Shown here: positions 1 through 64,000 of the stretch, in pieces
How the letters are laid out: the number at the start of each line of letters is the position of its first letter
Position numbering within the stretch: the first letter of the stretch is position 1
NCBI RefSeq assembly: GCF_000246855.1
Contig: NC_016609.1
Coordinates: 3,596,001-3,660,000, forward strand
Source of the DNA: Niastella koreensis GR20-10
Lineage (GTDB): Bacteria; Bacteroidota; Bacteroidia; Chitinophagales; Chitinophagaceae
Reading direction: 5' to 3'
Length of the DNA: 64,000 bases
Program-made: the position numbers and the translations under genes
The notes under the pieces: generated by a model
The model's input: the letters and a program-made list of their open reading frames with translations, nothing else
Told to the model about the DNA's origin: nothing
Databases searched by the model: none

Positions 1-3000
1 TTGGTGCTGCCTGGTTTTACGGTACTGGCGCCCATCAGGTGGTCAATATCTCCACCTTCCTTGCACACCTGCACCAGTTGCGGGATAATAACCGCCAGAT
101 CGGCAATATCATAACAACCTCCAAGATCGGACATCCATTGCGTAGCGTAGGACTCACAATTTCGACTGATATATATATTTAAACTATCCTGGCCTGATTG
201 TACATTGGCCGGCATACTGGGGGCAGGAACCAGTGTAGGATCGTAAAAAATAAGGTGATGATTCCGGGCTACATCGCTTAAGTATCTACCATTTTCTGCA
301 TCGCTCAAAATAGCCGCCATTATATCCCGCTTCTTCTGGAGATACATTTCCCGGAAATATTTCCAGGCCATATCAAGGTCCCCGCTGCAATCTGCATTCA
401 GGTTAAAGGCATTGCCGATTGGGCTGTACTGTAAAAGACAGCTTTGATCCGCCCCGTTACAACGGATCATTATAGTTGCCATCGACCATATTGAAATTGA
501 GTTGTTGTTAGGATCGGTACCAACGTTCAGCAGGCTGGCCTGCATCATGTTTTTATAACGACCAGCCACGCTTCCTGAATTTACATACGTGGTAAATAAC
601 GGATCTGCATAGGTGGCATTGGCATTAAAAAGAGTACCTGTTGGGTGGGTGGAAAAATCACCGGGATTTAAATATCCTTTGCTCACCGCATCCTGAAAAG
701 TTTCAGTACTGCCAAACTGTTTGTCCCAGGCATTGCTTTGCGCCAAACTGATGTACCTGGTATATTTATCATATTCCGGGTGAAGTAGCAGCAACGTCTC
801 AGCCCAGGAATCCTTAAAGGCTGCACTAAAATCATCCGGGCTTAAGTTTCTTGGGTCGGGGTTTTCGCCCACCCCATTTTCATTGTTATACGGGGCATTA
901 ACAGTATTCCAGTTGGGACGGGGATAAGGATGGGGCCAGAATACCGAATAGTTATCAATGTTATCCGGATTGGCGTATTGTCCATACGGCGGCGTTACAT
1001 CGGCCAGCATTTGCTGTTTAATAGTTTCCTCACTTGTCAATTCTTCCACCTGCGCACATGACAGCTTACTGGCCATTAATGCTTGCTGTTCCTGAATAGT
1101 TTGTTCCAGGGTATGGCAGGTATTACGAACCATGAACACATCGTTCAGGTAATAATCCATGGCCTTTTTGTTCACTGTAAGCGTTTTAGTGACCATGTAA
1201 CTACCCTGGTACAGGTATACCGTTGTATCTACCGCGGGAAAATTGGCAATAGGGTCGCAATTAACATCCAGTTTGTAATTACTGCGGCTTATTACGATCG
1301 GTTCCTGGTCAGCTTTTGAACTGTCGTTACAATCTTCGGTGATCGTGATCTTCAGGTCATAGATACAGTCATAGCAGATACTGGCATTATCGCAGGTATT
1401 TATACTGATGCTATCCGGCAACAGGGAATATACAAAACGGTGCAAACCCGCTTTTGTTACCTGAAGCCCTTTGCTGCTCTCTATCTTCGTGCCTTTTATT
1501 ACGTTGGAATTGCTGTCGAGCAGTTTTTTAACAACCAGGTTCGACTTATTAGATTCCAATGTATCTACCAACACGGCTGATTTCCCGGCCAATGCAGTAG
1601 CGATGGTACGTCCATGCATATCTGCATAGCTGATGCATACCTGCCCGTTCGCATCCCGCACCGTGTTTTTAAAATAATGGCTGTTATTACCCACTTCTGT
1701 ACCAAACAGGGCATCCAGTTCTTCCTGGTCGGCCGCACCGTAGGTATAGTTGGTAGTATGTTTGTTACCAATGCGGAAAGTGTCACCTACCCCACCCTGG
1801 GCGCTGATACGGCCGGTATTGTCGGGTGTATATTGGGTTTCGGCAAAAACAAATCCTTTTGCATCGGGTATATATTTATGATAGCCGTTTGTACCCAGCG
1901 GATTCGAGGGAGAGTAGTAATTAGAAGCACCCGAATTTATGTCCATGGCAGGCGCTCCCACCTGGCAATAACAGGTATCCTGCAAAAGACCATCATATTC
2001 GTCTTTCCGGTATTCGGCCCCATTCAGTGTATTAAATCCTGGTGTATATTTTATAATGCTGCTCAATGAAGGAGAAGGCATCACCTGTATTACTGGTCGC
2101 CCCTGGTGATCATACAAGGTTTCGGCAATAACTGTAGTATCAGTGGTATTGTCTTTGGTTACGGTTTGCCTGCTTTTCAGCGAACCATCAAAATACTGTA
2201 CTACCGATTTTCTTTTTCCCTCTTCAGCAAAACTGGTAGAGGCCTGCCAGTTCAGGCTTGAATCGAGCCCGATAAAACTATAAGAACCCAGTCCCGTTGA
2301 ATAATCTGAACTCCAAACCGATTCAATGCGTTGTCCGCCTGGTTTTACCTGTACGGCGCGTACCCGGCAAAACAAAAGTCCCGAAGTTTCATACAACAGG
2401 GGAATGTTGTAATTTTCCCTGCTGATGCTTACGCGGGTAGCATTATTGGTAAAGATCTTTTTAATATTATAGCCGCTGTCTGTCTGATACTCCGGTAACG
2501 CCAGGTCGTCGATATAAGTCCATTCCAGGTCATATTCATCAGCGGCGCGTTCCGGTTGCCAGTAAACATTCAACTCGCCTTTTGTACTGACGGTTGTAGT
2601 ATTTGTAAATATGTTCTTAATTGAATTATCAGTACAAGTGAAATTGTATTCCCTGCTAACGAGTATTTCATTGGTGAGCATCAGGGCGTCCCTGAAATCG
2701 CTCAGGTTGCCGTTGAGCGCAGTTATATCGGTGATCTCCACTTCAGCTTTATACCAATCCTTATCTACATACACCATTTTGCCGTCATAGGCCGTGAATT
2801 TAGAATATCCTATAGTGAGGGTTTTCTCCTCAGAAACCTCGGGCACCGCTGTACCATTGTCGTCCCTTATATAATGTACCACAAACTTTATTTGTACGGT
2901 AAACTCGTCAGGTATTGTATTCCGGTACGTTTCATCTATCTGGAAGGTGATGAGGTTCCTTACAAAATAGGTCGTTTGTAATGGTTTCAGGCCCGGGTTG

Positions 3001-3155
3001 AAATAAACCGTATCCATCACCATACTGGTTGAATCGGGCGCCAGTTGGTTGCCGTGCAGTGCAGCCGCCGCATATCGTTCATCAGTGGCTTTTACATTGC
3101 TAAAACTCACAAGCAATAAACAAAAAAACAATAACCGGTAAATCGTTCGTTTCAT
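1..3155 (-). CDS. RHS/YD-like giant secreted protein (C-terminus beyond the window)
   Basis: The frame is open from the ATG at 3155 to the left edge, at least 1051 codons. It begins with a signal-peptide-like segment (MKRTIYRLLFFCLLLVSF). A beta-rich region follows, with a FN3-like stretch (TKGELNVYWQPERAADEYDL) near residue 200. Around residues 300-380 there is an RHS/YD-type context (SFIGLDSSLNWQ, then ETLYDHQGRPVIQVMPSPS) of the kind seen in DUF6443-type proteins of Bacteroidetes. The visible part is rich in Asp, Asn, Tyr and paired Cys. It is the last visible gene of a five-gene minus-strand operon, 10 bp after the preceding stop. In related proteins an RHS core and a variable C-terminal domain follow, but that part is outside the window. 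Family assignment is by motif resemblance; the function (surface or secreted polymorphic protein) is inferred. Confidence 0.75.
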   Translation of the reverse strand, partial: MKRTIYRLLFFCLLLVSFSNVKATDERYAAAALHGNQLAPDSTSMVMDTVYFNPGLKPLQTTYFVRNLITFQIDETYRNTIPDEFTVQIKFVVHYIRDDNGTAVPEVSEEKTLTIGYSKFTAYDGKMVYVDKDWYKAEVEITDITALNGNLSDFRDALMLTNEILVSREYNFTCTDNSIKNIFTNTTTVSTKGELNVYWQPERAADEYDLEWTYIDDLALPEYQTDSGYNIKKIFTNNATRVSISRENYNIPLLYETSGLLFCRVRAVQVKPGGQRIESVWSSDYSTGLGSYSFIGLDSSLNWQASTSFAEEGKRKSVVQYFDGSLKSRQTVTKDNTTDTTVIAETLYDHQGRPVIQVMPSPSLSSIIKYTPGFNTLNGAEYRKDEYDGLLQDTCYCQVGAPAMDINSGASNYYSPSNPLGTNGYHKYIPDAKGFVFAETQYTPDNTGRISAQGGVGDTFRIGNKHTTNYTYGAADQEELDALFGTEVGNNSHYFKNTVRDANGQVCISYADMHGRTIATALAGKSAVLVDTLESNKSNLVVKKLLDSNSNVIKGTKIESSKGLQVTKAGLHRFVYSLLPDSISINTCDNASICYDCIYDLKITITEDCNDSSKADQEPIVISRSNYKLDVNCDPIANFPAVDTTVYLYQGSYMVTKTLTVNKKAMDYYLNDVFMVRNTCHTLEQTIQEQQALMASKLSCAQVEELTSEETIKQQMLADVTPPYGQYANPDNIDNYSVFWPHPYPRPNWNTVNAPYNNENGVGENPDPRNLSPDDFSAAFKDSWAETLLLLHPEYDKYTRYISLAQSNAWDKQFGSTETFQDAVSKGYLNPGDFSTHPTGTLFNANATYADPLFTTYVNSGSVAGRYKNMMQASLLNVGTDPNNNSISIWSMATIMIRCNGADQSCLLQYSPIGNAFNLNADCSGDLDMAWKYFREMYLQKKRDIMAAILSDAENGRYLSDVARNHHLIFYDPTLVPAPSMPANVQSGQDSLNIYISRNCESYATQWMSDLGGCYDIADLAVIIPQLVQVCKEGGDIDHLMGASTVKPGST

Positions 3156-3165
3156 GGAATTCGGT

Positions 3166-3897
3166 TTATTGATTTAGCAGGTTTTTAATTGTATAACTGG
3201 TATAGGGCGCTACCATATTGCAAATGCCCTGTTTGCGGATAAAATAACTATCAGTTGAAAATACACTGTCATCAAACTGGCCTGTTTGATAGTTGCTGAA
3301 CGTCATGGTAACATCATACATCCCGGCGCCACTGGCAGAAATTCTTGCGCCATTCAGATTAACACTGTATTGAATGGACTGAATGCGATGGGTGGTTTTA
3401 TCATATATAATATCGTACGAGCGATAGATACTGGCCGGTTTAAACCGGAATGATAACTTGCCGTAACCGGCAGTATCTGCCAGCGTCATCCCTGCGATAT
3501 ATGAGGCATAAAAGGATGGGTCCAGGATCTTTACCCGGGCCACATATTTAAATACCTCCACAGGCACTGTTACCTCTGCCTCATGCCGGGCATGATTGAT
3601 GCGGAAACTGCATTGCTCATTTTGAATAATAGTAGTGCTGTCACTGCCTTCACACATCATTTTTTCACCTCCGACTTTGTATTGATAAACTACCGTACGG
3701 TTTGTTCCGTTTTTATAGGTAGTTACCTCCTGAACCCGGAAGCTTACATGGGGCGTATCGGAGAACATTTTTGTTAGCTTAATCAGTTCCTGCGAACATT
3801 GAAACTGATCAGTGACAGGCTGGCCTGCCGCCTTTATCAAACTGGCAAATACCAGGATGATCGTCAATGAAAGCGGCAGGTTGATTTTATATCGCAT
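3166..3897 (-). CDS. Small secreted protein of the RHS-like operon
   Basis: 243 residues with a clear Sec signal peptide (about residues 1-25, ending near KAAGQ). The mature part is beta-strand rich: an early segment on Cys-Ser-Gln-Glu, then repeated strand patterns such as VVYQYKVGGEKMMCEG and KLSFRFKPASIYRSYDIIYD. The layout resembles LolA/LppX-like periplasmic folds (a half-barrel with an Asp-Lys-Thr loop), but I recognise no family with certainty. It lies between the two giant RHS-like genes, 31 bp after the upstream stop and 10 bp before the next start, so it is almost certainly cotranscribed. A role as chaperone or accessory factor for secretion or display of the giant proteins is a guess from position only. 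Confidence 0.7.
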   Translation of the reverse strand: MRYKINLPLSLTIILVFASLIKAAGQPVTDQFQCSQELIKLTKMFSDTPHVSFRVQEVTTYKNGTNRTVVYQYKVGGEKMMCEGSDSTTIIQNEQCSFRINHARHEAEVTVPVEVFKYVARVKILDPSFYASYIAGMTLADTAGYGKLSFRFKPASIYRSYDIIYDKTTHRIQSIQYSVNLNGARISASGAGMYDVTMTFSNYQTGQFDDSVFSTDSYFIRKQGICNMVAPYTSYTIKNLLNQ

Positions 3898-3928
3898 AAG
3901 TTATTTGTTTAGATTAAAAAACAGGTTA

Positions 3929-6900
3929 TTACTCTTTCAACAAGGCGCTTCGGGTCTCCCTGATGGTTTTAATACCTTTCTCTGTTTCTTTTTTAACCCT
4001 GATAAGTGTTCCCTCGTCATCATACTCATAGAACGTGGCATAATTGTTCTCATCCAGTTCGGCCATCAACCGCAGGTTTACGGGGTTATACACAAACGAT
4101 TTCATATTGGCATTGAACGGCTGCACCCGGATATCGTCGAAGAATACCGGCGTCCCCGAAGTTGCTCTCAGATTCATGGTCATGGTAGTGGCTCCCTTCG
4201 GAATGGTCAGCGTATCTTCTATCCGCTGCCAGCCTTCTATAATATTGCCGGTGGGTGTGAAGTTGAAATAATTAGTACCGGTATTGTTATCAAATGCCAG
4301 ACCGACCGCCGCATTGTAGTAACCACCCGAAATACAGGGCTGGTCCTGTTTAACCCAGGCGCTTACTACTACCTTTTGTCCCTGGATGGGTGAAAAACGT
4401 TTATGGGTAAGGTGCGTGCCGGTAGGGTTGTTGAATTTCACACACCAGGTGGTATCCCTGATTATAGTTCTGTTTTTTACAGCGGCTATGTCTGTTCCTT
4501 CAGTATAGAGCTGCGATGGTGGCATAACCTCCCTGGCCTGGTTCGCACTTTCCCATTGCATTTGAAATTGAAAGTTGCCGTGGTTTTGAACGCCATTCAC
4601 TTCAATATAATATAACTCACCCGCCTGCAGCAATACCGTTTTCGTTGGATAGGCCTGACTGTAAGAGTGACCTTCAAATACTTCCACTGCGGAGCTATCT
4701 GTAAGATGTATTCTTGTACCATTAACAGTAATGTAAGCAGTCATTATATCATCTGCGGTACAATAGAAAGTATACGTACCAGTGTAACGCGGCTGAACGT
4801 AACCCCTCCACCTAAAATTCATGTCTTCTGTACAACATAGGCCCAACTGTGGACTTTGAAAATCGACCTGACCTGTACCCAGGCTCGTCCAATTATTTCG
4901 ACCAGGATTAGGTCCTGTGTCATAAAAAGAACCGTAGGTCACTGTTAAACCTTGTCCATCACCATGAATATTCGTGCTTACAAGCGGCACGGAATCTTCC
5001 TTCATCGACAACTCAGGCGCATCTTTCACCTCATCTGGTGTGCCGATGTTGAAGGTGGCATATCCTACTTCATTTCCATTTACACGCCGGCTGTACAAAC
5101 CGGTATGGCTTACGGTGTCAACCAGGTTGGCATCTTTGCCCAGGTCTATATGACGATTCAGCACACATTTTATACAGTCATCAGTAGTATACCCGTAATC
5201 CTCAAACCCATCAAAGGCGATCTCGCGGTTCTTGGCGTTCTGCGCTACGGCCACCGGTAATGTTTGGTTATAGCCGTACTGGCCGGAATTGTACCGGTCA
5301 AGCGGGTCGTGGTTTTCTATTTCGTATCCTTTGTTGTTAAAGCGCGCCAGCTCACTGTTCCAAACCCAACGGCTCGTATCGGTTGAAGCGCCCGTAAGGG
5401 CATTGTCGTTAAAAGTCCAGTAAGTCGCAAAATCTTTTATAACGCCGTCTGTACGGATGTCGGTAGCAACTGCGGGATCTGCCTGCATCCTGTTTCCATA
5501 ATAGGTGTAAGCGCGGTCCATGCGCCAGTTACCCAGCAAGCCAAGCCGGTATGGGTTAACCGCTGTATCATTTATATTTGGTCTGCACACGTATGTATTA
5601 ACCGGCGAAAGGTTACAATAATAACCGCCACCTGGTGTATTGTCATCAGCACCCAGCGGAGGTGTATCAAGGTAATAGGGTTGCGAACCACCTGCGCAGG
5701 GTGGAAAATAATTAATATCTATTGTAGGCATACACGAGTTCACCGGAATTGCTGCTTCTGCCCGGGCGAAGGTTTGCGTTTGCGTTTGACAATTTAAATT
5801 GCTGTTATAAGTCATCCTGCTCAACAATTTCTTTCCATCTCCCGCTCCATCCAGGCGGATGCGGATTACAGGAGCATTGCCGTCTGCATACAAGTCATGC
5901 AACATGTTCCGCGCCATAGGGGTAATATCTATCGTTTCATTTCTTACTATCTCTTGCCCATGGGGCGTTTCGGGTAGCAGCACCTTGCTATTTGGATCCG
6001 GATCCACCGGCTCTGGATTGTCCCAGTAATAATAATACGCATATCTTTTGGCCTCATCAGTTGTTGCAGTGTTAATAACTTCCTTCACCCAGCCGGAGTT
6101 CAGGTGTTCAATCCAACTTTTATTCGTTTCGTTGTCGTTTACATCGGGGGCGTCCTGGTTTCCGTATAATCGAAGGGTGGCAGCAGTAATTAAGGCGCCC
6201 TGTGGAATAGTGTTCATGTTAAATCTTAAAAAACTTCTATATTCTCTATCCCAGGAGCCGGTACCATTATCATACGCACTGGCCTCAAACATATTAATAT
6301 CGTTGACTGCAGGAAAAACGTTATTATCAGCATTATTGCCTTCACCTTTATAATTTTGAAGGGCATAATAATCGTCAGCGGGAATGGTTATAGGTATTGG
6401 TACCATTCTATGAGTGGCAATAACGGTGGTATCTTTTCTAAAAATGGTACTATCTACCGCCCACATATCCTTAAAGCGTCCCGCATTGGCGGCAATAACA
6501 TGTGTAGCCGTATCAATTATAAACCTTGGTATCCCATTGTCTACTTTTATGGGTGTTTGAAGGGAAGTTATACTGCCCACCGTTATGCCAGCCAGATTTC
6601 GTTTACCTGAACGGATAACGCGGATATCGCTGGAATCACATGAATACGGCACTCCCCACTCATCTATAAAATAAATGCCATTCTGTTGTTGTTTTCCCCT
6701 GGAGGCATCGATGGCCCAGATCTTTTTATAAGCACGGCCTTGCGATCGATCAAACAGATAATAATCAGCAGCGCAATGGTCATCGGAACCATTACGTTTA
6801 TCATACCCCAACACCAGCAATTCATCACCACTCTTAAAATACCTGTTTGCCGGCATCCTGGCATTGGATGAGGAGAACAGGATACCTTTTCTGAAATGAA

Positions 6901-9900
6901 CGTCATTCAGGATGGTACCGATATTGGTATAGGCAGCCCCCATTCCGTCATAAGCCCAATGGGCAGGATAGCTGAAATTGTACAACGGATCATCAAATTC
7001 ATTGTTGGTTTGCGACAACAACACATCGCCAGTTTCGCCATCATAAACCAGGTTGCGGGTAGTAACCCTACTGCCTTTTTCAAAATGGATCACACTGTCG
7101 AGAATGCCATACCGGTTCACGATCTTCAACACCGAAACGGCCCGGTACCGGTTGGTTTCTCCATTGAACAGGGGTATAATAGAAATGATGGGAATCGTAG
7201 CTGGCCCCCACCCAATGAGATCGAGGTTTCCTTCAACATTAGCACTGCTGGTAGTAGAGGTTTGCTCCCGCACATCGACCATCACTTCCACATCCTTTCC
7301 TATTATGCCGTTCATATCAATTTTACCATTGGCCGAATCGGCTATCGCTACCGTGTTCGATAATTTGGGTTGCCCCGCATTGTCGTTCTCCAACCGGTAA
7401 TAATTATACGTATAACTAATAGGGTTGGCCGGATCGTTCTGGGCGTAGGCAGACTGTGATTTCGGTTTCCCGTTCATATCATTCAGTTCTATCTTAAAAC
7501 CCTGGCTCAGCGTAACACAAGTGAGCGCACTAAAAAAGAAAGGATTGCTGATAGGCGTTTTGTAGGGCTTTTTACTGTCATTATCAATCGGCGTGTATTC
7601 TACGACGGTGGGAAAATCTCTTGTTGTATAGAATTCTGTCTCATCAAAACCATTGGCAGATTTTTTATCTCTGTGAATGGTTTGCACCCTTATCTTGCTA
7701 TACCCAACCGAAGGACCGGGGAAGAAAGTTTCTGCAAACGGTTCTTCGGTATACATATAATTGGTAGGCGCCATAGCTCCCACCTTTTCTGAATATACTT
7801 TTGCCGGTACATGGAAAGGATTTTCATCGCCCCCGATCATTGGTTCGTAAGAAGCCACCCCGCTGCTGATACCGGTTTCCACCCCGTTTATCAAAACTGT
7901 ATCGGTATAGGTATACGTTTGCCCGTATACGGCTGAATCCTGTTGTTTACCGGTTTTCGCGGTCATATTGCCCCAGTTGTCGAAGATCTCTGTCTTATTC
8001 ACCCGCAAACCGCCGCCAAACTTTTTGTAAATGGGGTTATCCAATCTTACAAACGACTTATCCAGTTCAACGTTATTGCACTTATTACTATTCCTTACCT
8101 TATTATCAAAGCCGGCCTCTTTTAGCAGGTTTACAACAAGGCTCGACACATTTATCACCATATTTACAGCAGCACGAATATCTATTTTATCGCCCGGTTC
8201 ACTGAAGGGATATGCTTTTGATGGAAGATTTAGGCGCATGAACTGGATAGCAGCCATCGCCATGGGACTTTTTCCTGCACTGATCGCTTTAACCCTTATC
8301 CAGATAACCTGGCGATCTGCCGTTACCCCATAATCCTCTATATCGGCATAGCAGGGTACCAGCTCATAGCCCCGGCCCCAATTATCCCCAGGCATATCCA
8401 CTGCCATCTTCATATACAACTGGCTAACTCCATCCAGATACTTCCGGGTAATTTCTGATTTATCATTTACCGGATCGGTTACTTTTACAAATACAACCGG
8501 GTAATCGCCATTGCTTTGATACAGCTTTGATTTTGGTGCGGCAGTTTCCGATTCTCCAAAACCTTTTATCGTAAAGAACTGCATGGCCCGTTTATTCTGC
8601 ACATAGGCGTAATCGTCACTCTCATAAGTTACCTTCAGTCTGCCACCCGACGGTAATTTAACTTCGTTCAGCGTCCATGGAGCCGCCACATTATTTGCCT
8701 GTGATTCTGTCCAGTTATTGGTACCTGGTTGCAGCGTATAGGGATAATCGGCATTGGTTAACACCTGACCGGGGTTACCGGGATTGGCGGACCCATCTTT
8801 ATAATTACCCCACCGATCGGCAGATTTCAGGGTGAAGTCGGGGTTAGGCCCACCATAGGTAAACACGTAGGGATTTCGTTTGCCTTTGAAATTATTATTA
8901 TAGCTGAACCAGATCTTTTTCAGGGTAAGCTTTCCAGAATCGGTGACCGAGCCCGGGTTCTTCCTGCACAATTCGTAGCTATACTCAAAATGGACCGTCT
9001 TTATGGGGCGGGCATTGGCGCCGTTCTTTTTAAAATCGGCTTTTGTATACAGGTTTATCTCTTTTAATTTATACAATTTCTGAGCACCCTGTCCGCCGTT
9101 CTCATCAATAACACCGTACCCGTCCTTTCTATCAGCATCCAGTACAAAGGTGGCGATCATGGTTTTGGATTCTACCGAATTCAAATACCATACTTCGCGT
9201 TTTCCATAGGAATAACTGCCTTTTTTGTCACGGCTGTCGGTTTTCAATCCTTCATTGTAAGAGGCTTTTTTTAAATCATAAGGCGCCCGCCATTGATAGG
9301 CGTCATCAAGACCATACACCTCGGAATAATTGAACTTAACTGCATCCCCCATATCGTCTTCGGTAATTCCATCACCTGTGAGATCCACATAATCGCCCGA
9401 CAAAATACCTGACAACAAAAAGGAGTGGGAATAGGCCGGAAGTACTTCCCTGTTTACATAGCCATCTTTACCTTTGTCATTGCCTGGATAATTTTCCAAG
9501 CCTGGTGTATAGCCTACCAGACCGGTTGAATTATCACCGGGATCAGTTGCCATGGTTACATCTACCTGTTGCCGGTTGTATACCGGAACGCCATATACGT
9601 ACCGGCGCCCATCGGCATTCAGCACCGAGATCTCCGATACGTGGTGCTCCAACCGGTTTACGCTGTCGTACCGTTGAATGGGCGTAAACCCGGCACAACC
9701 GGAAACCGGAAAGCTATTAATACCATAATTCTTTATTACTTTATCGAGCCCCACTTCTGCCGCTTCACGTGCGTTCAGGTAAGAAATCACCTGGCTCCGT
9801 TTATCCCGTTGTTTGCGAAGCGTATTGGCATCAAAACTGATCTTACCGGTTGCACGGCCATTTTTAAACAAAGACAACTGAGACGTAGCAGTTACAACCT

Positions 9901-11530
9901 TGTTATTGTTACCGGCCGCCAGATCAACCCGCATCAGGTTATCACCGCCCAGGGCCTGCTGGTATACTTTATCCGCCGCAGTTTTTTCGCCCGGGTTTTT
10001 AAAATATACATTCTCAAAAGTGGTATCGGCCGATCTGAAGGGAATAACACCTACCAGGTCATTGTCGCCCAGCCAGGCATTGTTTTTTGTATATGCATCT
10101 ATCTGCTGGTAATCGAGACCGGCTTTCAGAATATCTCCAAAGCCAATATCGGCGCCTATATTGTAGTTATCACTCGTTGTTACCATCCTATGATCGTACA
10201 TATAACCAATGTCGTTACGATAAGCCCTGAACATCCCGCCAGTGCCTTCACCGCTTATTGACCAGGTATCATAGGTATAAATAGGAACAGCGATATTGGG
10301 TGAGTTATCAGTCCAGGTAACATCTTTTTCGCGATTGAAATCCAGCAACACATTGGGATTTTTATTGGCCTTTTCATAAAATAGGTAGCCATAAGCCGGT
10401 AATGACAAAACCGGAGCTTTCACTTCCTGGGTTGACATATAACCCTGAATATGCTGATAAGTAAATGCCCCCATCCCTTCCGTTCCTCCTTTCAACCTGA
10501 ATGACCATCCCTGGGAGTTATATGGAATTGAAATAGTAGGGGTATAAGATGGTCTTGAAAATGAAATACTGGTACTGAAACGGCCCAGACCCGGATCGGC
10601 GAGCCGCACATTATTGGTGGCATTTACCTGCGCCCGCATTTGACCGGTGATCTGCAGGTTCTGGATACCGGTTCGGGTATTATAGTTCGTTCCAATGTTA
10701 ATGCTCCCCTGCAATGTATTCTCTTTGGAGCCCAGTTGAAAACCCATAGAGGGGCTGATATCAGTTCCGTTTTGTGTGTTATTGGCAACCGATAACCCCG
10801 CCGACAAACTACCCTTGGCGCCCACGCCTATACCTACGCTTACATTCCTGGCCGTTTGAAGCCCCCAGCCTTTATAAGTATTGTGGAAAACACTCACAGA
10901 AACGTCATTCCCGATATTTACCGGGCCGCCAAAGATCTCTACTCCCTTGCCAACCACACCACCTATGGTTCTGTTGGGTTTTATATAAACGGTTTTTTCA
11001 ATCTTTTCAACACCCTTGAAATCATCTGGCAATCCACGCATGTTGCGCGAGATCGCACCGGGGTTAATATTCCATCCCAACCCCACCCAACTGGCTTCCT
11101 GGTCCATGGTAATGCCGCTTTGATAATGCAGGTTAACCGGGTAACCTCCCACATCAAGCAGCGGAATATTATAGCTAAAATCGCCGCTGAACGGATCAAC
11201 CAGGTTATTACTGTTAACCGATTGAAAGCTTTGCACTTCAGGCTGGGTAGGGCCTGTAGTGGCCACGCCTTTCACATGTGCAGGGCTGTTTACCTTTTTT
11301 ACCTTTATATCCGCTACTGAAATAGCGGATGCTTTTTGAACGTTGGTGTTTTTTGATGGCATCCCCGGCTCAGGTGTTCTTTCCCGGGTACCGGCGTCAT
11401 ATGAACCATGAAAAGGCGCATAAGCCAGGGTGTTCGCCCTGGAAACAAGCGGCGCCACGAGTTGCAGATAAAATAAGGTCACTAAAAACCAGGTTATGGT
11501 TTTATGATTTCGGGCTAATGACTGTAACAT
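3929..11530 (-). CDS. Giant RHS-like surface protein with DNRLRE and PA14 domains
   Basis: 2533 residues. Residues 1-33 are a signal peptide. At about residues 105-165 is the RHS/SpvB-like N-terminal signature (LVDPFSGDFSYNIPLL, SWVGLGWNINPGAISR). A very long beta-rich region follows. Near 1730-1880 is a DNRLRE-type domain (SFLRFNMNTIPQGALITAAT). Near 2210-2330 is a PA14-type carbohydrate-binding domain (TGTYTFYCTADD, ITVNGTRIHL). Near 2380-2475 is a jelly-roll CBM-like segment ending FFDDIRVQPF. The C-terminus carries one YD-like repeat (FYEYDDEGTLIRVKKE). It is the central gene of the minus-strand operon. PA14 and CBM-like domains suggest glycan or surface contact. The protein ends shortly after the YD motif without a toxin-like tail, so it may be a structural partner of the next giant protein. 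Existence is certain; role is inferred. Confidence 0.85.
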   Translation of the reverse strand: MLQSLARNHKTITWFLVTLFYLQLVAPLVSRANTLAYAPFHGSYDAGTRERTPEPGMPSKNTNVQKASAISVADIKVKKVNSPAHVKGVATTGPTQPEVQSFQSVNSNNLVDPFSGDFSYNIPLLDVGGYPVNLHYQSGITMDQEASWVGLGWNINPGAISRNMRGLPDDFKGVEKIEKTVYIKPNRTIGGVVGKGVEIFGGPVNIGNDVSVSVFHNTYKGWGLQTARNVSVGIGVGAKGSLSAGLSVANNTQNGTDISPSMGFQLGSKENTLQGSINIGTNYNTRTGIQNLQITGQMRAQVNATNNVRLADPGLGRFSTSISFSRPSYTPTISIPYNSQGWSFRLKGGTEGMGAFTYQHIQGYMSTQEVKAPVLSLPAYGYLFYEKANKNPNVLLDFNREKDVTWTDNSPNIAVPIYTYDTWSISGEGTGGMFRAYRNDIGYMYDHRMVTTSDNYNIGADIGFGDILKAGLDYQQIDAYTKNNAWLGDNDLVGVIPFRSADTTFENVYFKNPGEKTAADKVYQQALGGDNLMRVDLAAGNNNKVVTATSQLSLFKNGRATGKISFDANTLRKQRDKRSQVISYLNAREAAEVGLDKVIKNYGINSFPVSGCAGFTPIQRYDSVNRLEHHVSEISVLNADGRRYVYGVPVYNRQQVDVTMATDPGDNSTGLVGYTPGLENYPGNDKGKDGYVNREVLPAYSHSFLLSGILSGDYVDLTGDGITEDDMGDAVKFNYSEVYGLDDAYQWRAPYDLKKASYNEGLKTDSRDKKGSYSYGKREVWYLNSVESKTMIATFVLDADRKDGYGVIDENGGQGAQKLYKLKEINLYTKADFKKNGANARPIKTVHFEYSYELCRKNPGSVTDSGKLTLKKIWFSYNNNFKGKRNPYVFTYGGPNPDFTLKSADRWGNYKDGSANPGNPGQVLTNADYPYTLQPGTNNWTESQANNVAAPWTLNEVKLPSGGRLKVTYESDDYAYVQNKRAMQFFTIKGFGESETAAPKSKLYQSNGDYPVVFVKVTDPVNDKSEITRKYLDGVSQLYMKMAVDMPGDNWGRGYELVPCYADIEDYGVTADRQVIWIRVKAISAGKSPMAMAAIQFMRLNLPSKAYPFSEPGDKIDIRAAVNMVINVSSLVVNLLKEAGFDNKVRNSNKCNNVELDKSFVRLDNPIYKKFGGGLRVNKTEIFDNWGNMTAKTGKQQDSAVYGQTYTYTDTVLINGVETGISSGVASYEPMIGGDENPFHVPAKVYSEKVGAMAPTNYMYTEEPFAETFFPGPSVGYSKIRVQTIHRDKKSANGFDETEFYTTRDFPTVVEYTPIDNDSKKPYKTPISNPFFFSALTCVTLSQGFKIELNDMNGKPKSQSAYAQNDPANPISYTYNYYRLENDNAGQPKLSNTVAIADSANGKIDMNGIIGKDVEVMVDVREQTSTTSSANVEGNLDLIGWGPATIPIISIIPLFNGETNRYRAVSVLKIVNRYGILDSVIHFEKGSRVTTRNLVYDGETGDVLLSQTNNEFDDPLYNFSYPAHWAYDGMGAAYTNIGTILNDVHFRKGILFSSSNARMPANRYFKSGDELLVLGYDKRNGSDDHCAADYYLFDRSQGRAYKKIWAIDASRGKQQQNGIYFIDEWGVPYSCDSSDIRVIRSGKRNLAGITVGSITSLQTPIKVDNGIPRFIIDTATHVIAANAGRFKDMWAVDSTIFRKDTTVIATHRMVPIPITIPADDYYALQNYKGEGNNADNNVFPAVNDINMFEASAYDNGTGSWDREYRSFLRFNMNTIPQGALITAATLRLYGNQDAPDVNDNETNKSWIEHLNSGWVKEVINTATTDEAKRYAYYYYWDNPEPVDPDPNSKVLLPETPHGQEIVRNETIDITPMARNMLHDLYADGNAPVIRIRLDGAGDGKKLLSRMTYNSNLNCQTQTQTFARAEAAIPVNSCMPTIDINYFPPCAGGSQPYYLDTPPLGADDNTPGGGYYCNLSPVNTYVCRPNINDTAVNPYRLGLLGNWRMDRAYTYYGNRMQADPAVATDIRTDGVIKDFATYWTFNDNALTGASTDTSRWVWNSELARFNNKGYEIENHDPLDRYNSGQYGYNQTLPVAVAQNAKNREIAFDGFEDYGYTTDDCIKCVLNRHIDLGKDANLVDTVSHTGLYSRRVNGNEVGYATFNIGTPDEVKDAPELSMKEDSVPLVSTNIHGDGQGLTVTYGSFYDTGPNPGRNNWTSLGTGQVDFQSPQLGLCCTEDMNFRWRGYVQPRYTGTYTFYCTADDIMTAYITVNGTRIHLTDSSAVEVFEGHSYSQAYPTKTVLLQAGELYYIEVNGVQNHGNFQFQMQWESANQAREVMPPSQLYTEGTDIAAVKNRTIIRDTTWCVKFNNPTGTHLTHKRFSPIQGQKVVVSAWVKQDQPCISGGYYNAAVGLAFDNNTGTNYFNFTPTGNIIEGWQRIEDTLTIPKGATTMTMNLRATSGTPVFFDDIRVQPFNANMKSFVYNPVNLRLMAELDENNYATFYEYDDEGTLIRVKKETEKGIKTIRETRSALLKE

Positions 11531-11563
11531 TATTTATAATTTTCTAAGGCTTACTGTTAAAGG

Positions 11564-12679
11564 TTATTGGTTGTTTGATTGCCGGTATTCGAATTTTAAG
11601 AACCAGCGTTCGTTACGGTCATTGAAAATAGTGAGCAGGTACATATGTTTGTTTATTAAACCACTGTTTGTAAGATCGAGGTTCATATAATTAGCGCCGT
11701 ATTTCACTGCCAGCACCGCCGAATCCAGCTGTACATCCTGCCCGGTGGATTTACTTATATCTGTCAGTTTTACCTGTACCGAAGGGCTATTCAATTCATG
11801 CAGGTATAAAAAGTGCAATGGATTGCCTGAGATAACATAAGAGGCATCCTGTTCACGACGCATGGCAGCATACAAACTCTTATGAGACATCCGGAACGTA
11901 TCGCTTAACGGTTGTTGAATTGTAAAACTCCATACCTCGCTATTGGCAATGGGTGAAAGATTATTTTTTGCCGTAACCCGCCAGGCATATACTTTACCCG
12001 TATCCAGTTCAGGCATATTTAAAGGATATTGCAAACTGGTAAATGAAATGTTCGATTGCAGGTATACCGGTATGTTCTGTTGAATGGCATCTGCCCCGCT
12101 TTGTGTGGGCTGCACTTCTACCAGCAACCAGTCGTACAACAGATTGCTGAACGAATTATAAGGGGTTGGGGGCAACCAGGTAAAAAACGGCCGGCGAACG
12201 ATCACCCCGTCCCTATCACCTGGCTGTATCAATTGCGGTGGACTGATTGGCTCTACCTCTGCGGTCACACATTCATCAGCCACCTGGTCGGAAATATCGT
12301 TTGTCCACCTGGTTACTGTATAACAAATATTGTACACCCCCACCGGTAAAAACCCATTGGGATTGGCATCGATGTTGTACCCCGCCCCAACAGTATACGT
12401 TACCGGCGCTACCATAGCTGCATTGAGGGCCTTTGCGCCGGCCGGCAGCATAATGCTGGGCGTTGTTGCCGTAAGAACCGTTTGTCCGGTCCCGGCATCT
12501 GTCATTGTCATTTGTATTTCCACTGCCATGGATGCGCCTGTTGTATTCACCAGCGACATGTTCCATAACTGAGGTTTAATGGTGAGTCCAAGGGGCGGTA
12601 ATTGCAGGGTTACAACAACCTGCGCCTGCAGGCGCCACCCCATCAACAATACCAGGATAAGCAATAGCTTTTGCTTCAT
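11564..12679 (-). CDS. FN3-like secreted protein of the RHS-like operon
   Basis: 371 residues from the ATG at 12679. An upstream in-frame start would overlap the previous gene, and the ATG chosen here begins a clean signal peptide (MKQKLLLILVLLMGWRLQAQ). Residues about 20-140 form an Ig-like domain (QLPPLGLTIKPQLWN, then VGVYNICYTVTRW). Residues about 150-260 form a FN3-like domain with the signature KVYAWRVTAKN. The gene starts 1 bp after the stop of the upstream gene, which suggests translational coupling. Proteins of this shape accompany giant RHS-like proteins in Chitinophagaceae as I recall them, but no biochemical role is known to me. A scaffold or adhesin role in the cell envelope is a guess. 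Confidence 0.75.
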   Translation of the reverse strand: MKQKLLLILVLLMGWRLQAQVVVTLQLPPLGLTIKPQLWNMSLVNTTGASMAVEIQMTMTDAGTGQTVLTATTPSIMLPAGAKALNAAMVAPVTYTVGAGYNIDANPNGFLPVGVYNICYTVTRWTNDISDQVADECVTAEVEPISPPQLIQPGDRDGVIVRRPFFTWLPPTPYNSFSNLLYDWLLVEVQPTQSGADAIQQNIPVYLQSNISFTSLQYPLNMPELDTGKVYAWRVTAKNNLSPIANSEVWSFTIQQPLSDTFRMSHKSLYAAMRREQDASYVISGNPLHFLYLHELNSPSVQVKLTDISKSTGQDVQLDSAVLAVKYGANYMNLDLTNSGLINKHMYLLTIFNDRNERWFLKFEYRQSNNQ

Positions 12680-12680
12680 T

Positions 12681-14852
12681 TTATTTGAAATTAAATGTCT
12701 TGATAAATTGTACCGTTCCCATTTCATTACGTACCAGTCCGCTTTTGTTTCCAGGCAAATACCCATGTTCGTAACTTAGAAATAACTGGTCCTGTTTCAA
12801 CAGCCGGATATTGGCTGAAACATACCCCCCGGCCTTGATATCGATATGATTGAGGTTATTGATCTTAATGCCAATACCTACCGATCCGAACCCGGGAATA
12901 TTGGGTTGAATACCGCCATCAAGCACCTGCAGCGTGTAATTGCTGTTCTTTGTATAAGAAATGCCTGCATTGGCGGTAAATGCATTGAAATAAAAGGTCT
13001 GCGTGAAATAACTATTGGTAGCATTATAATACCGGAAGCTGGTATCTGAGTTATTATTAAGGAATTTGTTTAACATAAGGGTGGTAGCCATCTTCAACTG
13101 ACGAACAACATAATAGTGATACAGGGTGGCATTGAAGGTTTGAAACCGGTTCTCCATTACCTGGTTATCTACTTTGGTATATTGCGACATCGGTTGATAG
13201 CCTACAGAAACCACCGGCCATTTCCGGATGCGCATGGTTGCTGTAACGCTTTTAAATACGGTATTGCTTTTATAATCCTGCACAATAAAGGGATTCACAA
13301 ATTCATTTTTCCGTAAAGCAGCAACTATGCGCAGTTTTCTTTTAAATAAGCTTTGGTCGGCTTTTATGTACCAGCTTTCCATAGCAGTATTGGTGGTATA
13401 ACTGCTGAACGATTGATAGTTGGCGCCTGTTTTTTTATAAGAGGCATCGAGCTTCGTGTTCGTTACCGGTATAGCCGAATACAAATGGAACGCAATAGCC
13501 TGGTTATTCTTATCAGTAAAATCAAGCTTACTGCTACTTCCAGCCACCGGCGGGTTGTTTCGGAAATCAGGCGCTATCGATTTTCCTGCTTCTGCAATGA
13601 AGTAAGAAGTTCGGTTGATCGCCCAGCGGCTTTCAGCGCTCAGTCCGGATACTTTTATATTTGAATTGACAGCAGAGCCGGATGCAAACAGTTGCTTTTT
13701 TCCGGTGAAGGCCGACAAGATGAAATAATTTTTTTCCAGTCGCCCTATACCGGCCCGCACCATACCCAGGTATTGGGGCTTTCTATTGGCATTGCCCACC
13801 ACAAAATCCCGGAAACGATAATTGACCGTTCCTGCTGTAAGCGCCAGGTAATACCAGCTGTTGTATTCGAGATTGATCCCGTTTACGCTTACGTTTTTGG
13901 CGGTTAATTCGCTGTAATTAACCGGGCTGCGTCCAAGGCTGAAATTTCTTAGACCTAATAACCACCGGTATTTTGCCGGTATTTCCACATCCTCCAGTCC
14001 ATATTCCTGCAATTTGTTTTTCCAGGCCCTGGCGGATTGTAATCCACTCCAGTCGCCTTTGATCAATTGTTGATACTGACGCACCTTTGCCTGATTTTCC
14101 TTGTATTTTTCCTGTAAAGAATCGAACTGCGTATATAGTTGATCGAATTTGTTTTTGGTATTATTATATTGATCCAGAAAATAAGCAGCCGCTTTTTTCA
14201 ATGAATCTTCCTTGTGCAGGTTGGCACTATCCGGCAGGCTGCCATCCCAGCTAAGCTTTGGCACCTTTAATATTTCATTGGCTTCAATAAGCTTTTGGGG
14301 ATTGAATGTTGTTTTCAATAATTTATCCAAACCGGAAAGTTCGTTTTGTTTAAGAGCAACCAGTTTTTCAAGGCTGGCATCTTTTACAGCCGGGGCCAAT
14401 GCCAGCATACGCTGACGCATGGTTGTTTTTAAATTTTCCCGGAACGCAGCCTGGTTAAAAGCCACCTGTGCATCGTAAATATTTCTGAAAAAAGAGGAGT
14501 TGCTTTTACGCAGCCAGTAATTGACCTGTAGCGGTACAATGCCTGCTACTGTAGCGTTTAAACGTCCGGTAATATTATGTTGCAGAATGTCTTTTTCAGC
14601 ATAGGGCGTATCTATCAGCGCCCTGTAATTGGCATTATAACAAACCATGCCGCCATTCAACTTAAAAAAGGGCCTGGTCTTAAATAAATTTCGGAAAGGA
14701 TTATTGATATCGGGGGCAATGCTGTCGGGGATGGTAGTTCGTAGATTATTGACCGGAAACTGGGCATGGATAGTTTCTGCAAAAGCCAGGAACAGTACAA
14801 CCTGGTTTACATAAAGCAAAAACTTTCTACAACATGTGTAACTATGTACCAT
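12681..14852 (-). CDS. Outer-membrane beta-barrel-like protein with coiled coil
   Basis: 723 residues, first gene of the operon. A signal peptide (about residues 1-30, ending AETIHAQF) leads into an N-terminal module. Residues about 140-290 are charged and helical (LKTTMRQRMLALAPAVKDAS; KKAAAYFLDQYNNTKNKFDQ), likely a coiled coil. The C-terminal 400 residues alternate aromatic and polar residues, as expected for transmembrane strands, and end in a terminal aromatic strand (FIKTFNFK). It is probably an outer-membrane barrel that anchors or exports the operon's giant proteins. This is inferred from topology; I do not recognise a named family. The upstream region holds inverted repeats described separately. 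Confidence 0.7.
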   Translation of the reverse strand: MVHSYTCCRKFLLYVNQVVLFLAFAETIHAQFPVNNLRTTIPDSIAPDINNPFRNLFKTRPFFKLNGGMVCYNANYRALIDTPYAEKDILQHNITGRLNATVAGIVPLQVNYWLRKSNSSFFRNIYDAQVAFNQAAFRENLKTTMRQRMLALAPAVKDASLEKLVALKQNELSGLDKLLKTTFNPQKLIEANEILKVPKLSWDGSLPDSANLHKEDSLKKAAAYFLDQYNNTKNKFDQLYTQFDSLQEKYKENQAKVRQYQQLIKGDWSGLQSARAWKNKLQEYGLEDVEIPAKYRWLLGLRNFSLGRSPVNYSELTAKNVSVNGINLEYNSWYYLALTAGTVNYRFRDFVVGNANRKPQYLGMVRAGIGRLEKNYFILSAFTGKKQLFASGSAVNSNIKVSGLSAESRWAINRTSYFIAEAGKSIAPDFRNNPPVAGSSSKLDFTDKNNQAIAFHLYSAIPVTNTKLDASYKKTGANYQSFSSYTTNTAMESWYIKADQSLFKRKLRIVAALRKNEFVNPFIVQDYKSNTVFKSVTATMRIRKWPVVSVGYQPMSQYTKVDNQVMENRFQTFNATLYHYYVVRQLKMATTLMLNKFLNNNSDTSFRYYNATNSYFTQTFYFNAFTANAGISYTKNSNYTLQVLDGGIQPNIPGFGSVGIGIKINNLNHIDIKAGGYVSANIRLLKQDQLFLSYEHGYLPGNKSGLVRNEMGTVQFIKTFNFK

Positions 14853-14890
14853 GCCTGATTTGGGGGTTAGTGGGTCAATAAAATACCTAT

Positions 14891-14908
14891 GACGTTTTTA
14901 CAAACGTC
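14891..14908. promoter_or_regulatory. Inverted repeat upstream of the RHS-like operon
   Basis: GACGTTT and AAACGTC flank TTAC in a perfect 7-bp inverted repeat about 40 bp upstream of the first gene of the giant-protein operon. It could be an operator; no T-tract follows, so a terminator is unlikely. I found no TAnnTTTG element on the minus strand in this gap. Confidence 0.35.
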
Positions 14909-15021
14909 TGATGTCTGATGTGTGCGCTAAATACTAAATATTGTTAATACGAATAGCCGGGGTTATAATCAACAAACAGTGGATTTATTCTTAATATGTG
15001 CATCATTTCCTATGATTGCCA

Positions 15022-15042
15022 ACTGCGTTTATATGACGCAGT
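15022..15042. promoter_or_regulatory. Inverted repeat between the ompA-like gene and the RHS-like operon
   Basis: ACTGCGT and ACGCAGT flank a 7-nt A/T-rich loop. It lies downstream of the OmpA-family gene and about 170 bp upstream of the giant-protein operon, both on the minus strand. Without a T-tract it could be a processing hairpin or an operator. The rest of the 274-bp gap is A/T-rich and shows no gene. Confidence 0.3.
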
Positions 15043-15126
15043 AAAAGTATAAAAAAATCCTATTCAACAATTAATCGTATAATAATTATTGTTCACGTTA
15101 ATATTAAACCGGAGCGTGCAGGATAG

Positions 15127-16254
15127 TCAATAATGAATTTGCAGCACTACTCTTCTGTTGGTAGCCCTGCCTTCTGGTGTAGCGTTAGTGGCAACAGGTT
15201 GCTGCTGTCCGTAACCAGCAGCTTTTAAACGATTGTTTTCAACACCTGCTTTTATCAGGTAATCCATCACGGTTTTTGAGCGGTTTTCGCTCAGCAATTG
15301 ATTATCGGCCGGCTGGCCAACATTATCAGTATGCCCTTCAATAGACAGTTGGAGGGCCTGATCTTCTTTAAGAATATGTGCCACCGTGTCGAGCGCGGAA
15401 AAGGAGACCGGCAGTAATTTATAACTCCCGGTTTCAAAGAAAATTTGCCGGGCGGCCCTGTCTACTATTGTTTTTAGCGCTTCCAATGACCGGAAACTAC
15501 TATAGTTATTAACCTTATTAGTATCAGGGGCGGGGCAACCATGATAACGTGCTGTGCCTGCCATTTGCGGACAGGAATCGAGGTTATCGATAATACCATC
15601 CCCGTCGGCATCGGAAGAAATAACCTGCCGCACAACGGGCGCCGGTAAAGATACCTGGGTTGTTCTGGAAATTTTTCTATGGGTAATAGCACCGGCAATC
15701 CCAATACTGTGAAAGAAATGCCTGGGTTGTTCGGCAGTTACAGCTACCCGGTACTGGGAATTGACCAGCAGAAAAAGATCCGCTGTCACATTCACCTGAA
15801 CGCCCATGCCTATCGGTATATATACACCATACCGGTTATCATATTGCGACCAGCCTGCACCGGTAATTGCATACGGATTGAACAAAGCCTGCGATTTAAG
15901 CAGGCGAGCCCGCAGGGTAAAATCATTTTCCAACAGCAATTGCTTTTTATCGCCGGTGTTGTTTCCATTTTTATTATCAGGAAATTCAAGAAAAGAACCT
16001 GCCACCATAATTGAATAATCGAAACGCCGGGACAGGTTATTTTGAAAATGCAGGGCCAGGCCCGGCTTCATGGAACGACCAAAGGAAGAAAGTTTATTGG
16101 CGCCGTCAAAATCAATAAATGCCATGTTTATACCCAGGGCCGGTACTTTTGTAAAGCTTACAATTTGGCACCTGGCTGTTAAACCGGGTAAAAAAAATGA
16201 ACAAATAATAAAGGAAGCTATAAGAGGGCGTAAGGAAAACTGATTAATAGTCAC
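15127..16254 (-). CDS. OmpA-family outer-membrane protein with TSP3-type calcium-binding stretch
   Basis: 375 residues. Signal peptide at about 1-29. An eight-strand-barrel-like N-terminal region spans about 30-195. At about 213-240 is a thrombospondin-type-3 motif (DADGDGIIDNLDSCPQMAGT) with the usual Asp ladder. The C-terminal peptidoglycan-binding OmpA domain spans about 265-375 (SIEGHTDNVGQPADNQLLSE; GYGQQQPVATNATPEGRATN). It ties the outer membrane to peptidoglycan. The barrel-TSP3-OmpA order is common in Bacteroidetes. It is monocistronic as far as seen. A -7-like element TACTTTTG lies at 16309-16302 on the minus strand, about 50 bp upstream of the start. Confidence 0.9.
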   Translation of the reverse strand: MTINQFSLRPLIASFIICSFFLPGLTARCQIVSFTKVPALGINMAFIDFDGANKLSSFGRSMKPGLALHFQNNLSRRFDYSIMVAGSFLEFPDNKNGNNTGDKKQLLLENDFTLRARLLKSQALFNPYAITGAGWSQYDNRYGVYIPIGMGVQVNVTADLFLLVNSQYRVAVTAEQPRHFFHSIGIAGAITHRKISRTTQVSLPAPVVRQVISSDADGDGIIDNLDSCPQMAGTARYHGCPAPDTNKVNNYSSFRSLEALKTIVDRAARQIFFETGSYKLLPVSFSALDTVAHILKEDQALQLSIEGHTDNVGQPADNQLLSENRSKTVMDYLIKAGVENNRLKAAGYGQQQPVATNATPEGRATNRRVVLQIHY

Positions 16255-16301
16255 TTGAATGGAAATAAGGGATGAAATACATTTGCCTATAAAAAAGAAA
16301 A

Positions 16302-16309
16302 CAAAAGTA
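16302..16309 (-). promoter_or_regulatory. Bacteroidetes -7 element for the ompA-like gene
   Basis: Read on the minus strand, 16309-16302 is TACTTTTG, a full match to TAnnTTTG, 48-55 bp before the start codon. A -33 TTG at normal spacing is not evident, so the assignment is moderate. Confidence 0.4.
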
Positions 16310-16520
16310 CAGATCCGGGCAGGAAAAAAAGTTTTTCACATGCCGGAACTTAAAAAATATCAGTGTTTTTTACGGAGCAGCTTAAATTTGGGGGATTTGT
16401 TTTTTTACTCAATGGTCTTTACTAACTATGTGTCAACCCTTACTCAATTACTCTTTAACAGTTATTTATTTCAGATCATCATCAACCAGCTTTAGAACAC
16501 GAATTCGTAACTATTCACCA

Positions 16521-16730
16521 TAAGTTTTGAACTTTCACGTATAAGTGCAGAACTTTTCGGGAAATGTTCCCTACATGCCGCATGAAGTTGGCTACTTATA
16601 CGCCAAAGTAGCTAACATTAGGGCAAAGTTTGACCACATTACTCCAAAGAGTGATTAATCGCTCCAAAGTTGGCTCGAAATGAGGCATTTTAAGCTACTT
16701 ACGACACTAAGTTGGCAACTTTTGGTCAAA
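16521..16730. repeat. Degenerate tandem repeat, 21-bp period
   Basis: About ten diverged units of 20-21 bp fill the gap between the divergent ompA-like gene and the small acidic-protein gene. Cutting the sequence every 21 bp from 16521 lines up units such as TAAGTTTTGAACTTTCACG, TAAGTGCAGAACTTTTCGG, GAAGTTGGCTACTTATACG and AAAGTAGCTAACATTAGGG. The AAG core recurs at 16522, 16543, 16585, 16606, 16626, 16647 and 16667, then drifts. No long open frame crosses the field. The remainder of 16255-16896 holds no gene I can support. Confidence 0.55.
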
Positions 16731-16896
16731 TTTAATAAACTGTGCGGCACTTTGAACAAAATGCCTCGTTGTTGGGAATATTTGACTTAATTGACAACTT
16801 CGGCAGAACATTTGAAGAACGAGACAATGCTACTTTTTTTGACACTCCCTGGCATAAGAACTGCAGTTGTAAAATACAGCTTAAAATTGTGGCAAA

Positions 16897-17145
16897 ATGA
16901 CTACCAAAAAGGAAAACCAGGCGCCCAAAAAACGGGCTATAAAAGAAGAAGATAACTTCAATGTTGAAGATAAAGAAGCGCTGGAAGCAGCCAAGACCGA
17001 TACACCGGCACCGGATGAATTCATTGGCCCCGATGCCGACACCGACGTGCCATTGGATGGTGGTGTAGAAAACGATGCTGTGCTACGAGGTGAACATCAC
17101 GCTGATGAAAATGAAAAAAAAGACAAGCTGCCACCAGACAAATAG
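16897..17145 (+). CDS. Small acidic, disordered protein
   Basis: 82 residues, low-complexity and charged. Residues 1-17 are Lys-rich (MTTKKENQAPKKRAIKEED) and the rest is Asp/Glu/Pro-rich with a DEFIGPDADTDVPLDGG stretch. It has no signal peptide, membrane segment or recognised domain and should be intrinsically disordered. It stands alone on the plus strand, convergent with the flavoprotein gene and 10 bp from its end. Similar short acidic proteins are common orphan genes in this group; some resemble stress-related proteins, but I cannot assign a function. Confidence 0.65.
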   Translation: MTTKKENQAPKKRAIKEEDNFNVEDKEALEAAKTDTPAPDEFIGPDADTDVPLDGGVENDAVLRGEHHADENEKKDKLPPDK

Positions 17146-17155
17146 CCAGCCCCTT

Positions 17156-18403
17156 CTACGATCTGTTCAACAACATCTTCACATAGAATGAAGGCCGGGT
17201 AAGTTTTTTCCGCAGGTCAATTTCATAAAACATACACGACATCAACTCGCGCAGCTGCTTATTGCGCATGGCCGTTTTCATCAGGAGATTAAACAACCAG
17301 GTGCGATTGGCCAGCCGTTGTATTTTGGTGCTCAAACTTAATTCTGGTCCCAATACGCGATACACTTCTTCATCATATTTTTTCAGACATGCAGCCGTGA
17401 AATTATTTGCTTTTAAAGCAGCCGCGGCCTGCTGCGCAGCAATACGCCCGGAATACAATGCATTCCCAATACCTTCTCCCGTAAACGGATCTATCAGGTA
17501 CGCCGCGTCGCCCGTAAGCATATATCGTTCTCCCGAAAGCGTTCGCTTTTTACTTCCCAACGGCAATCCATAACCTTCTATGCCGCTGGCAAGGGTAGCA
17601 TTTTTAAACCGTTCTTTCATTACGGGGTCATTGGCCACAATATCCTGCATAGTCTTTTTCAGGTTCAGCTTCCTTTTTCGCACCACGCTGCTTAATATGC
17701 TAATACCTACATTGGCTTCGCCGTTGGGCAATGGAAAGATCCAGAAATACCCGGGCAATAAGGAACGCAGGAAATGCAATTCTATAAATCCATCAGCACT
17801 TAACCCGCTCACTCCTTTGTAATAAGCCCTGATGCCGGCGCAATAATGTTGCGGTTCCATATGTATGCCGGCAACTTCTTTGGTAAACGCTGAATGAGCG
17901 CCATTGGCCACGATCACCAGTTTTGCTTTTATTGAAAATGTACCTGTGGCATCCTCCAGCAAGTAACCATCGGGGTGACGGGTAAATGTATCTATCGACT
18001 GTCCCTCGAACAATTGTACATCCGGACAGCGTTTTAATTCCGTTACCAGGAAATTATCGAAGTTGATACGTTTGCAAACAAAGCCGGCAGGGATGCCGGT
18101 CTTCGACTGAGGATTATAATCGGGCTCGTAAGCTATATCGAGCGAATCGCGGCTGGGCGCCGTAAAGGTAACGCCCCAACTCCCCTCTTTTTCCTGCAGC
18201 CGGCACAGGCGTTCGCCAATGTTTTTATCGATCCGGTTCAGGGCCGTTAACACTTTTCCACTCAGGCCATCGCCACAGATCTTATCGCGGGGGAAGACGG
18301 CCTTATCAACCACCACACAAGGAATGTTGAACTGTTGCAATTGCAAAGCTGCTGCTGCTCCTGCCGGCCCGGCGCCAATTATGCAAACGTCTGTCGCTAT
18401 CAT
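17156..18403 (-). CDS. Geranylgeranyl-reductase-family FAD-dependent oxidoreductase
   Basis: 415 residues. The N-terminal FAD site is clear (CIIGAGPAGAAAALQL, residues about 7-22), followed by the family's FPRDKICGDGLSG motif near 42-54. A second FAD contact, MLTGDAAYLIDPFTGEGIGN, lies near 288-307. The spacing fits the geranylgeranyl reductase / digeranylgeranylglycerophospholipid reductase-like group of p-hydroxybenzoate hydroxylase-fold flavoproteins. In bacteria such enzymes reduce isoprenoid chains or act on menaquinone-related or pigment substrates; the substrate here is unknown. It is apparently monocistronic. No catalytic residue appears missing. Confidence 0.85.
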   Translation of the reverse strand: MIATDVCIIGAGPAGAAAALQLQQFNIPCVVVDKAVFPRDKICGDGLSGKVLTALNRIDKNIGERLCRLQEKEGSWGVTFTAPSRDSLDIAYEPDYNPQSKTGIPAGFVCKRINFDNFLVTELKRCPDVQLFEGQSIDTFTRHPDGYLLEDATGTFSIKAKLVIVANGAHSAFTKEVAGIHMEPQHYCAGIRAYYKGVSGLSADGFIELHFLRSLLPGYFWIFPLPNGEANVGISILSSVVRKRKLNLKKTMQDIVANDPVMKERFKNATLASGIEGYGLPLGSKKRTLSGERYMLTGDAAYLIDPFTGEGIGNALYSGRIAAQQAAAALKANNFTAACLKKYDEEVYRVLGPELSLSTKIQRLANRTWLFNLLMKTAMRNKQLRELMSCMFYEIDLRKKLTRPSFYVKMLLNRS

Positions 18404-18602
18404 AAGCGCGAAAGATAGGTAATAAATTGCATTTACCTACCGGGGCATATTCTGCGTCTAACTATTTATAACAATACCCACAGGGCGTTCTATGTCCGGA
18501 GGCAATTGCCTCTGAAATCACTTAGCAGGATTAACGGAATTCCCATTGCTGGCTTTTACCGCCTGCACCCGAATACCAGTGTACCCGATTTGTGTGGAAA
18601 TG

Positions 18603-18968
18603 CTACGCTACATATTGTTTTCTGTCCTTCAGAATATGCCGCATGTTCTGTTCGGCCCAGGCCGATAATTGCTGAATATGCGGCAACAGGGTTTCGCCAC
18701 GTTCTGTTAAGCGATACTCCACCCGCAACGGTACTTCGGCAAACACATGTCTGCTTACAATCCCATCCGCCTCCAGCGTCTTCAAAGTTATGGTGAGCAT
18801 TTTTTGCGAAACATCCCCGATCTCCTTTTGAATATGGCTGAACCGTACAGACCCCTTTTCACCCAGCAGTAAGATTACCAGCACCGACCATTTATCCCCC
18901 AGGCGGTCAAGCACGGTTCGTACGGGGCATTTATCTGAAGGGCCAAATTTTTCGGAGTTTTTTTTCAT
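18603..18968 (-). CDS. HxlR-family winged-helix regulator
   Basis: 121 residues, normal length. The conserved Cys of HxlR regulators is present near the N-terminus (SDKCPVRTVLDRLGDKWSV), followed by the helix-turn-helix (IQKEIGDVSQKMLTITLKTL) and the wing (VEYRLTERGETLLP). HxlR proteins are dimeric redox- or electrophile-sensing repressors. It is divergent from the NmrA-like reductase gene, the classic arrangement in which the regulator controls its neighbour. A 16-bp palindrome in the shared gap is the likely operator. Confidence 0.9.
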   Translation of the reverse strand: MKKNSEKFGPSDKCPVRTVLDRLGDKWSVLVILLLGEKGSVRFSHIQKEIGDVSQKMLTITLKTLEADGIVSRHVFAEVPLRVEYRLTERGETLLPHIQQLSAWAEQNMRHILKDRKQYVA

Positions 18969-18993
18969 TGTATATAATTGAATATCAACAACA

Positions 18994-19009
18994 GTTTCAT
19001 TTATGAAAC
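18994..19009. promoter_or_regulatory. Probable HxlR operator
   Basis: GTTTCATTTATGAAAC is a palindrome with 7-bp arms and a 2-bp centre, 25 bp upstream of the hxlR start and about 100 bp upstream of the divergent reductase. Size and symmetry fit a winged-helix dimer site; binding by this HxlR protein is inferred. Confidence 0.55.
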
Positions 19010-19031
19010 CAGGTAACCGCGCCGTGCCTTA

Positions 19032-19062
19032 TTGTGTGGCATTATCAGCCGGCATACCTTTG
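19032..19062 (+). promoter_or_regulatory. Promoter of the NmrA-like reductase gene
   Basis: TTG at 19032-19034 and TACCTTTG at 19055-19062, separated by 20 bp, match the Bacteroidetes -33/-7 consensus. The expected transcription start is near 19068, leaving a leader of about 45 nt. Confidence 0.6.
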
Positions 19063-19111
19063 GTTACTTTTTGATACTAACCATTACAAAAGTAACTTCA
19101 AATTGAAAATT

Positions 19112-19750
19112 ATGAAAATTTTATTGATCGGCGGAAGCGGCAATATAGGCCAGCGCATTGCAAAAGAAGCATTGCAAAAAGGATACTCAGTCAATTCCGT
19201 GCAAAGAAATCCGGGTAAGCTGAGCATAAAAGACCCCAACCTCACGATTACAAAAGGGGATATTACGAAAGAAACAGAATTGCAGAAACTGGTAAAAGAA
19301 GCCGATGTGGTGGTATCTGCTATTTCTCCGCACGACCTCGGCGAATTTAAACAGGCTTATACCAACCTGATCAATACGATGGAAAAAGAGCCTAATAAAC
19401 GTATCATCATCGTAGGTGGCGCCGCCAGCACCGAAATAAAACCCGGGTTAAGAATGATTGACAGCCCCGAGGCCATGGAGCACACCCCTAAAGAATGGCA
19501 CCCGGCTATCCATGCGCATGCCGAAGTATTAGGATTGTTCAAAGCTTCCAAAACAAACTGGACGTATTTTAGTCCGGCCATGATCATCGACGCTGGTGAA
19601 CGCACCGGTAAATACCGCCTGGGCGGCACCAATATGATCTTTGATGCGAATGGAAAAAGCTTTATCTCTTATGAAGATTATGCAGTGGCGTTGGTGGATG
19701 AGATCGCTAATCCTAAGCATTTGAAGCAACAAATGAGTATTGCTTATTAA
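19112..19750 (+). CDS. NmrA-like / atypical SDR NAD(P)-binding protein
   Basis: 212 residues from ATG 19112. Upstream in-frame starts are rejected because they lie within the promoter. The first residues form the nucleotide-binding motif (MKILLIGGSGNIGQRIAKEA), typical of NAD(P)H-binding atypical SDRs such as the YwnB/NmrA group. A DAGERTGKYRLGGTNM stretch near residue 165 and SYEDYAVALVDEI near 190 match that family's C-terminal part. It lacks the classical Tyr-x-x-x-Lys pair, as atypical SDRs often do. With the divergent HxlR regulator it forms a likely redox or electrophile response pair. Confidence 0.85.
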   Translation: MKILLIGGSGNIGQRIAKEALQKGYSVNSVQRNPGKLSIKDPNLTITKGDITKETELQKLVKEADVVVSAISPHDLGEFKQAYTNLINTMEKEPNKRIIIVGGAASTEIKPGLRMIDSPEAMEHTPKEWHPAIHAHAEVLGLFKASKTNWTYFSPAMIIDAGERTGKYRLGGTNMIFDANGKSFISYEDYAVALVDEIANPKHLKQQMSIAY

Positions 19751-19758
19751 ATAAATAA

Positions 19759-19820
19759 GACCTGTCAGGTAGGCGATATGAGCTTGCCAATTCAGCACGC
19801 TGAAGCTTACCTGACAGGTC
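19759..19820. repeat. 62-bp palindromic element, copy 1 (bidirectional terminator)
   Basis: The outer arms GACCTGTCAGGT and ACCTGACAGGTC form a 16-bp stem (18 bp counting the flanking AA/TT), with an inner motif ATTCAGCA. A T-tract follows the right arm and A-rich sequence precedes the left, so it can end transcription from both convergent genes (reductase and susD). A second 62-bp copy lies at 36514-36575. Confidence 0.75.
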
Positions 19821-19835
19821 TTTTCTGCTTACTTC

Positions 19836-21770
19836 TTATTTCTTCGGTTGTTCATCCGCTACTGCATCCTGCCAGTTGGTCCACATGGGAATACCGGCGT
19901 CGTAACCCGGGTAGCCTTCGTTCTGGCGAAGCCGGGCGCCGCCGTTTGCATTGATGGAGCCCTGCGGCACCGGCCAGTTGATGTTTTTCTCGGCCATGGT
20001 ATAAGCGCGGTTCTTAACCATTACTTTTCCTTTGTTATAAAAGTCATTGTAATGCTGAATGCGCTGGAACCAGTAACTGTTCTTCGCCAGGTTGTCAACC
20101 TGGTAGCTATTACCCCATTCATCGGCCTTACCACTAAGGGCTAAACTATAGGAAACCCGGCTCAACTCTGCAAAGCGGAATTCTTCCATGTTCAGCTCAC
20201 GGGCACGCTCATCCATAATATCGCCAATACCTACAGTTGTATATAACTGCGTACACTGTGCGCGTTGCCGGATCTTGTTTACATCTGCCGTAGCGCCGGC
20301 GATATCGCCCTTATAGAATTTTGCTTCTGCACGCAACAGGTAGGTTTCGGCCAGGCGATAACAATACAGATCGCCGGCGCCGCCGCGGTGGTTGGCTTCG
20401 TTCGGATTGCCGGTTTCATTTACATCTTCAATATAATATTTGTAATGCGGCCAGTCGAACCAGTTACGAACGGTATCGGTACACAACAAGGCGCCGGCTG
20501 CATTCCGCAGGCGAAGGTTTTTACCGTACCAGGCCGTACTGGCGGGGTCGTTGAATTTAAGCGAATCCATCCGCGCCCAGTTGCCAACGGTACTGTTGTG
20601 GCGCAGGTCACCGGCATCATCAATATTGTTCACCGCCCAGAGTGAATTTTGATGAAAGTAGGTAGGCCTGATGTGGGCAATGCCGCGGCCGATGGCATCC
20701 TTATAATCGAAAGCCGCCCTGAAAGAAGCACTGGAGGCTGCAAAGTACCGAACCGCCTGTTTTCCATCGGGCGCGCTGGTGCCTACGTTATCAAGAAACG
20801 GCAGCCAGTTACGCATGGAGTTCATCTTTACGCCCATATCTGTATTGTTGCGGTTGATCATCACCAGGATGGTTTCTCTATTAGCCGGTATGCCTTTGTT
20901 TTCTGGACGGTGCAGGTCCCAGATCACATTACGGGTAACCGGCCACACACTGGAATAAGGACTAACAAAATTGCCGAAGTTGGCTGTCATCAGCGAAAGT
21001 CCTGAGTTGTTGATAAGCGTATCTGCCTGGGCAATGGCTTTGTCCCATTGACCGGTAGCCAGGTAACATTTCAGCAACAGCTGGCGGCAGGATGCTTTGT
21101 TCACCAACCCTACCAGGCTCATTTTATCCTGGCTGGGTACCCACTGTACCGCATTCTCCAGGTCCTGGGTAAGCATTTGCAGAATGGCTTCACGTTTGGT
21201 GCTTTGATAATCCACCTTCGGCGCATCCAGGATCCTTGTTACCAGCGGCACATCCTTGAACCGGAACACAAGACCCATATAGTGAAAAGCCCGGTGAAAC
21301 AACGCCCGGCCCTTGTACTCATTCCTGGTGGCGTCCGACAATCCCGCCACTTTATCAATGTAGTTCAGGATCGTATTGGCATATTTCACCCCGGCATAAG
21401 CCTGTTCCCAAAAATAACCCACACGCTCAGGCTGTTCGGTTGGGGTAAGCCGGGTGGCGATGTCGGCAAAAATATTTCCATCATCTGTTTTACTGGCTAC
21501 CGCTACATCAGTGAACATATAATCGGTGCTGATAGGGAGCCCCAGATCGGTATATTCAAAATAGGTCCAGTAGGAACGGATCTGTTTATCGCAAATGGCC
21601 ATAGCCGCATCCAGCCCGCCCTGGGTAGAGAAGGTGGTTTCCGGGATGTACACCGACAGCGGATCAGGCGCCAGGTAAGATTTCTTGCAACCATATAAAC
21701 CGGCTATCAATGTGGCATACAGCAGCAGGTTCCTTATTATGGTGATTTTATTATTGTTGTTAGTTTTCAT
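19836..21770 (-). CDS. SusD/RagB-family glycan-binding lipoprotein (locus 1)
   Basis: 644 residues. A lipoprotein signal with lipobox LYGC-K appears near residues 23-28. The SusD-like N-terminal segment follows (YIPETTFSTQGGLDAAMAIC), then TPR-like helices (RALFHRAFHYMGLVFRF) and the usual C-terminal part with an AETYLLRAEAKFYKGD motif and DIMDERARELNMEEFRFAEL. SusD proteins sit on the outer leaflet and act as the substrate-binding lid of the SusC transporter. It starts 13 bp after the SusC stop and is cotranscribed with it. No glycoside hydrolase is adjacent, so the substrate cannot be read from context. Confidence 0.92.
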   Translation of the reverse strand: MKTNNNNKITIIRNLLLYATLIAGLYGCKKSYLAPDPLSVYIPETTFSTQGGLDAAMAICDKQIRSYWTYFEYTDLGLPISTDYMFTDVAVASKTDDGNIFADIATRLTPTEQPERVGYFWEQAYAGVKYANTILNYIDKVAGLSDATRNEYKGRALFHRAFHYMGLVFRFKDVPLVTRILDAPKVDYQSTKREAILQMLTQDLENAVQWVPSQDKMSLVGLVNKASCRQLLLKCYLATGQWDKAIAQADTLINNSGLSLMTANFGNFVSPYSSVWPVTRNVIWDLHRPENKGIPANRETILVMINRNNTDMGVKMNSMRNWLPFLDNVGTSAPDGKQAVRYFAASSASFRAAFDYKDAIGRGIAHIRPTYFHQNSLWAVNNIDDAGDLRHNSTVGNWARMDSLKFNDPASTAWYGKNLRLRNAAGALLCTDTVRNWFDWPHYKYYIEDVNETGNPNEANHRGGAGDLYCYRLAETYLLRAEAKFYKGDIAGATADVNKIRQRAQCTQLYTTVGIGDIMDERARELNMEEFRFAELSRVSYSLALSGKADEWGNSYQVDNLAKNSYWFQRIQHYNDFYNKGKVMVKNRAYTMAEKNINWPVPQGSINANGGARLRQNEGYPGYDAGIPMWTNWQDAVADEQPKK

Positions 21771-21782
21771 TTCACTGGTTCT

Positions 21783-24700
21783 TTAAAAGTTTACGTTTAA
21801 GCCGAAAGTCACAATCCTGGGTGCTAAGCTATTCTTGTAAGTGTTATCGGTGTTGATGGTAAAGGTTTCCACATCGCCGTAAGCCCAGTTCTTATCTTTC
21901 TTCCACAAAGCTGCATTGCGAACGTTGGCGTAGATCTTCACTTTATCAAAAGTTGCTTTGCTGATCAGCTTCAACGGCAAGGTGTACCCTACCGTAATAT
22001 TATCCAGGCGAATGAAACTTCTGTCATACAGTTTTCCGGGCGCCTGTACACCCGCAGGACCTTTCGCATCGAGCCGCGCTACATTGTTAGTGGGGTTTTC
22101 CAGCGTCCAGTAGTTTTTTTGCCAGGTGTTGGCCAGGTTGGTGATCAACGAAGTATTGTTATCCTGGTTCAGGTACAGGTTAACCAATCCTTTGGCGCCC
22201 CAATAGGAATACATATTGAAGGAAAAAGTAAAACTCTTCCAGGTAAAATCATTCCGCAGCGACCACATGATGGGCGCACTTGTTTGCCCCAGAAATTGTT
22301 TGTCTTTATCGTTATACGTAGGCGTTACAGTACCGTTGGCATTTTTAACATCATCATCGGTATAGTTATTAGCCACTTTGGGATCGCCGGGGCGTTGGCC
22401 ATATCTTGCGGCTTCTGCGGCTTCGCCCGCCTGCCAGATGCCGGTTACATTGTAGTTCCAGATAGCGCTAACCGGTTGCCCAATAAACCAGCCGTTGGTG
22501 ATATCATCTCTTTCTTTGGTACTGATAACATTCCCCTGGTTATCCAGCACAGCATCAAACACGTAATACAGGTGTTTGATGCTGTTTTTGTATTTTGAAA
22601 AACCTACCGTGGTGCTCCAGGTAAAGTTTTTGGTATGCATGTTCTGCGAACTCAGGCTAAATTCAAAACCCTTGTTCTCCACTCTGCCCAGGTTGCTGGT
22701 AATGCTGGTAAAACCTGTAAAGTTGGGCAATGCCCTGTTCATGATCATATCAACCGTAGGGGTGATATAATAATCTATAGAACCGGTTAAGCGGTTGTTC
22801 AGGAAACCAAAGTCGATCCCCGTATTGAATGACTCAGTCTTCTCCCAGTGCAGGTTGGGGTTTGCCAACCGATCGATCCGCAAATACCGGTATTGCACCA
22901 GGTTGCCGCTGTTATCGAGGTAGCCCATGGTAGTTGAGCCCGTTGTTGGCGCGGTGAGGTTGGCCAGCGCGAGGTAAGGATCGCTCAGCGAGCGGTTACC
23001 ATTTTGCCCCCACGACAATCTTAATTTACCAACGCTCATGGGTTCCCATTTAAAGAACTTTTCATTGGTAAACGTCCAGGCCACCGCGGTTGAAATAAAA
23101 TTGGCGCGCGGATTGGAGATACCAAAGGCGGAATAGCCATCACGACGGAAGGAAGCCGTAAACATATACCGGTCGTTATAGGTATAAATTAACCGGGCCA
23201 GCAAACCATCGGCGGTTTCTTTCACGTCATCCGCATCGTAACTACTTTTATTTTTATCACCGAAAAATGTTTCGTGGTACCCAAGCGCGTCACTTGGCAA
23301 AATGTTGCGGGCTTCCACCCTGTCTTTCCAAGACTGCCGTTTTTCGGCTTCCTGTACCAGTGTAACATTCAGGTGATGTTTGTCAAAAGTCTGGTCCCAG
23401 TTAATGGTATTGTTCAGCGACCAGTCGAACCGCTCGGTTTGCTCGCGGTACACCAAGCCGTTTGTGCCTTTAAAATCAGGATTCTTTGAAGACTCAAAAT
23501 ACCGTTCATGATAGAACTGGTAACGGGGTGATGCATTGAAGGAATACGTGATATTGAACGGCAGCTTCACCCTGGCCGAGAAGATGGTGTTGAACACGGT
23601 ATAAGCTTTATCACGCGCTGTATACTGGCGAATGAAATCGTAATTGTAACCGTAATTGTTTACACTGTTCTCGCCCATAGGATGCACCTGCAAGGCGCCG
23701 GTATCATCTTTATAATTGGCATAAGGACTGTTATAGATAATGGCCCGGTTCCAGTCCGCTGCGGAGTCACCTTCGTTGCGATGCTGAAAGTTAACATTGG
23801 CGCTTACATCCAACCATTTTGTCATTTTGGCTTCCAGCTTCATGTTAGACCGCACGGCTTTGAAGTCATTGCCTTTTATCAATCCCTGGTTGCTGAGATA
23901 GCCCATGGACACATAATAATTATAATTGTCAGAACCACCGGAGGCGCTGATATTGTAATCCTGGTTGCTGCCCCTGCGGAAAGTGTTATCGTACCAGTTG
24001 AACGTTTTACCGGCCAGGAAATTATTCAACACCGTACCCTGCAATAACAACCGTTTTGCCCAGATCTCCTGGTCGCCGGCTGTGCCATTGGTTGCAGTTG
24101 TATAAGCCCGCCACTGGTCTATGGTAATGCCCCATTTGGAAAGATTGGCATCGGTGGGTTCATCAAAATATCCCGGCTGGATTTTCTTATCAGATTGATA
24201 GGCTTCGTAATTACCGGTGGTGGTATTGGTGCCATACGTAGGCGCTGTGTACCAGTCATGGCGGTATTGCATATACCCTGAAGGCGTCATCACGCGGCGG
24301 TTAATGCCCATGGTGGAGATGCCATAATTGGAAGTGAAGTTAAACCGGGGTTTGCCCCGCTTTCCTTTTTTGGTGGTGATGATCAAAACACCGTTGGCGG
24401 ATTTGGCGCCATAGACGGCCGAGGCAGACGCATCTTTCAGGATGTCTATCTGCTCAATATCGTCGGGATTGATCTCCGATAATTCGCCGTAGAAGATCAT
24501 TCCATCGAGCACCAGTAAAGGATCGTTGTGGCCGGCATCGGTGTATACCGACCGTTGTCCACGGATCTGGATGGTGCCGCCGCCCTTGGCAGTGGCATCG
24601 AACCCAACGGTTACCCCTGGCGTACCACGAATGATGTCCTGTGTAGTGTTCGGGTTTTGATCACTTATTTTTTCGGGCTTGATCTGGGTGATGGAACCGG

Positions 24701-25088
24701 TGAGGTCTTTTTTCTTAACCTGGCCATACCCGATCACCACTACCTCATCCATGGACTTCTGACTTAGTTCCAGGCGGATGGATACATTACCGGTTGCCGG
24801 CACTTTAATGGTTTGGGCAACATAACCGGCAAACGAAAATGTGATACTGGCTTCGGCCGTTACTTTTAATGAGAAATGGCCATTTTCATCGGTAGTAATA
24901 CCGCGTTTTGTAGTGGACACAGTAACAGATACGCCCTTCATGGGTGAATTAAAAGCGTCCACGACTGTTCCCTCCAGCGTTCTTTCCTGCGCCAGTGAAA
25001 CAAATGGGACGGCAATTAATAGTATAATAAATAAGAAGAAGGAACCAGGAGGATGCACCATCCGGGTTGGATGCAATAATTTTTTCAT
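21783..25088 (-). CDS. SusC/RagA-family TonB-dependent outer-membrane transporter (locus 1)
   Basis: 1101 residues. A signal peptide (about 1-33) is followed by a carboxypeptidase-regulatory-like domain (TLEGTVVDAFNSPMKGVSV). The TonB box/plug follows (VVVIGYGQVKKKDLTGSI; plug motifs RGQRSVYT and DASASAVYGAKSANGVLIIT), then a 22-strand barrel ending in an aromatic residue (VTFGLNVNF). It imports oligosaccharides or peptides with the SusD partner encoded downstream. The upstream gap of 218 bp holds three copies of an ACTACGT motif and lies just after the orphan regulator gene, its likely controller. Confidence 0.93.
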   Translation of the reverse strand: MKKLLHPTRMVHPPGSFFLFIILLIAVPFVSLAQERTLEGTVVDAFNSPMKGVSVTVSTTKRGITTDENGHFSLKVTAEASITFSFAGYVAQTIKVPATGNVSIRLELSQKSMDEVVVIGYGQVKKKDLTGSITQIKPEKISDQNPNTTQDIIRGTPGVTVGFDATAKGGGTIQIRGQRSVYTDAGHNDPLLVLDGMIFYGELSEINPDDIEQIDILKDASASAVYGAKSANGVLIITTKKGKRGKPRFNFTSNYGISTMGINRRVMTPSGYMQYRHDWYTAPTYGTNTTTGNYEAYQSDKKIQPGYFDEPTDANLSKWGITIDQWRAYTTATNGTAGDQEIWAKRLLLQGTVLNNFLAGKTFNWYDNTFRRGSNQDYNISASGGSDNYNYYVSMGYLSNQGLIKGNDFKAVRSNMKLEAKMTKWLDVSANVNFQHRNEGDSAADWNRAIIYNSPYANYKDDTGALQVHPMGENSVNNYGYNYDFIRQYTARDKAYTVFNTIFSARVKLPFNITYSFNASPRYQFYHERYFESSKNPDFKGTNGLVYREQTERFDWSLNNTINWDQTFDKHHLNVTLVQEAEKRQSWKDRVEARNILPSDALGYHETFFGDKNKSSYDADDVKETADGLLARLIYTYNDRYMFTASFRRDGYSAFGISNPRANFISTAVAWTFTNEKFFKWEPMSVGKLRLSWGQNGNRSLSDPYLALANLTAPTTGSTTMGYLDNSGNLVQYRYLRIDRLANPNLHWEKTESFNTGIDFGFLNNRLTGSIDYYITPTVDMIMNRALPNFTGFTSITSNLGRVENKGFEFSLSSQNMHTKNFTWSTTVGFSKYKNSIKHLYYVFDAVLDNQGNVISTKERDDITNGWFIGQPVSAIWNYNVTGIWQAGEAAEAARYGQRPGDPKVANNYTDDDVKNANGTVTPTYNDKDKQFLGQTSAPIMWSLRNDFTWKSFTFSFNMYSYWGAKGLVNLYLNQDNNTSLITNLANTWQKNYWTLENPTNNVARLDAKGPAGVQAPGKLYDRSFIRLDNITVGYTLPLKLISKATFDKVKIYANVRNAALWKKDKNWAYGDVETFTINTDNTYKNSLAPRIVTFGLNVNF

Positions 25089-25221
25089 ACCGCAAACGTT
25101 TTGGTTAAATAGACGTTTTGATCCGTCTTAATAATAGGAGTGTCAGGGGCAAGATACCCGTCCTGTAGGGGATGATAAGGGGGGCTTTTTTGATAAAAAG
25201 GGGGCTTTTTTAACGCTGGTA

Positions 25222-25313
25222 ACTACGTCAATGACCCAAATAAGACTATTTGAAATTTATAACGGGCTCATAAATAATAAGCTGGTAAAAAAACTGACGT
25301 AGTGTACTACGTC
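25222..25313. promoter_or_regulatory. ACTACGT motif cluster upstream of susC (locus 1)
   Basis: ACTACGTCA at 25222-25230 is followed by a perfect inverted repeat at 25296-25313, GACGTAG-TGTA-CTACGTC. Together these give three copies of ACTACGT. The inverted repeat overlaps the last codons of the regulator gene and lies about 210 bp upstream of the SusC start. It is a plausible binding region for the adjacent AraC-type regulator, inferred from repetition and place. Confidence 0.45.
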
Positions 25314-26488
25314 CCGGAACGCGGGAGAATGTTTTCGTTTATGTTATACTGTTTCCCCAGGTTTTTACGGTACTTCTCGATGTACTCCGAGGGCTTTAGC
25401 CCAAACAACCGGGTAAAATGTTCCCTGAAGTGTTTGATATCCCCTATGCCTACCTGGTAGGCAGTTTCGTTTATATTGTAATTGGAGTTAATAAATAATT
25501 CAGCCGCCTTGCGTAAACGTATAAAACGTACAAATGCGTTGGCCGGCTGGCCACATACCGTCTTGATCTTCTTATTCATTTTGGAATAACTCATGCCCAG
25601 TTCATGCGCCAGGGTTTGAATGGTGAACTGTTCATCGTCGAGGTGGGTTTCCACAATGGCAATACAATTATCCAGGAAGGCTTTGTATTCTGCAGATACC
25701 TTCAGCGGGTTTTGTTGCAGCGTGATCTCGTTATAGAAATACTTCTGCAGGTTGTTTTTGCTTTTTATAAGAGCTATAACGCGGGCCACCAGCAGGTCTT
25801 TGTCGAAGGGTTTGGTTATATAGTCATCGGCGCCGCCTTCCACCCCCTGTAACCGGGTATCGGTGGAAGCACTGCCCGAGAGCAGGATAACGGGTATATG
25901 CCCCAGGGCATTATCGTCTTTGATGAGCTTACATAGATCTATACCCGTCATACCCTGCATAAACACATCGCTGATAATAATATCGGGTTGAAACTGTCGC
26001 GCCAGGGTCAGCGCTTCTTCCCCGCTCTTCGCTTCATATACGGTGAACTGTTCAGTAAAGAGGGCCGCTATATACCGTCTGATCTCCGTATTATCGTCCA
26101 CGATCAGAATGCGCTGGGTTTCGGTAGCCAATGCATCCAGGATGGTCTGGTCGCTTTTACGTTCCTGACCGGGCGTATCGGTCCAAAACACCGGATCATC
26201 TGCCCAATCGTCAATCACTACCTGCTGCCCCGCCACCAGCTGCAATTGATCAACCAGCCCCAGCATGCGTTGGGTAAGGCGCTGCGCTTCCAGTACCGCT
26301 TGCTGTTTTTCTTTCTCTGTTTGCCTGCAGTGTTTTTCGGCGCTTTCCTTTTCTTCGGTTAAGCGTAGGATTTGCCCTTCGTACTTTTGACGGCTTTGCC
26401 GCATCTTGTACCACATATAAATAAACAACAGCATCCCCGCCAGGAAAATAAGAGCAATCAGACAGGCTAAGTAATTAGGCGTGCTCAT
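25307..26488 (-). CDS. Membrane-anchored receiver-AraC regulator (orphan, hybrid-two-component-like)
   Basis: 393 residues from ATG 26488. A GTG at 26602 would add 38 residues without signal features, so I prefer the ATG. Residues about 7-27 form one membrane helix (LACLIALIFLAGMLLFIYMW), followed by a coiled coil to about 85. A receiver domain spans about 122-245 (acidic pocket ILIVDDN, phosphoacceptor in IIISDVFMQG, KPF lysine). An AraC-type HTH spans about 290-385 (FTIQTLAHELGMSYSKMNKK; NINETAYQVGIGDIKHFREH). The whole resembles the C-terminal half of a hybrid two-component system without sensor or kinase. It is upstream of SusC on the same strand, which suggests control of that locus. A separate kinase must phosphorylate it, or it acts unphosphorylated. 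Confidence 0.85.
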   Translation of the reverse strand: MSTPNYLACLIALIFLAGMLLFIYMWYKMRQSRQKYEGQILRLTEEKESAEKHCRQTEKEKQQAVLEAQRLTQRMLGLVDQLQLVAGQQVVIDDWADDPVFWTDTPGQERKSDQTILDALATETQRILIVDDNTEIRRYIAALFTEQFTVYEAKSGEEALTLARQFQPDIIISDVFMQGMTGIDLCKLIKDDNALGHIPVILLSGSASTDTRLQGVEGGADDYITKPFDKDLLVARVIALIKSKNNLQKYFYNEITLQQNPLKVSAEYKAFLDNCIAIVETHLDDEQFTIQTLAHELGMSYSKMNKKIKTVCGQPANAFVRFIRLRKAAELFINSNYNINETAYQVGIGDIKHFREHFTRLFGLKPSEYIEKYRKNLGKQYNINENILPRSGT

Positions 26489-26575
26489 GAGTATGGTCAA
26501 GCCGGCAAACAGCTTTGAGGTTTCGTTTTGGTTTACTATAAAATTAAAGATTATTTCCCACGCAAAAATTGAACC

Positions 26576-26592
26576 AGGAGGTAACCCCTCCT
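26576..26592. promoter_or_regulatory. Inverted repeat between divergent regulator and aldo/keto reductase
   Basis: AGGAGG and CCTCCT flank TAACC, a perfect 6-bp inverted repeat between the two divergent genes. It could be an operator or a leader hairpin of the minus-strand regulator. Confidence 0.3.
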
Positions 26593-26607
26593 TAATGTGC
26601 ACTTCCC

Positions 26608-26615
26608 TATCTTTG
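26608..26615 (+). promoter_or_regulatory. -7 element upstream of the aldo/keto reductase gene
   Basis: TATCTTTG matches TAnnTTTG and lies 26 bp before the start codon at 26641. No convincing -33 TTG is seen at 17-23 bp. Confidence 0.4.
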
Positions 26616-26640
26616 GCAATAAAATTTAAAGCGTCCCGAT

Positions 26641-27699
26641 ATGGAATACAGAATATTAGGCCGGTCCGGTCTTAAAGTGTCGGCAATCACTCTTGGAACT
26701 ATGACTTTTGGCGGCGCCGGTAAATTCGCGTCGGTTGGTAATGTGGATGTGCCCCTTGGCCGCACCATTGTTGATTATTGCATCGAGCAGGGTGTTAACC
26801 TGATTGACACGGCCAATATTTACTCAGCCGGCTTATCGGAAGAGATCATTGGCGAAATCCTGAATGGCAGGCGTCCCGGCAATGTACTCATTGCCTCCAA
26901 GGCAAGAATGCCGCTGGGCACCGGCGCGCCGAATGATGAAGGTTTTTCAAGATACCACATCATCCAGGAATGTGAAAAGAGTTTAAAGAGATTACGCACC
27001 GACGTAATTGACATCTATTATATGCACCAGTGGGATGGTCTTACGCCCCTGGATGAAATGCTGGAAGCGCTGGATACGCTGGTTAAGCAAGGCAAGATCC
27101 GGTACATCGGCTGCTCCAACTTCAGTGGCTGGCATACGATGAAAGCGTTACACACCAGCACCGCTCACAACTATCAACGTTTTGTAACCCAGCAGATCCA
27201 TTATTCGCTGGAAGCCAGAGAAGCGGAATATGAATTATTACCGGTGGGTATCGATCAGGGCCTGGGCGCATTGATCTGGAGCCCGCTTGCCGGTGGTTTA
27301 CTCAGTGGTAAATATACCCGCGAAATGCAAACCCGTAACGAGGGCCGTTTTGCTGCCGGCTGGACAGAACCGCCTATCCGGGATTTTGATCGCCTTTGGA
27401 ATATTGTAGATGTATTGAAAGCCATTGCTGCCGAAAAACAGGTAACGCCTGCCCAGGTAGCGCTGGCATGGGTGCTGGGCCGCGCATCGGTAACTTCATT
27501 AGTTATAGGCGCCCGCAATCTTGACCAGGTTAAAGACAACATCAAGGCCGCTTCTGTAACCTTAACGGAGAAAGAAAGAGACCGGTTGAATGAAGTAAGC
27601 CGTTTACCTATGTTGTATCCTTACTGGCACCAGGCTGCGCTGGCAAAGAACCGGTTGAGCCCGGCGGACAAGATCTTACTGGACGAACATATAGGATAG
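26641..27699 (+). CDS. Aldo/keto reductase
   Basis: 352 residues, usual length for the family. It opens with MEYRILGRSGLKVSAITLGT, a typical AKR start. The catalytic tetrad is visible: Asp and Tyr in DTANIYSAGLSEE, Lys in LIASKARMPLG, and His in IYYMHQWDG. The C-terminal cofactor loop includes VIGARNLDQVKDN, favouring NADPH. It reduces aldehydes or ketones in the cytoplasm; the specific substrate is unknown. It is followed by a strong rho-independent terminator, so it is monocistronic. It is divergent from the locus-1 regulator with a short shared gap. Confidence 0.92.
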   Translation: MEYRILGRSGLKVSAITLGTMTFGGAGKFASVGNVDVPLGRTIVDYCIEQGVNLIDTANIYSAGLSEEIIGEILNGRRPGNVLIASKARMPLGTGAPNDEGFSRYHIIQECEKSLKRLRTDVIDIYYMHQWDGLTPLDEMLEALDTLVKQGKIRYIGCSNFSGWHTMKALHTSTAHNYQRFVTQQIHYSLEAREAEYELLPVGIDQGLGALIWSPLAGGLLSGKYTREMQTRNEGRFAAGWTEPPIRDFDRLWNIVDVLKAIAAEKQVTPAQVALAWVLGRASVTSLVIGARNLDQVKDNIKAASVTLTEKERDRLNEVSRLPMLYPYWHQAALAKNRLSPADKILLDEHIG

Positions 27700-27723
27700 T
27701 AATAAGCATTTGCTTTTATATTA

Positions 27724-27752
27724 CAAACCCCGGCAGGCATGACCGGGGTTTG
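27724..27752 (+). terminator. Rho-independent terminator after the aldo/keto reductase
   Basis: A perfect 10-bp stem (CAAACCCCGG / CCGGGGTTTG) with a 9-nt loop, followed by TTGTTTTT. Confidence 0.85.
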
Positions 27753-27818
27753 TTGTTTTTAAATCCTGAATCAGTACCTTTCAGTATTATATAATTTTCA
27801 TACAACTCAATATATATT

Positions 27819-28532
27819 ATGCAAACTCATTTTTTCAGTGGCAAAGAAAGAGGCAAAAAAGACATTGGCTGGTTAAAAAGCAACTTCTATTTTAGTTTTA
27901 GTGATTACTATCATCCTTTAAAAAGCGCATTCGGCACACTCGTAGCCTTTAACGACGATTATGTGGAACCCGGAAAAGGATTTGGCACCCATCCTCATAT
28001 AAACATGGAGATCATTTCCATTTTGCTGAAGGGAAAAATGAATCACAAAGACTCCATGGGCTACAGCACGGTAATAGAACCAGGCGGTGTACAGATCATG
28101 AGTGCCGGCAGCGGCTTGCGCCATGAAGAATATAACATTGGTGAAGAAGATGTAAATTTTCTGCAGATCTGGATCCAGCCAAAACAACAAAACATAATAC
28201 CCCGTTATCAGCAAAGAAGCTTCCCGATCGAAAACCGGAAGAATGTACTCACCACTATTATTTCGGGTGAAGAGGGGTTAAAGCATTGCTGGATCAACCA
28301 AAATGCAAAATTATTACTGGGCGCTTTTGATAAAAACGAAGTAGTGCGCCACAACATGCATAAAGAGAATATGTGCGCTTTTGTATTTGTAATTTCAGGT
28401 GAAATCCTGGTTGACCGCATGCCTGTATTTACCAGGGATGCCCTGGGTCTTTGGGATACTTCTCATTTTGAGATCACCTGCAAAGAAAGCAGCGAGTTTT
28501 TGATTATAGAAGCGCCTATCAATCAGAAATAA
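27819..28532 (+). CDS. Pirin-family cupin protein
   Basis: 237 residues. The N-terminal cupin carries the pirin metal-binding pattern: VEPGKGFGTHPHINMEIISI supplies two His and a Glu, and GSGLRHEEYN supplies another His. A second, divergent cupin half follows (ENMCAFVFVISGEILVDRMP). Bacterial pirins of the YhhW type bind iron and some act as quercetin 2,3-dioxygenases; others are regulatory. The enzyme activity here is not certain. The gene follows the terminated aldo/keto reductase gene and ends at a large hairpin shared with the convergent gene. Confidence 0.88.
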   Translation: MQTHFFSGKERGKKDIGWLKSNFYFSFSDYYHPLKSAFGTLVAFNDDYVEPGKGFGTHPHINMEIISILLKGKMNHKDSMGYSTVIEPGGVQIMSAGSGLRHEEYNIGEEDVNFLQIWIQPKQQNIIPRYQQRSFPIENRKNVLTTIISGEEGLKHCWINQNAKLLLGAFDKNEVVRHNMHKENMCAFVFVISGEILVDRMPVFTRDALGLWDTSHFEITCKESSEFLIIEAPINQK

Positions 28533-28539
28533 GCAGAGA

Positions 28540-28633
28540 GTGAGTGGTGAGTTGTCAGTAGTGAGTGGGTTCCCAATTGTTCGGGTGTCTGAATAATAGC
28601 GAGCTCACTCACTACTGACTATTGACCTCTCAC
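28540..28633. terminator. Long hairpin between convergent genes
   Basis: Arms of 28 nt at 28540-28567 and 28606-28633 pair at 24 of 28 positions (core CAGTAGTGAGTG / CACTCACTACTG). The right arm overlaps the stop codon of the convergent GH71/99-like gene. It probably ends transcription from both sides, although a T-tract is lacking. The TGAGTAGTGAG-like sequence is reminiscent of dispersed palindromic repeats. Confidence 0.55.
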
Positions 28634-29889
28634 GGTATAGGCGGCGTTGGCCTCGTAGCCGTTAACGCAATCTCCTTCTTAAACATCTTCCCGCCGTCCT
28701 GGGTAAGACGTAAATAATAATCACTTGTACATTTAGTGCCGTCTTCGTCAAGCGCTATAAAACCTGAACCAACCGGGACGTCATTGGCGGTTTCGGCGGT
28801 TTTGGCTATCTGGTTGCCTTCATTATATTCATCGAACATACTTATATAAATTCCCTGGCAACCTAGCCGGGTCATGTTATAAAATTGCCGCCACATAAAA
28901 TCACCATGTGCGCGATGATGTGATTGAAGATCGCCCGGCAATACACAGGGTTGGTAATCTATATTGTTCTTTTTACAATACGCCAGATCGGGGGTGTTCA
29001 CCGTAGTATAAAAGTTATCAGCTTCAGATGCTTTTGAAATCCGGCCTACCATCCAGGGTGATAACATATTGAATGCTTTATATACATCCAGGAAACCAGC
29101 GCGTGAATCGCTGTTCTGATCAAGCCAGTGCGTGGGTACACCACCAATCACGTAACAACCCTGCCCTTTAAACCAGTTGATCACATCCAGACAGGCTGTG
29201 GTAGAAAAATCATGGTTATTGTCGTTAAAGCCAAAGCCCCAGATACACACCACAGGTTTGCCGTTTTGTTTGGCATAGGCCGATGAAGTGGTGTACTGTT
29301 TCATTTTGTTTGTCCAGTCGGTTTTGACTTCAGCCTGCATATTCGTCCAGCCGCTTACATCATACATAATGTAGAACTTAACGTTATATTTTTCCGAAGC
29401 GGCTTTTACTTTGGCTGCCATCACATCGCGGATGGGGCCTTCAATACCACTGGGGTTGAACCGTTGCAACGCGGCTACATCAATCTTGTACTGGCTCATC
29501 CAGGAAAATTGTACATCCACCGTTTGATCGCTGAACGAGGAAAACAGTTGGGCCGGCTGACCATTGCCGAGGTTGGCGAAACTGGTATTGAACTTATTCG
29601 TGTAATCCCGCACGTCGGGCCAGCTGATGAAGGCTTTGTTGGTGGTGGATGGCGTGGCGCCCCAGTCCTGCCCCCAATGCCACCAGGCATTGATGGGTGA
29701 GCCATCGCCTTTACAGGCAAACCAGCCCTGGTAACCCACCGTAATTTTTCCTACTACATCACCGGCCGGCGATGGCCAGGTTGCTTTGTTGTTGTCGTCG
29801 CCGTTATTGTCGCCGTCATTGTTATTGCTTTTGCTGCAATACAAGAGGGAGCACAAGAGTGCAACCAGGATCATGTTATTTCTTTTCAT
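28630..29889 (-). CDS. Glycoside hydrolase family 71/99-like lipoprotein
   Basis: 419 residues. A lipoprotein signal with lipobox LLYC-S lies at about 14-19, followed by an Asn/Asp-rich linker. The catalytic barrel starts with VGYQGWFACKGDGSPINAWW near residue 50. The typical C-terminal motif GIYISMFDEYNEGNQIAK near 345-360 carries Glu residues at the position of the GH99 catalytic acids. GH71/99-like enzymes attack alpha-mannan or related alpha-glucans, and some are annotated as xylosidases; the linkage cannot be decided here. It is the last gene of the locus-2 operon and would act at the cell surface on the substrate bound by SusC/SusD. A truncated relative lies at 36579-36779. Confidence 0.85.
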   Translation of the reverse strand: MKRNNMILVALLCSLLYCSKSNNNDGDNNGDDNNKATWPSPAGDVVGKITVGYQGWFACKGDGSPINAWWHWGQDWGATPSTTNKAFISWPDVRDYTNKFNTSFANLGNGQPAQLFSSFSDQTVDVQFSWMSQYKIDVAALQRFNPSGIEGPIRDVMAAKVKAASEKYNVKFYIMYDVSGWTNMQAEVKTDWTNKMKQYTTSSAYAKQNGKPVVCIWGFGFNDNNHDFSTTACLDVINWFKGQGCYVIGGVPTHWLDQNSDSRAGFLDVYKAFNMLSPWMVGRISKASEADNFYTTVNTPDLAYCKKNNIDYQPCVLPGDLQSHHRAHGDFMWRQFYNMTRLGCQGIYISMFDEYNEGNQIAKTAETANDVPVGSGFIALDEDGTKCTSDYYLRLTQDGGKMFKKEIALTATRPTPPIP

Positions 29890-29899
29890 AGTGCGGTTT

Positions 29900-30547
29900 T
29901 TATTTTTCTACCAGTCTTAGATCATCCAAACCCAATGCCACATCTGCATGCGTCTTACCGGTTGTCCATAAATAGAGGCGAAAAAAGTTGAAGGCGCTGA
30001 GTTTTGGTCCGCCGTCGCCACTGCTTTCACCGGCATCACTAAAGCTCAGCGTCAGTTCATTCCACCCGTTCTTCAGGTTGGGCAGCATAGGCGCCAGGTC
30101 CCAGTTGTATTCGTTTTTGTCGCTTTCGCCCGAACTGGTGAGTTCAAACTGACCATCGGCTTTTATCTGGCTGATATCGCCAATATATAACCACAGCTTC
30201 AGTGCGCCATTGGCTTTGGTGAGCCCGGCATTGAGTGCGGCTGGCCTCCGGTAAATAAAGTGCATATAATCTTCACCGCTTACAATGGAAGCTTTCAGCC
30301 AGCCCAGCCCTTCTTTGGCGCCGGGTTTTTCAATAGCGCCTTTGTTCCCTGCGGTTTCCCAGTTATCGAGCGCATCGGCCGGATTAAACGACACAATCTT
30401 CGGATCTGGTGGCGGCGGCGGAGGTGGTGGAGGCGGTGGTTTCAACCCGCTGGTATCGCGGCTTGGATAGTTTTCTTTTTTGCAGGCGGTTAGTAAAATG
30501 GCTGCGAGTAATATGGAACAAACAATGTTAGTTAGATATAATTTCAT
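29900..30547 (-). CDS. Lipoprotein with polyproline linker and CBM-like domain
   Basis: 215 residues. The lipobox LLTAC-K is near residue 20. Residues about 37-48 form a run of eleven prolines, a rigid spacer that would hold the following domain away from the membrane. Residues about 50-215 are a beta-sandwich, with LKLWLYIGDIS, NGWNELTLSFSDA and ALGLDDLRLVEK resembling the C-terminal strand of carbohydrate-binding jelly rolls. Its place between DUF3823 and the GH71/99-like enzyme supports a surface glycan-binding role. I do not recognise a numbered CBM family. Confidence 0.75.
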   Translation of the reverse strand: MKLYLTNIVCSILLAAILLTACKKENYPSRDTSGLKPPPPPPPPPPPDPKIVSFNPADALDNWETAGNKGAIEKPGAKEGLGWLKASIVSGEDYMHFIYRRPAALNAGLTKANGALKLWLYIGDISQIKADGQFELTSSGESDKNEYNWDLAPMLPNLKNGWNELTLSFSDAGESSGDGGPKLSAFNFFRLYLWTTGKTHADVALGLDDLRLVEK

Positions 30548-30580
30548 TTTTTTGCAGTTTGAATTTGTTTACGAAATGCG

Positions 30581-30602
30581 GCCTCCCCCCGGTGGAGGGG
30601 GC
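30581..30602. other. G/C-rich hairpin in the locus-2 operon
   Basis: GCCTCCCCCC followed by GGTGGAGGGGGC folds into a 9-pair stem with one mismatch, in the 91-bp gap between two lipoprotein genes. No T-tract follows on the minus strand, so it may reduce downstream expression or protect mRNA ends rather than terminate. Confidence 0.4.
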
Positions 30603-30638
30603 AGCTATTAACCTGTCAACCTGTTAACCTTTCAACTC

Positions 30639-31352
30639 TTATTTCGGTACATCTATCTTGATTATCTCCGACAAATTAGAACTTTTGTCATCATTATTAA
30701 ACCGCACGCCTACCCGCACATAAAAGGTCCTGCCCTTCACTAAATCGGGAATAACAAACTCCGGCGATTTATCGGCGGGCGACATAGCAGCCCATTCTTT
30801 ATTCACGGCTACTTTGTATACATCAGAATAATCGCGGATGGATGCGCCCGGCCCCACCAGGGAAGTAGTGTTTACATAAGGTTGTATTTCAGCAATGGAA
30901 GGCATGCCTTCAATAGGCGCCTGCATATTAAAGCGAAGCGTTAGTTGATTGCTATCCAGTTTTGTGGTGAAACTGTTCAGGTATAAATAAGGGGTGAGGT
31001 TGAAATCGTACCGGGTTCCTTTATCAATATCGATTTCTGCCGGCGGCACAGACCAGAAGGCCCCGCCTTTTATTGATATGCGGTAATGCCCTTTAAACAG
31101 TTTGGAATTTTTATAGGAGCCATCCATTTTCACCGGGATGTCCTGTGGCGCAGGGGTGGCGCTCCAGCTCAGTTGTTCCAGCCGGATGGTTACATTACCG
31201 GTAGCGGTTTGAATATTGTTTTTTGAATTCTGGTCAAACAGGTTGCCTTCCAGCGAAGCCTCAGGTGCGTCGTAATTGTCTTTTTTTATGCACGAAGCGC
31301 CTGCTATCAGCATGCCTGCCGCCAGTAGTATGGTATGCAATTGTAGGTTCAT
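30639..31352 (-). CDS. DUF3823-family surface lipoprotein
   Basis: 237 residues with lipobox GASC-I near residue 20. An N-terminal carboxypeptidase-regulatory-like Ig domain (about 25-125: EASLEGNLFDQ, KLFKGHYRISIKGGAFWSVP) is followed by a second beta domain (about 130-237). This two-domain layout and its place right after SusD match DUF3823 proteins, accessory glycan-binding lipoproteins in Bacteroidetes loci. It starts 3 bp after the SusD stop and is certainly in the operon. Confidence 0.85.
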   Translation of the reverse strand: MNLQLHTILLAAGMLIAGASCIKKDNYDAPEASLEGNLFDQNSKNNIQTATGNVTIRLEQLSWSATPAPQDIPVKMDGSYKNSKLFKGHYRISIKGGAFWSVPPAEIDIDKGTRYDFNLTPYLYLNSFTTKLDSNQLTLRFNMQAPIEGMPSIAEIQPYVNTTSLVGPGASIRDYSDVYKVAVNKEWAAMSPADKSPEFVIPDLVKGRTFYVRVGVRFNNDDKSSNLSEIIKIDVPK

Positions 31353-31355
31353 ATA

Positions 31356-33191
31356 TTAATAATTTGGATTGTTCGGATAGAGATTGGGGTTCTTGCCCAG
31401 TTCACCGCCGGGCATGGGCTCGTAATAATATTTCTTCTCGAAATTGTAATTACGGCCAAAGGTTTCCGGTTCTTTCAGAATGATGTACTTCTGTTCGTCG
31501 AAAACATAGTACGGCATAATTCCGCTGAAGCGGGCGTTGTTCAGGATCACATCGGCAATGCGCCAGCGGCGGATGTCCCACCAGTAATGGTTCTCAAATG
31601 CCAGCTCTTTGCTTCTTTCGTTGCGCACTACATCAACCGTCATATCGGCCAGTGTTAATGGCGCAGCGCCGGCGCGGTCTCTTATTTTATTTAAACAAAC
31701 CAATGCATCGGCCTGCTGACCGTTTTCTATATCGGCTTCGGCGCGGTTCAGGAGTATTTCTGCATAGCGAAACTCGATCCAATGTGTAGTGCTGGTAAAT
31801 AAGTCAACATCTGCCTGCGGACGACGGTAGTCGATGTATTTACGCACATAAAAACCGGTGCGGGTGCGCTCATCGCCGGCAGTACTGATACCCGTTTGAC
31901 CAATAATGGCCTTGCCATTGTACATGGTATTGGGATCGCCTGACAATAAGTATGCACGGGAAGCAGCGGGTTTGGCCACTTCTGAAGCGGCAGTGCCGCT
32001 GAAGCCTGGATAAATACCGCGTTGCACATCGAAGGTGCGGGTACGCAAAATATCGCCCGGGAAATAAACGGTGGCCCGTAACCGTGGTTCCAGTCCCTGA
32101 AAGGCATCGGCTGGTTGATCGAAGCGTTTTGGCGTACCATCGGGGTTATTGAAATTCAGGATACCGAAACGTTCTACATACTCCAGTGTTGGATAGGCGC
32201 GCGACAGGGCGTTGGCCGTCATCCAGCGGGGTGAAAAGGTAGCATCCCAGCTATGGGCTGTGCTGCTGGGAATGGAGTAATTTCTTACCAGGATATTCTC
32301 AGGGCTTTTTTCATCGAGGAAGGCATCTACATAATTCATTACCTTATCGGCATTGGAATTATACAAACTGTATTTGCCATCGAGCAGTTTGGCGGCAGCT
32401 ATTGCCTGGTCAAAATAACCTGCTGCTTTCTCTGGTGCAATGCCCACATAACCCTGTGTACGCGCATCGCCACTTACAAAGTTCACCGAGCCATAGCGGG
32501 CAATACTGCCGGCATACAACATGGCGCGTGACTTTAATGCAGCGGCTACATATTTGTTGGCTCTCTCGGGCGCACTCGTTCCAGGCAATAACGCAATGGC
32601 CTGATCGAGGTCCTTACCAATAAAGTTCCAGGTTTCTTCTTCGGTATTGCGGTGCACCTGCAATTCTGCAATGGATTGCTCTGGGTATTTCTGCACCACA
32701 TCTACAATGGGAATGCCGCCATATCTTTTTGCCAGCGCGAAATAATAATAGGCGCGCAGAAAATAGGCTTCGCCATTAAATGCATCTATTTTGTCCTGCG
32801 TAAAGTTGATGGCATACTTTGGTAAGGTCTCCAAAAAATAATTCACGGCGCGGATGTCGGCATAGGGCCAGTAACCAAAACCACCGCCAATATCCATTCC
32901 ACCCCAGGGCCCCACCATTTCGCCACAGGCGGCGCCTGCATGCCAGAAGTGTTCCCACTCATGGTGCAGGTTAAAGCCGGGCTGGCCATCGCGGCCGGTT
33001 GGCCGGTACGTGAAATCTTCTATTGGCAATTTGCGGTATACCTGGGCCATATATACGTTAATGCCCGACTCGCTGCTGAAGATCTGGTCATCGGTGAGCA
33101 GGTTCACCGGTTTTATGTCGAGCTTCTGGCATGCGGAAAAAGCAACCAGTACAGCTAACAATACAAGAAATATTTTACTATACATTTTCAT
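31356..33191 (-). CDS. SusD/RagB-family glycan-binding lipoprotein (locus 2)
   Basis: 611 residues. Signal and lipobox AFSAC-Q lie near residues 15-21. The SusD pattern is clear: DDQIFSSESGINVYMAQVYR, then FLRAYYYFALAKRYGGIPIV, and the C-terminal motif RYAEILLNRAEADIENGQ. The terminal RDRAGA...VRNERSKELAFENHYWWDIR is diagnostic for the RagB/SusD family. The protein binds glycan at the cell surface and caps the SusC channel. It is 9 bp from SusC. Its partners suggest alpha-mannan-like or arabinoxylan-like material, but that rests on the enzymes only. Confidence 0.93.
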   Translation of the reverse strand: MKMYSKIFLVLLAVLVAFSACQKLDIKPVNLLTDDQIFSSESGINVYMAQVYRKLPIEDFTYRPTGRDGQPGFNLHHEWEHFWHAGAACGEMVGPWGGMDIGGGFGYWPYADIRAVNYFLETLPKYAINFTQDKIDAFNGEAYFLRAYYYFALAKRYGGIPIVDVVQKYPEQSIAELQVHRNTEEETWNFIGKDLDQAIALLPGTSAPERANKYVAAALKSRAMLYAGSIARYGSVNFVSGDARTQGYVGIAPEKAAGYFDQAIAAAKLLDGKYSLYNSNADKVMNYVDAFLDEKSPENILVRNYSIPSSTAHSWDATFSPRWMTANALSRAYPTLEYVERFGILNFNNPDGTPKRFDQPADAFQGLEPRLRATVYFPGDILRTRTFDVQRGIYPGFSGTAASEVAKPAASRAYLLSGDPNTMYNGKAIIGQTGISTAGDERTRTGFYVRKYIDYRRPQADVDLFTSTTHWIEFRYAEILLNRAEADIENGQQADALVCLNKIRDRAGAAPLTLADMTVDVVRNERSKELAFENHYWWDIRRWRIADVILNNARFSGIMPYYVFDEQKYIILKEPETFGRNYNFEKKYYYEPMPGGELGKNPNLYPNNPNY

Positions 33192-33200
33192 ATGAATCGT

Positions 33201-36200
33201 TTAGAAGGTAATGGAAGCGCCTACGTTAAAGGTGCGGTTGAGCGGGTATTTATAACCACCCAAACCATATTCAAAACCGGCATTGGGAATTTTACCCGGG
33301 TGCTCAGGATCACTGTCCTTAAGCCCGGTTAATGTAAACAGGTTATAGCTGTTCACATACACGCGGCTGTTTTTGATGCCCAGTTTTCCTATCAATGCAG
33401 TGGGCAAACTGTACCCAATCTCCATTGTTTTACAACGCAGGAAGCTGGCGTCCTGTACTGCTTTGGTGGAATTATTGATGTTGCCATAGTCGTACCCCAT
33501 GGCCGGGTATTTACCTGCCACCCATTGGGTGTTAGGATCAAATACATTATCATCGGGATTTACCGTATGCCAGCTATCGAGGAATTTGGTAAGCGAGCTG
33601 CGGCCATACATCAGCGGTTGGGCATATTGTTCATCATACTGTACCCAGAAACCGGTTGCACCGGCCATTACCGCGGTGAAGTCAAATCCTTTATAGTATA
33701 ACCCAATGGTTAACCCGTAATTTACCAGCGGAAGGTCCTGCGTGGCAATCGGGTGATCGTCGTTGCCATCTATCACGCCATCATCGTTCCAGTCCTGCAG
33801 GTAATAATCGCCGGGCACCACGTTGTTGTTGCCACCGCCGGTGTTTACCTTGTAATTATAGATCTGGTCGTAGCTGCCGAACTGCCCGCCATAATCTTTA
33901 CCCCACCAGATATTCTTATACCGGTTGGTGAGGCCATTGCGCCATTGCTGGTATTCATTCCCGGCGAGGCCCTGCGTTTGGTTACGGAAGAAGTTGCGCG
34001 CATAAGAAACGTTACCGGTTATATTCACTCTTACATCGTGGATGGTTGTGCGATGCGTAAGCGTCAGCTCCCATCCTTGCGACCGGTCTGAATTGAGGTT
34101 TTCCTGCGGAACGGTAACCCCTACCGTGCCGGGAATTACTACCGAACGTTGGGCAGGCAAACCGGTCCGGTCCCTTCTGTATACATCGATTGATCCTTCG
34201 AGTTTATTATTGAGCAAGGAAAAGTCGAGCGCGATGTTTTTGGTAGTGGAAGTGGTCCAGGTAATGTTTTCATTTACGAGGCCACGGGTTTCGGCGCCGT
34301 TTACAAACGAACCGTTGAAGATGTAACCCCAAACGCTATTATCGTTGGGATTTACAGTTGGATAATTATAACCGGCTACATACTGGAAGGCGGCAGCATT
34401 GTCATCGCCCATTTCGCCATACGAGGCGCGTATCTTCAGGTTTGAAATAATTTTCGGAGATACCAGCCTGTTGAAGAAAGGCTCTTCACTAATGCGCCAG
34501 CCGGCGAGGAAGGCCGGGAAAAAGCCCCATTGCCCCTTCCCCGGTTTGTATTTATTGGTACCATCGTACCGGGCCGTAGCTTCGGCCAGGTATTTTCCTT
34601 TGTAATCATAGGTAGCGCGGCCCACCCAGGAACGCATCACTACTTCGGCAACCCCACCGGGTGAGGTATTACCGATCTGCCCAACCGACTCGGCGCCAAA
34701 CAGGTAATCGACCGGCAGCAATACATTGCGCGAGGCATAGATGTTATCGTTCCTGGAATGGTTCTCCTCTAACAGAGCCATGGCCGACACGTTGTGCGTG
34801 TTGTTGAACGAGCGGTTATACTGTAACGACAACTGGCTGAGCGTTTGAAAACTGGTACCATAGGTACGGGTAAGGTTGGAAGGGCCATTTACATTCGACA
34901 CCTTGTATTCGTTTGAGTTGGCATCGTAGGTATACAGGTTATACGCTTTTTTGTAGTCGGTATTGTCGTCTACATTCAACCCATAGTTAAACATGCCTCT
35001 TGCCTTCAGCCCTTTTACTCCGGGAATATCATACTCCAGGTTCACTTGCGTTTGCAGGTTCTTCTGGGTTCTTTTTCTGTACCCAACTTTACCGGCATCG
35101 GTAATAGCCACGGGATTGGCATTGTCGGGCATTACGTTCAAATATTGTGGATTGTTGTTTGCGTAGATCTGGTTGATGGGGATCTGGTTCCAGGTATATT
35201 TGAAAATGGTCCAAAGATCCTGGTAAGGCTGGTTCTTTTCATCCATATGCCCGCTCACCAGTACCTGGGCCCGAAGGCGGTCGCTGATCTTTACGTTTAT
35301 ATTCGAGCGCATATTCCAGCGGCTGTAATCGAGATCGCCCGATTTCAGCAAACCACTTTGTTTCATATACCCTACGTTAAAGAACATATTCACTTTATCG
35401 GTTCCACCGGTAATGTTCAGGTTGTGTTGCACCTGGGGTGATGTAGTATTAAACGCAGCGCCGATCCAGTTGGCCCCGGTATAGGTGCCATCCATCCACG
35501 GTTTAATATCGCTGTAGGAATAAGCGGGCGGCTGGTTACTGATGAAGTTATTGGCAAAATCGCGTTTTGTTTTTTCATTCGTCAGCATCATGTAATCAAC
35601 CGGACCTACGCCATCGGGCATACCGAGAAATGTTTGCCAGGCCTGGTTAAAGGAATACGTGATATCGAACTTGCCATTGCGGGCGCTGCCTTTTTTGGTA
35701 GTGATGAGGATAACGCCGTTAGCAGCGCGATTCCCATAAATAGCAGCCGAGGCATCTTTCAGCACAGACACACTTTCAATTTCATTGGGATCGAGTTTTT
35801 CAAACCCGCCACGCGGCACGCCATCTATTACTACCAACGGCGCAGCGCCATAGCCACGAATATCGAAGCTGTTCTCGTACCCACCGGGCTCCGCGGTACG
35901 TTGGATCATGCGCAAACCCGGAATTTTCCCGGTGAGCATGTTCTGCACGTTCTCGTTTTTGGTAACTACCAGGTCGCTGTTTTTTAACATGGACACCGAA
36001 CCGGTGAGCGTGGTTTTCTTTTGCGTGCCGTAGCCCACCACGATCACATTGTCGAGACTGCGGCTGTTTTCTTCCATGGTAAGATTGATAGTTCCGCGGC
36101 CATTGATAGGAACAGTAATGGCATTCATGGTAACGTGGGAAAAAGAAAGCCGGGTGGCCGAGGAAGGAACGGTAATGGAATAATGTCCGTTCTGGTCACT

Positions 36201-36359
36201 CATGACCGATGCGCTGGAATCACCGGCTACCGAAACGGTTACGCCGGCCAAAGGTTCTTTCGTTTGCACATGGGTTATTCTTCCTGTGATAGTTTTCTGC
36301 TGTGCCAGCACCGCCACAGGAAACAGGCAGGCAAGCAGGAGCTTACAGATAATTTTCAT
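33201..36359 (-). CDS. SusC/RagA-family TonB-dependent outer-membrane transporter (locus 2)
   Basis: 1052 residues. A signal peptide (1-20) precedes the carboxypeptidase-regulatory-like domain (TITGRITHVQTKEPLAGVTV). The TonB-box region follows (VIVVGYGTQKKTTLTGSVSM), then the plug (DASAAIYGNRAANGVILITT) and the barrel, ending RTFNVGASITF. First gene of the locus-2 operon. An ATTAATGGC motif lies 74-82 bp upstream and recurs upstream of the GH43 gene, suggesting joint control. Imports oligosaccharides released at the surface. Confidence 0.93.
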   Translation of the reverse strand: MKIICKLLLACLFPVAVLAQQKTITGRITHVQTKEPLAGVTVSVAGDSSASVMSDQNGHYSITVPSSATRLSFSHVTMNAITVPINGRGTINLTMEENSRSLDNVIVVGYGTQKKTTLTGSVSMLKNSDLVVTKNENVQNMLTGKIPGLRMIQRTAEPGGYENSFDIRGYGAAPLVVIDGVPRGGFEKLDPNEIESVSVLKDASAAIYGNRAANGVILITTKKGSARNGKFDITYSFNQAWQTFLGMPDGVGPVDYMMLTNEKTKRDFANNFISNQPPAYSYSDIKPWMDGTYTGANWIGAAFNTTSPQVQHNLNITGGTDKVNMFFNVGYMKQSGLLKSGDLDYSRWNMRSNINVKISDRLRAQVLVSGHMDEKNQPYQDLWTIFKYTWNQIPINQIYANNNPQYLNVMPDNANPVAITDAGKVGYRKRTQKNLQTQVNLEYDIPGVKGLKARGMFNYGLNVDDNTDYKKAYNLYTYDANSNEYKVSNVNGPSNLTRTYGTSFQTLSQLSLQYNRSFNNTHNVSAMALLEENHSRNDNIYASRNVLLPVDYLFGAESVGQIGNTSPGGVAEVVMRSWVGRATYDYKGKYLAEATARYDGTNKYKPGKGQWGFFPAFLAGWRISEEPFFNRLVSPKIISNLKIRASYGEMGDDNAAAFQYVAGYNYPTVNPNDNSVWGYIFNGSFVNGAETRGLVNENITWTTSTTKNIALDFSLLNNKLEGSIDVYRRDRTGLPAQRSVVIPGTVGVTVPQENLNSDRSQGWELTLTHRTTIHDVRVNITGNVSYARNFFRNQTQGLAGNEYQQWRNGLTNRYKNIWWGKDYGGQFGSYDQIYNYKVNTGGGNNNVVPGDYYLQDWNDDGVIDGNDDHPIATQDLPLVNYGLTIGLYYKGFDFTAVMAGATGFWVQYDEQYAQPLMYGRSSLTKFLDSWHTVNPDDNVFDPNTQWVAGKYPAMGYDYGNINNSTKAVQDASFLRCKTMEIGYSLPTALIGKLGIKNSRVYVNSYNLFTLTGLKDSDPEHPGKIPNAGFEYGLGGYKYPLNRTFNVGASITF

Positions 36360-36431
36360 ACAACAAGCAATTAGTTTTTTATTCTGATCCTGGCAATTAA
36401 GCCCCCGGTCCCTAAAAAACTATTAACAAAC

Positions 36432-36441
36432 CCATTAATGG
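36432..36441. promoter_or_regulatory. CCATTAATGG palindrome upstream of susC (locus 2)
   Basis: A perfect 10-bp palindrome 73 bp upstream of SusC. It contains ATTAATGGC (extended to 36442), which is shared with the region upstream of the GH43 gene. Confidence 0.4.
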
Positions 36442-36513
36442 CTTATTAATAGGAAAAATCTTCCCGGCTAATACATAATTAAGCCTTAATTAAGCTGTCA
36501 ATCTTTATTTGCA

Positions 36514-36575
36514 GACCTGTCAGGTGCACCATTTCATCTTGCTGATTCAGCATGCTAAAGTGCACCTGACAGGCC
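36514..36575. repeat. 62-bp palindromic element, copy 2
   Basis: Same length as copy 1 at 19759-19820 and identical at 47 of 62 positions. The outer stem is 16 bp with one mismatch (ACCTGTCAGGTGCAC / GTGCACCTGACAGG). Differences at positions 13-15 are matched by changes at 48-50, so pairing is kept. It lies upstream of the truncated GH71/99-like gene and between divergent transcription units. Confidence 0.75.
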
Positions 36576-36578
36576 CAT

Positions 36579-36779
36579 ATGATAAAAATGAAATATATCA
36601 GCATTCCCTTCTCCCTTTTGTTATTCGTATTGCTAATGCCCGGCGCCGGTTGGAGCCAGTTAAAACACAGCATGCAGACTTTATATCCCAGTTACAAAGG
36701 ATTGGTGATGGCCGGTTACCAGGGTTGGTTCAGGGCTGCCGGCGATGGCAGCGGCAACATGCCAGTGCGAAAAATGTAA
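36579..36779 (+). pseudogene. Truncated GH71/99-like hydrolase (N-terminal remnant)
   Basis: A 66-codon frame with a good signal peptide (MKYISIPFSLLLFVLLMPGA, start 36588 more likely than 36579) is followed by YKGLVMAGYQGWFRAAGDGS. That matches the start of the GH71/99-like catalytic domain in the gene at 28630-29889 (VGYQGWFACKGDGS). The frame then stops and no continuation of the barrel is present in any frame before the regulator gene at 36852. This looks like a deletion that removed the catalytic part of a second hydrolase next to the regulator. Confidence 0.7.
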
Positions 36780-36808
36780 AATATTGCCGGTAAGTGTTGT
36801 AAGGAGCC

Positions 36809-36859
36809 TTCAGCATGAGCATAATTAGAAAAAATTTCTTTTTATTTGCTCATGCTGAA
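36809..36859. promoter_or_regulatory. 12-bp inverted repeat overlapping the regulator start codon
   Basis: TTCAGCATGAGC (36809-36820) and GCTCATGCTGAA (36848-36859) are perfect inverse copies separated by 27 A/T-rich bases. The right arm contains the ATG of the regulator gene. As RNA this would hide the start codon; as DNA it could be an autoregulatory site. Confidence 0.6.
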
Positions 36860-39392
36860 ACTGGCTTTTGCTTTGCTATTTATTGTTGGTGGATTGCATG
36901 CTTTTGCGCAGCCCTATGGACTACAATTTTCCAGTCACGAAGTGATCCCCGAAAAACGTACCTCGATCGATCTCACGGCCGATGGCCCCCTGCACCTGGC
37001 CGGCGAAACCGAGATCTCCTTCGATCTGATGTTCCAACCCCATAAAGCCATCTACTTCGGTTACGTGATGCGGCTGATTACCGCCAATAACCAGCACATC
37101 GATATCGTATACAACCAGCGATCGGCCAGTTTTAATTTTGTAAATGGCGAACAGATCTCCGGCACATTGGCCATTGACACCGCTTTGCTTTTAAATGGGT
37201 GGAACCGGTTTACTCTCCGCCTCGATGCTGCCCAAAAGAAACTGTTTTACAGCATTAATAATTCTTCAGGCAATGGACCGCTGACTGTTAAACCGGAAAG
37301 CGACTACCGGCTGTATTTTGGCTGTAACAACTATGAGGGTTTTCAAACCACCGATATTCCGCCCGCATGCATTAAAGATATCTATATAAAGAATGATGGT
37401 AAACTGCAACACGCTTTTCCATTGTCGGAATCGGATGGCGTTACAGCCCTGGACAAGTGTGATCACTGGCAGGCCGCAGTAAAGAACCCGGTCTGGATAA
37501 AACCCCGGCACCAGAAATGGGAGAACGTATATTCAGTAAATACCAAAGCAACCGCCAGCATAGCGTTCGATAAAAAAAGAGAGGTGGTGTATATAGTTGC
37601 TGCCGACTCACTGTATACACTCAACCTTACCAATATGGCCGCGCAGGCAATCGGGCTCAATACCAAAAGAGACAGCATCCCACCCGGTAATCAATCGATC
37701 TTTATCCCGTTCACCAATTCCCTGTATAACTTTTACATCGACAGCAAACAAGTAAGCCGGTATGATAGCGGCGGCAGGCGATGGAACAACAATTTCAACT
37801 TTAAAGACCTCACCGTTTACTGGCAGGCGAATAAATTCTTTTCTCCCTGGGATACCTGTTTGTACATCATGGGCGGGTATGGACAATTGCAATACAAGAA
37901 CCAGGTACAACGCTATCATTTGAACAGCCAGCAATGGGAACCCGTGAAAACCACCGGCGATTTCTTTATGCCGCGGTATATGGCTTCTGCAGGTACTAAC
38001 GACGCAGGCGACACGGCGTACCTGTTAGGTGGTTATGGCAGCACCAGCGGCGATCAAACCATCAACCCAAGGTTCACGTATGATTTCACATTGTTCGATG
38101 TGCGCAAAAAATCATTTCACACGTTGTTTCAATTGAAAGAACCAACCCGGCAATTCTGCTTCGCCAATCAAATGGTAGTAGATGCGCCAACCAATACCTG
38201 GTATGCATTGGTATTCCCTACCGACCGGTTCAATGCAGCGCTGCAATTAATACAAGGCTCACTCACATCTCCTGCATATGATTTATTAGGTGATTCCATC
38301 CCCTACTCGTATTATGACATCGCTTCTTATGCCGATCTGTATTATTGTAAAACCAGTAAAAAACTGGTAGCCGTTACCTTATATACAGCAAATAACCGGA
38401 GTGAAATAAAAGTATATGCCATTGATTTTCCGCCAGGCGCAGTTACTACGCCCGCAACTGAACCGGGCGTATCATCCGGCTGGAAAACCTATGTAATAAT
38501 AGCAGCGTTTTTGTTGCTGGGTGTGACAGCAGTGTTGGTGATACGGAGAAAAAATGCCAGCCGTCAAAAACGACAGGCGCCGGTTATACCAGTACCTGTT
38601 CCTGCAGTAGTAAATCCGGTCACTCAACAGGCAGAAGTAATAGTAGAAATGCCGGAATCAGAACAAACGGTAAAAGCTTCGTCCATTTACCTGTTTGGCA
38701 ATTTTGAAGTATACGATGCCAATACCCATGATGTTACTACTCAATTAACTCCGCTGCTGAAAGAGTTGCTGATCCTGATTGTTACGCATACCATCCGCAC
38801 CGGCAAAGGCATTCCCCAGGAAAAACTGTTTGAGATCCTGTGGCGCGATAAACAACAGAAAGACGCCAAGAACAATTATTCCGTAAACATCGCCAAACTA
38901 AAACCCATCCTCGAAAGCATCGGCTCCTGCCATATAGAAAAAGTAAATGGGAAAATACAACTGGCAGCGGAAGAAAATGCGATCTACATCGATTACGGCA
39001 CATTCAATAGCATTGTAAGGAAACCATCATGCACGCCAGCTGAAAAACAAACCCTGTTGAAAATACTCGAAAGAGGATCGTTCCTGAATGAAGTAAATTA
39101 TTCCTGGCTGGATGATATTAAATCTGAAGTATCGGGCCTGGCCATCGACTGGTTACTCACCAATTTCAACACGCACAATGTTACCGACAGCAGCAGCATT
39201 ATAAGAATTGCCAATGCCGTTTTCCAGTTTGACCAGTTGAATGAAACGGCACTGGAATACAAATGTAAGGCCCTGATTGCACAAGGCAGGTATGGCCTTG
39301 CCCTTGAAACATTCCAGAAGTTTGAAAAAGAGTATGAGCATTCGTATGGGGAGAAGCCAGGGAAGAGTTTTAATGAAATAGCTAATCAATAG
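36852..39392 (+). CDS. Transmembrane regulator: lectin/kelch sensor, TM helix, winged-helix and BTAD-like C-terminus
   Basis: 846 residues from ATG 36852 (an in-frame TTG two codons earlier is less likely). Residues 1-20 are a signal peptide. About 25-200 resemble a concanavalin/laminin-G-like sandwich (LAGETEISFDLMFQPHKAIY; LDAAQKKLFYSINNSSG). About 220-530 look like kelch-type propeller blades (LYIMGGYGQLQYKNQVQRYH; YLLGGYGSTSGD). One membrane helix lies at about 545-565 (YVIIAAFLLLGVTAVLVIRR). The cytoplasmic part holds an OmpR-like winged helix (about 610-710, IYLFGNFEVYDANT; EKLFEILWRDKQQKDAKNNY) and a helical BTAD-like segment to the end. The architecture implies a one-component sensor that binds a glycan outside and DNA inside. 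Position next to the locus-2 operon makes that its likely target. Confidence 0.8.
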   Translation: MLKLAFALLFIVGGLHAFAQPYGLQFSSHEVIPEKRTSIDLTADGPLHLAGETEISFDLMFQPHKAIYFGYVMRLITANNQHIDIVYNQRSASFNFVNGEQISGTLAIDTALLLNGWNRFTLRLDAAQKKLFYSINNSSGNGPLTVKPESDYRLYFGCNNYEGFQTTDIPPACIKDIYIKNDGKLQHAFPLSESDGVTALDKCDHWQAAVKNPVWIKPRHQKWENVYSVNTKATASIAFDKKREVVYIVAADSLYTLNLTNMAAQAIGLNTKRDSIPPGNQSIFIPFTNSLYNFYIDSKQVSRYDSGGRRWNNNFNFKDLTVYWQANKFFSPWDTCLYIMGGYGQLQYKNQVQRYHLNSQQWEPVKTTGDFFMPRYMASAGTNDAGDTAYLLGGYGSTSGDQTINPRFTYDFTLFDVRKKSFHTLFQLKEPTRQFCFANQMVVDAPTNTWYALVFPTDRFNAALQLIQGSLTSPAYDLLGDSIPYSYYDIASYADLYYCKTSKKLVAVTLYTANNRSEIKVYAIDFPPGAVTTPATEPGVSSGWKTYVIIAAFLLLGVTAVLVIRRKNASRQKRQAPVIPVPVPAVVNPVTQQAEVIVEMPESEQTVKASSIYLFGNFEVYDANTHDVTTQLTPLLKELLILIVTHTIRTGKGIPQEKLFEILWRDKQQKDAKNNYSVNIAKLKPILESIGSCHIEKVNGKIQLAAEENAIYIDYGTFNSIVRKPSCTPAEKQTLLKILERGSFLNEVNYSWLDDIKSEVSGLAIDWLLTNFNTHNVTDSSSIIRIANAVFQFDQLNETALEYKCKALIAQGRYGLALETFQKFEKEYEHSYGEKPGKSFNEIANQ

Positions 39393-39408
39393 GTCACAGG
39401 CATTTCAC

Positions 39409-40563
39409 TTACAATTTCAACAACAAAAAGCCACCGATGCTGCCTATTAGAATAATATAAACAGTACTAAGGTTTTTATACGCCAATGATAACCCCAGGC
39501 AGCTGGCCAGCACTAATGCGCCGCGCCAGGTTTCAACGGAAGCTGTTAACAGGTGTAAGCCTACTGCTGCAATAATAGATACTGAAGCTGCGCTTAGCCC
39601 ATCCAGGAAAACGCGCAGGCGTTCACTCTTGCGGGCAGAAGACAACATTTTGTGCAGAAAGAAGGAAATGAAAAAAGAAGGCAGGAAAATAGCAATAGTG
39701 GCCAATACCCCGCCGGTGAATCCATTGATCAGATAACCGGCAAAGGTGGCGCTCGATAAAATAGGGCCGGGTGTAATTTGTCCAACCGCAATAGCATCCA
39801 TTAACTGTTGCCGGGTAAGCCAATGATTATTCCGCACCAGCGCTTCATCCATATAAGCAAACAATACATACCCGCTTCCATACAACACCGCCCCGATCTT
39901 TAAAAAGATCAACACCAGCTTTTCATTGGAGAACCGGGTATTTATCTGCAGCAGCAAGGGCGTAAACATCCATCCAATAAAAAAAGATATTTTCTTTCGC
40001 CTGGTATATAACAGGTAATTTATCAGCCCGGCGCCGATGATCAGCAACACTTCATTCAGGCCTGCCAGCGATCCGGCAAACACCAGCAAACAAAGCACTA
40101 TTAAAGTCCTGCTGTTCTTTAAGGTTTTACCGGTAAGCCTGAAAACAGTTGTTATAACCAATGCCGTGGTGGCAGGCCGTAAGCCAAAGATAAAATTCTG
40201 TACATCGGGCAGTGCACTGTACCGCTGATAAAAATAACCAAACAACAGGCAGATCAACATCGCAGGCAAAATGTAACAGATGCCTGCAACCACCAAACCC
40301 AGGCGGCCACCCCTTTCTTTTCCGCAGTGCATTACAATTTCCACCGCATTGGGACCCGGAATGATATAGGAAGCGCTTACCACATCCATGAAATGCTGGT
40401 GATCGAGCCACTGCCGTTTAATCACCATTTCATTTTCAATAGTGGACACCATTCCGGCAATGCCTCCAAAACCAATGCTGCCCAGTTTTAAACAGGAGAA
40501 AGCAATTTCCTTTAACCGCGTTAACCTGCCTGCTGTATCGTTATGTGTGTTAGTTGGTGCCAT
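39409..40563 (-). CDS. chrA: Chromate transporter (CHR family)
   Basis: 384 residues from ATG 40563; an alternative ATG at 40587 adds eight residues. Two homologous halves each carry the CHR signature: FGGIAGMVSTIENEMV with IIPGPNAVEIVMHCG in the first half, and LVRNNHWLTRQQLMDAIAVG with QITPGPILSSATFAGYLING in the second. About ten to twelve membrane helices are expected, with length normal for the long-chain family. It exports chromate or acts on sulfate-like anions in the inner membrane. It is convergent with the regulator gene (16-bp gap) and downstream of the GH43 gene on the same strand. Its link to the glycan locus is probably only positional. Confidence 0.92.
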   Translation of the reverse strand: MAPTNTHNDTAGRLTRLKEIAFSCLKLGSIGFGGIAGMVSTIENEMVIKRQWLDHQHFMDVVSASYIIPGPNAVEIVMHCGKERGGRLGLVVAGICYILPAMLICLLFGYFYQRYSALPDVQNFIFGLRPATTALVITTVFRLTGKTLKNSRTLIVLCLLVFAGSLAGLNEVLLIIGAGLINYLLYTRRKKISFFIGWMFTPLLLQINTRFSNEKLVLIFLKIGAVLYGSGYVLFAYMDEALVRNNHWLTRQQLMDAIAVGQITPGPILSSATFAGYLINGFTGGVLATIAIFLPSFFISFFLHKMLSSARKSERLRVFLDGLSAASVSIIAAVGLHLLTASVETWRGALVLASCLGLSLAYKNLSTVYIILIGSIGGFLLLKL

Positions 40564-40611
40564 GTTGCCGAAATATACAGAATCCATACAAATCTCAATT
40601 CGGCAACATGG
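40560..40611. promoter_or_regulatory. 13-bp inverted repeat overlapping the chrA start codon
   Basis: CCATGTTGCCGAA (40560-40572) and TTCGGCAACATGG (40599-40611) are perfect inverse copies separated by 26 bases. The left arm contains the ATG at 40563 read on the minus strand. The geometry matches the repeat at 36809-36859. It also lies just after the GH43 stop and could act as a hairpin there. Confidence 0.6.
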
Positions 40612-40620
40612 GTTTTAATA

Positions 40621-41952
40621 TTAATCTAACGGGGTAATGGTGATATAGTCGACATTTACGGCATCCTTGCCACCGCCTTCCAGCCTGATGGTATTGTTGC
40701 CGGCAATTAGTTTTACCGTAAACACCGTTTTACCGGTAAATGCAGTTGCATCGCCCGTTGCAATGGCGTTCAGGTAAGAATAATCGGCGCCATTCACCAG
40801 TAATTTTATTCTGCCATAGTCTGCATTCGCATGCGCAATGATAATGGTTGCACGGCCGGCTTTTTTGCCACCATTGATATTTGAGAAAGTAATATAAGAA
40901 GCCGCGTCTTTCAGGTTGGTAACATAATTACCGTTTACTGCAGCACCGCCGCCCAACTCCGCTTTTTCCGCTTCATAGCGGGTCGCTTTTTTCGTATCCG
41001 GTTTTGACGATTTTATCGCCGCCGGACCGGTTTTGGTTTGTTCAATCAGTTTAATAGTGCCATCGTCGTTGAAATTCACATAGTCCACACAGATAGACCG
41101 CAAATTGCCATGCCCGGTATTGGAGATATGCTGGTTGTGATAAAACATATACCATTTTCCTTTGTACTCTACTACCGAACCATGATTGGTATCGCAATCG
41201 GTAGAACCGAGGAACACGCCCTGGTATTTCCAGGGTCCCAATGGGTTGTTACTGGTTGCATACCGCAACTGGTTTTCGCGGCCATGGTTATCGGCATAAG
41301 TAAGGTAGTAGATCCCGTTCCGTTTAAACACCCAGGTGGCTTCGTGAAAATCAACCAGGCCTTCCATCTTTTGCATCGGGCCATCGATTTCAACCATATT
41401 GTCTTTCAGTTTTCCGCCTGCGCATTTACTGCCGCCGCCAAAATAAAAATAGGCCTGGCCATCGGTATCCATAAACACACAGGGATCTATCATGGAACTG
41501 CTGTCGATGCCCTTTATATAACCCACGGAGGTAAAATCGCTGGCCGGTTTTTTGCTGGTAGCAACGCCAATCTTCCAGCTATTGTTCCATTTGGTTTCGC
41601 TGGGGTGCGGGAAATAAAAGTAATACGTACCGTTTTTGCAGGCGCAATCGGGCGCCCACATAAAACCGCCTTCTTTGCGGCCCCACTGCACCTGGCTGGC
41701 GTTGAGAATTTCGCCTTCATCGCGCCAGTTCACCATATCGTCCGTTGAATATACGTGGTACCTGTCCATCAGATCGCAACCGAGGGCCGGATCAATATCG
41801 TGGGAAGGATAAACATACAACCGGCCGTCGGCCCATACATGCGCCGAAGGATCGGCCGTGTAAATACTGGTAATAAATGGATTTTGGGAAAAACAGGAAG
41901 CGCTGAGAAATAAAGAGATCAGCAGGGGCTGACAGGCAATTATTTTTTTCAT
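40621..41952 (-). CDS. Secreted GH43-family hydrolase with CBM6 module
   Basis: 443 residues from ATG 41952, chosen because it begins the signal peptide (MKKIIACQPLLISLFLSASC). The five-blade propeller begins NPFITSIYTADPSAHVWADG; the catalytic Asp lies in that ADPSAHVW region. SMIDPCVFMDTDGQAYFYFG supplies the pKa-modulating Asp, and GLVDFHEATWVFKRNGIYYL the catalytic Glu. From about residue 320 a CBM6 sandwich follows (YEAEKAELGGGA to VNVDYITITPLD). Known members act on arabinoxylan, arabinan or xylan side chains, so this enzyme probably releases arabinose or xylose. It lies on the same strand as the locus-2 operon but separately, and shares an upstream ATTAATGGC motif with it. Confidence 0.9.
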   Translation of the reverse strand: MKKIIACQPLLISLFLSASCFSQNPFITSIYTADPSAHVWADGRLYVYPSHDIDPALGCDLMDRYHVYSTDDMVNWRDEGEILNASQVQWGRKEGGFMWAPDCACKNGTYYFYFPHPSETKWNNSWKIGVATSKKPASDFTSVGYIKGIDSSSMIDPCVFMDTDGQAYFYFGGGSKCAGGKLKDNMVEIDGPMQKMEGLVDFHEATWVFKRNGIYYLTYADNHGRENQLRYATSNNPLGPWKYQGVFLGSTDCDTNHGSVVEYKGKWYMFYHNQHISNTGHGNLRSICVDYVNFNDDGTIKLIEQTKTGPAAIKSSKPDTKKATRYEAEKAELGGGAAVNGNYVTNLKDAASYITFSNINGGKKAGRATIIIAHANADYGRIKLLVNGADYSYLNAIATGDATAFTGKTVFTVKLIAGNNTIRLEGGGKDAVNVDYITITPLD

Positions 41953-41996
41953 AGGTGCAAGAAAGGATTGGGGCATTAACCAGCCGCTTAATAGCG

Positions 41997-42015
41997 CATT
42001 AATTGGGGATTAATG
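41997..42015. promoter_or_regulatory. Inverted repeat upstream of the GH43 gene
   Basis: CATTAAT and ATTAATG flank TGGGG, a perfect 7-bp inverted repeat about 45 bp before the start. The right arm continues as ATTAATGGC (42009-42017), also found upstream of the locus-2 SusC gene. Confidence 0.45.
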
Positions 42016-42036
42016 GCGGAAAATCCGCCCAACCTA

Positions 42037-42666
42037 TTATAAATATTTATCGAACCAGCTGGCTGCCAGGTCGGCCACGTTATGCAAAGCGCCGGGTTCC
42101 TCAAACAAATGAGAAGCGCCCTCAACGATGGCTATATTTTTTTCGCTGGCCAATTGTTCATACGCCTGGTTGTTTAAACCCATCACCTGCGTATCGCGCG
42201 AACCCACGATCAGCAGGGTTGGCGCTTTTACCTGTTTCAGCGCCACGGCCAGATCGGGTCTGCCGCCCCGGCTTACGACCGCTTTTATGTTTTTATCGAG
42301 CATGGCCGCCGCCTGTAAGGCCGAAGCCGCGCCTGTGCTGGCGCCAAAATAACCAACCGGCAGGCGGTTTAAACCAGGTTGTTGCGCCGCCCATTCCGTT
42401 ACCTGGATCAGCCGGTGGCTCAGCAACGCAATATCAAACCGGTTGTTGTACTTTTCATCTTCAAGCCCTGTTAACAAATCGGTAAGCAGGGTGGCTATGC
42501 TGTGCTTGTTAAGTACATCGGCCACAAAATTATTGCGCGGACTTAACCGGCTGCTGCCACTCCCATGCGCAAAGATCACCAGCGCTTTTGCGCCAGCAGG
42601 CTCGGCCAGGTTTGCGCCCAGCTCCACATCCTTTAAATTGATTTGTATTTCTTTTTTGCTGGTCAC
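42037..42666 (-). CDS. Alpha/beta hydrolase, dienelactone-hydrolase-like
   Basis: 209 residues, a short alpha/beta hydrolase. The oxyanion strand LVIFAHGSGSSRLSPRNN comes first. The nucleophile elbow reads GYFGASTGAASAL with Ser in GAST. The acid Asp is in LLIVGSRDTQVMGLN and the catalytic His in EGASHLFEEPGAL. The pattern fits dienelactone-hydrolase/phosphoribosyltransferase-associated hydrolases in Bacteroidetes. No signal peptide, so it is cytoplasmic. It lies 85 bp upstream of the GH43 start on the same strand, but the inverted repeat in between suggests a separate promoter. Confidence 0.85.
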   Translation of the reverse strand: MTSKKEIQINLKDVELGANLAEPAGAKALVIFAHGSGSSRLSPRNNFVADVLNKHSIATLLTDLLTGLEDEKYNNRFDIALLSHRLIQVTEWAAQQPGLNRLPVGYFGASTGAASALQAAAMLDKNIKAVVSRGGRPDLAVALKQVKAPTLLIVGSRDTQVMGLNNQAYEQLASEKNIAIVEGASHLFEEPGALHNVADLAASWFDKYL

Positions 42667-42715
42667 GGGGTAAGTCCTTTTTCATAAAGCTGAAAATCCC
42701 GTGCCAGTGCGAGGT

Positions 42716-43636
42716 TCACTTCCGGTGTTTGAAAAGGATCACCGCATTCTTATTCAGGTCCGAAGCGGCTTTTAACTGATAGCGGTCCTTCCCGGCCACA
42801 ATGGTCAATAAAGCTGTATTGGGTGGAATAGAACCAAGATTATTGGCTACCAGCACAAATTCATGAATGGGCACATCGTTTTTCAATGGCACCACAATGC
42901 GGTATGGATGCGCCGATACAAAAAGCTTAGCCACCAACACTTCGTTGTTATGAAAAACAGTCACCGTATCGCCATCCACCACTTCGTTATCAACTATGGT
43001 GATCACAATGCTGTCTGCCGAAGTAATGATCGTACTCAGGGTATCGGCTGAACGGTTGGTTTTAACAGTTTTAATGCTGTCCTCGAAAGCCTTTTTGTTC
43101 AATTCGGCAGGGGACAGCACCGGCGCAGGTTTCAGGCTGTCTGTTTTAACAACTGTTCCGCCCTGTGCAACGATGCCCGTTGGATGGCCGTGTTTGTTTA
43201 TCCAGGTAAACATGAAACTGGTGGTATCTGCGTTTGTACTCACCTGTTTTAAGACGGTGAAGGCCGGCAAGCCCATAGAAAGGACCTTTGTTACAGCCGA
43301 TTTGGGAAATGCATTCCCAACCAGGTATTTCCCATCGTCCTGAACGCTGTATTTAAGTCTGTAAGTGCACAGGATATGATTGATCGTTCTTTCAATAAAG
43401 CTTTGACCAGCGCCTTTTAAATGACGGGTAGCTGGACTGAAGCTGCCTAAAAAATTGGCTTTACAAAAACCCATCCCTTCATCGTACGTATAGCCAATAT
43501 ATGTGCTCCCCTGTTTAATGAGAACCATTTTCATATATTCCTCATCAATCTGCCCTTCCCAGGTACCGGAGAGGTCCTGTGCCTGGCACTGGCCAACAGT
43601 GCTCAGCAATAAATACAGGAAGAACAAAAATCCCAT
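42716..43636 (-). CDS. Secreted protein, tandem paralogue 1
   Basis: 306 residues with a signal peptide (about 1-19, ending CQAQ). It begins DLSGTWEGQI, a lipocalin-like opening, followed by STYIGYTYDEG. The C-terminal 105 residues are almost the same as those of the next gene upstream (43703-44632): SIVITIVDNEVVDGDTVTVF and FVLVANNLGSIPPNTALLTI occur in both with few changes. The middle linker has diverged. It is a tandem duplicate, in order two in a minus-strand pair. I do not recognise the family. The conserved C-terminal half looks like an Ig- or transthyretin-like beta domain for envelope or extracellular use. Confidence 0.75.
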   Translation of the reverse strand: MGFLFFLYLLLSTVGQCQAQDLSGTWEGQIDEEYMKMVLIKQGSTYIGYTYDEGMGFCKANFLGSFSPATRHLKGAGQSFIERTINHILCTYRLKYSVQDDGKYLVGNAFPKSAVTKVLSMGLPAFTVLKQVSTNADTTSFMFTWINKHGHPTGIVAQGGTVVKTDSLKPAPVLSPAELNKKAFEDSIKTVKTNRSADTLSTIITSADSIVITIVDNEVVDGDTVTVFHNNEVLVAKLFVSAHPYRIVVPLKNDVPIHEFVLVANNLGSIPPNTALLTIVAGKDRYQLKAASDLNKNAVILFKHRK

Positions 43637-43702
43637 ACATTACCAATTCACAAAGGAAAGGTAGTAAAATCCGGGCAGGCTTTGCCCGGCAATATGCCCG
43701 GT

Positions 43703-44632
43703 TTATTGCCTGATTTTAAAAAGGATCACCGCATTCTTTGTAAGGTCTGAAGCGGCTTTTAACTGATAGCGCTCCTTCCCTGCTTCAATGGTCAACAAAG
43801 CAGTATTGGGAGGAATAGAACCGAGGTTATTGGCTACCAGCACAAATTCATGAACGGGTATCTCCTTCTTCAATAGCACCACAATGCGGTATGGATGAGC
43901 AGATACAAAAAGTCGTGACACCAGCACTTCGTTATTATGAAAAACAGTCACCGTATCGCCGTCCACCACCTCATTATCTTCAATGGTGATCACAATGCTG
44001 TCTGCCGCAGTAATGATCGTGCGCAAGGTATCGGCTGTGCGCCGGGTTTTAACAGCTGTAAGGCTGTCATTAAACGCTTTTTTGTTAAGATCGGGCGGGC
44101 TTGAAATTGGTAAGGGGCTGACTGTGTTAAGGGTATCCGGTTTCCTGTTCTGTACGACTTTGTTTGTTTGATTAACGTTCATTTCCAACCAGGCTGCCAT
44201 ATATTCAGTAGTATCTGTGTTGGCGCCCGCCTGCTTTAAGATGATTTCTCTGCCCCTGGCCCCATACATATCAAATTCCTGCAATACGGCTTCATTCACA
44301 TGAGCGAAACCAATCAGGTACCTGCCGGCGGCCCGTGGGGTGAATTTAAGATCGTATGTACAAAGCGCATGACCGAACGTTTTATCAATAAAGCTGGGGT
44401 TGGCGCCTTTTACTTGCCGGGACCGCTCATTAAACTTACCCATAAAATTAGCCTTGCAATAGCCCGAACCTTCGTGATAAGTATAGCCGACGTAGGTATT
44501 GCCCGCTTTAATGATCACCAGTTTCAGCAACTCCCCACCTACGCGTCCTTCCCAGGTACCAGAAAGGTCTTGCGACCTACTATATCCGGTAGTGCCCAGC
44601 CATAAAAACAGGAAGCAGGATAAGATTTTCAT
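43703..44632 (-). CDS. Secreted protein, tandem paralogue 2
   Basis: 309 residues from ATG 44632. A signal peptide (about 1-22, ending SRSQ) is followed by DLSGTWEGRVGGELLKLVII. It shares the N-terminal lipocalin-like region and the C-terminal beta domain with the neighbouring gene at 42716-43636; divergence is concentrated in the middle (about 130-190), where insertions and deletions occur. The C-terminal domains are close to identical, which suggests recent duplication or gene conversion. The 66-bp gap between them shows no terminator. Function unknown. Confidence 0.75.
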   Translation of the reverse strand: MKILSCFLFLWLGTTGYSRSQDLSGTWEGRVGGELLKLVIIKAGNTYVGYTYHEGSGYCKANFMGKFNERSRQVKGANPSFIDKTFGHALCTYDLKFTPRAAGRYLIGFAHVNEAVLQEFDMYGARGREIILKQAGANTDTTEYMAAWLEMNVNQTNKVVQNRKPDTLNTVSPLPISSPPDLNKKAFNDSLTAVKTRRTADTLRTIITAADSIVITIEDNEVVDGDTVTVFHNNEVLVSRLFVSAHPYRIVVLLKKEIPVHEFVLVANNLGSIPPNTALLTIEAGKERYQLKAASDLTKNAVILFKIRQ

Positions 44633-44655
44633 ATGCAAAAATTTCTCCGGGGAAG

Positions 44656-45054
44656 TTAGTTGATTATAGTACTAATAGAAGACTGTTTTGATAACATATA
44701 CCGTGTCATCAGGGCTCCATTTGCGTCTTTACCTGGATAAATCGAAAATGGGATTGTCTGTTCCAGCTTCCAACCTTTATCTGTATACCTTTTTAACACC
44801 TCGGCGATCTTACGTTCATTAGCTTTAATACTTTTTACTTTAATGACGCCCATCGCATTGTAGATATTATCCAGACTTTCTTCGAGCTGTGTGCCATCTG
44901 GATTAGTAACAATCAAAACTGAGTTGTCGGGCATGGAATATATGGATTCAACAGCTACTATTTGCATGAATTGTTTGCCGGGAGGGCTATCCTGGGCGTT
45001 TACAAAGCCACCCAATGTAACAGCTAATAACAGGGTAAGTAAATGTTTCTTCAT
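44656..45054 (-). CDS. Small secreted protein of unknown function
   Basis: 132 residues from ATG 45054; an upstream in-frame codon would add eleven residues before the signal peptide. Signal peptide MKKHLLTLLLAVTLGGFVNA, then a mature part of mixed alpha/beta: NSVLIVTNPDGTQLEESLDN, then KANERKIAEVLKRYTDKGWK, which looks like the small DUF4177-type fold in which a long helix precedes a GWKLEQ strand. I suggest that fold only weakly. It lies 23 bp upstream of the paralogue pair on the same strand and is probably cotranscribed with it. Confidence 0.65.
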   Translation of the reverse strand: MKKHLLTLLLAVTLGGFVNAQDSPPGKQFMQIVAVESIYSMPDNSVLIVTNPDGTQLEESLDNIYNAMGVIKVKSIKANERKIAEVLKRYTDKGWKLEQTIPFSIYPGKDANGALMTRYMLSKQSSISTIIN

Positions 45055-45142
45055 GGTGATAAGTATGTTTACACAACGATAAAACATTCTGCCTCACCTT
45101 ATCATAACAGCTATCCTAAAGTTTTCCTAATGTACCTGTTAT

Positions 45143-45167
45143 GCTTTCACATTTCATTAATAAACTT
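45143..45167 (+). repeat. 25-bp direct repeat, copy 1
   Basis: Identical over 25 bp to 45586-45610 (begins GCTTTCACATTTC, ends TAATAAACTT). The next ~37 bp are also alike, ending in GCAAC in both. Copy 2 precedes a small membrane-protein gene; copy 1 precedes only a hairpin terminator. Confidence 0.7.
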
Positions 45168-45233
45168 TCCCTGATTCTCTTATGTTGATTATAGTAACAT
45201 GCAACATTTTTTACTTTTTTCATAATAAATAAG

Positions 45234-45262
45234 AAACCGGCCATCGAGCCGGTTTTTTATTT
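45234..45262. terminator. Bidirectional rho-independent terminator
   Basis: AAACCGGC and GCCGGTTT (8-bp stem, 6-nt loop CATCGA), followed on the plus strand by TTTATTTTT and preceded by A-rich sequence. It ends the minus-strand gene at 45263 and would also end any plus-strand transcript from 45143 onward. Confidence 0.75.
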
Positions 45263-45562
45263 TTAATCACCTGCAGCCTGTATAATCACATCCAATTCAT
45301 ACAACTGCTGTAATTGTTGCAATATTCCGTCAATCAACGCCGCCTCTTTTCCCCGCGACCCGGCAGGAAACCGGGACCTGATTATACTGCAAAATAATCT
45401 TATATTATCCGGATATATAGCCACTGTTCCATTCGGATCAAGAAAGATCCCGGTTTTCGCTTTCAATTCAAATATGCTGTCTGCTAACAATTCACAGTCA
45501 TCATCTGAAAGCTTAAACAAAGCATGCCCGACATCACCCTTTTTATAAAAATGTATACTCAT
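45263..45562 (-). CDS. Small cytoplasmic protein of unknown function
   Basis: 99 residues without signal peptide or membrane helix. It starts MSIHFYKKGDVGHALFKLSD and is helical at the C-terminus (LIDGILQQLQQLYELDVIIQ). The middle has IYPDNIRLFCSIIRSRFPAG. I do not recognise a family. It is followed by a clear terminator and preceded by the 25-bp direct repeat on the opposite strand. Confidence 0.6.
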   Translation of the reverse strand: MSIHFYKKGDVGHALFKLSDDDCELLADSIFELKAKTGIFLDPNGTVAIYPDNIRLFCSIIRSRFPAGSRGKEAALIDGILQQLQQLYELDVIIQAAGD

Positions 45563-45585
45563 TGGCTTAAAGATAGCATCTTTCA

Positions 45586-45610
45586 GCTTTCACATTTCAT
45601 TAATAAACTT
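45586..45610 (+). repeat. 25-bp direct repeat, copy 2 (promoter region of the small membrane protein)
   Basis: Copy of 45143-45167. It starts 103 bp before the ATG at 45689 and is followed by a TATTATAC-like A/T-rich stretch. It probably contains promoter or operator sequence. Confidence 0.6.
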
Positions 45611-45688
45611 CCGGTCTCCTGTTCCTTCTATTATACAAACAAGCAACAAATAAAAAGCTTGAATAACAAACCTTAAAAATTAACTTAT

Positions 45689-45865
45689 ATGAAAACGATA
45701 TTTACCCTTACCACCATTGTACTGATAGTAATTGCTGGTTTAGTTAGTGCAGTATCATTCAAATTCGGGAATTATGATCTGTCAGCTTTATTAACCCTGA
45801 CCAGCTTTCTTTCAACGGTTTTATGGATCTACGTTGTGAGCAGCAAGAAAGTAGTATTGCGTTAA
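45689..45865 (+). CDS. 58-residue two-helix membrane protein
   Basis: The ATG at 45689 opens a 58-codon frame ending TAA at 45863-45865. Residues about 4-24 are a hydrophobic helix (FTLTTIVLIVIAGLVSAVSF) and about 31-51 form a second (LSALLTLTSFLSTVLWIYVV), with a short positively charged tail (SSKKVVLR). It is a typical two-helix small inner-membrane protein with the loop outside. The signal for a start is the A-rich leader before ATG (AAAAATTAACTTATATG). The 25-bp direct repeat lies upstream. Function unknown; small proteins of this kind often modulate membrane enzymes. Confidence 0.6.
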   Translation: MKTIFTLTTIVLIVIAGLVSAVSFKFGNYDLSALLTLTSFLSTVLWIYVVSSKKVVLR

Positions 45866-45921
45866 AAGTTACTTCGGAAACCACATATAGTGCAAAAGAG
45901 GCTATCGAAAGATGGCCTTTT

Positions 45922-46713
45922 TTATTGCGCCTTTCCCACCTCCGCCGGCGACACCCCAAACTGCTTTTTGAAGGCAAACGAAAAATGCGACAGGTTCTCG
46001 AAGCCTACCTCCAGGTATACGTCACCGGGCTTTTTGTTTTTATTCTTTATCTGAAAATGAGCTTCTTCCAGGCGCTTGCGGGTAAGCCAGGTACCGGGCA
46101 TTTCATTAAAGACCTTATTAAAATCGCGTTTGAAGGTTGATAAACTGCGGCCGGTTAAAAATGCAAATTGTTCCAGCCTGATATTGAACCGGAAGTTTTT
46201 GTTCATGAACATTTCCAGTTCTATGCGCTGAGGCATACTGAAATTGAAAAACACACTGGCCAGCGCCGGATTTTGCTTTAACAGAATAATAAGCAGCTCC
46301 TCCCTTTTCACATTGGCGAAATCGGGGTCCAGCTGCAGTGATCCTTTATAGTATGGTTCCAGTGAGTTTATAAAGTTTAGAACCAGGGCGTCCGTCTTTA
46401 CCTGCAAAATAGAATCATCATTTTCAAATACCGCCGGCTTGTAAGGATGTTTTTCAAGAAACGAACGTAAAAAGGGTTCATCCAATGCAATCACGATCTT
46501 ATGAAAGAAGCCATCTGTCTTATTTTTTGTATACCTGATCAAATGGTTTTTCCGGGCGATGATGGCATCGCCCGGTTTTGAAATATATTTCTTTTCGCCA
46601 TCGTAGGCTACGTACGTTCCCTGCAATAAATACATGAAATAATGTTCCGGGATCAGGAGTTCCGGTGAAATACCTGGTCCCAGGTAACAGGAATGTATTT
46701 TATCTATTTCCAC
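45922..46713 (-). CDS. AraC-family regulator
   Basis: 263 residues from a GTG at 46713. The N-terminal cupin-like effector region (about 20-115, GTYVAYDGEKKYISKPGDAI) is followed by the AraC/XylS HTH pair (about 165-263: RLEQFAFLTGRSLSTFKRDF; KPGDVYLEVGFENLSHFSFA; FGVSPAEVGKAQ). The GTG overlaps the stop of the upstream reductase gene by one base (TAGTG), so translation of the regulator is probably coupled to that gene. It is likely a regulator of the reductase or of the nearby envelope genes. Confidence 0.9.
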   Translation of the reverse strand: MEIDKIHSCYLGPGISPELLIPEHYFMYLLQGTYVAYDGEKKYISKPGDAIIARKNHLIRYTKNKTDGFFHKIVIALDEPFLRSFLEKHPYKPAVFENDDSILQVKTDALVLNFINSLEPYYKGSLQLDPDFANVKREELLIILLKQNPALASVFFNFSMPQRIELEMFMNKNFRFNIRLEQFAFLTGRSLSTFKRDFNKVFNEMPGTWLTRKRLEEAHFQIKNKNKKPGDVYLEVGFENLSHFSFAFKKQFGVSPAEVGKAQ

Positions 46714-47684
46714 TATTTTAATGCATCAATGGTTTCCAATAATGTCGTTTCCTTTGATCTTGGCTTCCAGCCTAACACCGTTCTTGCTTTTTCAGTGCTC
46801 ATGTGTACATACATATCAGCGCTTATCGGTTTCAGACCGGCGATGTTGGCGGCGCATAACGGGCGTTCTTTCCGGATCAACTCCGCTATATCATAAATAC
46901 TTACCGCCCCCTCAGAAGCCGCCAGAAAACGTTCGCCTTTCGCGGCAGGATGCGTCATGGCTACCAGGTGCAAATCGGCCGTGTCACGCACATCAACAAT
47001 ATTAAAGGTAAAATTAGGCGTTTCTTTTATATCGCCATTCAGCAGTCCTTTCAGAGCAAATTCCATCGAGGCTGAATAATTGCCTCCCGGCACCGGCCCA
47101 AAGATGCCCACCGGGTTAATAACCGTTAACTCCATTTGGCCGCCTTCCTTTTCAATAAAATCCCAGGCAGCTCTTTCTGCAATGGTTTTTGATTTCAGAT
47201 AAGGACGCAAGCCTGGTGTGTTGGGATCTGTCCAATCCTTTTCGGTGAAAACATAATCTTTGGGGCTCCGGCTGTAACCAATGGCAGCAAAGGAAGAAGT
47301 CAACACCACGCGTTTTACGCCTGCATCACGGGCAGCATTCAATACCCGCAGGGAGCCATCCCTTGCCGGTACGATCAGTTCATTTTCATCTTCGGGGTCT
47401 ATGGCCGGGAATGGGGATGCCACGTGTAACACATAGGTGCAATCGCGCACCGCTTCCGCCCAATTATCGTCTTTTGTAAGATCGGCTTCTATAAAACTCA
47501 ATTTGTCAAAACTGGTGATGCCGCCTGCTTTGAGCGACTGAATGATCTCCGCTTTTTTCGCCAGGGAGCGAATGGTTGTTTTTACGGTGTACCCTTCCTT
47601 TAACAATTGCAGTACACATTGCAGTCCTAAATACCCGGAACCACCGGTCACTAATACGGTTGTTGTTATTGCTGAGTTTTTCAT
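46713..47684 (-). CDS. NAD-dependent epimerase/dehydratase-family reductase
   Basis: 323 residues. The Rossmann motif VLVTGGSGYLGLQCVLQLL opens the protein. HVASPFPAIDPEDENELI fits the dihydroflavonol-4-reductase / aldehyde-reductase group, and the catalytic Tyr-Lys pair is in LRPYLKSKTIAERAAWDF. The C-terminal INPVGIFGPVPGGNYSAS belongs to the same subgroup. It reduces aldehydes or ketones with NADPH. It shares one base with the downstream AraC gene (TAGTG), so the two are a unit. It lies divergent from the FN3-like gene across the repeat field. Confidence 0.88.
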   Translation of the reverse strand: MKNSAITTTVLVTGGSGYLGLQCVLQLLKEGYTVKTTIRSLAKKAEIIQSLKAGGITSFDKLSFIEADLTKDDNWAEAVRDCTYVLHVASPFPAIDPEDENELIVPARDGSLRVLNAARDAGVKRVVLTSSFAAIGYSRSPKDYVFTEKDWTDPNTPGLRPYLKSKTIAERAAWDFIEKEGGQMELTVINPVGIFGPVPGGNYSASMEFALKGLLNGDIKETPNFTFNIVDVRDTADLHLVAMTHPAAKGERFLAASEGAVSIYDIAELIRKERPLCAANIAGLKPISADMYVHMSTEKARTVLGWKPRSKETTLLETIDALK

Positions 47685-47798
47685 CCTGTTATTTATTTCT
47701 CAGCAAAGCTCCTTCAAATACTTACGGCGTGTTTTGTTTTAAAGTTCAATCTTTCTTTGTTTTAAAGGCCAGCTGTTTAAACGAGATGAATACCCTGC

Positions 47799-48050
47799 CA
47801 ACTGAAATCAATTCGTTTTCAGTTTAAAACAGTACGCTACCAACTGAAAACACCCTTTTTTCAGTTTAAAACAATGTGCCACTAACTGAAATCGATCCGA
47901 TTTCAGTTTAAAACGATATGCTACCAACTGAAATCACCCCGTTTTCAGTTTAAAACAATGCACTAAAAACCGAAATCGCCCCATTTTCAGCTGGTAACAA
48001 TACAGTACTATAAGAAAACAATGCGTTTTTAGCTGTATCAAACCACAATC
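47799..48050. repeat. Tandem 42-bp hairpin repeats, six units
   Basis: Units start exactly every 42 bp at 47799, 47841, 47883, 47925, 47967 and 48009. Units 1-4 contain AACTGAAA and TTTCAGTT as inverted arms, with an 11-bp-arm version in unit 3 (AACTGAAATCG ATC CGATTTCAGTT). Units 5-6 are more diverged. Conserved TTTAAAAC follows the right arm in units 1-4. No coding frame passes through on the plus strand (unit 3 begins with a stop). It lies in the divergent gap between the reductase and the FN3-like gene. Confidence 0.8.
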
Positions 48051-48055
48051 ACGCC

Positions 48056-48107
48056 AACGCATTCCGCGCTAAGAACGCTCATTGCGCACAGAACGCGTAA
48101 AACGCGC
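48056..48107. repeat. 9-bp-phased CGC motif
   Basis: CGC recurs at 48058, 48067, 48076, 48085, 48094 and 48103, exactly 9 bp apart, within units like AACGCTCAT and TGCGCACAG. It lies directly between the 42-bp repeats and the promoter of the FN3-like gene. Confidence 0.5.
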
Positions 48108-48112
48108 AGGCA

Positions 48113-48145
48113 TTTGGAAGCGCCATATCCAACCATTTATATTTG
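48113..48145 (+). promoter_or_regulatory. Promoter of the FN3-like gene
   Basis: TTTG at 48113-48116 and TATATTTG at 48138-48145, spaced 21 bp, match the Bacteroidetes -33/-7 elements. The expected start of transcription is near 48151, 20 bp before the ATG. Confidence 0.65.
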
Positions 48146-48170
48146 TACAGAACAATCAAATCTCAAAACC

Positions 48171-48782
48171 ATGAAACGAAACATTGCCATCTACACAAAA
48201 CGCGAAAATGGTCTTATAACAACCAGCCAACGTGTGATTGAAAAAATGGAAAACAATCCATTGTTTCCGGATCCGCCGGTTTCATTGCCGGAATTAAAAA
48301 TGCTGTTGCCGGAATTCCTGACAGCGCTTGCCAGTGCCGAAAGCCGGGATAAGTATAAGATCGCTATTAAGAATGATAAGAAAGCCGTTATACTGGCTAT
48401 GTTGCAGGAACTCGCCACGTATGTAACAATCACCTGTAATGGCGACAGAACGCAGATACTTGACAGTGGTTTTGACGCTACCAACATAAGCCGTGGCGGC
48501 GGTATTATAGCACCGTCAATTGAAAAGCTGGAAGTTAGCCTGGGTGCACCCGGTGTGGCAATTACCCGCTCACGGGGCGCCAGGGGCGCTAAAGCTTACG
48601 TACACCAATATACAACGGAGCTACCTGGCTTACACACTGAATGGATTGGCGAAGGCAGTGCACAGGTTAAGCATACATTTGAACGGCTGATCTCTGAAAA
48701 ACGATACTGGTTCCGGGTTGTTGCCATTGGCAATTTTAGACAAACAGGTTACTCACCGGTGGTCACGATGGTGATACAATAA
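48171..48782 (+). CDS. FN3-like domain protein
   Basis: 203 residues from ATG 48171; earlier in-frame starts lie upstream of the promoter. There is no signal peptide. The N-terminal half is helical (about 25-90: PELKMLLPEFLTALASAESR, AVILAMLQELATYVTITCNG). The C-terminal half is an Ig/FN3-like sandwich ending KRYWFRVVAIGNFRQTGYSP. Proteins of this layout are widespread in Bacteroidetes, and some belong to phage-like or contractile systems, but no such neighbours are present. It stands alone on the plus strand, convergent with the next gene. Confidence 0.75.
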   Translation: MKRNIAIYTKRENGLITTSQRVIEKMENNPLFPDPPVSLPELKMLLPEFLTALASAESRDKYKIAIKNDKKAVILAMLQELATYVTITCNGDRTQILDSGFDATNISRGGGIIAPSIEKLEVSLGAPGVAITRSRGARGAKAYVHQYTTELPGLHTEWIGEGSAQVKHTFERLISEKRYWFRVVAIGNFRQTGYSPVVTMVIQ

Positions 48783-48785
48783 AAC

Positions 48786-49409
48786 TTACCCCTTTGTGGA
48801 GAATGTATCCATAAACTCAAACATGCCGGCGAAGTTTTTATAATTTTCATCAAACTGTCCCCACCTTGCACTGTCTTTGAGCCTGTGTTCTTTCAGGTAT
48901 TTACACTCAATAAATTTTGTCCAAAGCCCATCGGGTTCAAAAAATGGTTTCGAGAAGGTTGTCTTGCTTTTATTATCGATGTATACAAGCGCATACATAG
49001 CTGTATCCTGAAACCCTTCATCCGGAAATTTCTCAAAGTAAAGGTCTTTCCCCAGGTAGCTGACTAAATATTCAACACATGCAGAAGTGCCAAATTTTGC
49101 TAACGCAAAACAATAACCAATTACTCCACCTTTGTGTTGCAATAAAAACTTACCAATATCATCAACGAACGCTGTTTTATTTTTTATAAAGATCAACCAG
49201 GCCCCAACCAGGCTACAACGCCAGTCACTGTTCCAAAGCAGCAATTTCAGCATCTCATCAGTAAGATCCGGGTCTGCCAGGATTGCTGTAATCTTTTGTT
49301 TGAATTTTTCCTGTTCTTCAGCCGGTTCAGACAGTATTAAAGTACCCATTAAAGACAAATAAACAGGATCAACATATTTTCTAAAACCATTCTCATTTTG
49401 CGTTGTCAT
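48786..49409 (-). CDS. DUF6000-like protein
   Basis: 207 residues, no signal peptide. The pattern YVDPVYLSLMGTLILSEPAE, LLLWNSDWRCSLVGAWLIFI, then IGKFLLQHKGGVIGYCFALA matches what I know of DUF6000 proteins (helical repeats around a WR-x-x-AW motif). These proteins are often found as immunity-like or orphan genes; the role here is unknown. It lies upstream of no other gene on its strand and ends 4 bp from the convergent FN3-like gene. Confidence 0.55.
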   Translation of the reverse strand: MTTQNENGFRKYVDPVYLSLMGTLILSEPAEEQEKFKQKITAILADPDLTDEMLKLLLWNSDWRCSLVGAWLIFIKNKTAFVDDIGKFLLQHKGGVIGYCFALAKFGTSACVEYLVSYLGKDLYFEKFPDEGFQDTAMYALVYIDNKSKTTFSKPFFEPDGLWTKFIECKYLKEHRLKDSARWGQFDENYKNFAGMFEFMDTFSTKG

Positions 49410-49529
49410 CAGTATCCGGATTTCCGCTAATATGCTCTTAAATCCAAAACAATACTAATTAAATTGCAACTCATCTGTTAAAAACTACTGTTCAATTCTT
49501 TACAAGTTCTGCCGCTTACCAAAAAACAA

Positions 49530-49564
49530 AAACCCCGGTCTCAGCTTAGCCGCGACCAGGGTTT
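49530..49564 (-). terminator. Terminator of the gapN-like gene
   Basis: Read on the minus strand, AAACCCTGGTC pairs with GACCGGGGTTT (one G-T pair), followed by TTTGTTTTTT. It lies just past the stop at 49588. Confidence 0.8.
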
Positions 49565-49587
49565 CGTTTCCAGGATTAACGCTATAC

Positions 49588-51222
49588 CTAGAAAATATAA
49601 TCTGTGCTCAAAAAGTTAGAGTCATGATCTCTAACGATCGTATTGAGCAGGCTTTTGTTCGATTCGGTTAACTTGGCTGCCACCAGCGAGCGGATAGAGA
49701 ATGAACGAAGCGCATCGAATACTGATAAAGTACCCTCTGCACTGTCTTTTCTACCGGTGAATGGGAATACGTCGGGTGACCGTTGCGCCTGGCAATTGAT
49801 ATTTACGCGGCTTACCAGGTTTACAAACGGATCGATCAAACTGGCCACTTCTTTGGCATCTTCACTGAAGATACTTACCTGCATACCATGTGATGCATTT
49901 ACCTGGTAGGCTACGGGTTCATCGATGGAATCGAAAGGCACTACCGGTACAATAGGTCCAAACTGTTCTTCGTGATACAACCGCATTTGATCATTAACCG
50001 GGTATACAACTGCAGGGAACACAAAAGAAGCTTCCTGGAATCCACCGTTTGTATTCATTACTTTGGCGCCTTTTGAAACAGCGTCCTCGATACAGGCTTT
50101 CAGATAAGCGGGTTTATTGTCTTCAGGCAGCGGAGTGATCTTCACACCCGCTTCCCAGGGTAAACCGGGTTTCATTGCAGATACTGCTGCAGAAAGCTTC
50201 TCCGTAAACTCAGCGGCCACTTCTCTTTGTACAAAGATCAGCTTCAGGGCCGTACAACGCTGTCCGTTGAAAGAAAGCGCGCCCAGGATACATTCATTAA
50301 CGGCTACGTCAATGTCGGCATGTTTGGTAACAATGGCGGCGTTCTTTGCATCCAGACTTAAGATAGCGCGTAACCGGTTTACTTTCGGGTGTAATTTTTT
50401 CAACCCGTTAGCCACTTTACTGCTACCGATAAAGGCGAGTACATTCACTTTACCACTTTCCATGATGGGTGAAATGATCTCTGAGCCTTTTCCATATAAA
50501 GTGTTCACCGTGCCTTTAGGGAATGCTTCTTTAAATGCATTCAATAAAGGATAATGGCACAACACCCCGAATTTTGGTAATTTAAACAGGATGGTGTTGC
50601 CCATGATGAGGGCAGGTATCAGCGTGGTGAAAATTTCGTTCAATGGGTAGTTGAAGGGGCCCATGCTCAGCACAACGCCTAACGGCGCTCTTCTTATTTG
50701 TGCAATGGTGCCTTCTGCCTGCTGAAAATGAGATGACTCACGGTCGAGGTCTTTCAGGGCGTCGATGGTGAAGTTGATGTAGTCAACCGTACGGTCAAAC
50801 TCCTTCGTGGCGTCGGCCAGTGTTTTTCCAATTTCCCACATTAATAATTTGATCACCAGCTCACGTTGCTGGATCATCAAATACACGAACTTCTGCATGC
50901 ATTTAATACGTCCTTCAACAGACATGGTTGGCCATTCGCCCAAACCGTTGTCATAAGCTGCTACAGCGGCGTCTAACGCCTCTAATGATTCTTTGGGCGT
51001 TGTATTGGGAATGCTGCCCAATAATTTTTTTTCAAATCCATTGGCTGTAGGTATACAAACCGGAGAATAAATATTGGTTACGGGTCCATTCCAGGGAACC
51101 AGTTGGCCATTCAATAAATATTCCCGCTGGTGGATCTCGGTGATCTTGTAATTGTCGGGGATGCTGCTTTCTTCTTTAAATACCACAGGCAACGTGCCTC
51201 TGTCGCTAATCTGTTGTTGCAT
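49588..51222 (-). CDS. gapN: NADP-dependent glyceraldehyde-3-phosphate dehydrogenase-like aldehyde dehydrogenase
   Basis: 544 residues. The aldehyde dehydrogenase core is visible: FNYPLNEIFTTLIPALIMGN and ILFKLPKFGVLCHYPLLNAF for the cofactor region, the catalytic Cys in LGALSFNGQRCTALKLIFVQ, and EEQFGPIVPVVPFDSIDEPV near the end. These fit GapN, which oxidises glyceraldehyde 3-phosphate to 3-phosphoglycerate with NADP, bypassing ATP formation. The general-base region usually reads LELGGKN; here it is LSLDAKN, so Ser stands where the catalytic Glu is expected. This change occurs in a subset of relatives as I recall, but its effect is uncertain. It is monocistronic, between two terminators. 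Confidence 0.82.
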   Translation of the reverse strand: MQQQISDRGTLPVVFKEESSIPDNYKITEIHQREYLLNGQLVPWNGPVTNIYSPVCIPTANGFEKKLLGSIPNTTPKESLEALDAAVAAYDNGLGEWPTMSVEGRIKCMQKFVYLMIQQRELVIKLLMWEIGKTLADATKEFDRTVDYINFTIDALKDLDRESSHFQQAEGTIAQIRRAPLGVVLSMGPFNYPLNEIFTTLIPALIMGNTILFKLPKFGVLCHYPLLNAFKEAFPKGTVNTLYGKGSEIISPIMESGKVNVLAFIGSSKVANGLKKLHPKVNRLRAILSLDAKNAAIVTKHADIDVAVNECILGALSFNGQRCTALKLIFVQREVAAEFTEKLSAAVSAMKPGLPWEAGVKITPLPEDNKPAYLKACIEDAVSKGAKVMNTNGGFQEASFVFPAVVYPVNDQMRLYHEEQFGPIVPVVPFDSIDEPVAYQVNASHGMQVSIFSEDAKEVASLIDPFVNLVSRVNINCQAQRSPDVFPFTGRKDSAEGTLSVFDALRSFSIRSLVAAKLTESNKSLLNTIVRDHDSNFLSTDYIF

Positions 51223-51283
51223 GTAATTAATGGTTTTCTTTTCTTATTCGGTCTCAAATGTACTTACTTTATAAATAAAAAAA

Positions 51284-51300
51284 AGCTATCACTTGATAGC
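51284..51300. terminator. Hairpin terminator between RHS remnant and gapN-like gene
   Basis: GCTATCACTTGATAGC-type hairpin (7-bp stem GCTATCA / TGATAGC), followed on the minus strand by TTTTTTTTAT. It ends transcription of the decayed RHS gene. Confidence 0.7.
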
Positions 51301-51337
51301 CTCTTTTTAAGTAATTGTTAGTTTTCTAAACAGCACA

Positions 51338-52512
51338 TTATTCAAACTGGATAGAACCTTTTCCATCTATATTGGTTCTGCTGTCAAATACAAAATCCAC
51401 ATAAAAGGCATCGCCTTTCTTTCCCTTCACATGGGTTCGTGTGCGGCCATATTCTTTTCCCTGGGGTGAGAATACTTTGGCAGTAACTTCCTCATCGAAA
51501 TTGTTATTAAAGATCAGGTAGGCTGAGATGATGTCATCTGAATGATTTTCGGAACTGTGGATAATAATTTTTCCGGCTTCCAATCCCTGTTTGACTAACG
51601 GATCAGAAAATTTCACTTCATTTTCAAAAGTCTTCTCCACTCCCTTTGCTACGCCATTTACAAATTCAGACCCTGCTTTTCATACTACTTCACCGGTTTT
51701 ATTAACGGTGTCCTTTGCTTTTTTTCGGCCCAGTTCTTTGTATTGTTAGTGACGTAACTGAACCTGATGAGCGTACCATTTACCAATTGAATGCTGCTAA
51801 GGTACCAGCTTGAGATATAGGTTTCTGTTTCATTTTCAGAACCTGTGGTTGTTTCGGTGCTGTATTCCTTTTGTTCAAACCGGTAAACAATGCCTTCCCC
51901 GGTAGTAAGAATAAAGTTTCCATTCTGGTAAGTAAATTTCAGGTTGTCTTTGGTAAATGACCGCACCATGTTGTTATTGTCGGGGCCGGTGATAATAAAT
52001 TTGCCCGACAAGGTGCCTGTATTATAATAAAAAACATCGGGCTCCTGGTCTACGTCATTATAACAGGCCCTGTTGGCTGCACTTACAAAATAAAAGCCAT
52101 TGTAATATAAATCGTCCTTATGTCATTTACTGCGGGTAATAACACCGCCGGCATTCAGTGACCAGCCCAAACCTACCCAGGAGGCTTCGTCGGCCACTTT
52201 AAAACCACCTGAGTGATAACTAACAGTAATGGGTAATTTAAAACCATCCGCTTCAATAGTATACAATGGAACTCTTATATCAGGTACGCCACTGTATTCA
52301 CTAACGGGTATTTGTCCGTAGGTACCCAGGCTGGCTGCATTGGGCGGCGGCGGTATATACGATTTAAGCGGTTGAGCATGGATGCTATTGGGCCATAATA
52401 AAGAAAACATACAATAAATGGCCATAAATAAATTAGGGCATTTCAGGGATACAGGCCGGGTAGTATGGCCGGCAACGAAAGATTGCTGGTTGCGGATAAA
52501 AACGCTACACAT
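51338..52512 (-). pseudogene. Decayed RHS-family gene (N-terminal remnant joined to C-terminal tail)
   Basis: The first frame (52512-52123) has a signal-like start and the RHS N-terminal signature (SWVGLGWSLNAGGVITR), then an in-frame TGA. The same frame continues as HKDDLYYNGFYFVSAANRAC and then GTLSGKFIITGPDNNNMVRS up to a stop at 51685-51687. A different frame from about 51679 to 51338 encodes a tail (KAGSEFVNGVAKGVEKTFEN...) with a beta-rich end. Intact relatives are several times longer, so the central core was lost by deletion, with a nonsense mutation and a frame change besides. The tail may be the original C-terminal domain. Stop-codon readthrough is possible but less likely. Confidence 0.75.
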
Positions 52513-52807
52513 CTTATAATTAGTATGGTTATGAAAAGGGATGGGAAAACAATAAGAAACGCTGTACTATGCTTAAAGCAGTTTAGCTGGCATCAACAAG
52601 TAAATATGTATGTGGCATGACATGGAGATTTAATAAAAATGAGGAATAATGATTTATTACATGCCTCTCCTATTATAGAAATGAATACACTAACAGTAAA
52701 TCAATGTTACAGTAAATTATTGACACAAAAAATTTACTTGGCTTGTAGAAATAAAAATACTAAGACTTGGGTATTGGCTGTCAGTCAACACATTCTAAAT
52801 AGCCTGT

Positions 52808-52853
52808 ATATCCGTTGACCTGGTTTTACGTCCAGATAAGTAAAAGCGGATAT
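52808..52853. other. Nested inverted repeats after the SAM hydrolase gene
   Basis: ATATCCG/CGGATAT encloses TTTTAC/GTAAAA, a two-part hairpin just past the stop at 52859. There is no T-tract. The remainder of the 346-bp gap 52513-52858 is A/T-rich and I see no gene in it. Confidence 0.4.
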
Positions 52854-52858
52854 GTGAA

Positions 52859-53674
52859 CTACCCAAACATGATCTTTACCGTTTGGTAGAACAGCCTGCT
52901 TTGGAGATGTTTGGCTTGTTCGGTAAAACCCTGGAGGCCAAATAAACCGGCAGCATTGCCTTTATTGATAGCAATCTCCAGGTAGCCCGCCGCATTGAAA
53001 ATTGCGAGCTTTTCGCCTTCAGGCACATCGGCATAGGTCTCAGCCACTTTATCGATCACTTCGTTGCGTTTAAAAACGATCTTAAAGGGGCGCCCTTTGC
53101 GATGTTCTTCAAATTGATCGCGGGTAATATTTACAACAATGTTTTCGAAATGGTCTATAAAGATGATCTGTCCTTCCATCCAGTTCTCACCAAACAACGG
53201 ACGCAGGTGATTCTTTTCAACAAAGGGCACATCCGGGATACCTATATCCTGCAAACGGGCGCCATTGTGTAATTTCTGTATTGCTTCGCCCATTACCTGC
53301 ACACAATACAGGGTATTCTTTATGGCTTTGGGATCCAGTGGCAGCCCAATGATCATTTCAGGTTTATCTTCAAGCATCATCGAGAGCAAACCATTATCAG
53401 CACATAAAATGTATTGTTCCTGGTGAAAGGCTAATAATAATTGCTCCGGCTTTTTTTCAAACAGGTTTACCAGCAGCAAATGGTAGGTGTGAGAAGGGAA
53501 TTGCCTGATGGCATTACGGCTGATATAAGCCGCCTGCGGGTAATTGAATGGAGAAATGGTATGTGATATATCAACCAGGGTAAATTCCGGGTTCTGTTGC
53601 AATAACCGGCCTTTTACTGCACCCACCAGGTAGTCTTGCATACCAAAATCAGAAGTGAGGGTTAGTAAAGGCAT
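52859..53674 (-). CDS. S-adenosyl-L-methionine hydrolase (DUF62 family)
   Basis: 271 residues. The family motifs are in order: LTLTSDFGMQDYLVGAVKG at the start, VDISHTISPFN near 35, LCADNGLLSMML near 90, and, in the C-terminal domain, IIFIDHFENIVVNITRDQF with LAIFNAAGYLEIAINKGNAA. These belong to the SAM hydroxide adenosyltransferase / fluorinase-chlorinase fold. The DUF62 group converts SAM and water to adenosine and methionine. It is probably a cytoplasmic housekeeping or SAM-homeostasis enzyme. It lies on the same strand as the SDR gene but 79 bp downstream of it. Confidence 0.9.
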   Translation of the reverse strand: MPLLTLTSDFGMQDYLVGAVKGRLLQQNPEFTLVDISHTISPFNYPQAAYISRNAIRQFPSHTYHLLLVNLFEKKPEQLLLAFHQEQYILCADNGLLSMMLEDKPEMIIGLPLDPKAIKNTLYCVQVMGEAIQKLHNGARLQDIGIPDVPFVEKNHLRPLFGENWMEGQIIFIDHFENIVVNITRDQFEEHRKGRPFKIVFKRNEVIDKVAETYADVPEGEKLAIFNAAGYLEIAINKGNAAGLFGLQGFTEQAKHLQSRLFYQTVKIMFG

Positions 53675-53753
53675 TTAAGAAATTAAGAATTAAAAATAAG
53701 GAATGAGAAATGAAAAAGTTTGAATTTAAATAAAGTTATAGGAAATGAGCTGT

Positions 53754-54560
53754 TTACTTGCTCAGCTCATTGTTTTTAAAAAAGAATTTGTATACCAGCT
53801 TATCCGTTAGCGAGGGGAAGAGTTTGTTCAAAAAGATAGTTCTTTTCCCGTTGAAGGTAAGAACCAGGGTACGCTTCCGGTTTTCGATGGCTTTCAGGAT
53901 CTCGCGCGAGCATTCTTCAGCGCTCATTAAACTGGCCTCGTCGAGCGGAGACTCGCCCTGCGGGTTGCCTTGCTCATTCAGGGCCGCATTTCGGATATTA
54001 GACGCTGTAAAGCCCGGACATACCCACATTACGTGCACACCGGAATGCAATAACTCCGTACGGATGGCCTCTAACCAGCCCTGTAAGGCGAATTTAGATG
54101 CAGAATAAGCTGCACGGCCCGGTAAACCCCGGTAACCGGCAATGGAAGAAACGCCTACTACAGTTCCTTTACGTTCCAGGATAGAGGGTAATGCGTATTT
54201 AGTGCAGTATACTGAACCAAAAAAGTTAACGTCCATTACTTTTTTAATCACTTCAATATCGGCATCGTTGAACAAAGCACGCATACTGATACCGGCATTA
54301 TTGATAAGGATGTCTATGCCACCGAAGGTTTTTATGGTAGATTCGATAAAACGCTTGCAATCGGCTTCATTACTTACGTCGCAGGTGATGGTATGCAGCA
54401 TAACATTGGCGTGCTGCAGCTGAAGGGAGTATAATTTGTCGTAATTACGCGCACAGGTAGCCACTTTTGCCCCTTCGGCAATACAGGCATCAACCAGGGC
54501 CTTTCCTATTCCATCACTTCCACCCGTTATAGCTACAACCTTATCTTTTAAAAATGACAT
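53754..54560 (-). CDS. Short-chain dehydrogenase/reductase
   Basis: 268 residues with a complete SDR core: GGSDGIGKALVDACIAEGAK (cofactor), ILINNAGISMRALFNDAD, VVGVSSIAGYRGLPGRAAYS with catalytic Ser, and AYSASKFALQGWLEAIRTEL with the Tyr-x-x-x-Lys pair. The C-terminal 50 residues (SREILKAIENRKRTLVLTFN) are helical and slightly hydrophobic, as in SDRs near the membrane. The substrate is not evident. It starts 90 bp from the tRNA-array promoter on the opposite strand. Confidence 0.88.
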   Translation of the reverse strand: MSFLKDKVVAITGGSDGIGKALVDACIAEGAKVATCARNYDKLYSLQLQHANVMLHTITCDVSNEADCKRFIESTIKTFGGIDILINNAGISMRALFNDADIEVIKKVMDVNFFGSVYCTKYALPSILERKGTVVGVSSIAGYRGLPGRAAYSASKFALQGWLEAIRTELLHSGVHVMWVCPGFTASNIRNAALNEQGNPQGESPLDEASLMSAEECSREILKAIENRKRTLVLTFNGKRTIFLNKLFPSLTDKLVYKFFFKNNELSK

Positions 54561-54649
54561 AGCGTTACTTTTGTAAACACAAAAATAGCGGAGTTAACCC
54601 GCTGAAAAAATAAGAGTTGAGAAAATAGTTTATGATTTTTTTAAAAAAA

Positions 54650-54680
54650 TTTGGTGGGATATGATTTTCTCCTATTTTTG
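54650..54680 (+). promoter_or_regulatory. Strong promoter of the tRNA-Lys array
   Basis: TTTG at 54650-54653 and TATTTTTG at 54673-54680, spaced 19 bp, match the Bacteroidetes -33/-7 consensus in full, and CACTCCC follows as in rRNA and tRNA promoters of this phylum. The predicted start of transcription is near 54687, about 108 bp before the first array unit. Confidence 0.8.
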
Positions 54681-54794
54681 CACTCCCAAAATAAACGCAC
54701 CGATACGAAAAACGGTCAGAAAGGAAAGAAAATGAAGGAGTTGAATAGCGATTTTGGGCCAAGTTCTTCAAATAATTAAGACCTTTATAAGGTT

Positions 54795-54856
54795 GATCTC
54801 GTAGCTCAGTTGGTAGAGCATCCCGATTTTATCGGGAGGGCCCTGGGTTCGAAATC
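54795..54856 (+). pseudogene. tRNA-Lys-like minigene, unit 1
   Basis: 62 nt. D-arm GCTC/GAGC kept; anticodon stem CCCG/CGGG with TTT in the loop; the T-arm 3' half and much of the acceptor 3' strand missing (10-nt deletion). The end CGAAATC can pair with the 5' GATCTCG except at one position. Followed by the spacer type ending TAAGCTCTTTAGGTC. Confidence 0.8.
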
Positions 54857-54890
54857 TGTCTTATTCAAATAATTTTAAGCTCTTTAGGTC

Positions 54891-54963
54891 GATCTCGTAG
54901 CTCAGTTGGTAGAGCACAACACTTTTAATGTTGGGGTCCTGGGTTCGAGTCCCAGCGGGATCA
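54891..54963 (+). tRNA. tRNA-Lys(UUU)
   Basis: 73 nt and complete. Acceptor GATCTCG / CGGGATC with one G-T pair, D-arm GCTC/GAGC, anticodon stem CAACA/TGTTG with loop CTTTTAA (anticodon TTT), T-arm CTGGG TTCGAGT CCCAG, discriminator A. CCA is not encoded. A hairpin terminator follows at 54980. Confidence 0.95.
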
Positions 54964-54979
54964 CAAAAAATGGCAGAAA

Positions 54980-55006
54980 GGCTATCAAAAATGGTAGCCT
55001 TTTTTT
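54980..55006 (+). terminator. Terminator after tRNA-Lys copy 1
   Basis: GGCTATC and GGTAGCC (one G-T pair) with a short A-rich loop, then seven T. After it an ATGCC-start short frame of 12 codons appears, like a lost copy of the start of the nuclease gene found after tRNA-Lys copy 2. Confidence 0.75.
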
Positions 55007-55063
55007 ATGCCAGAATTATTGGTTAAGTATCTTCGCAGCTCGTAAGAGTAAAGTTCTTTGGTC

Positions 55064-55125
55064 GATCTCGTAGCTCAGTTGGCAGAGCATCCCGATTTTA
55101 TCGGGAGGGCCCTGGGTTCGAAATC
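55064..55125 (+). pseudogene. tRNA-Lys-like minigene, unit 3
   Basis: 62 nt; same fold as unit 1, with a single change in the D-loop (TTGGCAGAGC). It follows a 57-bp unique stretch after the first terminator. The spacer after it is the type ending AAAGTTCTTAGGTC. Confidence 0.8.
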
Positions 55126-55158
55126 AATCTTGCTAACATAATTTAAAGTTCTTAGGTC

Positions 55159-55220
55159 GATCTCGTAGCTCAGTTGGTAGAGCATCCCGATTTTATCGGG
55201 AGGGTCCTGGGTTCGAAATC
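55159..55220 (+). pseudogene. tRNA-Lys-like minigene, unit 4
   Basis: 62 nt; variable region GGGTCCTGGG rather than GGGCCCTGGG, closer to the intact tRNA. Spacer of the AAAGTTCTTAGGTC type. Confidence 0.8.
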
Positions 55221-55253
55221 AAACTTGCTAACATAATTTAAAGTTCTTAGGTC

Positions 55254-55315
55254 GATCTCGTAGCTCAGTTGGTAGAGCATCCCGATTTTATCGGGAGGGC
55301 CCTGGGTTCGAAATC
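55254..55315 (+). pseudogene. tRNA-Lys-like minigene, unit 5
   Basis: 62 nt; identical in layout to unit 1. Spacer of the TAAGCTCTTTAGGTC type, with one change (TATC for TGTC) at its start. Confidence 0.8.
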
Positions 55316-55349
55316 TATCTTATTCAAATAATTTTAAGCTCTTTAGGTC

Positions 55350-55412
55350 GATCTCGTAGCTCAGTTGGTAGAGCATCCCGATTTTATCGGGAGGGCCCCT
55401 GGGTTCGAAATC
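55350..55412 (+). pseudogene. tRNA-Lys-like minigene, unit 6
   Basis: 63 nt; one extra C (GGGCCCCTGGG) in the segment that replaces the T-arm. Spacer of the TAAGCTCTTTAGGTC type. Confidence 0.8.
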
Positions 55413-55446
55413 TGTCTTATTCAAATAATTTTAAGCTCTTTAGGTC

Positions 55447-55508
55447 GATCTCGTAGCTCAGTTGGTAGAGCATCCCGATTTTATCGGGAGGGCCATGGGT
55501 TCGAAATC
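55447..55508 (+). pseudogene. tRNA-Lys-like minigene, unit 7
   Basis: 62 nt; GGGCCATGGG in the T-arm remnant. Spacer of the AAAGTTCTTAGGTC type. Confidence 0.8.
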
Positions 55509-55541
55509 AATCTTGCTAACATAATTTAAAGTTCTTAGGTC

Positions 55542-55603
55542 GATCTCGTAGCTCAGTTGGTAGAGCCTCCCGATTTTATCGGGAGGGCCATGGGTTCGAA
55601 ATC
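55542..55603 (+). pseudogene. tRNA-Lys-like minigene, unit 8
   Basis: 62 nt; GAGCCTCCCG instead of GAGCATCCCG next to the anticodon stem, and GGGCCATGGG as in unit 7. Spacer of the AAAGTTCTTAGGTC type, leading into the second intact tRNA. Confidence 0.8.
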
Positions 55604-55636
55604 AATCTTGCTAACATAATTTAAAGTTCTTAGGTC

Positions 55637-55709
55637 GATCTCGTAGCTCAGTTGGTAGAGCACAACACTTTTAATGTTGGGGTCCTGGGTTCGAGTCCCA
55701 GCGGGATCA
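55637..55709 (+). tRNA. tRNA-Lys(UUU), second copy
   Basis: 73 nt, identical to the first intact copy over the whole tRNA. Anticodon TTT in loop CTTTTAA; T-arm complete; CCA not encoded. A hairpin terminator and a GIY-YIG gene follow. Confidence 0.95.
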
Positions 55710-55721
55710 CAGAAATGGTAA

Positions 55722-55753
55722 AGAGGCTATCAAAATTGGTAGCCTCTTTTTTT
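55722..55753 (+). terminator. Terminator after tRNA-Lys copy 2
   Basis: AGAGGCTATC and GGTAGCCTCT form a 10-bp stem (one G-T pair) followed by a run of T. The start codon of the nuclease gene follows directly at 55754. Confidence 0.8.
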
Positions 55754-56002
55754 ATGCCTTGTATGTATATTTTGTATTCGGAAAAACTGAACAAATACTA
55801 TATCGGTGCTTGTATAAACATGGAACGTCGTTTATACGAGCATAACATTGGCCATTCCAAATTCACTAGCTTAGGTATTCCCTGGAAATTACTCTATACA
55901 GAACAATTTGAAGATTTGGACGCTGCAAAAAAGCGAGAGCTGCAGCTAAAAAGGATGAAGTCCAGAAAATACATAGAAGAACTAATATCAAAAAAAAAAT
56001 GA
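55754..56002 (+). CDS. GIY-YIG nuclease-domain protein
   Basis: 82 residues from ATG 55754; an in-frame extension upstream would run back into the tRNA and is rejected. The nuclease motif is MYILYSEKLNKYYIGAC, followed by the Arg helix (NMERRLYEHNIGHS) and the Glu in DAAKKRELQLKRMKSRKYIE. It matches single-domain GIY-YIG proteins of the UPF0213/YhbQ type. It starts one base after the T-tract of the tRNA-Lys terminator, so it is transcribed by readthrough or its own weak start. Single-domain GIY-YIG proteins next to tRNA genes are frequent in Bacteroidetes; the link to the array is discussed in the findings. Confidence 0.9.
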   Translation: MPCMYILYSEKLNKYYIGACINMERRLYEHNIGHSKFTSLGIPWKLLYTEQFEDLDAAKKRELQLKRMKSRKYIEELISKKK

Positions 56003-56079
56003 TCGAACACCAGTTGGCAAACAGAAGACAGCAACACTTCTAAAATGGTTTCATTTAGCCTGTACGATCTGTGAAATCG

Positions 56080-56937
56080 CTAATCTATCTTCACCACTCC
56101 TTCCTTTACCACGGGAAAGTTTGAAAATATTTTCCCATCATGACCGGGAATAATATACCTGGGATTAGTCACCAACGTTTTCATTCTTTGCATGGCATTT
56201 ACATATCCCGCCGGGTCATACGTACCACCTACCGAGGCTGGTTGCATGTGTTCCAGGCTATAATATACCCAGATATTATCAGAAGCAAGGATCACTTTAT
56301 TTGTACCCGTTTCAACCAGTACATACTGCGAATTGAAAGTGTGTCTTGACCCGGTAAATACTTTTATTCCGGGAATAATTTCCTGGTTGTCGCCATTCAC
56401 AAGCGTTAATTTACCTGCCAGGTTTTTGTCAATCAGTTTTCTTACATCCCGCTTATTAAATCCGCCGGAATTGCCGCCCTTTTGCCAGGCAGCGCCCACA
56501 TAATAATAGAAATCGTCCTGCTGCATCCATACCTGCGCATTGGGAAACAGATCAAGTCCATCAATGTGGTCCCAGTGGGGATGACTTAAAACAATGTCAG
56601 TAATATCAGCAGGTTTCAAGCCCAATTTCTGCAGGGTTGAATCGGGCCGCACATAGTTTACAATGGCAAATTCTTTTGCATCGGGAATATCGTTTAGAAA
56701 ACCGGCGTCAACTAAAATGGTCTTACCGTTTCCTTTTATCAACCATATCATGAAGTCGATCCTTAAACTATCGCTTGCAGGCCCTTTGTCAACCCAATCA
56801 GCTATCGGCCACAAGTGGGCAGACGAAGCAAATTTCAACGCATAGACTTCGTATTGTTTCGATTGACACCAGGTACTTTTCGAGGCAAACAAGCAGATAA
56901 GAACAATCAGAATAAAGTTTCTCATTAATGCATTCAT
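56080..56937 (-). CDS. Metallo-beta-lactamase-fold hydrolase, N-acyl-homoserine-lactonase-like
   Basis: 285 residues with a signal peptide (about 1-24, ending TWCQS). The zinc site is plain: LSHPHWDHIDGLDLFP gives the H-x-H-x-D-H motif; later His and Asp lie in FTGSRHTFNSQYVL, ILASDNIWVYYSL and RYIIPGHDGKIFSN. The arrangement resembles the AHL-lactonase group. As a periplasmic or secreted enzyme it could break signalling lactones or other esters. It is monocistronic on the minus strand. Confidence 0.88.
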   Translation of the reverse strand: MNALMRNFILIVLICLFASKSTWCQSKQYEVYALKFASSAHLWPIADWVDKGPASDSLRIDFMIWLIKGNGKTILVDAGFLNDIPDAKEFAIVNYVRPDSTLQKLGLKPADITDIVLSHPHWDHIDGLDLFPNAQVWMQQDDFYYYVGAAWQKGGNSGGFNKRDVRKLIDKNLAGKLTLVNGDNQEIIPGIKVFTGSRHTFNSQYVLVETGTNKVILASDNIWVYYSLEHMQPASVGGTYDPAGYVNAMQRMKTLVTNPRYIIPGHDGKIFSNFPVVKEGVVKID

Positions 56938-56992
56938 TAGTGCGCTGAAGATAATCTATAAACCCTAATAGAAAAGTGAATTTTTCGATTCT

Positions 56993-57000
56993 TACCTTTG
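56993..57000 (+). promoter_or_regulatory. -7 element upstream of the frameshifted small gene
   Basis: TACCTTTG matches TAnnTTTG, ending 9 bp before the ATG at 57009. The transcript would have almost no leader, typical of leaderless messages. Confidence 0.4.
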
Positions 57001-57008
57001 TCTTAATT

Positions 57009-57267
57009 ATGATTGAAGGGCTGACAAACATAATATTCGATATTCGATCCGGGATCCAGGTTATCAGTAACGACGCTACGTTACGTGTGGGTGTTTTACC
57101 AAAAAAAGCCTGCAAGGATCATCTTTGAGGCCACAAGAGAAATCAGAATTTTCACTTATGGCCCCTGTACTTTTCCGGTAGCTCGGCAGAATTGGCTTAT
57201 CTGCATAAACAGCATCACCGATGATCCTTATAAGCTATATGAGTTCCATTCTTTTCCAACTGCTTAA
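57009..57267 (+). pseudogene. Small gene interrupted by a frameshift in an A7 run
   Basis: From ATG 57009 frame 1 encodes MIEGLTNIIFDIRSGIQVIS... and stops early at 57126-57128. The plus-one frame past 57101-57107 (seven A) continues as ARIIFEATREIRIFTYGPCT...FPTA with a stop at 57265-57267. Removing one A gives a continuous 85-residue protein of alternating polar and hydrophobic residues, without signal peptide. I do not recognise it. The break may be decay, a sequencing error or slippage. Confidence 0.45.
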
Positions 57268-57269
57268 TA

Positions 57270-57722
57270 TTACATCCCGTCCGGAATATTAGGTTCTACC
57301 AGTTTAATCAGCTTATCCAGGGAATCCTGCCAGCCTAAATAACACATTTCAGCCGGGATAGCGGCAGGAATGCCTGTTTGTTCAACTTTCAATTCTGTAC
57401 CCGCAATAGTTTTACGGATCCATACAGATGTGACCATTTCTCCGGGCAGATTGGGATCATCAAAATTATCGGTGTATTTTAAAAACTCATTCGGCTTAAC
57501 TTCCACGTAAGTACCACCAAATGAATGTCCATTACCGGTTGTGAAATTCGTAAACGACATTCTGAAAGTACCGCCTGTTTTTACATTCATCTCCTGAACG
57601 GAACAAAGAAATCCATAAGGGGGTAACCAGGATGCAATTGCCAGGGCTTCGGTAAATGCGCGATATACCTTTTCGGGAGATGTTTTAATCATTCTGTGCA
57701 ACGAAACTGAATTGTTTGACAT
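57270..57722 (-). CDS. SRPBCC / AHSA1-family protein
   Basis: 150 residues from ATG 57722; a GTG at 57743 would add seven residues. The START-like fold pattern is clear: SVSLHRMIKTSPEKVYRAFT, then SVQEMNVKTGGTFRMSFTNF, VSSVWIRK-type strands, and the C-terminal helix CYLGWQDSLDKLIKLVEPNI. AHSA1-type proteins bind small ligands or stimulate Hsp90-like chaperones; in bacteria most are orphan binding proteins. It is 2 bp from the convergent small gene. Confidence 0.88.
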   Translation of the reverse strand: MSNNSVSLHRMIKTSPEKVYRAFTEALAIASWLPPYGFLCSVQEMNVKTGGTFRMSFTNFTTGNGHSFGGTYVEVKPNEFLKYTDNFDDPNLPGEMVTSVWIRKTIAGTELKVEQTGIPAAIPAEMCYLGWQDSLDKLIKLVEPNIPDGM

Positions 57723-58019
57723 ACGATTTGTTTTTGTTGACACAAAGATGGCCCGAAACCGGGACTTAAACAGAGGCCAATCAGGACAAAATGAGGGTTA
57801 TTTGCGACATTGTTTACCTGCGTGATATGACAAAAATCACCCCTGCCCCAACCTAAGTCATAAAAGAGCTATAGTAATCAGGCTAATTTTATAACGATAA
57901 ATGCTTTTATCCGGTGAACAATAAACTAAAGAAGTTTATAGGGGTGTGCATTTTATGCATAAGTATAGCTACAGCAATAGCCTGGCTTATTTTTTATTTA
58001 ACAAGTTAAATAATCTTAT

Positions 58020-58241
58020 ATGAAAAAGAATATGGGTTCCGCAGACCGGATCATCCGCATACTGGTAGCTGCGGTTTTTGCCTACCTGTTTTTTGCAGGC
58101 ATAGTAACTGGTATTACCGGCATAGTACTCGTAATATTGGGTAGTGTATTTGTATTGACAAGTTTAGTTGGTTTTTGTCCTTTGTATACCATTTTCGGAC
58201 TTAAATCGAGCCGGATGAAAAATAACCAGGCGCCTGAATAA
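58020..58241 (+). CDS. DUF2892-family inner-membrane protein
   Basis: 73 residues. It begins MKKNMGSADRIIRILVAAVF, the exact form of DUF2892 (a GSxDRxxR motif before the first helix), followed by a helix pair (about 15-35 and 38-58) and GFCPLYTIFGLKS. DUF2892 proteins are small two-helix membrane proteins, sometimes fused to rhodanese domains; the role is unknown. The start is preceded by a 297-bp gap of A/T-rich sequence without gene. It is convergent with the exporter gene. Confidence 0.9.
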   Translation: MKKNMGSADRIIRILVAAVFAYLFFAGIVTGITGIVLVILGSVFVLTSLVGFCPLYTIFGLKSSRMKNNQAPE

Positions 58242-58252
58242 CGCCTGTATTT

Positions 58253-59800
58253 TCAATGATCCGGGATCACCACACTGGCCGCCAGCCGCTTCTTTGTGCG
58301 AACAAACAATAACAAAGGCATGGTGAGAACGAAAAGACTTCCCAAAAAGAAGAACGCATCCAGGTAACTGAGCATAGATGTTTGTTTAACCACCTGTGCA
58401 TTCAGCAAACCAATTGCCTGCGCCTTTGCTTCAAAGAAACCGGCCCCTTTGGACATAAAATAATTTATCCCGTTATTAATGCGCTCCGCTACCTGTGGGT
58501 TTTCAATGGTGATGTTGGAAACCAGGTCACTTCTGTGAACAGCTGTACGCCGGGTATAATAGGTGTTTATAACAGCAATCCCAAAAGAGCCGCCCAACTG
58601 CCGCATCATGTTATTAAGTGCAGCGCCTTGCGGAATATCTTTTGGCTCAAGCGAGGAAACAGCCAGCGTGGTAAGCGGTACCGCCAGGAAAGCCATTCCA
58701 ACCGACCGGAAGATGAGGGTGGTACTAATGTACGTATCAGATGCATCGAGGCTCATATGCGCCATGTGCCAGTTAAAGTAGATAAAAGAAATATAACCGG
58801 CTGCTACAATAAATACCGGTGACACCCCACGCTGCATGATCTTACCGGAAAATACCAACGCCAACACCGCTAACAGAGCGCCCGGCAGCATCATCAACCC
58901 GGTTTGTAAAGGGGTGTAACCAAGCAATCGTTGTGCTATAACCGGCGTTACAAAAATAGAACTGTATAAGCCAACGCCCGTAATAAAGGTCAGCACAGCA
59001 GCTATACTTAATGTCTTACTTCGCAACACACTTAAATCAACAACAGGATTTGAAATTTTCAGATCCCAGATAACAAAGGCCGTCAGCGTAACTATTGAAA
59101 TTACGGTGAACCACGCAATATAAGCGGTTGCAAACCAGTCCTCGGTTTCGCCGCGCTCCAACACCGTTTGCAAAGTGCCTATGCCTATTGCCAATAACAT
59201 AATACCTGTCCAGTCAATCTTTTTTGCTACCGGTTTAATAGGCGGTTCGGTGAGCAGTTTATAACAGGAAATGATGGCCATTATCCCAACCGGAACGTTT
59301 ACAAAAAATATCCAGGGCCACGAGTAATGGTCTACGATATAACCGCCCAGTGTAGGCCCAATGGTGGGGCCAATAAAAACACCTATCCCAAAGATGGCGC
59401 CCGCCGTTGCCTGCTTTTCCCTGGGAAATTGCTCAAAAATAACCGCCTGCGATACGGAAAGCAATGCGCCTCCCCCCAACCCCTGCACAAAACGGAAAAA
59501 TACCAGCGTCCAGATATCATTTGCTGAACCGCACATAACAGAACAGATGGTAAAAATGAGAATGGAAGTAATATAATAGTTACGCCGGCCAAACTTAGCC
59601 GTTAAAAAACTGGTAATTGGAATGATAATAACATTGGCAATTGAATAAGATGTAACCACCCACGATGTGTCTTCAATAGTAGCACCCAGGTTACCACTCA
59701 TATGTGAGAGGGCAACATTTACAATGGTAGCATCTATCAACTCCATTACAGCAGCCAATAGCACTGTTATTATCAGGAGATTTTTTCTTAACGGTGTCAT
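58253..59800 (-). CDS. DHA2-family drug:H+ antiporter (EmrB/QacA type)
   Basis: 515 residues, fourteen predicted helices. The DHA2 signatures are present: LMELIDATIVNVALSHMSGN-type motif D1 (ELIDATIVNVALSHM), motif A (FLTAKFGRRNYYITS), and motif C GPTIGPTLGGYIVDHYSWPW. LEPKDIPQGAALNNMMRQLG is characteristic of EmrB-like members. It exports lipophilic drugs with protons in the inner membrane. EmrB-like proteins usually pair with a membrane-fusion protein, but no emrA-like or tolC-like gene is adjacent here. The GlxA-like regulator gene lies 90 bp upstream on the same strand. Confidence 0.92.
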   Translation of the reverse strand: MTPLRKNLLIITVLLAAVMELIDATIVNVALSHMSGNLGATIEDTSWVVTSYSIANVIIIPITSFLTAKFGRRNYYITSILIFTICSVMCGSANDIWTLVFFRFVQGLGGGALLSVSQAVIFEQFPREKQATAGAIFGIGVFIGPTIGPTLGGYIVDHYSWPWIFFVNVPVGIMAIISCYKLLTEPPIKPVAKKIDWTGIMLLAIGIGTLQTVLERGETEDWFATAYIAWFTVISIVTLTAFVIWDLKISNPVVDLSVLRSKTLSIAAVLTFITGVGLYSSIFVTPVIAQRLLGYTPLQTGLMMLPGALLAVLALVFSGKIMQRGVSPVFIVAAGYISFIYFNWHMAHMSLDASDTYISTTLIFRSVGMAFLAVPLTTLAVSSLEPKDIPQGAALNNMMRQLGGSFGIAVINTYYTRRTAVHRSDLVSNITIENPQVAERINNGINYFMSKGAGFFEAKAQAIGLLNAQVVKQTSMLSYLDAFFFLGSLFVLTMPLLLFVRTKKRLAASVVIPDH

Positions 59801-59890
59801 TTTATTTATACCAACCGGTATATTTTTAGTTATAAGAATAGAATCCCAATACCCTTGCGGGCCGGGTTCAAACCATATTTATAATTTGTA

Positions 59891-60925
59891 TTAAACCAGT
59901 GGGGCGCTGGGTTTCAGGGAGGTCCTGAATGAGCGCCGGTAATCGGAAGGCGTGGTCATAAGATGTCTTAAAAATGTTCGTCGCATGGAGACCAGTCCAC
60001 CCAAACCGCATAGTTCTGCCACCCTTTCAATCGACAGATCCGTATCCTCCAGGTATTTGCGGGCCGTTTCAATTCTGAGCTTTTCTATAAACCTGGCAGG
60101 CGGCATGCCGGTTTGTTTGGTAAAAACGCGGGTAAAGTTTCTTGTGCTCATATTCATATACTCTGCTACCTGGTTAACATCCAGCTTTTCGTGTAAATGT
60201 TCGGTGAGCCAGGTTTGTGTTTTTTGAGCGATGTGCTGCGGTTCATAGGCGGGTAACAAATTACCATACTGTGCCTGGAACCCGGGTCTGTTCAAATAAA
60301 AAACCATTCGTTTGGCTACGGTGCCGGCTATACCCTTCCCATAATCCTGCTCCACCATAGCCAGCGCCAGGTCAATACCCGATGAGGCCCCGCCTGAAGT
60401 ATATACATAACCATCCTGGGTATACATAGGATCACTGTTTACCTGCACTTCGGGATACAGCTTATTCAATTTTTCGGCGTGGTACCAATGGGTAGTGGCT
60501 TTTCGCCCGTTTAAGATGCCTGCCTTTGCCAATACAAAGGCGCCACTGCATACGGATGCGATCCGGCGCGTATTAACTTCATTGCGGGTGGATAACCAAT
60601 CGTAAAAATCTTTCAATTCAGGTTGAGTGGAATCGCGGGAGTCGTACCCGCCGATAATAAGGGTGTCGATAGGCGTTGTAATGTCCATCACCGTTTGCTG
60701 GCAAACAATGCTCATGCCGGTGCCGGTATCAATTTTTTTATCGGCGGTTGCGGCGGCCACCACCACATCATACCCACCGGCGCCACGGTCCTGCAGGATC
60801 CTGTTCGCGATACAGAAAACGTCGGTAGGTCCGGCCAATACCACCAGCATATTACTGCTGATGGTAACAATCACCACCTGTTTCCTTTTTTGAGAACTGT
60901 TGTCTGCAGCATTAGACTCTACCAT
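59891..60925 (-). CDS. GlxA-family AraC-type regulator with DJ-1/PfpI-like domain
   Basis: 344 residues. The N-terminal amidotransferase-like domain (about 20-190) has IASVCSGAFVLAKAGILNGR with the nucleophile-like Cys and IDTLIIGGYDSRDS. The AraC HTH pair follows (LDVNQVAEYMNMSTRNFTRV; SIERVAELCGLGGLVSMRRT). GlxA-like regulators often lie upstream of the transporter they control; here the DHA2 exporter is next. The sensed ligand is unknown. Confidence 0.9.
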   Translation of the reverse strand: MVESNAADNSSQKRKQVVIVTISSNMLVVLAGPTDVFCIANRILQDRGAGGYDVVVAAATADKKIDTGTGMSIVCQQTVMDITTPIDTLIIGGYDSRDSTQPELKDFYDWLSTRNEVNTRRIASVCSGAFVLAKAGILNGRKATTHWYHAEKLNKLYPEVQVNSDPMYTQDGYVYTSGGASSGIDLALAMVEQDYGKGIAGTVAKRMVFYLNRPGFQAQYGNLLPAYEPQHIAQKTQTWLTEHLHEKLDVNQVAEYMNMSTRNFTRVFTKQTGMPPARFIEKLRIETARKYLEDTDLSIERVAELCGLGGLVSMRRTFLRHLMTTPSDYRRSFRTSLKPSAPLV

Positions 60926-61200
60926 ACCACAAAGCTAACAACAGATTACCTTGTCTTAAAGGACATGTTTTAAACATTTTAGGCCATCGGCGGGTAAATT
61001 AGCTGTATAGGCCTTTTGTAACCAGAGCGGCTGATTCAGAGCGATTTATACATAAGCAGGGATCATTGATACATTTTTACATATGTTTTTGGGCAATTTC
61101 CTATCCAAAACCGGTAGCCGGCGGGTCAAAACGGGCTCTAACCCCCAAGAAATCTAATAGTTAACAAAAACTTTGAGTTAGAAACTTAAAACTAAGACCA

Positions 61201-61208
61201 TATATTTG
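61201..61208 (+). promoter_or_regulatory. -7 element of the DUF2723 gene
   Basis: TATATTTG matches TAnnTTTG and lies 24 bp before the start. A TTTG at 61172-61175 is 25 bp away, slightly too far for a good -33. The 306-bp gap before the gene shows nothing else. Confidence 0.5.
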
Positions 61209-61231
61209 CCCATTCTTTAAACCAACACTTT

Positions 61232-64000
61232 ATGAATTTTAACCGAGTGAACAACATAGTGGGTTGGGTCGTGTGCCTGATTGCTTGTAGCGTATACGTG
61301 CTCACTATGGAACCAACCGGCAGTTTCTGGGACTGCGGTGAATTTGTCAGCAGTGCCTATAAACTCCAGATCCCCCACCCTCCGGGAGCCCCGCTCTTTA
61401 TCCTGCTGGGCCGTTTTTTCATTATTCTTTTTGGCGACAATCCAACAAATGCCGCACTCGGCGTGAATTTCATGAATGCCATCGCCAGTGGCTTCACCAT
61501 ATTATTCCTGTTTTGGAGTATCACCCACTTTGCCCGTAAAATTGTAAAAAAAGAGGGTGTTGAATTAACCAAACAGCAGCTGATCACCATTATGGGTGCC
61601 GGTGCTGTAGGCGCCCTGGCCTATACTTTCTCCGATTCTTTCTGGTACAGTGCCGTTGAGGGTGAGGTGTACGCCTTATCATCCCTGTTCACGGCCGCAG
61701 TTTTTTGGGCCATCCTGAAATGGGAACATGAAGTTGATACAGAAAATAAACTCGACGGTCATAAATTCTCCCGGGCCGATCGCTGGTTAATATTGATATT
61801 TTATCTGATGGGTCTGTCAATCGGGGTGCACCTGTTGAACCTGTTGACCATTCCCGCCATTGTAATGGTGTATTATTTCAAACGCTATAAGGTAACTACC
61901 CCCGGAATCATCTTTGCCTTAGTGATAGGCTGTGTGATCACCGGTCTGGTACAGGTAGCTATCATTCAATGGTCCATCAAGGGGGCAGGTCTTTTTGACC
62001 AGTTCTTTGTGAACAACATGGGCACCTCCTTCTTCGTAGGGTTTGCAACCTACTTCGTACTGCTCGCCGGCTTACTGATCCTTGGTACCAGGTTCACCGA
62101 AGCGCAGATCCAGAAGTTCACTGGTTTTGCCGTTTGGTTGTCGGCCATCATCTTATTATTCTGTTTCCCTTTCATAAATGGTGTTCTTACTTTTCTTTTA
62201 CTGTTGGCAGGCCTGGGAGTTATCATTGGCTTCTGCTACTATTTAAAAAAGGACATCCTTTCGTTTTTGAAGATCGGTGTTTGGTCTACCATCTTCCTCA
62301 TTCTGGGTTATTCAACGTATTTCACTACCCTGGTGCGTTCTTCAGCCAACCCATCGGTAGATATGTACAATGTTGACAACCCGGTGAGCCTGGTAGGTTA
62401 CCTGAGCCGTGAACAATATGGCGACTGGCCCATTTTGTACGGTCCTGACTATGTTTACCGCTCGCCTTTTGTTACTACCGGCGATCTGTACGTAAAAGGC
62501 GAAGAAAACGGAAAAGACAAATACGTTGCGGCCGGTAAAACCCGCAAACAGGATTTCAGCGCCAGCCCGTCTGAAGAAGAAAAACAACAAATTGCAGAAC
62601 AACATAAATGGGATCCTGAAAAGACTGAGAAGATAGGACCGCACATTTTCCCGCGGATGTGGGACAATGGCAATGAGCGAAACCAGGAGTACGTGTATCA
62701 GACTTTTAGCGGCATGAGCGGCGACGGCCCTCCCACCTTCATCAACAACATTCACTACTTCCTCGACTACCAGTTCCGCTGGATGTACTGGCGTTATTTC
62801 ATGTGGAATTTTGCCGGTAAACAAAACGACCTGCAGGGCTTTGGCAACCGCCGTGACGGTAACTGGAACAGTGGTATCAACTTTATAGACAAAGGTATCT
62901 TTGGCCACAGTACGCCTGCCGAGCTGCCCGATACAGCCGGTTCTACGAACAAGGCCAATAACAAATTATTCTTCCTGCCATTTATATTGGGTGTTATAGG
63001 ATTTATCTTTCAGTTGAACCGCAACAAACGCGACTGGCTGATCAGCTTCCTGTTATTCTTCTTTACCGGAATGGCCATCGTGATCTACCTGAACCAAAGC
63101 GGTCAGCAACCACGTGAACGAGACTACGCCTACGTTGGCTCCTTCTACGCATTTGCTATCTGGATTGGCCTGGGTGTTATTTGGGTGAAAGAACAACTGA
63201 GCCGCTACCTGAAAGGTGGCGCTACTGCAGAATATGCGGCCCTGGGTATTTGCTTACTGGCCGTACCAGTGTTGATGGCTTCGCAGGAGTGGGACGACCA
63301 CGACCGCAGCAAGAAAACCCTGGCCCGCGACATTGGTAAGGATTACCTGGAAAGCTGCGCCAAGGATGGTATCCTGATCTCCTTTGGAGATAACGATACT
63401 TATCCATTGTGGTATTCCCAGGAAGTGGAGAAGATCCGTCCTGACCTGCGCGTAATTAACTACAGCCTGTTGGGTACCGACTGGTACATCAATGAGCTGC
63501 GTTATAAAGTAAACGAAAGCGCGCCTACCGACGTGATCTTTACGCCGCAACAAATTGAAGGGGATAAACGCAATGTGGTATTCACACCAGCCTACCTCAG
63601 CCACGGCAACGGGCAATTGCTGGCAGGATACGATCAGAGCAAATACTACAACCTGTACGACATCCTGAAAAATGTTACCGCCAGCGATGATCCTAAAAAT
63701 ACGGTTCAGTTTAATGATGAGGACATGGGTAACATTATTCCGGCAAGCAAATTGAGTGTACCTGTAGATGTGGAATGGGCGAAAAAGAATATACCGCTGA
63801 ATCCCGGCGACAGCGTGGTAAGCGAACTGAAACTCGACATCAAACGTCAGTATCTGCAAAAGAACGACCTGGCTGTACTGGCCATTATTGCCGGCAACAA
63901 ATGGAAACGTCCTATTTACTTCACTTCTACACAGGAGTTGGAAGATCTGGGTCTGGAAAAATATGTTCGCATGGAAGGGCTCTCCTACCGCCTGGTACCT
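61232..64000 (+). CDS. DUF2723 membrane protein (C-terminus beyond the window)
   Basis: The frame is open for 923 codons to the right edge. About ten N-terminal helices (residues about 10-380) begin with the family motif MEPTGSFWDCGEFVSSAYKL, followed by LQIPHPPGAPLFILLGRFFI. A large extracytoplasmic region follows. DUF2723 proteins of Bacteroidetes resemble GT-C-type protein O-mannosyltransferases and are thought to glycosylate or modify surface proteins; the assignment is from the N-terminal motif. It has its own promoter and no gene follows in the window. Confidence 0.88.
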   Translation, partial: MNFNRVNNIVGWVVCLIACSVYVLTMEPTGSFWDCGEFVSSAYKLQIPHPPGAPLFILLGRFFIILFGDNPTNAALGVNFMNAIASGFTILFLFWSITHFARKIVKKEGVELTKQQLITIMGAGAVGALAYTFSDSFWYSAVEGEVYALSSLFTAAVFWAILKWEHEVDTENKLDGHKFSRADRWLILIFYLMGLSIGVHLLNLLTIPAIVMVYYFKRYKVTTPGIIFALVIGCVITGLVQVAIIQWSIKGAGLFDQFFVNNMGTSFFVGFATYFVLLAGLLILGTRFTEAQIQKFTGFAVWLSAIILLFCFPFINGVLTFLLLLAGLGVIIGFCYYLKKDILSFLKIGVWSTIFLILGYSTYFTTLVRSSANPSVDMYNVDNPVSLVGYLSREQYGDWPILYGPDYVYRSPFVTTGDLYVKGEENGKDKYVAAGKTRKQDFSASPSEEEKQQIAEQHKWDPEKTEKIGPHIFPRMWDNGNERNQEYVYQTFSGMSGDGPPTFINNIHYFLDYQFRWMYWRYFMWNFAGKQNDLQGFGNRRDGNWNSGINFIDKGIFGHSTPAELPDTAGSTNKANNKLFFLPFILGVIGFIFQLNRNKRDWLISFLLFFFTGMAIVIYLNQSGQQPRERDYAYVGSFYAFAIWIGLGVIWVKEQLSRYLKGGATAEYAALGICLLAVPVLMASQEWDDHDRSKKTLARDIGKDYLESCAKDGILISFGDNDTYPLWYSQEVEKIRPDLRVINYSLLGTDWYINELRYKVNESAPTDVIFTPQQIEGDKRNVVFTPAYLSHGNGQLLAGYDQSKYYNLYDILKNVTASDDPKNTVQFNDEDMGNIIPASKLSVPVDVEWAKKNIPLNPGDSVVSELKLDIKRQYLQKNDLAVLAIIAGNKWKRPIYFTSTQELEDLGLEKYVRMEGLSYRLVP

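What the first reader, a model, noticed from the sequence alone, without database searches (positions are those of the whole stretch)
54795..55709. Tandem array of tRNA-Lys with seven shortened tRNA-like minigenes
Two intact, identical tRNA-Lys(UUU) genes sit in a nine-unit array with a period of 95-97 bp. The other seven units share the 5' acceptor strand, D-arm and GAGC, but carry a 10-nt deletion in the T-arm/acceptor region and a replaced anticodon stem around the same TTT. Tandem tRNA arrays with many uniform degenerate copies are unusual in bacteria. The uniform deletion and the shared new stem mean the variant was amplified after it arose, not that units decayed separately. This could be a source of tRNA-like regulatory RNAs (decoys for lysyl-tRNA synthetase, RNase P or RNase Z) or a selfish repeat.
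Basis: seen in the sequence. Interest (0 to 1): 0.88.

Follow-up and report, generated by a model that had tools for sequence, protein, structure and literature searches.

The report
tRNA-gene parasite and its broken copies
The odd row of shortened tRNA copies appears to be wreckage left by a small DNA-cutting mobile gene that lives beside tRNA genes in Bacteroidota, which would make it a widespread selfish element of essential genes.

Summary
In detail: two identical intact tRNA-Lys(UUU) genes and seven uniform short copies. This is one case of an architecture found across Bacteroidota. In 26 genomes drawn at random from 245 carriers, 54 of 59 close relatives of this nuclease lie beside a tRNA or tRNA fragment; of 59 more distant GIY-YIG proteins, 10 do. 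Full order: tRNA 5' fragment / intact tRNA / terminator / nuclease / tRNA 3' fragment. Many isotypes are used. Fragments usually carry a rewritten hairpin, most often TCCCGA/TCGGGA. The nuclease is under purifying selection with catalytic residues kept. In this genome a tRNA-Met locus repeats the theme with another hairpin. Best reading: a homing-type mobile element of tRNA genes, like fungal mitochondrial mobile ORFs and phage SegB; the window array is orphaned 5' fragments amplified after the element arrived. Cutting and mobility are inferred, not shown; the hairpin's role is open. Decoy-RNA function has no support beyond anatomy. Ten literature searches listed no description in bacterial chromosomes.

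The parts
54795..54857 (+). short unit U1: tRNA-Lys 5' half, rewritten anticodon stem, truncated at the T-loop
54891..54964 (+). intact tRNA-Lys(UUU), copy 1, followed by its own terminator-like hairpin (by eye; the scan does not list it)
   Evidence: ARAGORN; Rfam 72.7 bits; sequence
55007..55045 (+). ATG directly after the T-run of copy 1 with a short frame; possible relic of a deleted nuclease gene (weak, by eye, untested)
   Evidence: sequence; the same-genus locus L010 has a like stretch
55064..55126 (+). short unit U2
55159..55221 (+). short unit U3
55254..55316 (+). short unit U4
55350..55413 (+). short unit U5
55447..55509 (+). short unit U6
55542..55604 (+). short unit U7
55637..55710 (+). 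intact tRNA-Lys(UUU), copy 2, identical to copy 1
55720..55749 (+). terminator hairpin of the tRNA; its T-run abuts the nuclease start codon
   Evidence: one site found; shuffles give 1.4 on average, so the scan alone is no proof
55754..56002 (+). GIY-YIG nuclease gene, 82 aa
   Evidence: Pfam PF01541 E 1.1e-12; profile E 1.2e-37, the window protein being one of the profile's own rows

Best explanation
The array is the residue of a homing-type mobile element that parasitises tRNA genes. SHOWN: relatives of the window's small GIY-YIG nuclease lie next to tRNA genes across Bacteroidota; the nuclease gene sits between an intact tRNA and an orphaned part of the same tRNA, either as intact tRNA - terminator - nuclease - tRNA 3' part, or as promoter region - tRNA 5' part - nuclease - intact tRNA; many loci carry orphan parts on both sides; orphan parts usually carry a hairpin stem that the intact tRNA lacks; the units form tandem arrays. 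INFERRED: the nuclease cuts tRNA genes (5' orphans tend to end at the T-loop); repair from an element-bearing copy inserts the nuclease together with a fresh tRNA part, so the host keeps a working tRNA while the native part is orphaned; repeated cutting and repair amplify segments into arrays. In the window, orphaned 5' parts were amplified (seven copies) and one nuclease gene remains. The rewritten stem most likely makes orphan parts unlike the working gene (no re-cutting, no recombination back, no competing tRNA fold); this last step is the weakest.
For: Adjacency: an intact same-strand tRNA ends at most 110 nt before the nuclease in 61 of 80 loci of the most similar relatives and in 25 of 30 best-scoring loci of a phylum sample; among all hits (E<1e-8) of 26 random carrier genomes, 54 of 59 close relatives (E<5e-16) are tRNA-linked against 10 of 59 distant ones, and 25 of 600 control windows look tRNA-like. 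Control: of the 30 best-scoring tRNA loci of the own genome less the two tRNA-Lys, 1 of 28 has such a nuclease, and that one is the tRNA-Met array. Anatomy: of 127 tRNA-nuclease pairs (123 loci), 101 have a tRNA 3' fragment after the nuclease (87 of them aligned to the last base of the tRNA), 55 a tRNA-like stretch before the tRNA, 46 both; of the 55, 30 end 2-12 nt past the start of the T-loop motif, 13 are full-length, 12 end elsewhere. A T-run lies between tRNA and nuclease in 114 of 127. Arrays with 8, 5, 3, 3 and 3 nucleases. Isotypes cluster on the nuclease tree but switch: 53 changes against 142.6 in shuffles, 0 of 200 as low. Selection: dN/dS median 0.13, below 0.5 in 121 of 121 unsaturated pairs; catalytic positions kept in 161-165 of 165. 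At seven same-genus loci the flanking gene is 94.8-97.8% identical but no whole nuclease gene is found, two keeping a stub behind the terminator. Parallel: SegB needs its nuclease activity to amplify a tRNA segment and cuts inside tRNA genes; its motif RAWTSGAAC (PMC13096335) is, by my own reading, the reverse complement of the tRNA T-loop.
Against: No cleavage, transposition or transcript was measured. The protein is only a catalytic domain, without the DNA-binding part that homing GIY-YIG enzymes usually have (recalled). The window's nuclease has no recognisable tRNA 3' fragment behind it (L218). 17 of 38 variant loci have no nuclease in the stretch fetched. The working tRNA keeps its native T-loop, so why it escapes cutting is unexplained. 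5 of 59 close relatives are not visibly tRNA-linked. On the tree the isotypes Met, Pro, Leu and Gly are not clustered at all. SegB's motif was found at 23 of 83 cut sites only.
Confidence: 0.68

Rival explanations
1. The short units are expressed tRNA-like RNAs that act as decoys for lysyl-tRNA synthetase, RNase P or RNase Z, or against a tRNA-Lys-cutting toxin.
For: Uniform units with their own upstream stretch; UUU kept at the same place; the three units folded are more stable than shuffles, z -2.7 to -3.4; five of seven pass the Rfam tRNA gathering score, a sixth.
Against: Lowest-energy fold of the three units folded is not a cloverleaf; no acceptor 3' strand; same kind of fragment beside many isotypes and nuclease genes; one short unit in all at the same locus in seven same-genus genomes; no promoter-like site was found at 54600-56100 (sigma-70 consensus of other bacteria, so weak).
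Confidence: 0.07
2. Plain tandem duplication of a decayed tRNA gene by slippage or unequal crossing-over; the nearby nuclease gene is incidental.
For: Nine near-identical direct repeats; 17 of 38 variant loci without a nuclease in the fetched stretch; tRNA-Met locus with four units at exact 102-bp spacing and no nuclease match in 1.8 kb.
Against: 54 of 59 close nuclease relatives are tRNA-linked, and 101 of 127 tRNA-nuclease pairs have a tRNA 3' fragment right behind the nuclease.
Confidence: 0.12
3. The hairpins are a REP-like palindrome family that spreads into tRNA arms, with the GIY-YIG nuclease as its mover, analogous to RAYT/REP.
For: TCCCGAN{3,8}TCGGGA 139 against 2 in the control and TCCGCCN{3,8}GGCGGA 93 against 6 in the own genome, both also inside tRNA fragments; genomes with the nuclease have more TCCCGA palindromes, median 8 (n=245) against 2 (n=145), Spearman 0.53; stems often match between the two flanks of a locus while loops differ.
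Against: Of 15 TCCCGA sites inspected, 6 have a T-run after and 2 more an A-run before, as ordinary terminators do; relatedness of genomes is not controlled and elements add palindromes themselves; 9 genomes with five or more nucleases have at most 2 palindromes and 12 without have at least 10; the hairpin interior holds the neighbour's anticodon in 32 of 82 against 17.9 by permutation, so the stem seems to change around the loop rather than as an inserted block.
Confidence: 0.12
4. A domesticated amplifier: the host keeps the nuclease because it raises tRNA gene dosage on demand, for example against tRNA-cutting toxins, as SegB does for phage T6.
For: Seven same-genus loci have 1-4 intact tRNA-Lys copies; SegB precedent.
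Against: The arrays I looked at mostly multiply broken, not intact, tRNA copies; the four tandem intact copies of L029 are an exception.
Confidence: 0.08

Closest known systems
Mobile ORF elements (mORFs) of fungal mitochondria, e.g. Allomyces atp6 and Glomus atp6/atp9/cox2/nad3 (PMC3630166, passages seen)
   Same: Endonuclease gene inserted in an essential gene together with a re-supplied gene end; the native end is orphaned downstream.
   Different: Protein genes and mitochondria there; here bacterial tRNA genes, both 3' and 5' versions, tandem arrays and rewritten hairpins in the orphan part. A passage on Glomus atp6 names a LAGLIDADG enzyme, not GIY-YIG.
SegB, free-standing GIY-YIG homing endonuclease of phages T4/T6 (PMC13096335, abstract and sections 9-10 seen; PMC2988022, passages seen)
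   Same: GIY-YIG nuclease beside tRNA genes; amplifies a tRNA segment.
   Different: Phage-borne; no orphan tRNA fragments described in the parts I saw. SegB was not compared by sequence here. One IMG/VR scan with profile A2 found no relative.
UPF0213-type small GIY-YIG proteins and SLX1
   Same: Same catalytic domain; nearest solved chains 1zg2 (E 1.8e-14), 1ywl (2.2e-10), SLX1 7cq2 (2.5e-6).
   Different: Of the distant half of the sampled hits, which I take to be of this kind (not tested), 10 of 59 are tRNA-linked.
REP elements and RAYT transposases (recalled)
   Same: Dispersed palindromes and a small nuclease gene flanked by them.
   Different: Nuclease is GIY-YIG; the own genome's two Y1_Tnp loci (about 3.3 kb each) hold neither palindrome.

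Membership tests
GIY-YIG nuclease | PF01541 domain above its cut-off | tested here: met
   48.5 bits against 22.6
GIY-YIG nuclease | catalytic Tyr, Tyr, Gly, Arg, His, Glu positions (roles recalled) | tested here: met
   invariant in 18 of 18; 161-165 of 165 tRNA-linked rows
Free-standing homing endonuclease (Seg type) | cuts an element-free allele and is inherited preferentially | not testable with these tools
   needs enzyme and crosses
Free-standing homing endonuclease (Seg type) | catalytic domain plus separate DNA-binding domain (recalled) | tested here: not met
   82 aa, Pfam match covers residues 2-73
mORF-type element | nuclease gene between a complete host gene and an orphaned native part of the same gene | tested here: met
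   met by the family: 101 of 127 pairs with 3' fragment, reverse version in L276, L251, L348. In the window itself only 5' fragments are recognisable, none behind the nuclease
mORF-type element | re-supplied part is of foreign origin | not tested
   tRNA halves are short and conserved; no test was tried
RAYT/REP | Y1 transposase gene flanked by the palindromes | tested here: not met
   L363, L364 hold no TCCCGA or TCCGCC palindrome
tRNA pseudogene debris | units decay separately | tested here: not met
   seven units 98.7% identical on average over 44 nt
Integrase/att remnant at a tRNA | integrase gene with 3' tRNA fragment as att site | not tested
   no family search for integrases was made

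The most novel reading that the evidence does not exclude
Bacteroidota carry a phylum-wide, isotype-specialised family of minimal nuclease elements that live by homing into tRNA genes, re-supplying the tRNA half they break, and whose structure-sensitive nuclease also exchanges hairpin arms, so that orphan tRNA arms and transcription terminators converge on the same dispersed palindromes: a GIY-YIG counterpart of the RAYT/REP system.
Probability: 0.15. Interest if true: 0.93.

Novelty: new variant of a known kind. Interest (0 to 1): 0.8.

Why it matters
tRNA genes are known as landing sites of integrases and introns; a minimal nuclease gene that breaks a bacterial tRNA gene and hands back the missing half would be a new way to parasitise an essential gene without killing the host. 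It would explain tRNA fragments, odd tRNA calls and tandem tRNA arrays in a large phylum, and offers a testable link between a GIY-YIG nuclease, tRNA copy number and dispersed palindromes.

Tried and rejected
Phage origin: one scan of IMG/VR with profile A2 found 63 pattern matches and no relative. RAYT/REP: two Y1_Tnp genes in the genome, neither near the palindromes. Simple DNA-protein palindrome: 4 to 14 nt lie between CCCGA and TCGGG in the matches, which speaks for a folded strand rather than a fixed dimer site; inference. Immunity by the rewritten stem alone: does not explain why stems are alike but loops vary, nor the native T-loop of the working gene; kept only as part of the best explanation. 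Literature: ten searches listed no paper on tRNA-linked GIY-YIG elements in bacterial chromosomes; only the best rows of longer lists were shown, and the library holds open-licence papers only, so this is no proof of absence. Of PMC5966550 (tRNA array units) I saw only the search listing.

Rows dropped: five of 132 called tRNAs were dropped because they carry the hairpin themselves, so that no intact tRNA in the 127 pairs has it is partly by construction; L271 and L273 as duplicates; the 127 pairs lie in 123 loci, four being counted twice. In one search, eight own-genome variant loci and five that I judged repeats of another were left out (38 of 51 kept). In one search, 14 of 132 hits with E>=1e-8 were not counted. 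The 80 named loci are the best of 435 and were found with a mostly tRNA-Lys-linked query, so isotype shares there are biased; one search's 30 loci are best-scoring too. Same-genus comparison: seven of nine relatives (G001-G006, G009); G007 and G008 were not compared at this locus. dN/dS pairs were limited to >=60% protein identity; 857 of 983 pairs were saturated at synonymous sites. The tree has few columns and 93 open forks of 209.

Full report
WHAT IS THERE. The array is confirmed unit by unit: two identical intact tRNA-Lys(UUU) genes and seven short units, spaced 95-97 nt in seven of eight steps, the eighth being 173 nt because the first intact gene keeps its terminator. Short units share the tRNA 5' half, carry a new anticodon stem of equal length with TTT in place, and stop resembling a tRNA right after the T-loop TTCGA. 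Each unit, intact or short, has its own upstream stretch, similar between units. As RNA, each of the three short units folded prefers a rod with the new hairpin, not a cloverleaf.

Forty-three bases after the second intact gene, immediately behind the T-run of its terminator, starts an 82-aa GIY-YIG nuclease gene, 55754-56002 (PF01541, E 1.1e-12). Searching for the rewritten stem in other genomes led to loci where short tRNA pieces lie at the end of such nuclease genes, some nuclease stop codons falling inside the D-arm of the fragment.

THE ARCHITECTURE IS WIDESPREAD. A profile of 18 such proteins has hits in 245 of 390 genomes of the phylum (E<=1e-8). To avoid picking only the best, I drew 26 of the 245 at random and fetched their hits. 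Hits fall into two groups: 54 of 59 with E<5e-16 are tRNA-linked, 10 of 59 weaker ones are (linked means an intact tRNA within 250 nt upstream or a tRNA-like stretch of at least 25 bits in the flank; 25 of 600 control windows reach this; the cut at 5e-16 was chosen after seeing the table). In the 80 best named loci 61 have an intact same-strand tRNA within 110 nt upstream; of the 33 hits there without one, 4 lie within 110 bases of a contig end and several are later copies in an array. Isotypes seen are Lys, Ala, Arg, Val, Asp, Met, Ser, Pro, Asn, Leu, Thr, Gly and, once each, Tyr, Ile and Gln. Named hosts are mostly Chitinophagales, Algoriphagus and other Bacteroidota, with a few records from Calditrichaeota, Melioribacteraceae and Neomarinimicrobiota (titles).

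TWO MIRROR FORMS. Form A: intact tRNA, terminator, nuclease, tRNA 3' fragment, often with a second copy of the terminator. Form B: promoter region, tRNA 5' fragment, nuclease, promoter region, intact tRNA (L276 tRNA-Pro, L251 and L348 tRNA-Ser). Both form tandem arrays: L290 eight, L234 five, L225, L251 and L276 three nucleases. Of 127 form-A pairs in 123 loci, 101 have the 3' fragment, 55 show a tRNA-like stretch before the intact tRNA and 46 have both; of the 55, 30 end 2-12 nt after the T-loop motif begins, 13 are full-length (some are ordinary neighbouring tRNAs) and 12 end elsewhere.

THE HAIRPIN. 70 of the 101 3' fragments and 34 of the 55 upstream stretches hold TCCCGA..TCGGGA (82 and 35 hold CCCG..CGGG). 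Others carry different stems, but the two flanks of one locus often match (TGGCGCC in L254, TCCCGCC in L245, TCCCGAGC in L240, TTCCGATT in L198 and L221) while their loops differ or not. The hairpin interior holds the neighbouring anticodon in 32 of 82 cases, against a permuted mean of 17.9 and maximum of 28; without Lys it is 14 of 53. In most tRNA-Asp elements seen the T-arm is the arm replaced. The stems are also dispersed palindromes of the genome: TCCCGA 139 against 2, TCCGCC 93 against 6 for the backwards control. Of 15 TCCCGA sites inspected, 6 have a T-run after and 2 more an A-run before, like terminators. Across 390 genomes, those with the nuclease have a median of 8 TCCCGA palindromes, those without 2, with clear exceptions both ways and no control for relatedness.

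THE SAME GENOME REPEATS THE THEME. A tRNA-Met at 395221-395292 has three short units before and four after it, period about 81, stem TCCGCC/GGCGGA, followed by another nuclease gene of this kind. Another tRNA-Met at 342475-342548 has one unit before and four units at exact 102-bp spacing after it, each hairpin + tRNA 3' half + terminator, with no nuclease match in the 1.8 kb taken. tRNA-Thr genes before what reads like tuf (by eye) have one 5' and two 3' units.

DYNAMICS AND SELECTION. In seven of nine same-genus genomes compared the flanking dehydrogenase-like gene is 94.8-97.8% identical, but intact tRNA-Lys copies number 1 to 4, a whole nuclease gene is found only in the window, and stubs of its first 21 and 11 residues remain in two (a third match of 7 residues, E 0.32, is no evidence). 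One of the seven has a short unit and one a lone hairpin fragment. Nuclease genes are under purifying selection (dN/dS median 0.13, 121 of 121 unsaturated pairs below 0.5) and keep the catalytic positions. Isotype is inherited with the nuclease lineage but switches many times; Met, Pro, Leu and Gly do not cluster.

READING. The order 're-supplied gene part, nuclease gene, orphaned native part' is that of fungal mitochondrial mobile ORFs (PMC3630166, passages). SegB of T6 shows that a GIY-YIG nuclease can cut tRNA genes and amplify a tRNA segment (PMC13096335, abstract and sections 9 and 10); its motif, found at 23 of 83 cut sites, reads, reversed, like the T-loop, where many 5' fragments end here. 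I therefore take the window array as orphaned tRNA-Lys 5' parts of such an element, multiplied after insertion. Cutting, homing and the role of the hairpin remain to be tested.

LIMITS. No expression data. Genomes are one per species and some are drafts, but array cases also lie on single-contig genomes (G000 window; G349 with L251 and L276; G507 with L234).

Noticed in passing
window 47789-47990: Tandem hairpin repeat, 42-bp period, 4.8 copies (AACTGAAA..TTTCAGTT), between two reading frames.
   Followed up: no
L346 (own genome 394000-395900): Second tRNA minigene array, tRNA-Met, with another hairpin and its own GIY-YIG nuclease.
   Followed up: yes
L359 (own genome 341600-343400): Four units of hairpin + tRNA-Met 3' half + terminator at exact 102-bp spacing behind an intact tRNA-Met, no nuclease match in the stretch taken.
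   Followed up: partly
L360 (own genome 6102900-6106100): tRNA-Thr fragments with TCCCGA hairpins inside the tRNA cluster before a tuf-like gene.
   Followed up: partly
own genome, 139 sites: TCCCGA-N-TCGGGA palindrome strongly over-represented; some sites look like terminator stems.
   Followed up: partly
L144, L146, L196, L204 and others: A second palindrome sits in the T-loop of the orphan 3' fragment.
   Followed up: partly
L280, L281: High-scoring nuclease genes in arrays separated by other palindromes, with only weak or partial tRNA traces.
   Followed up: no
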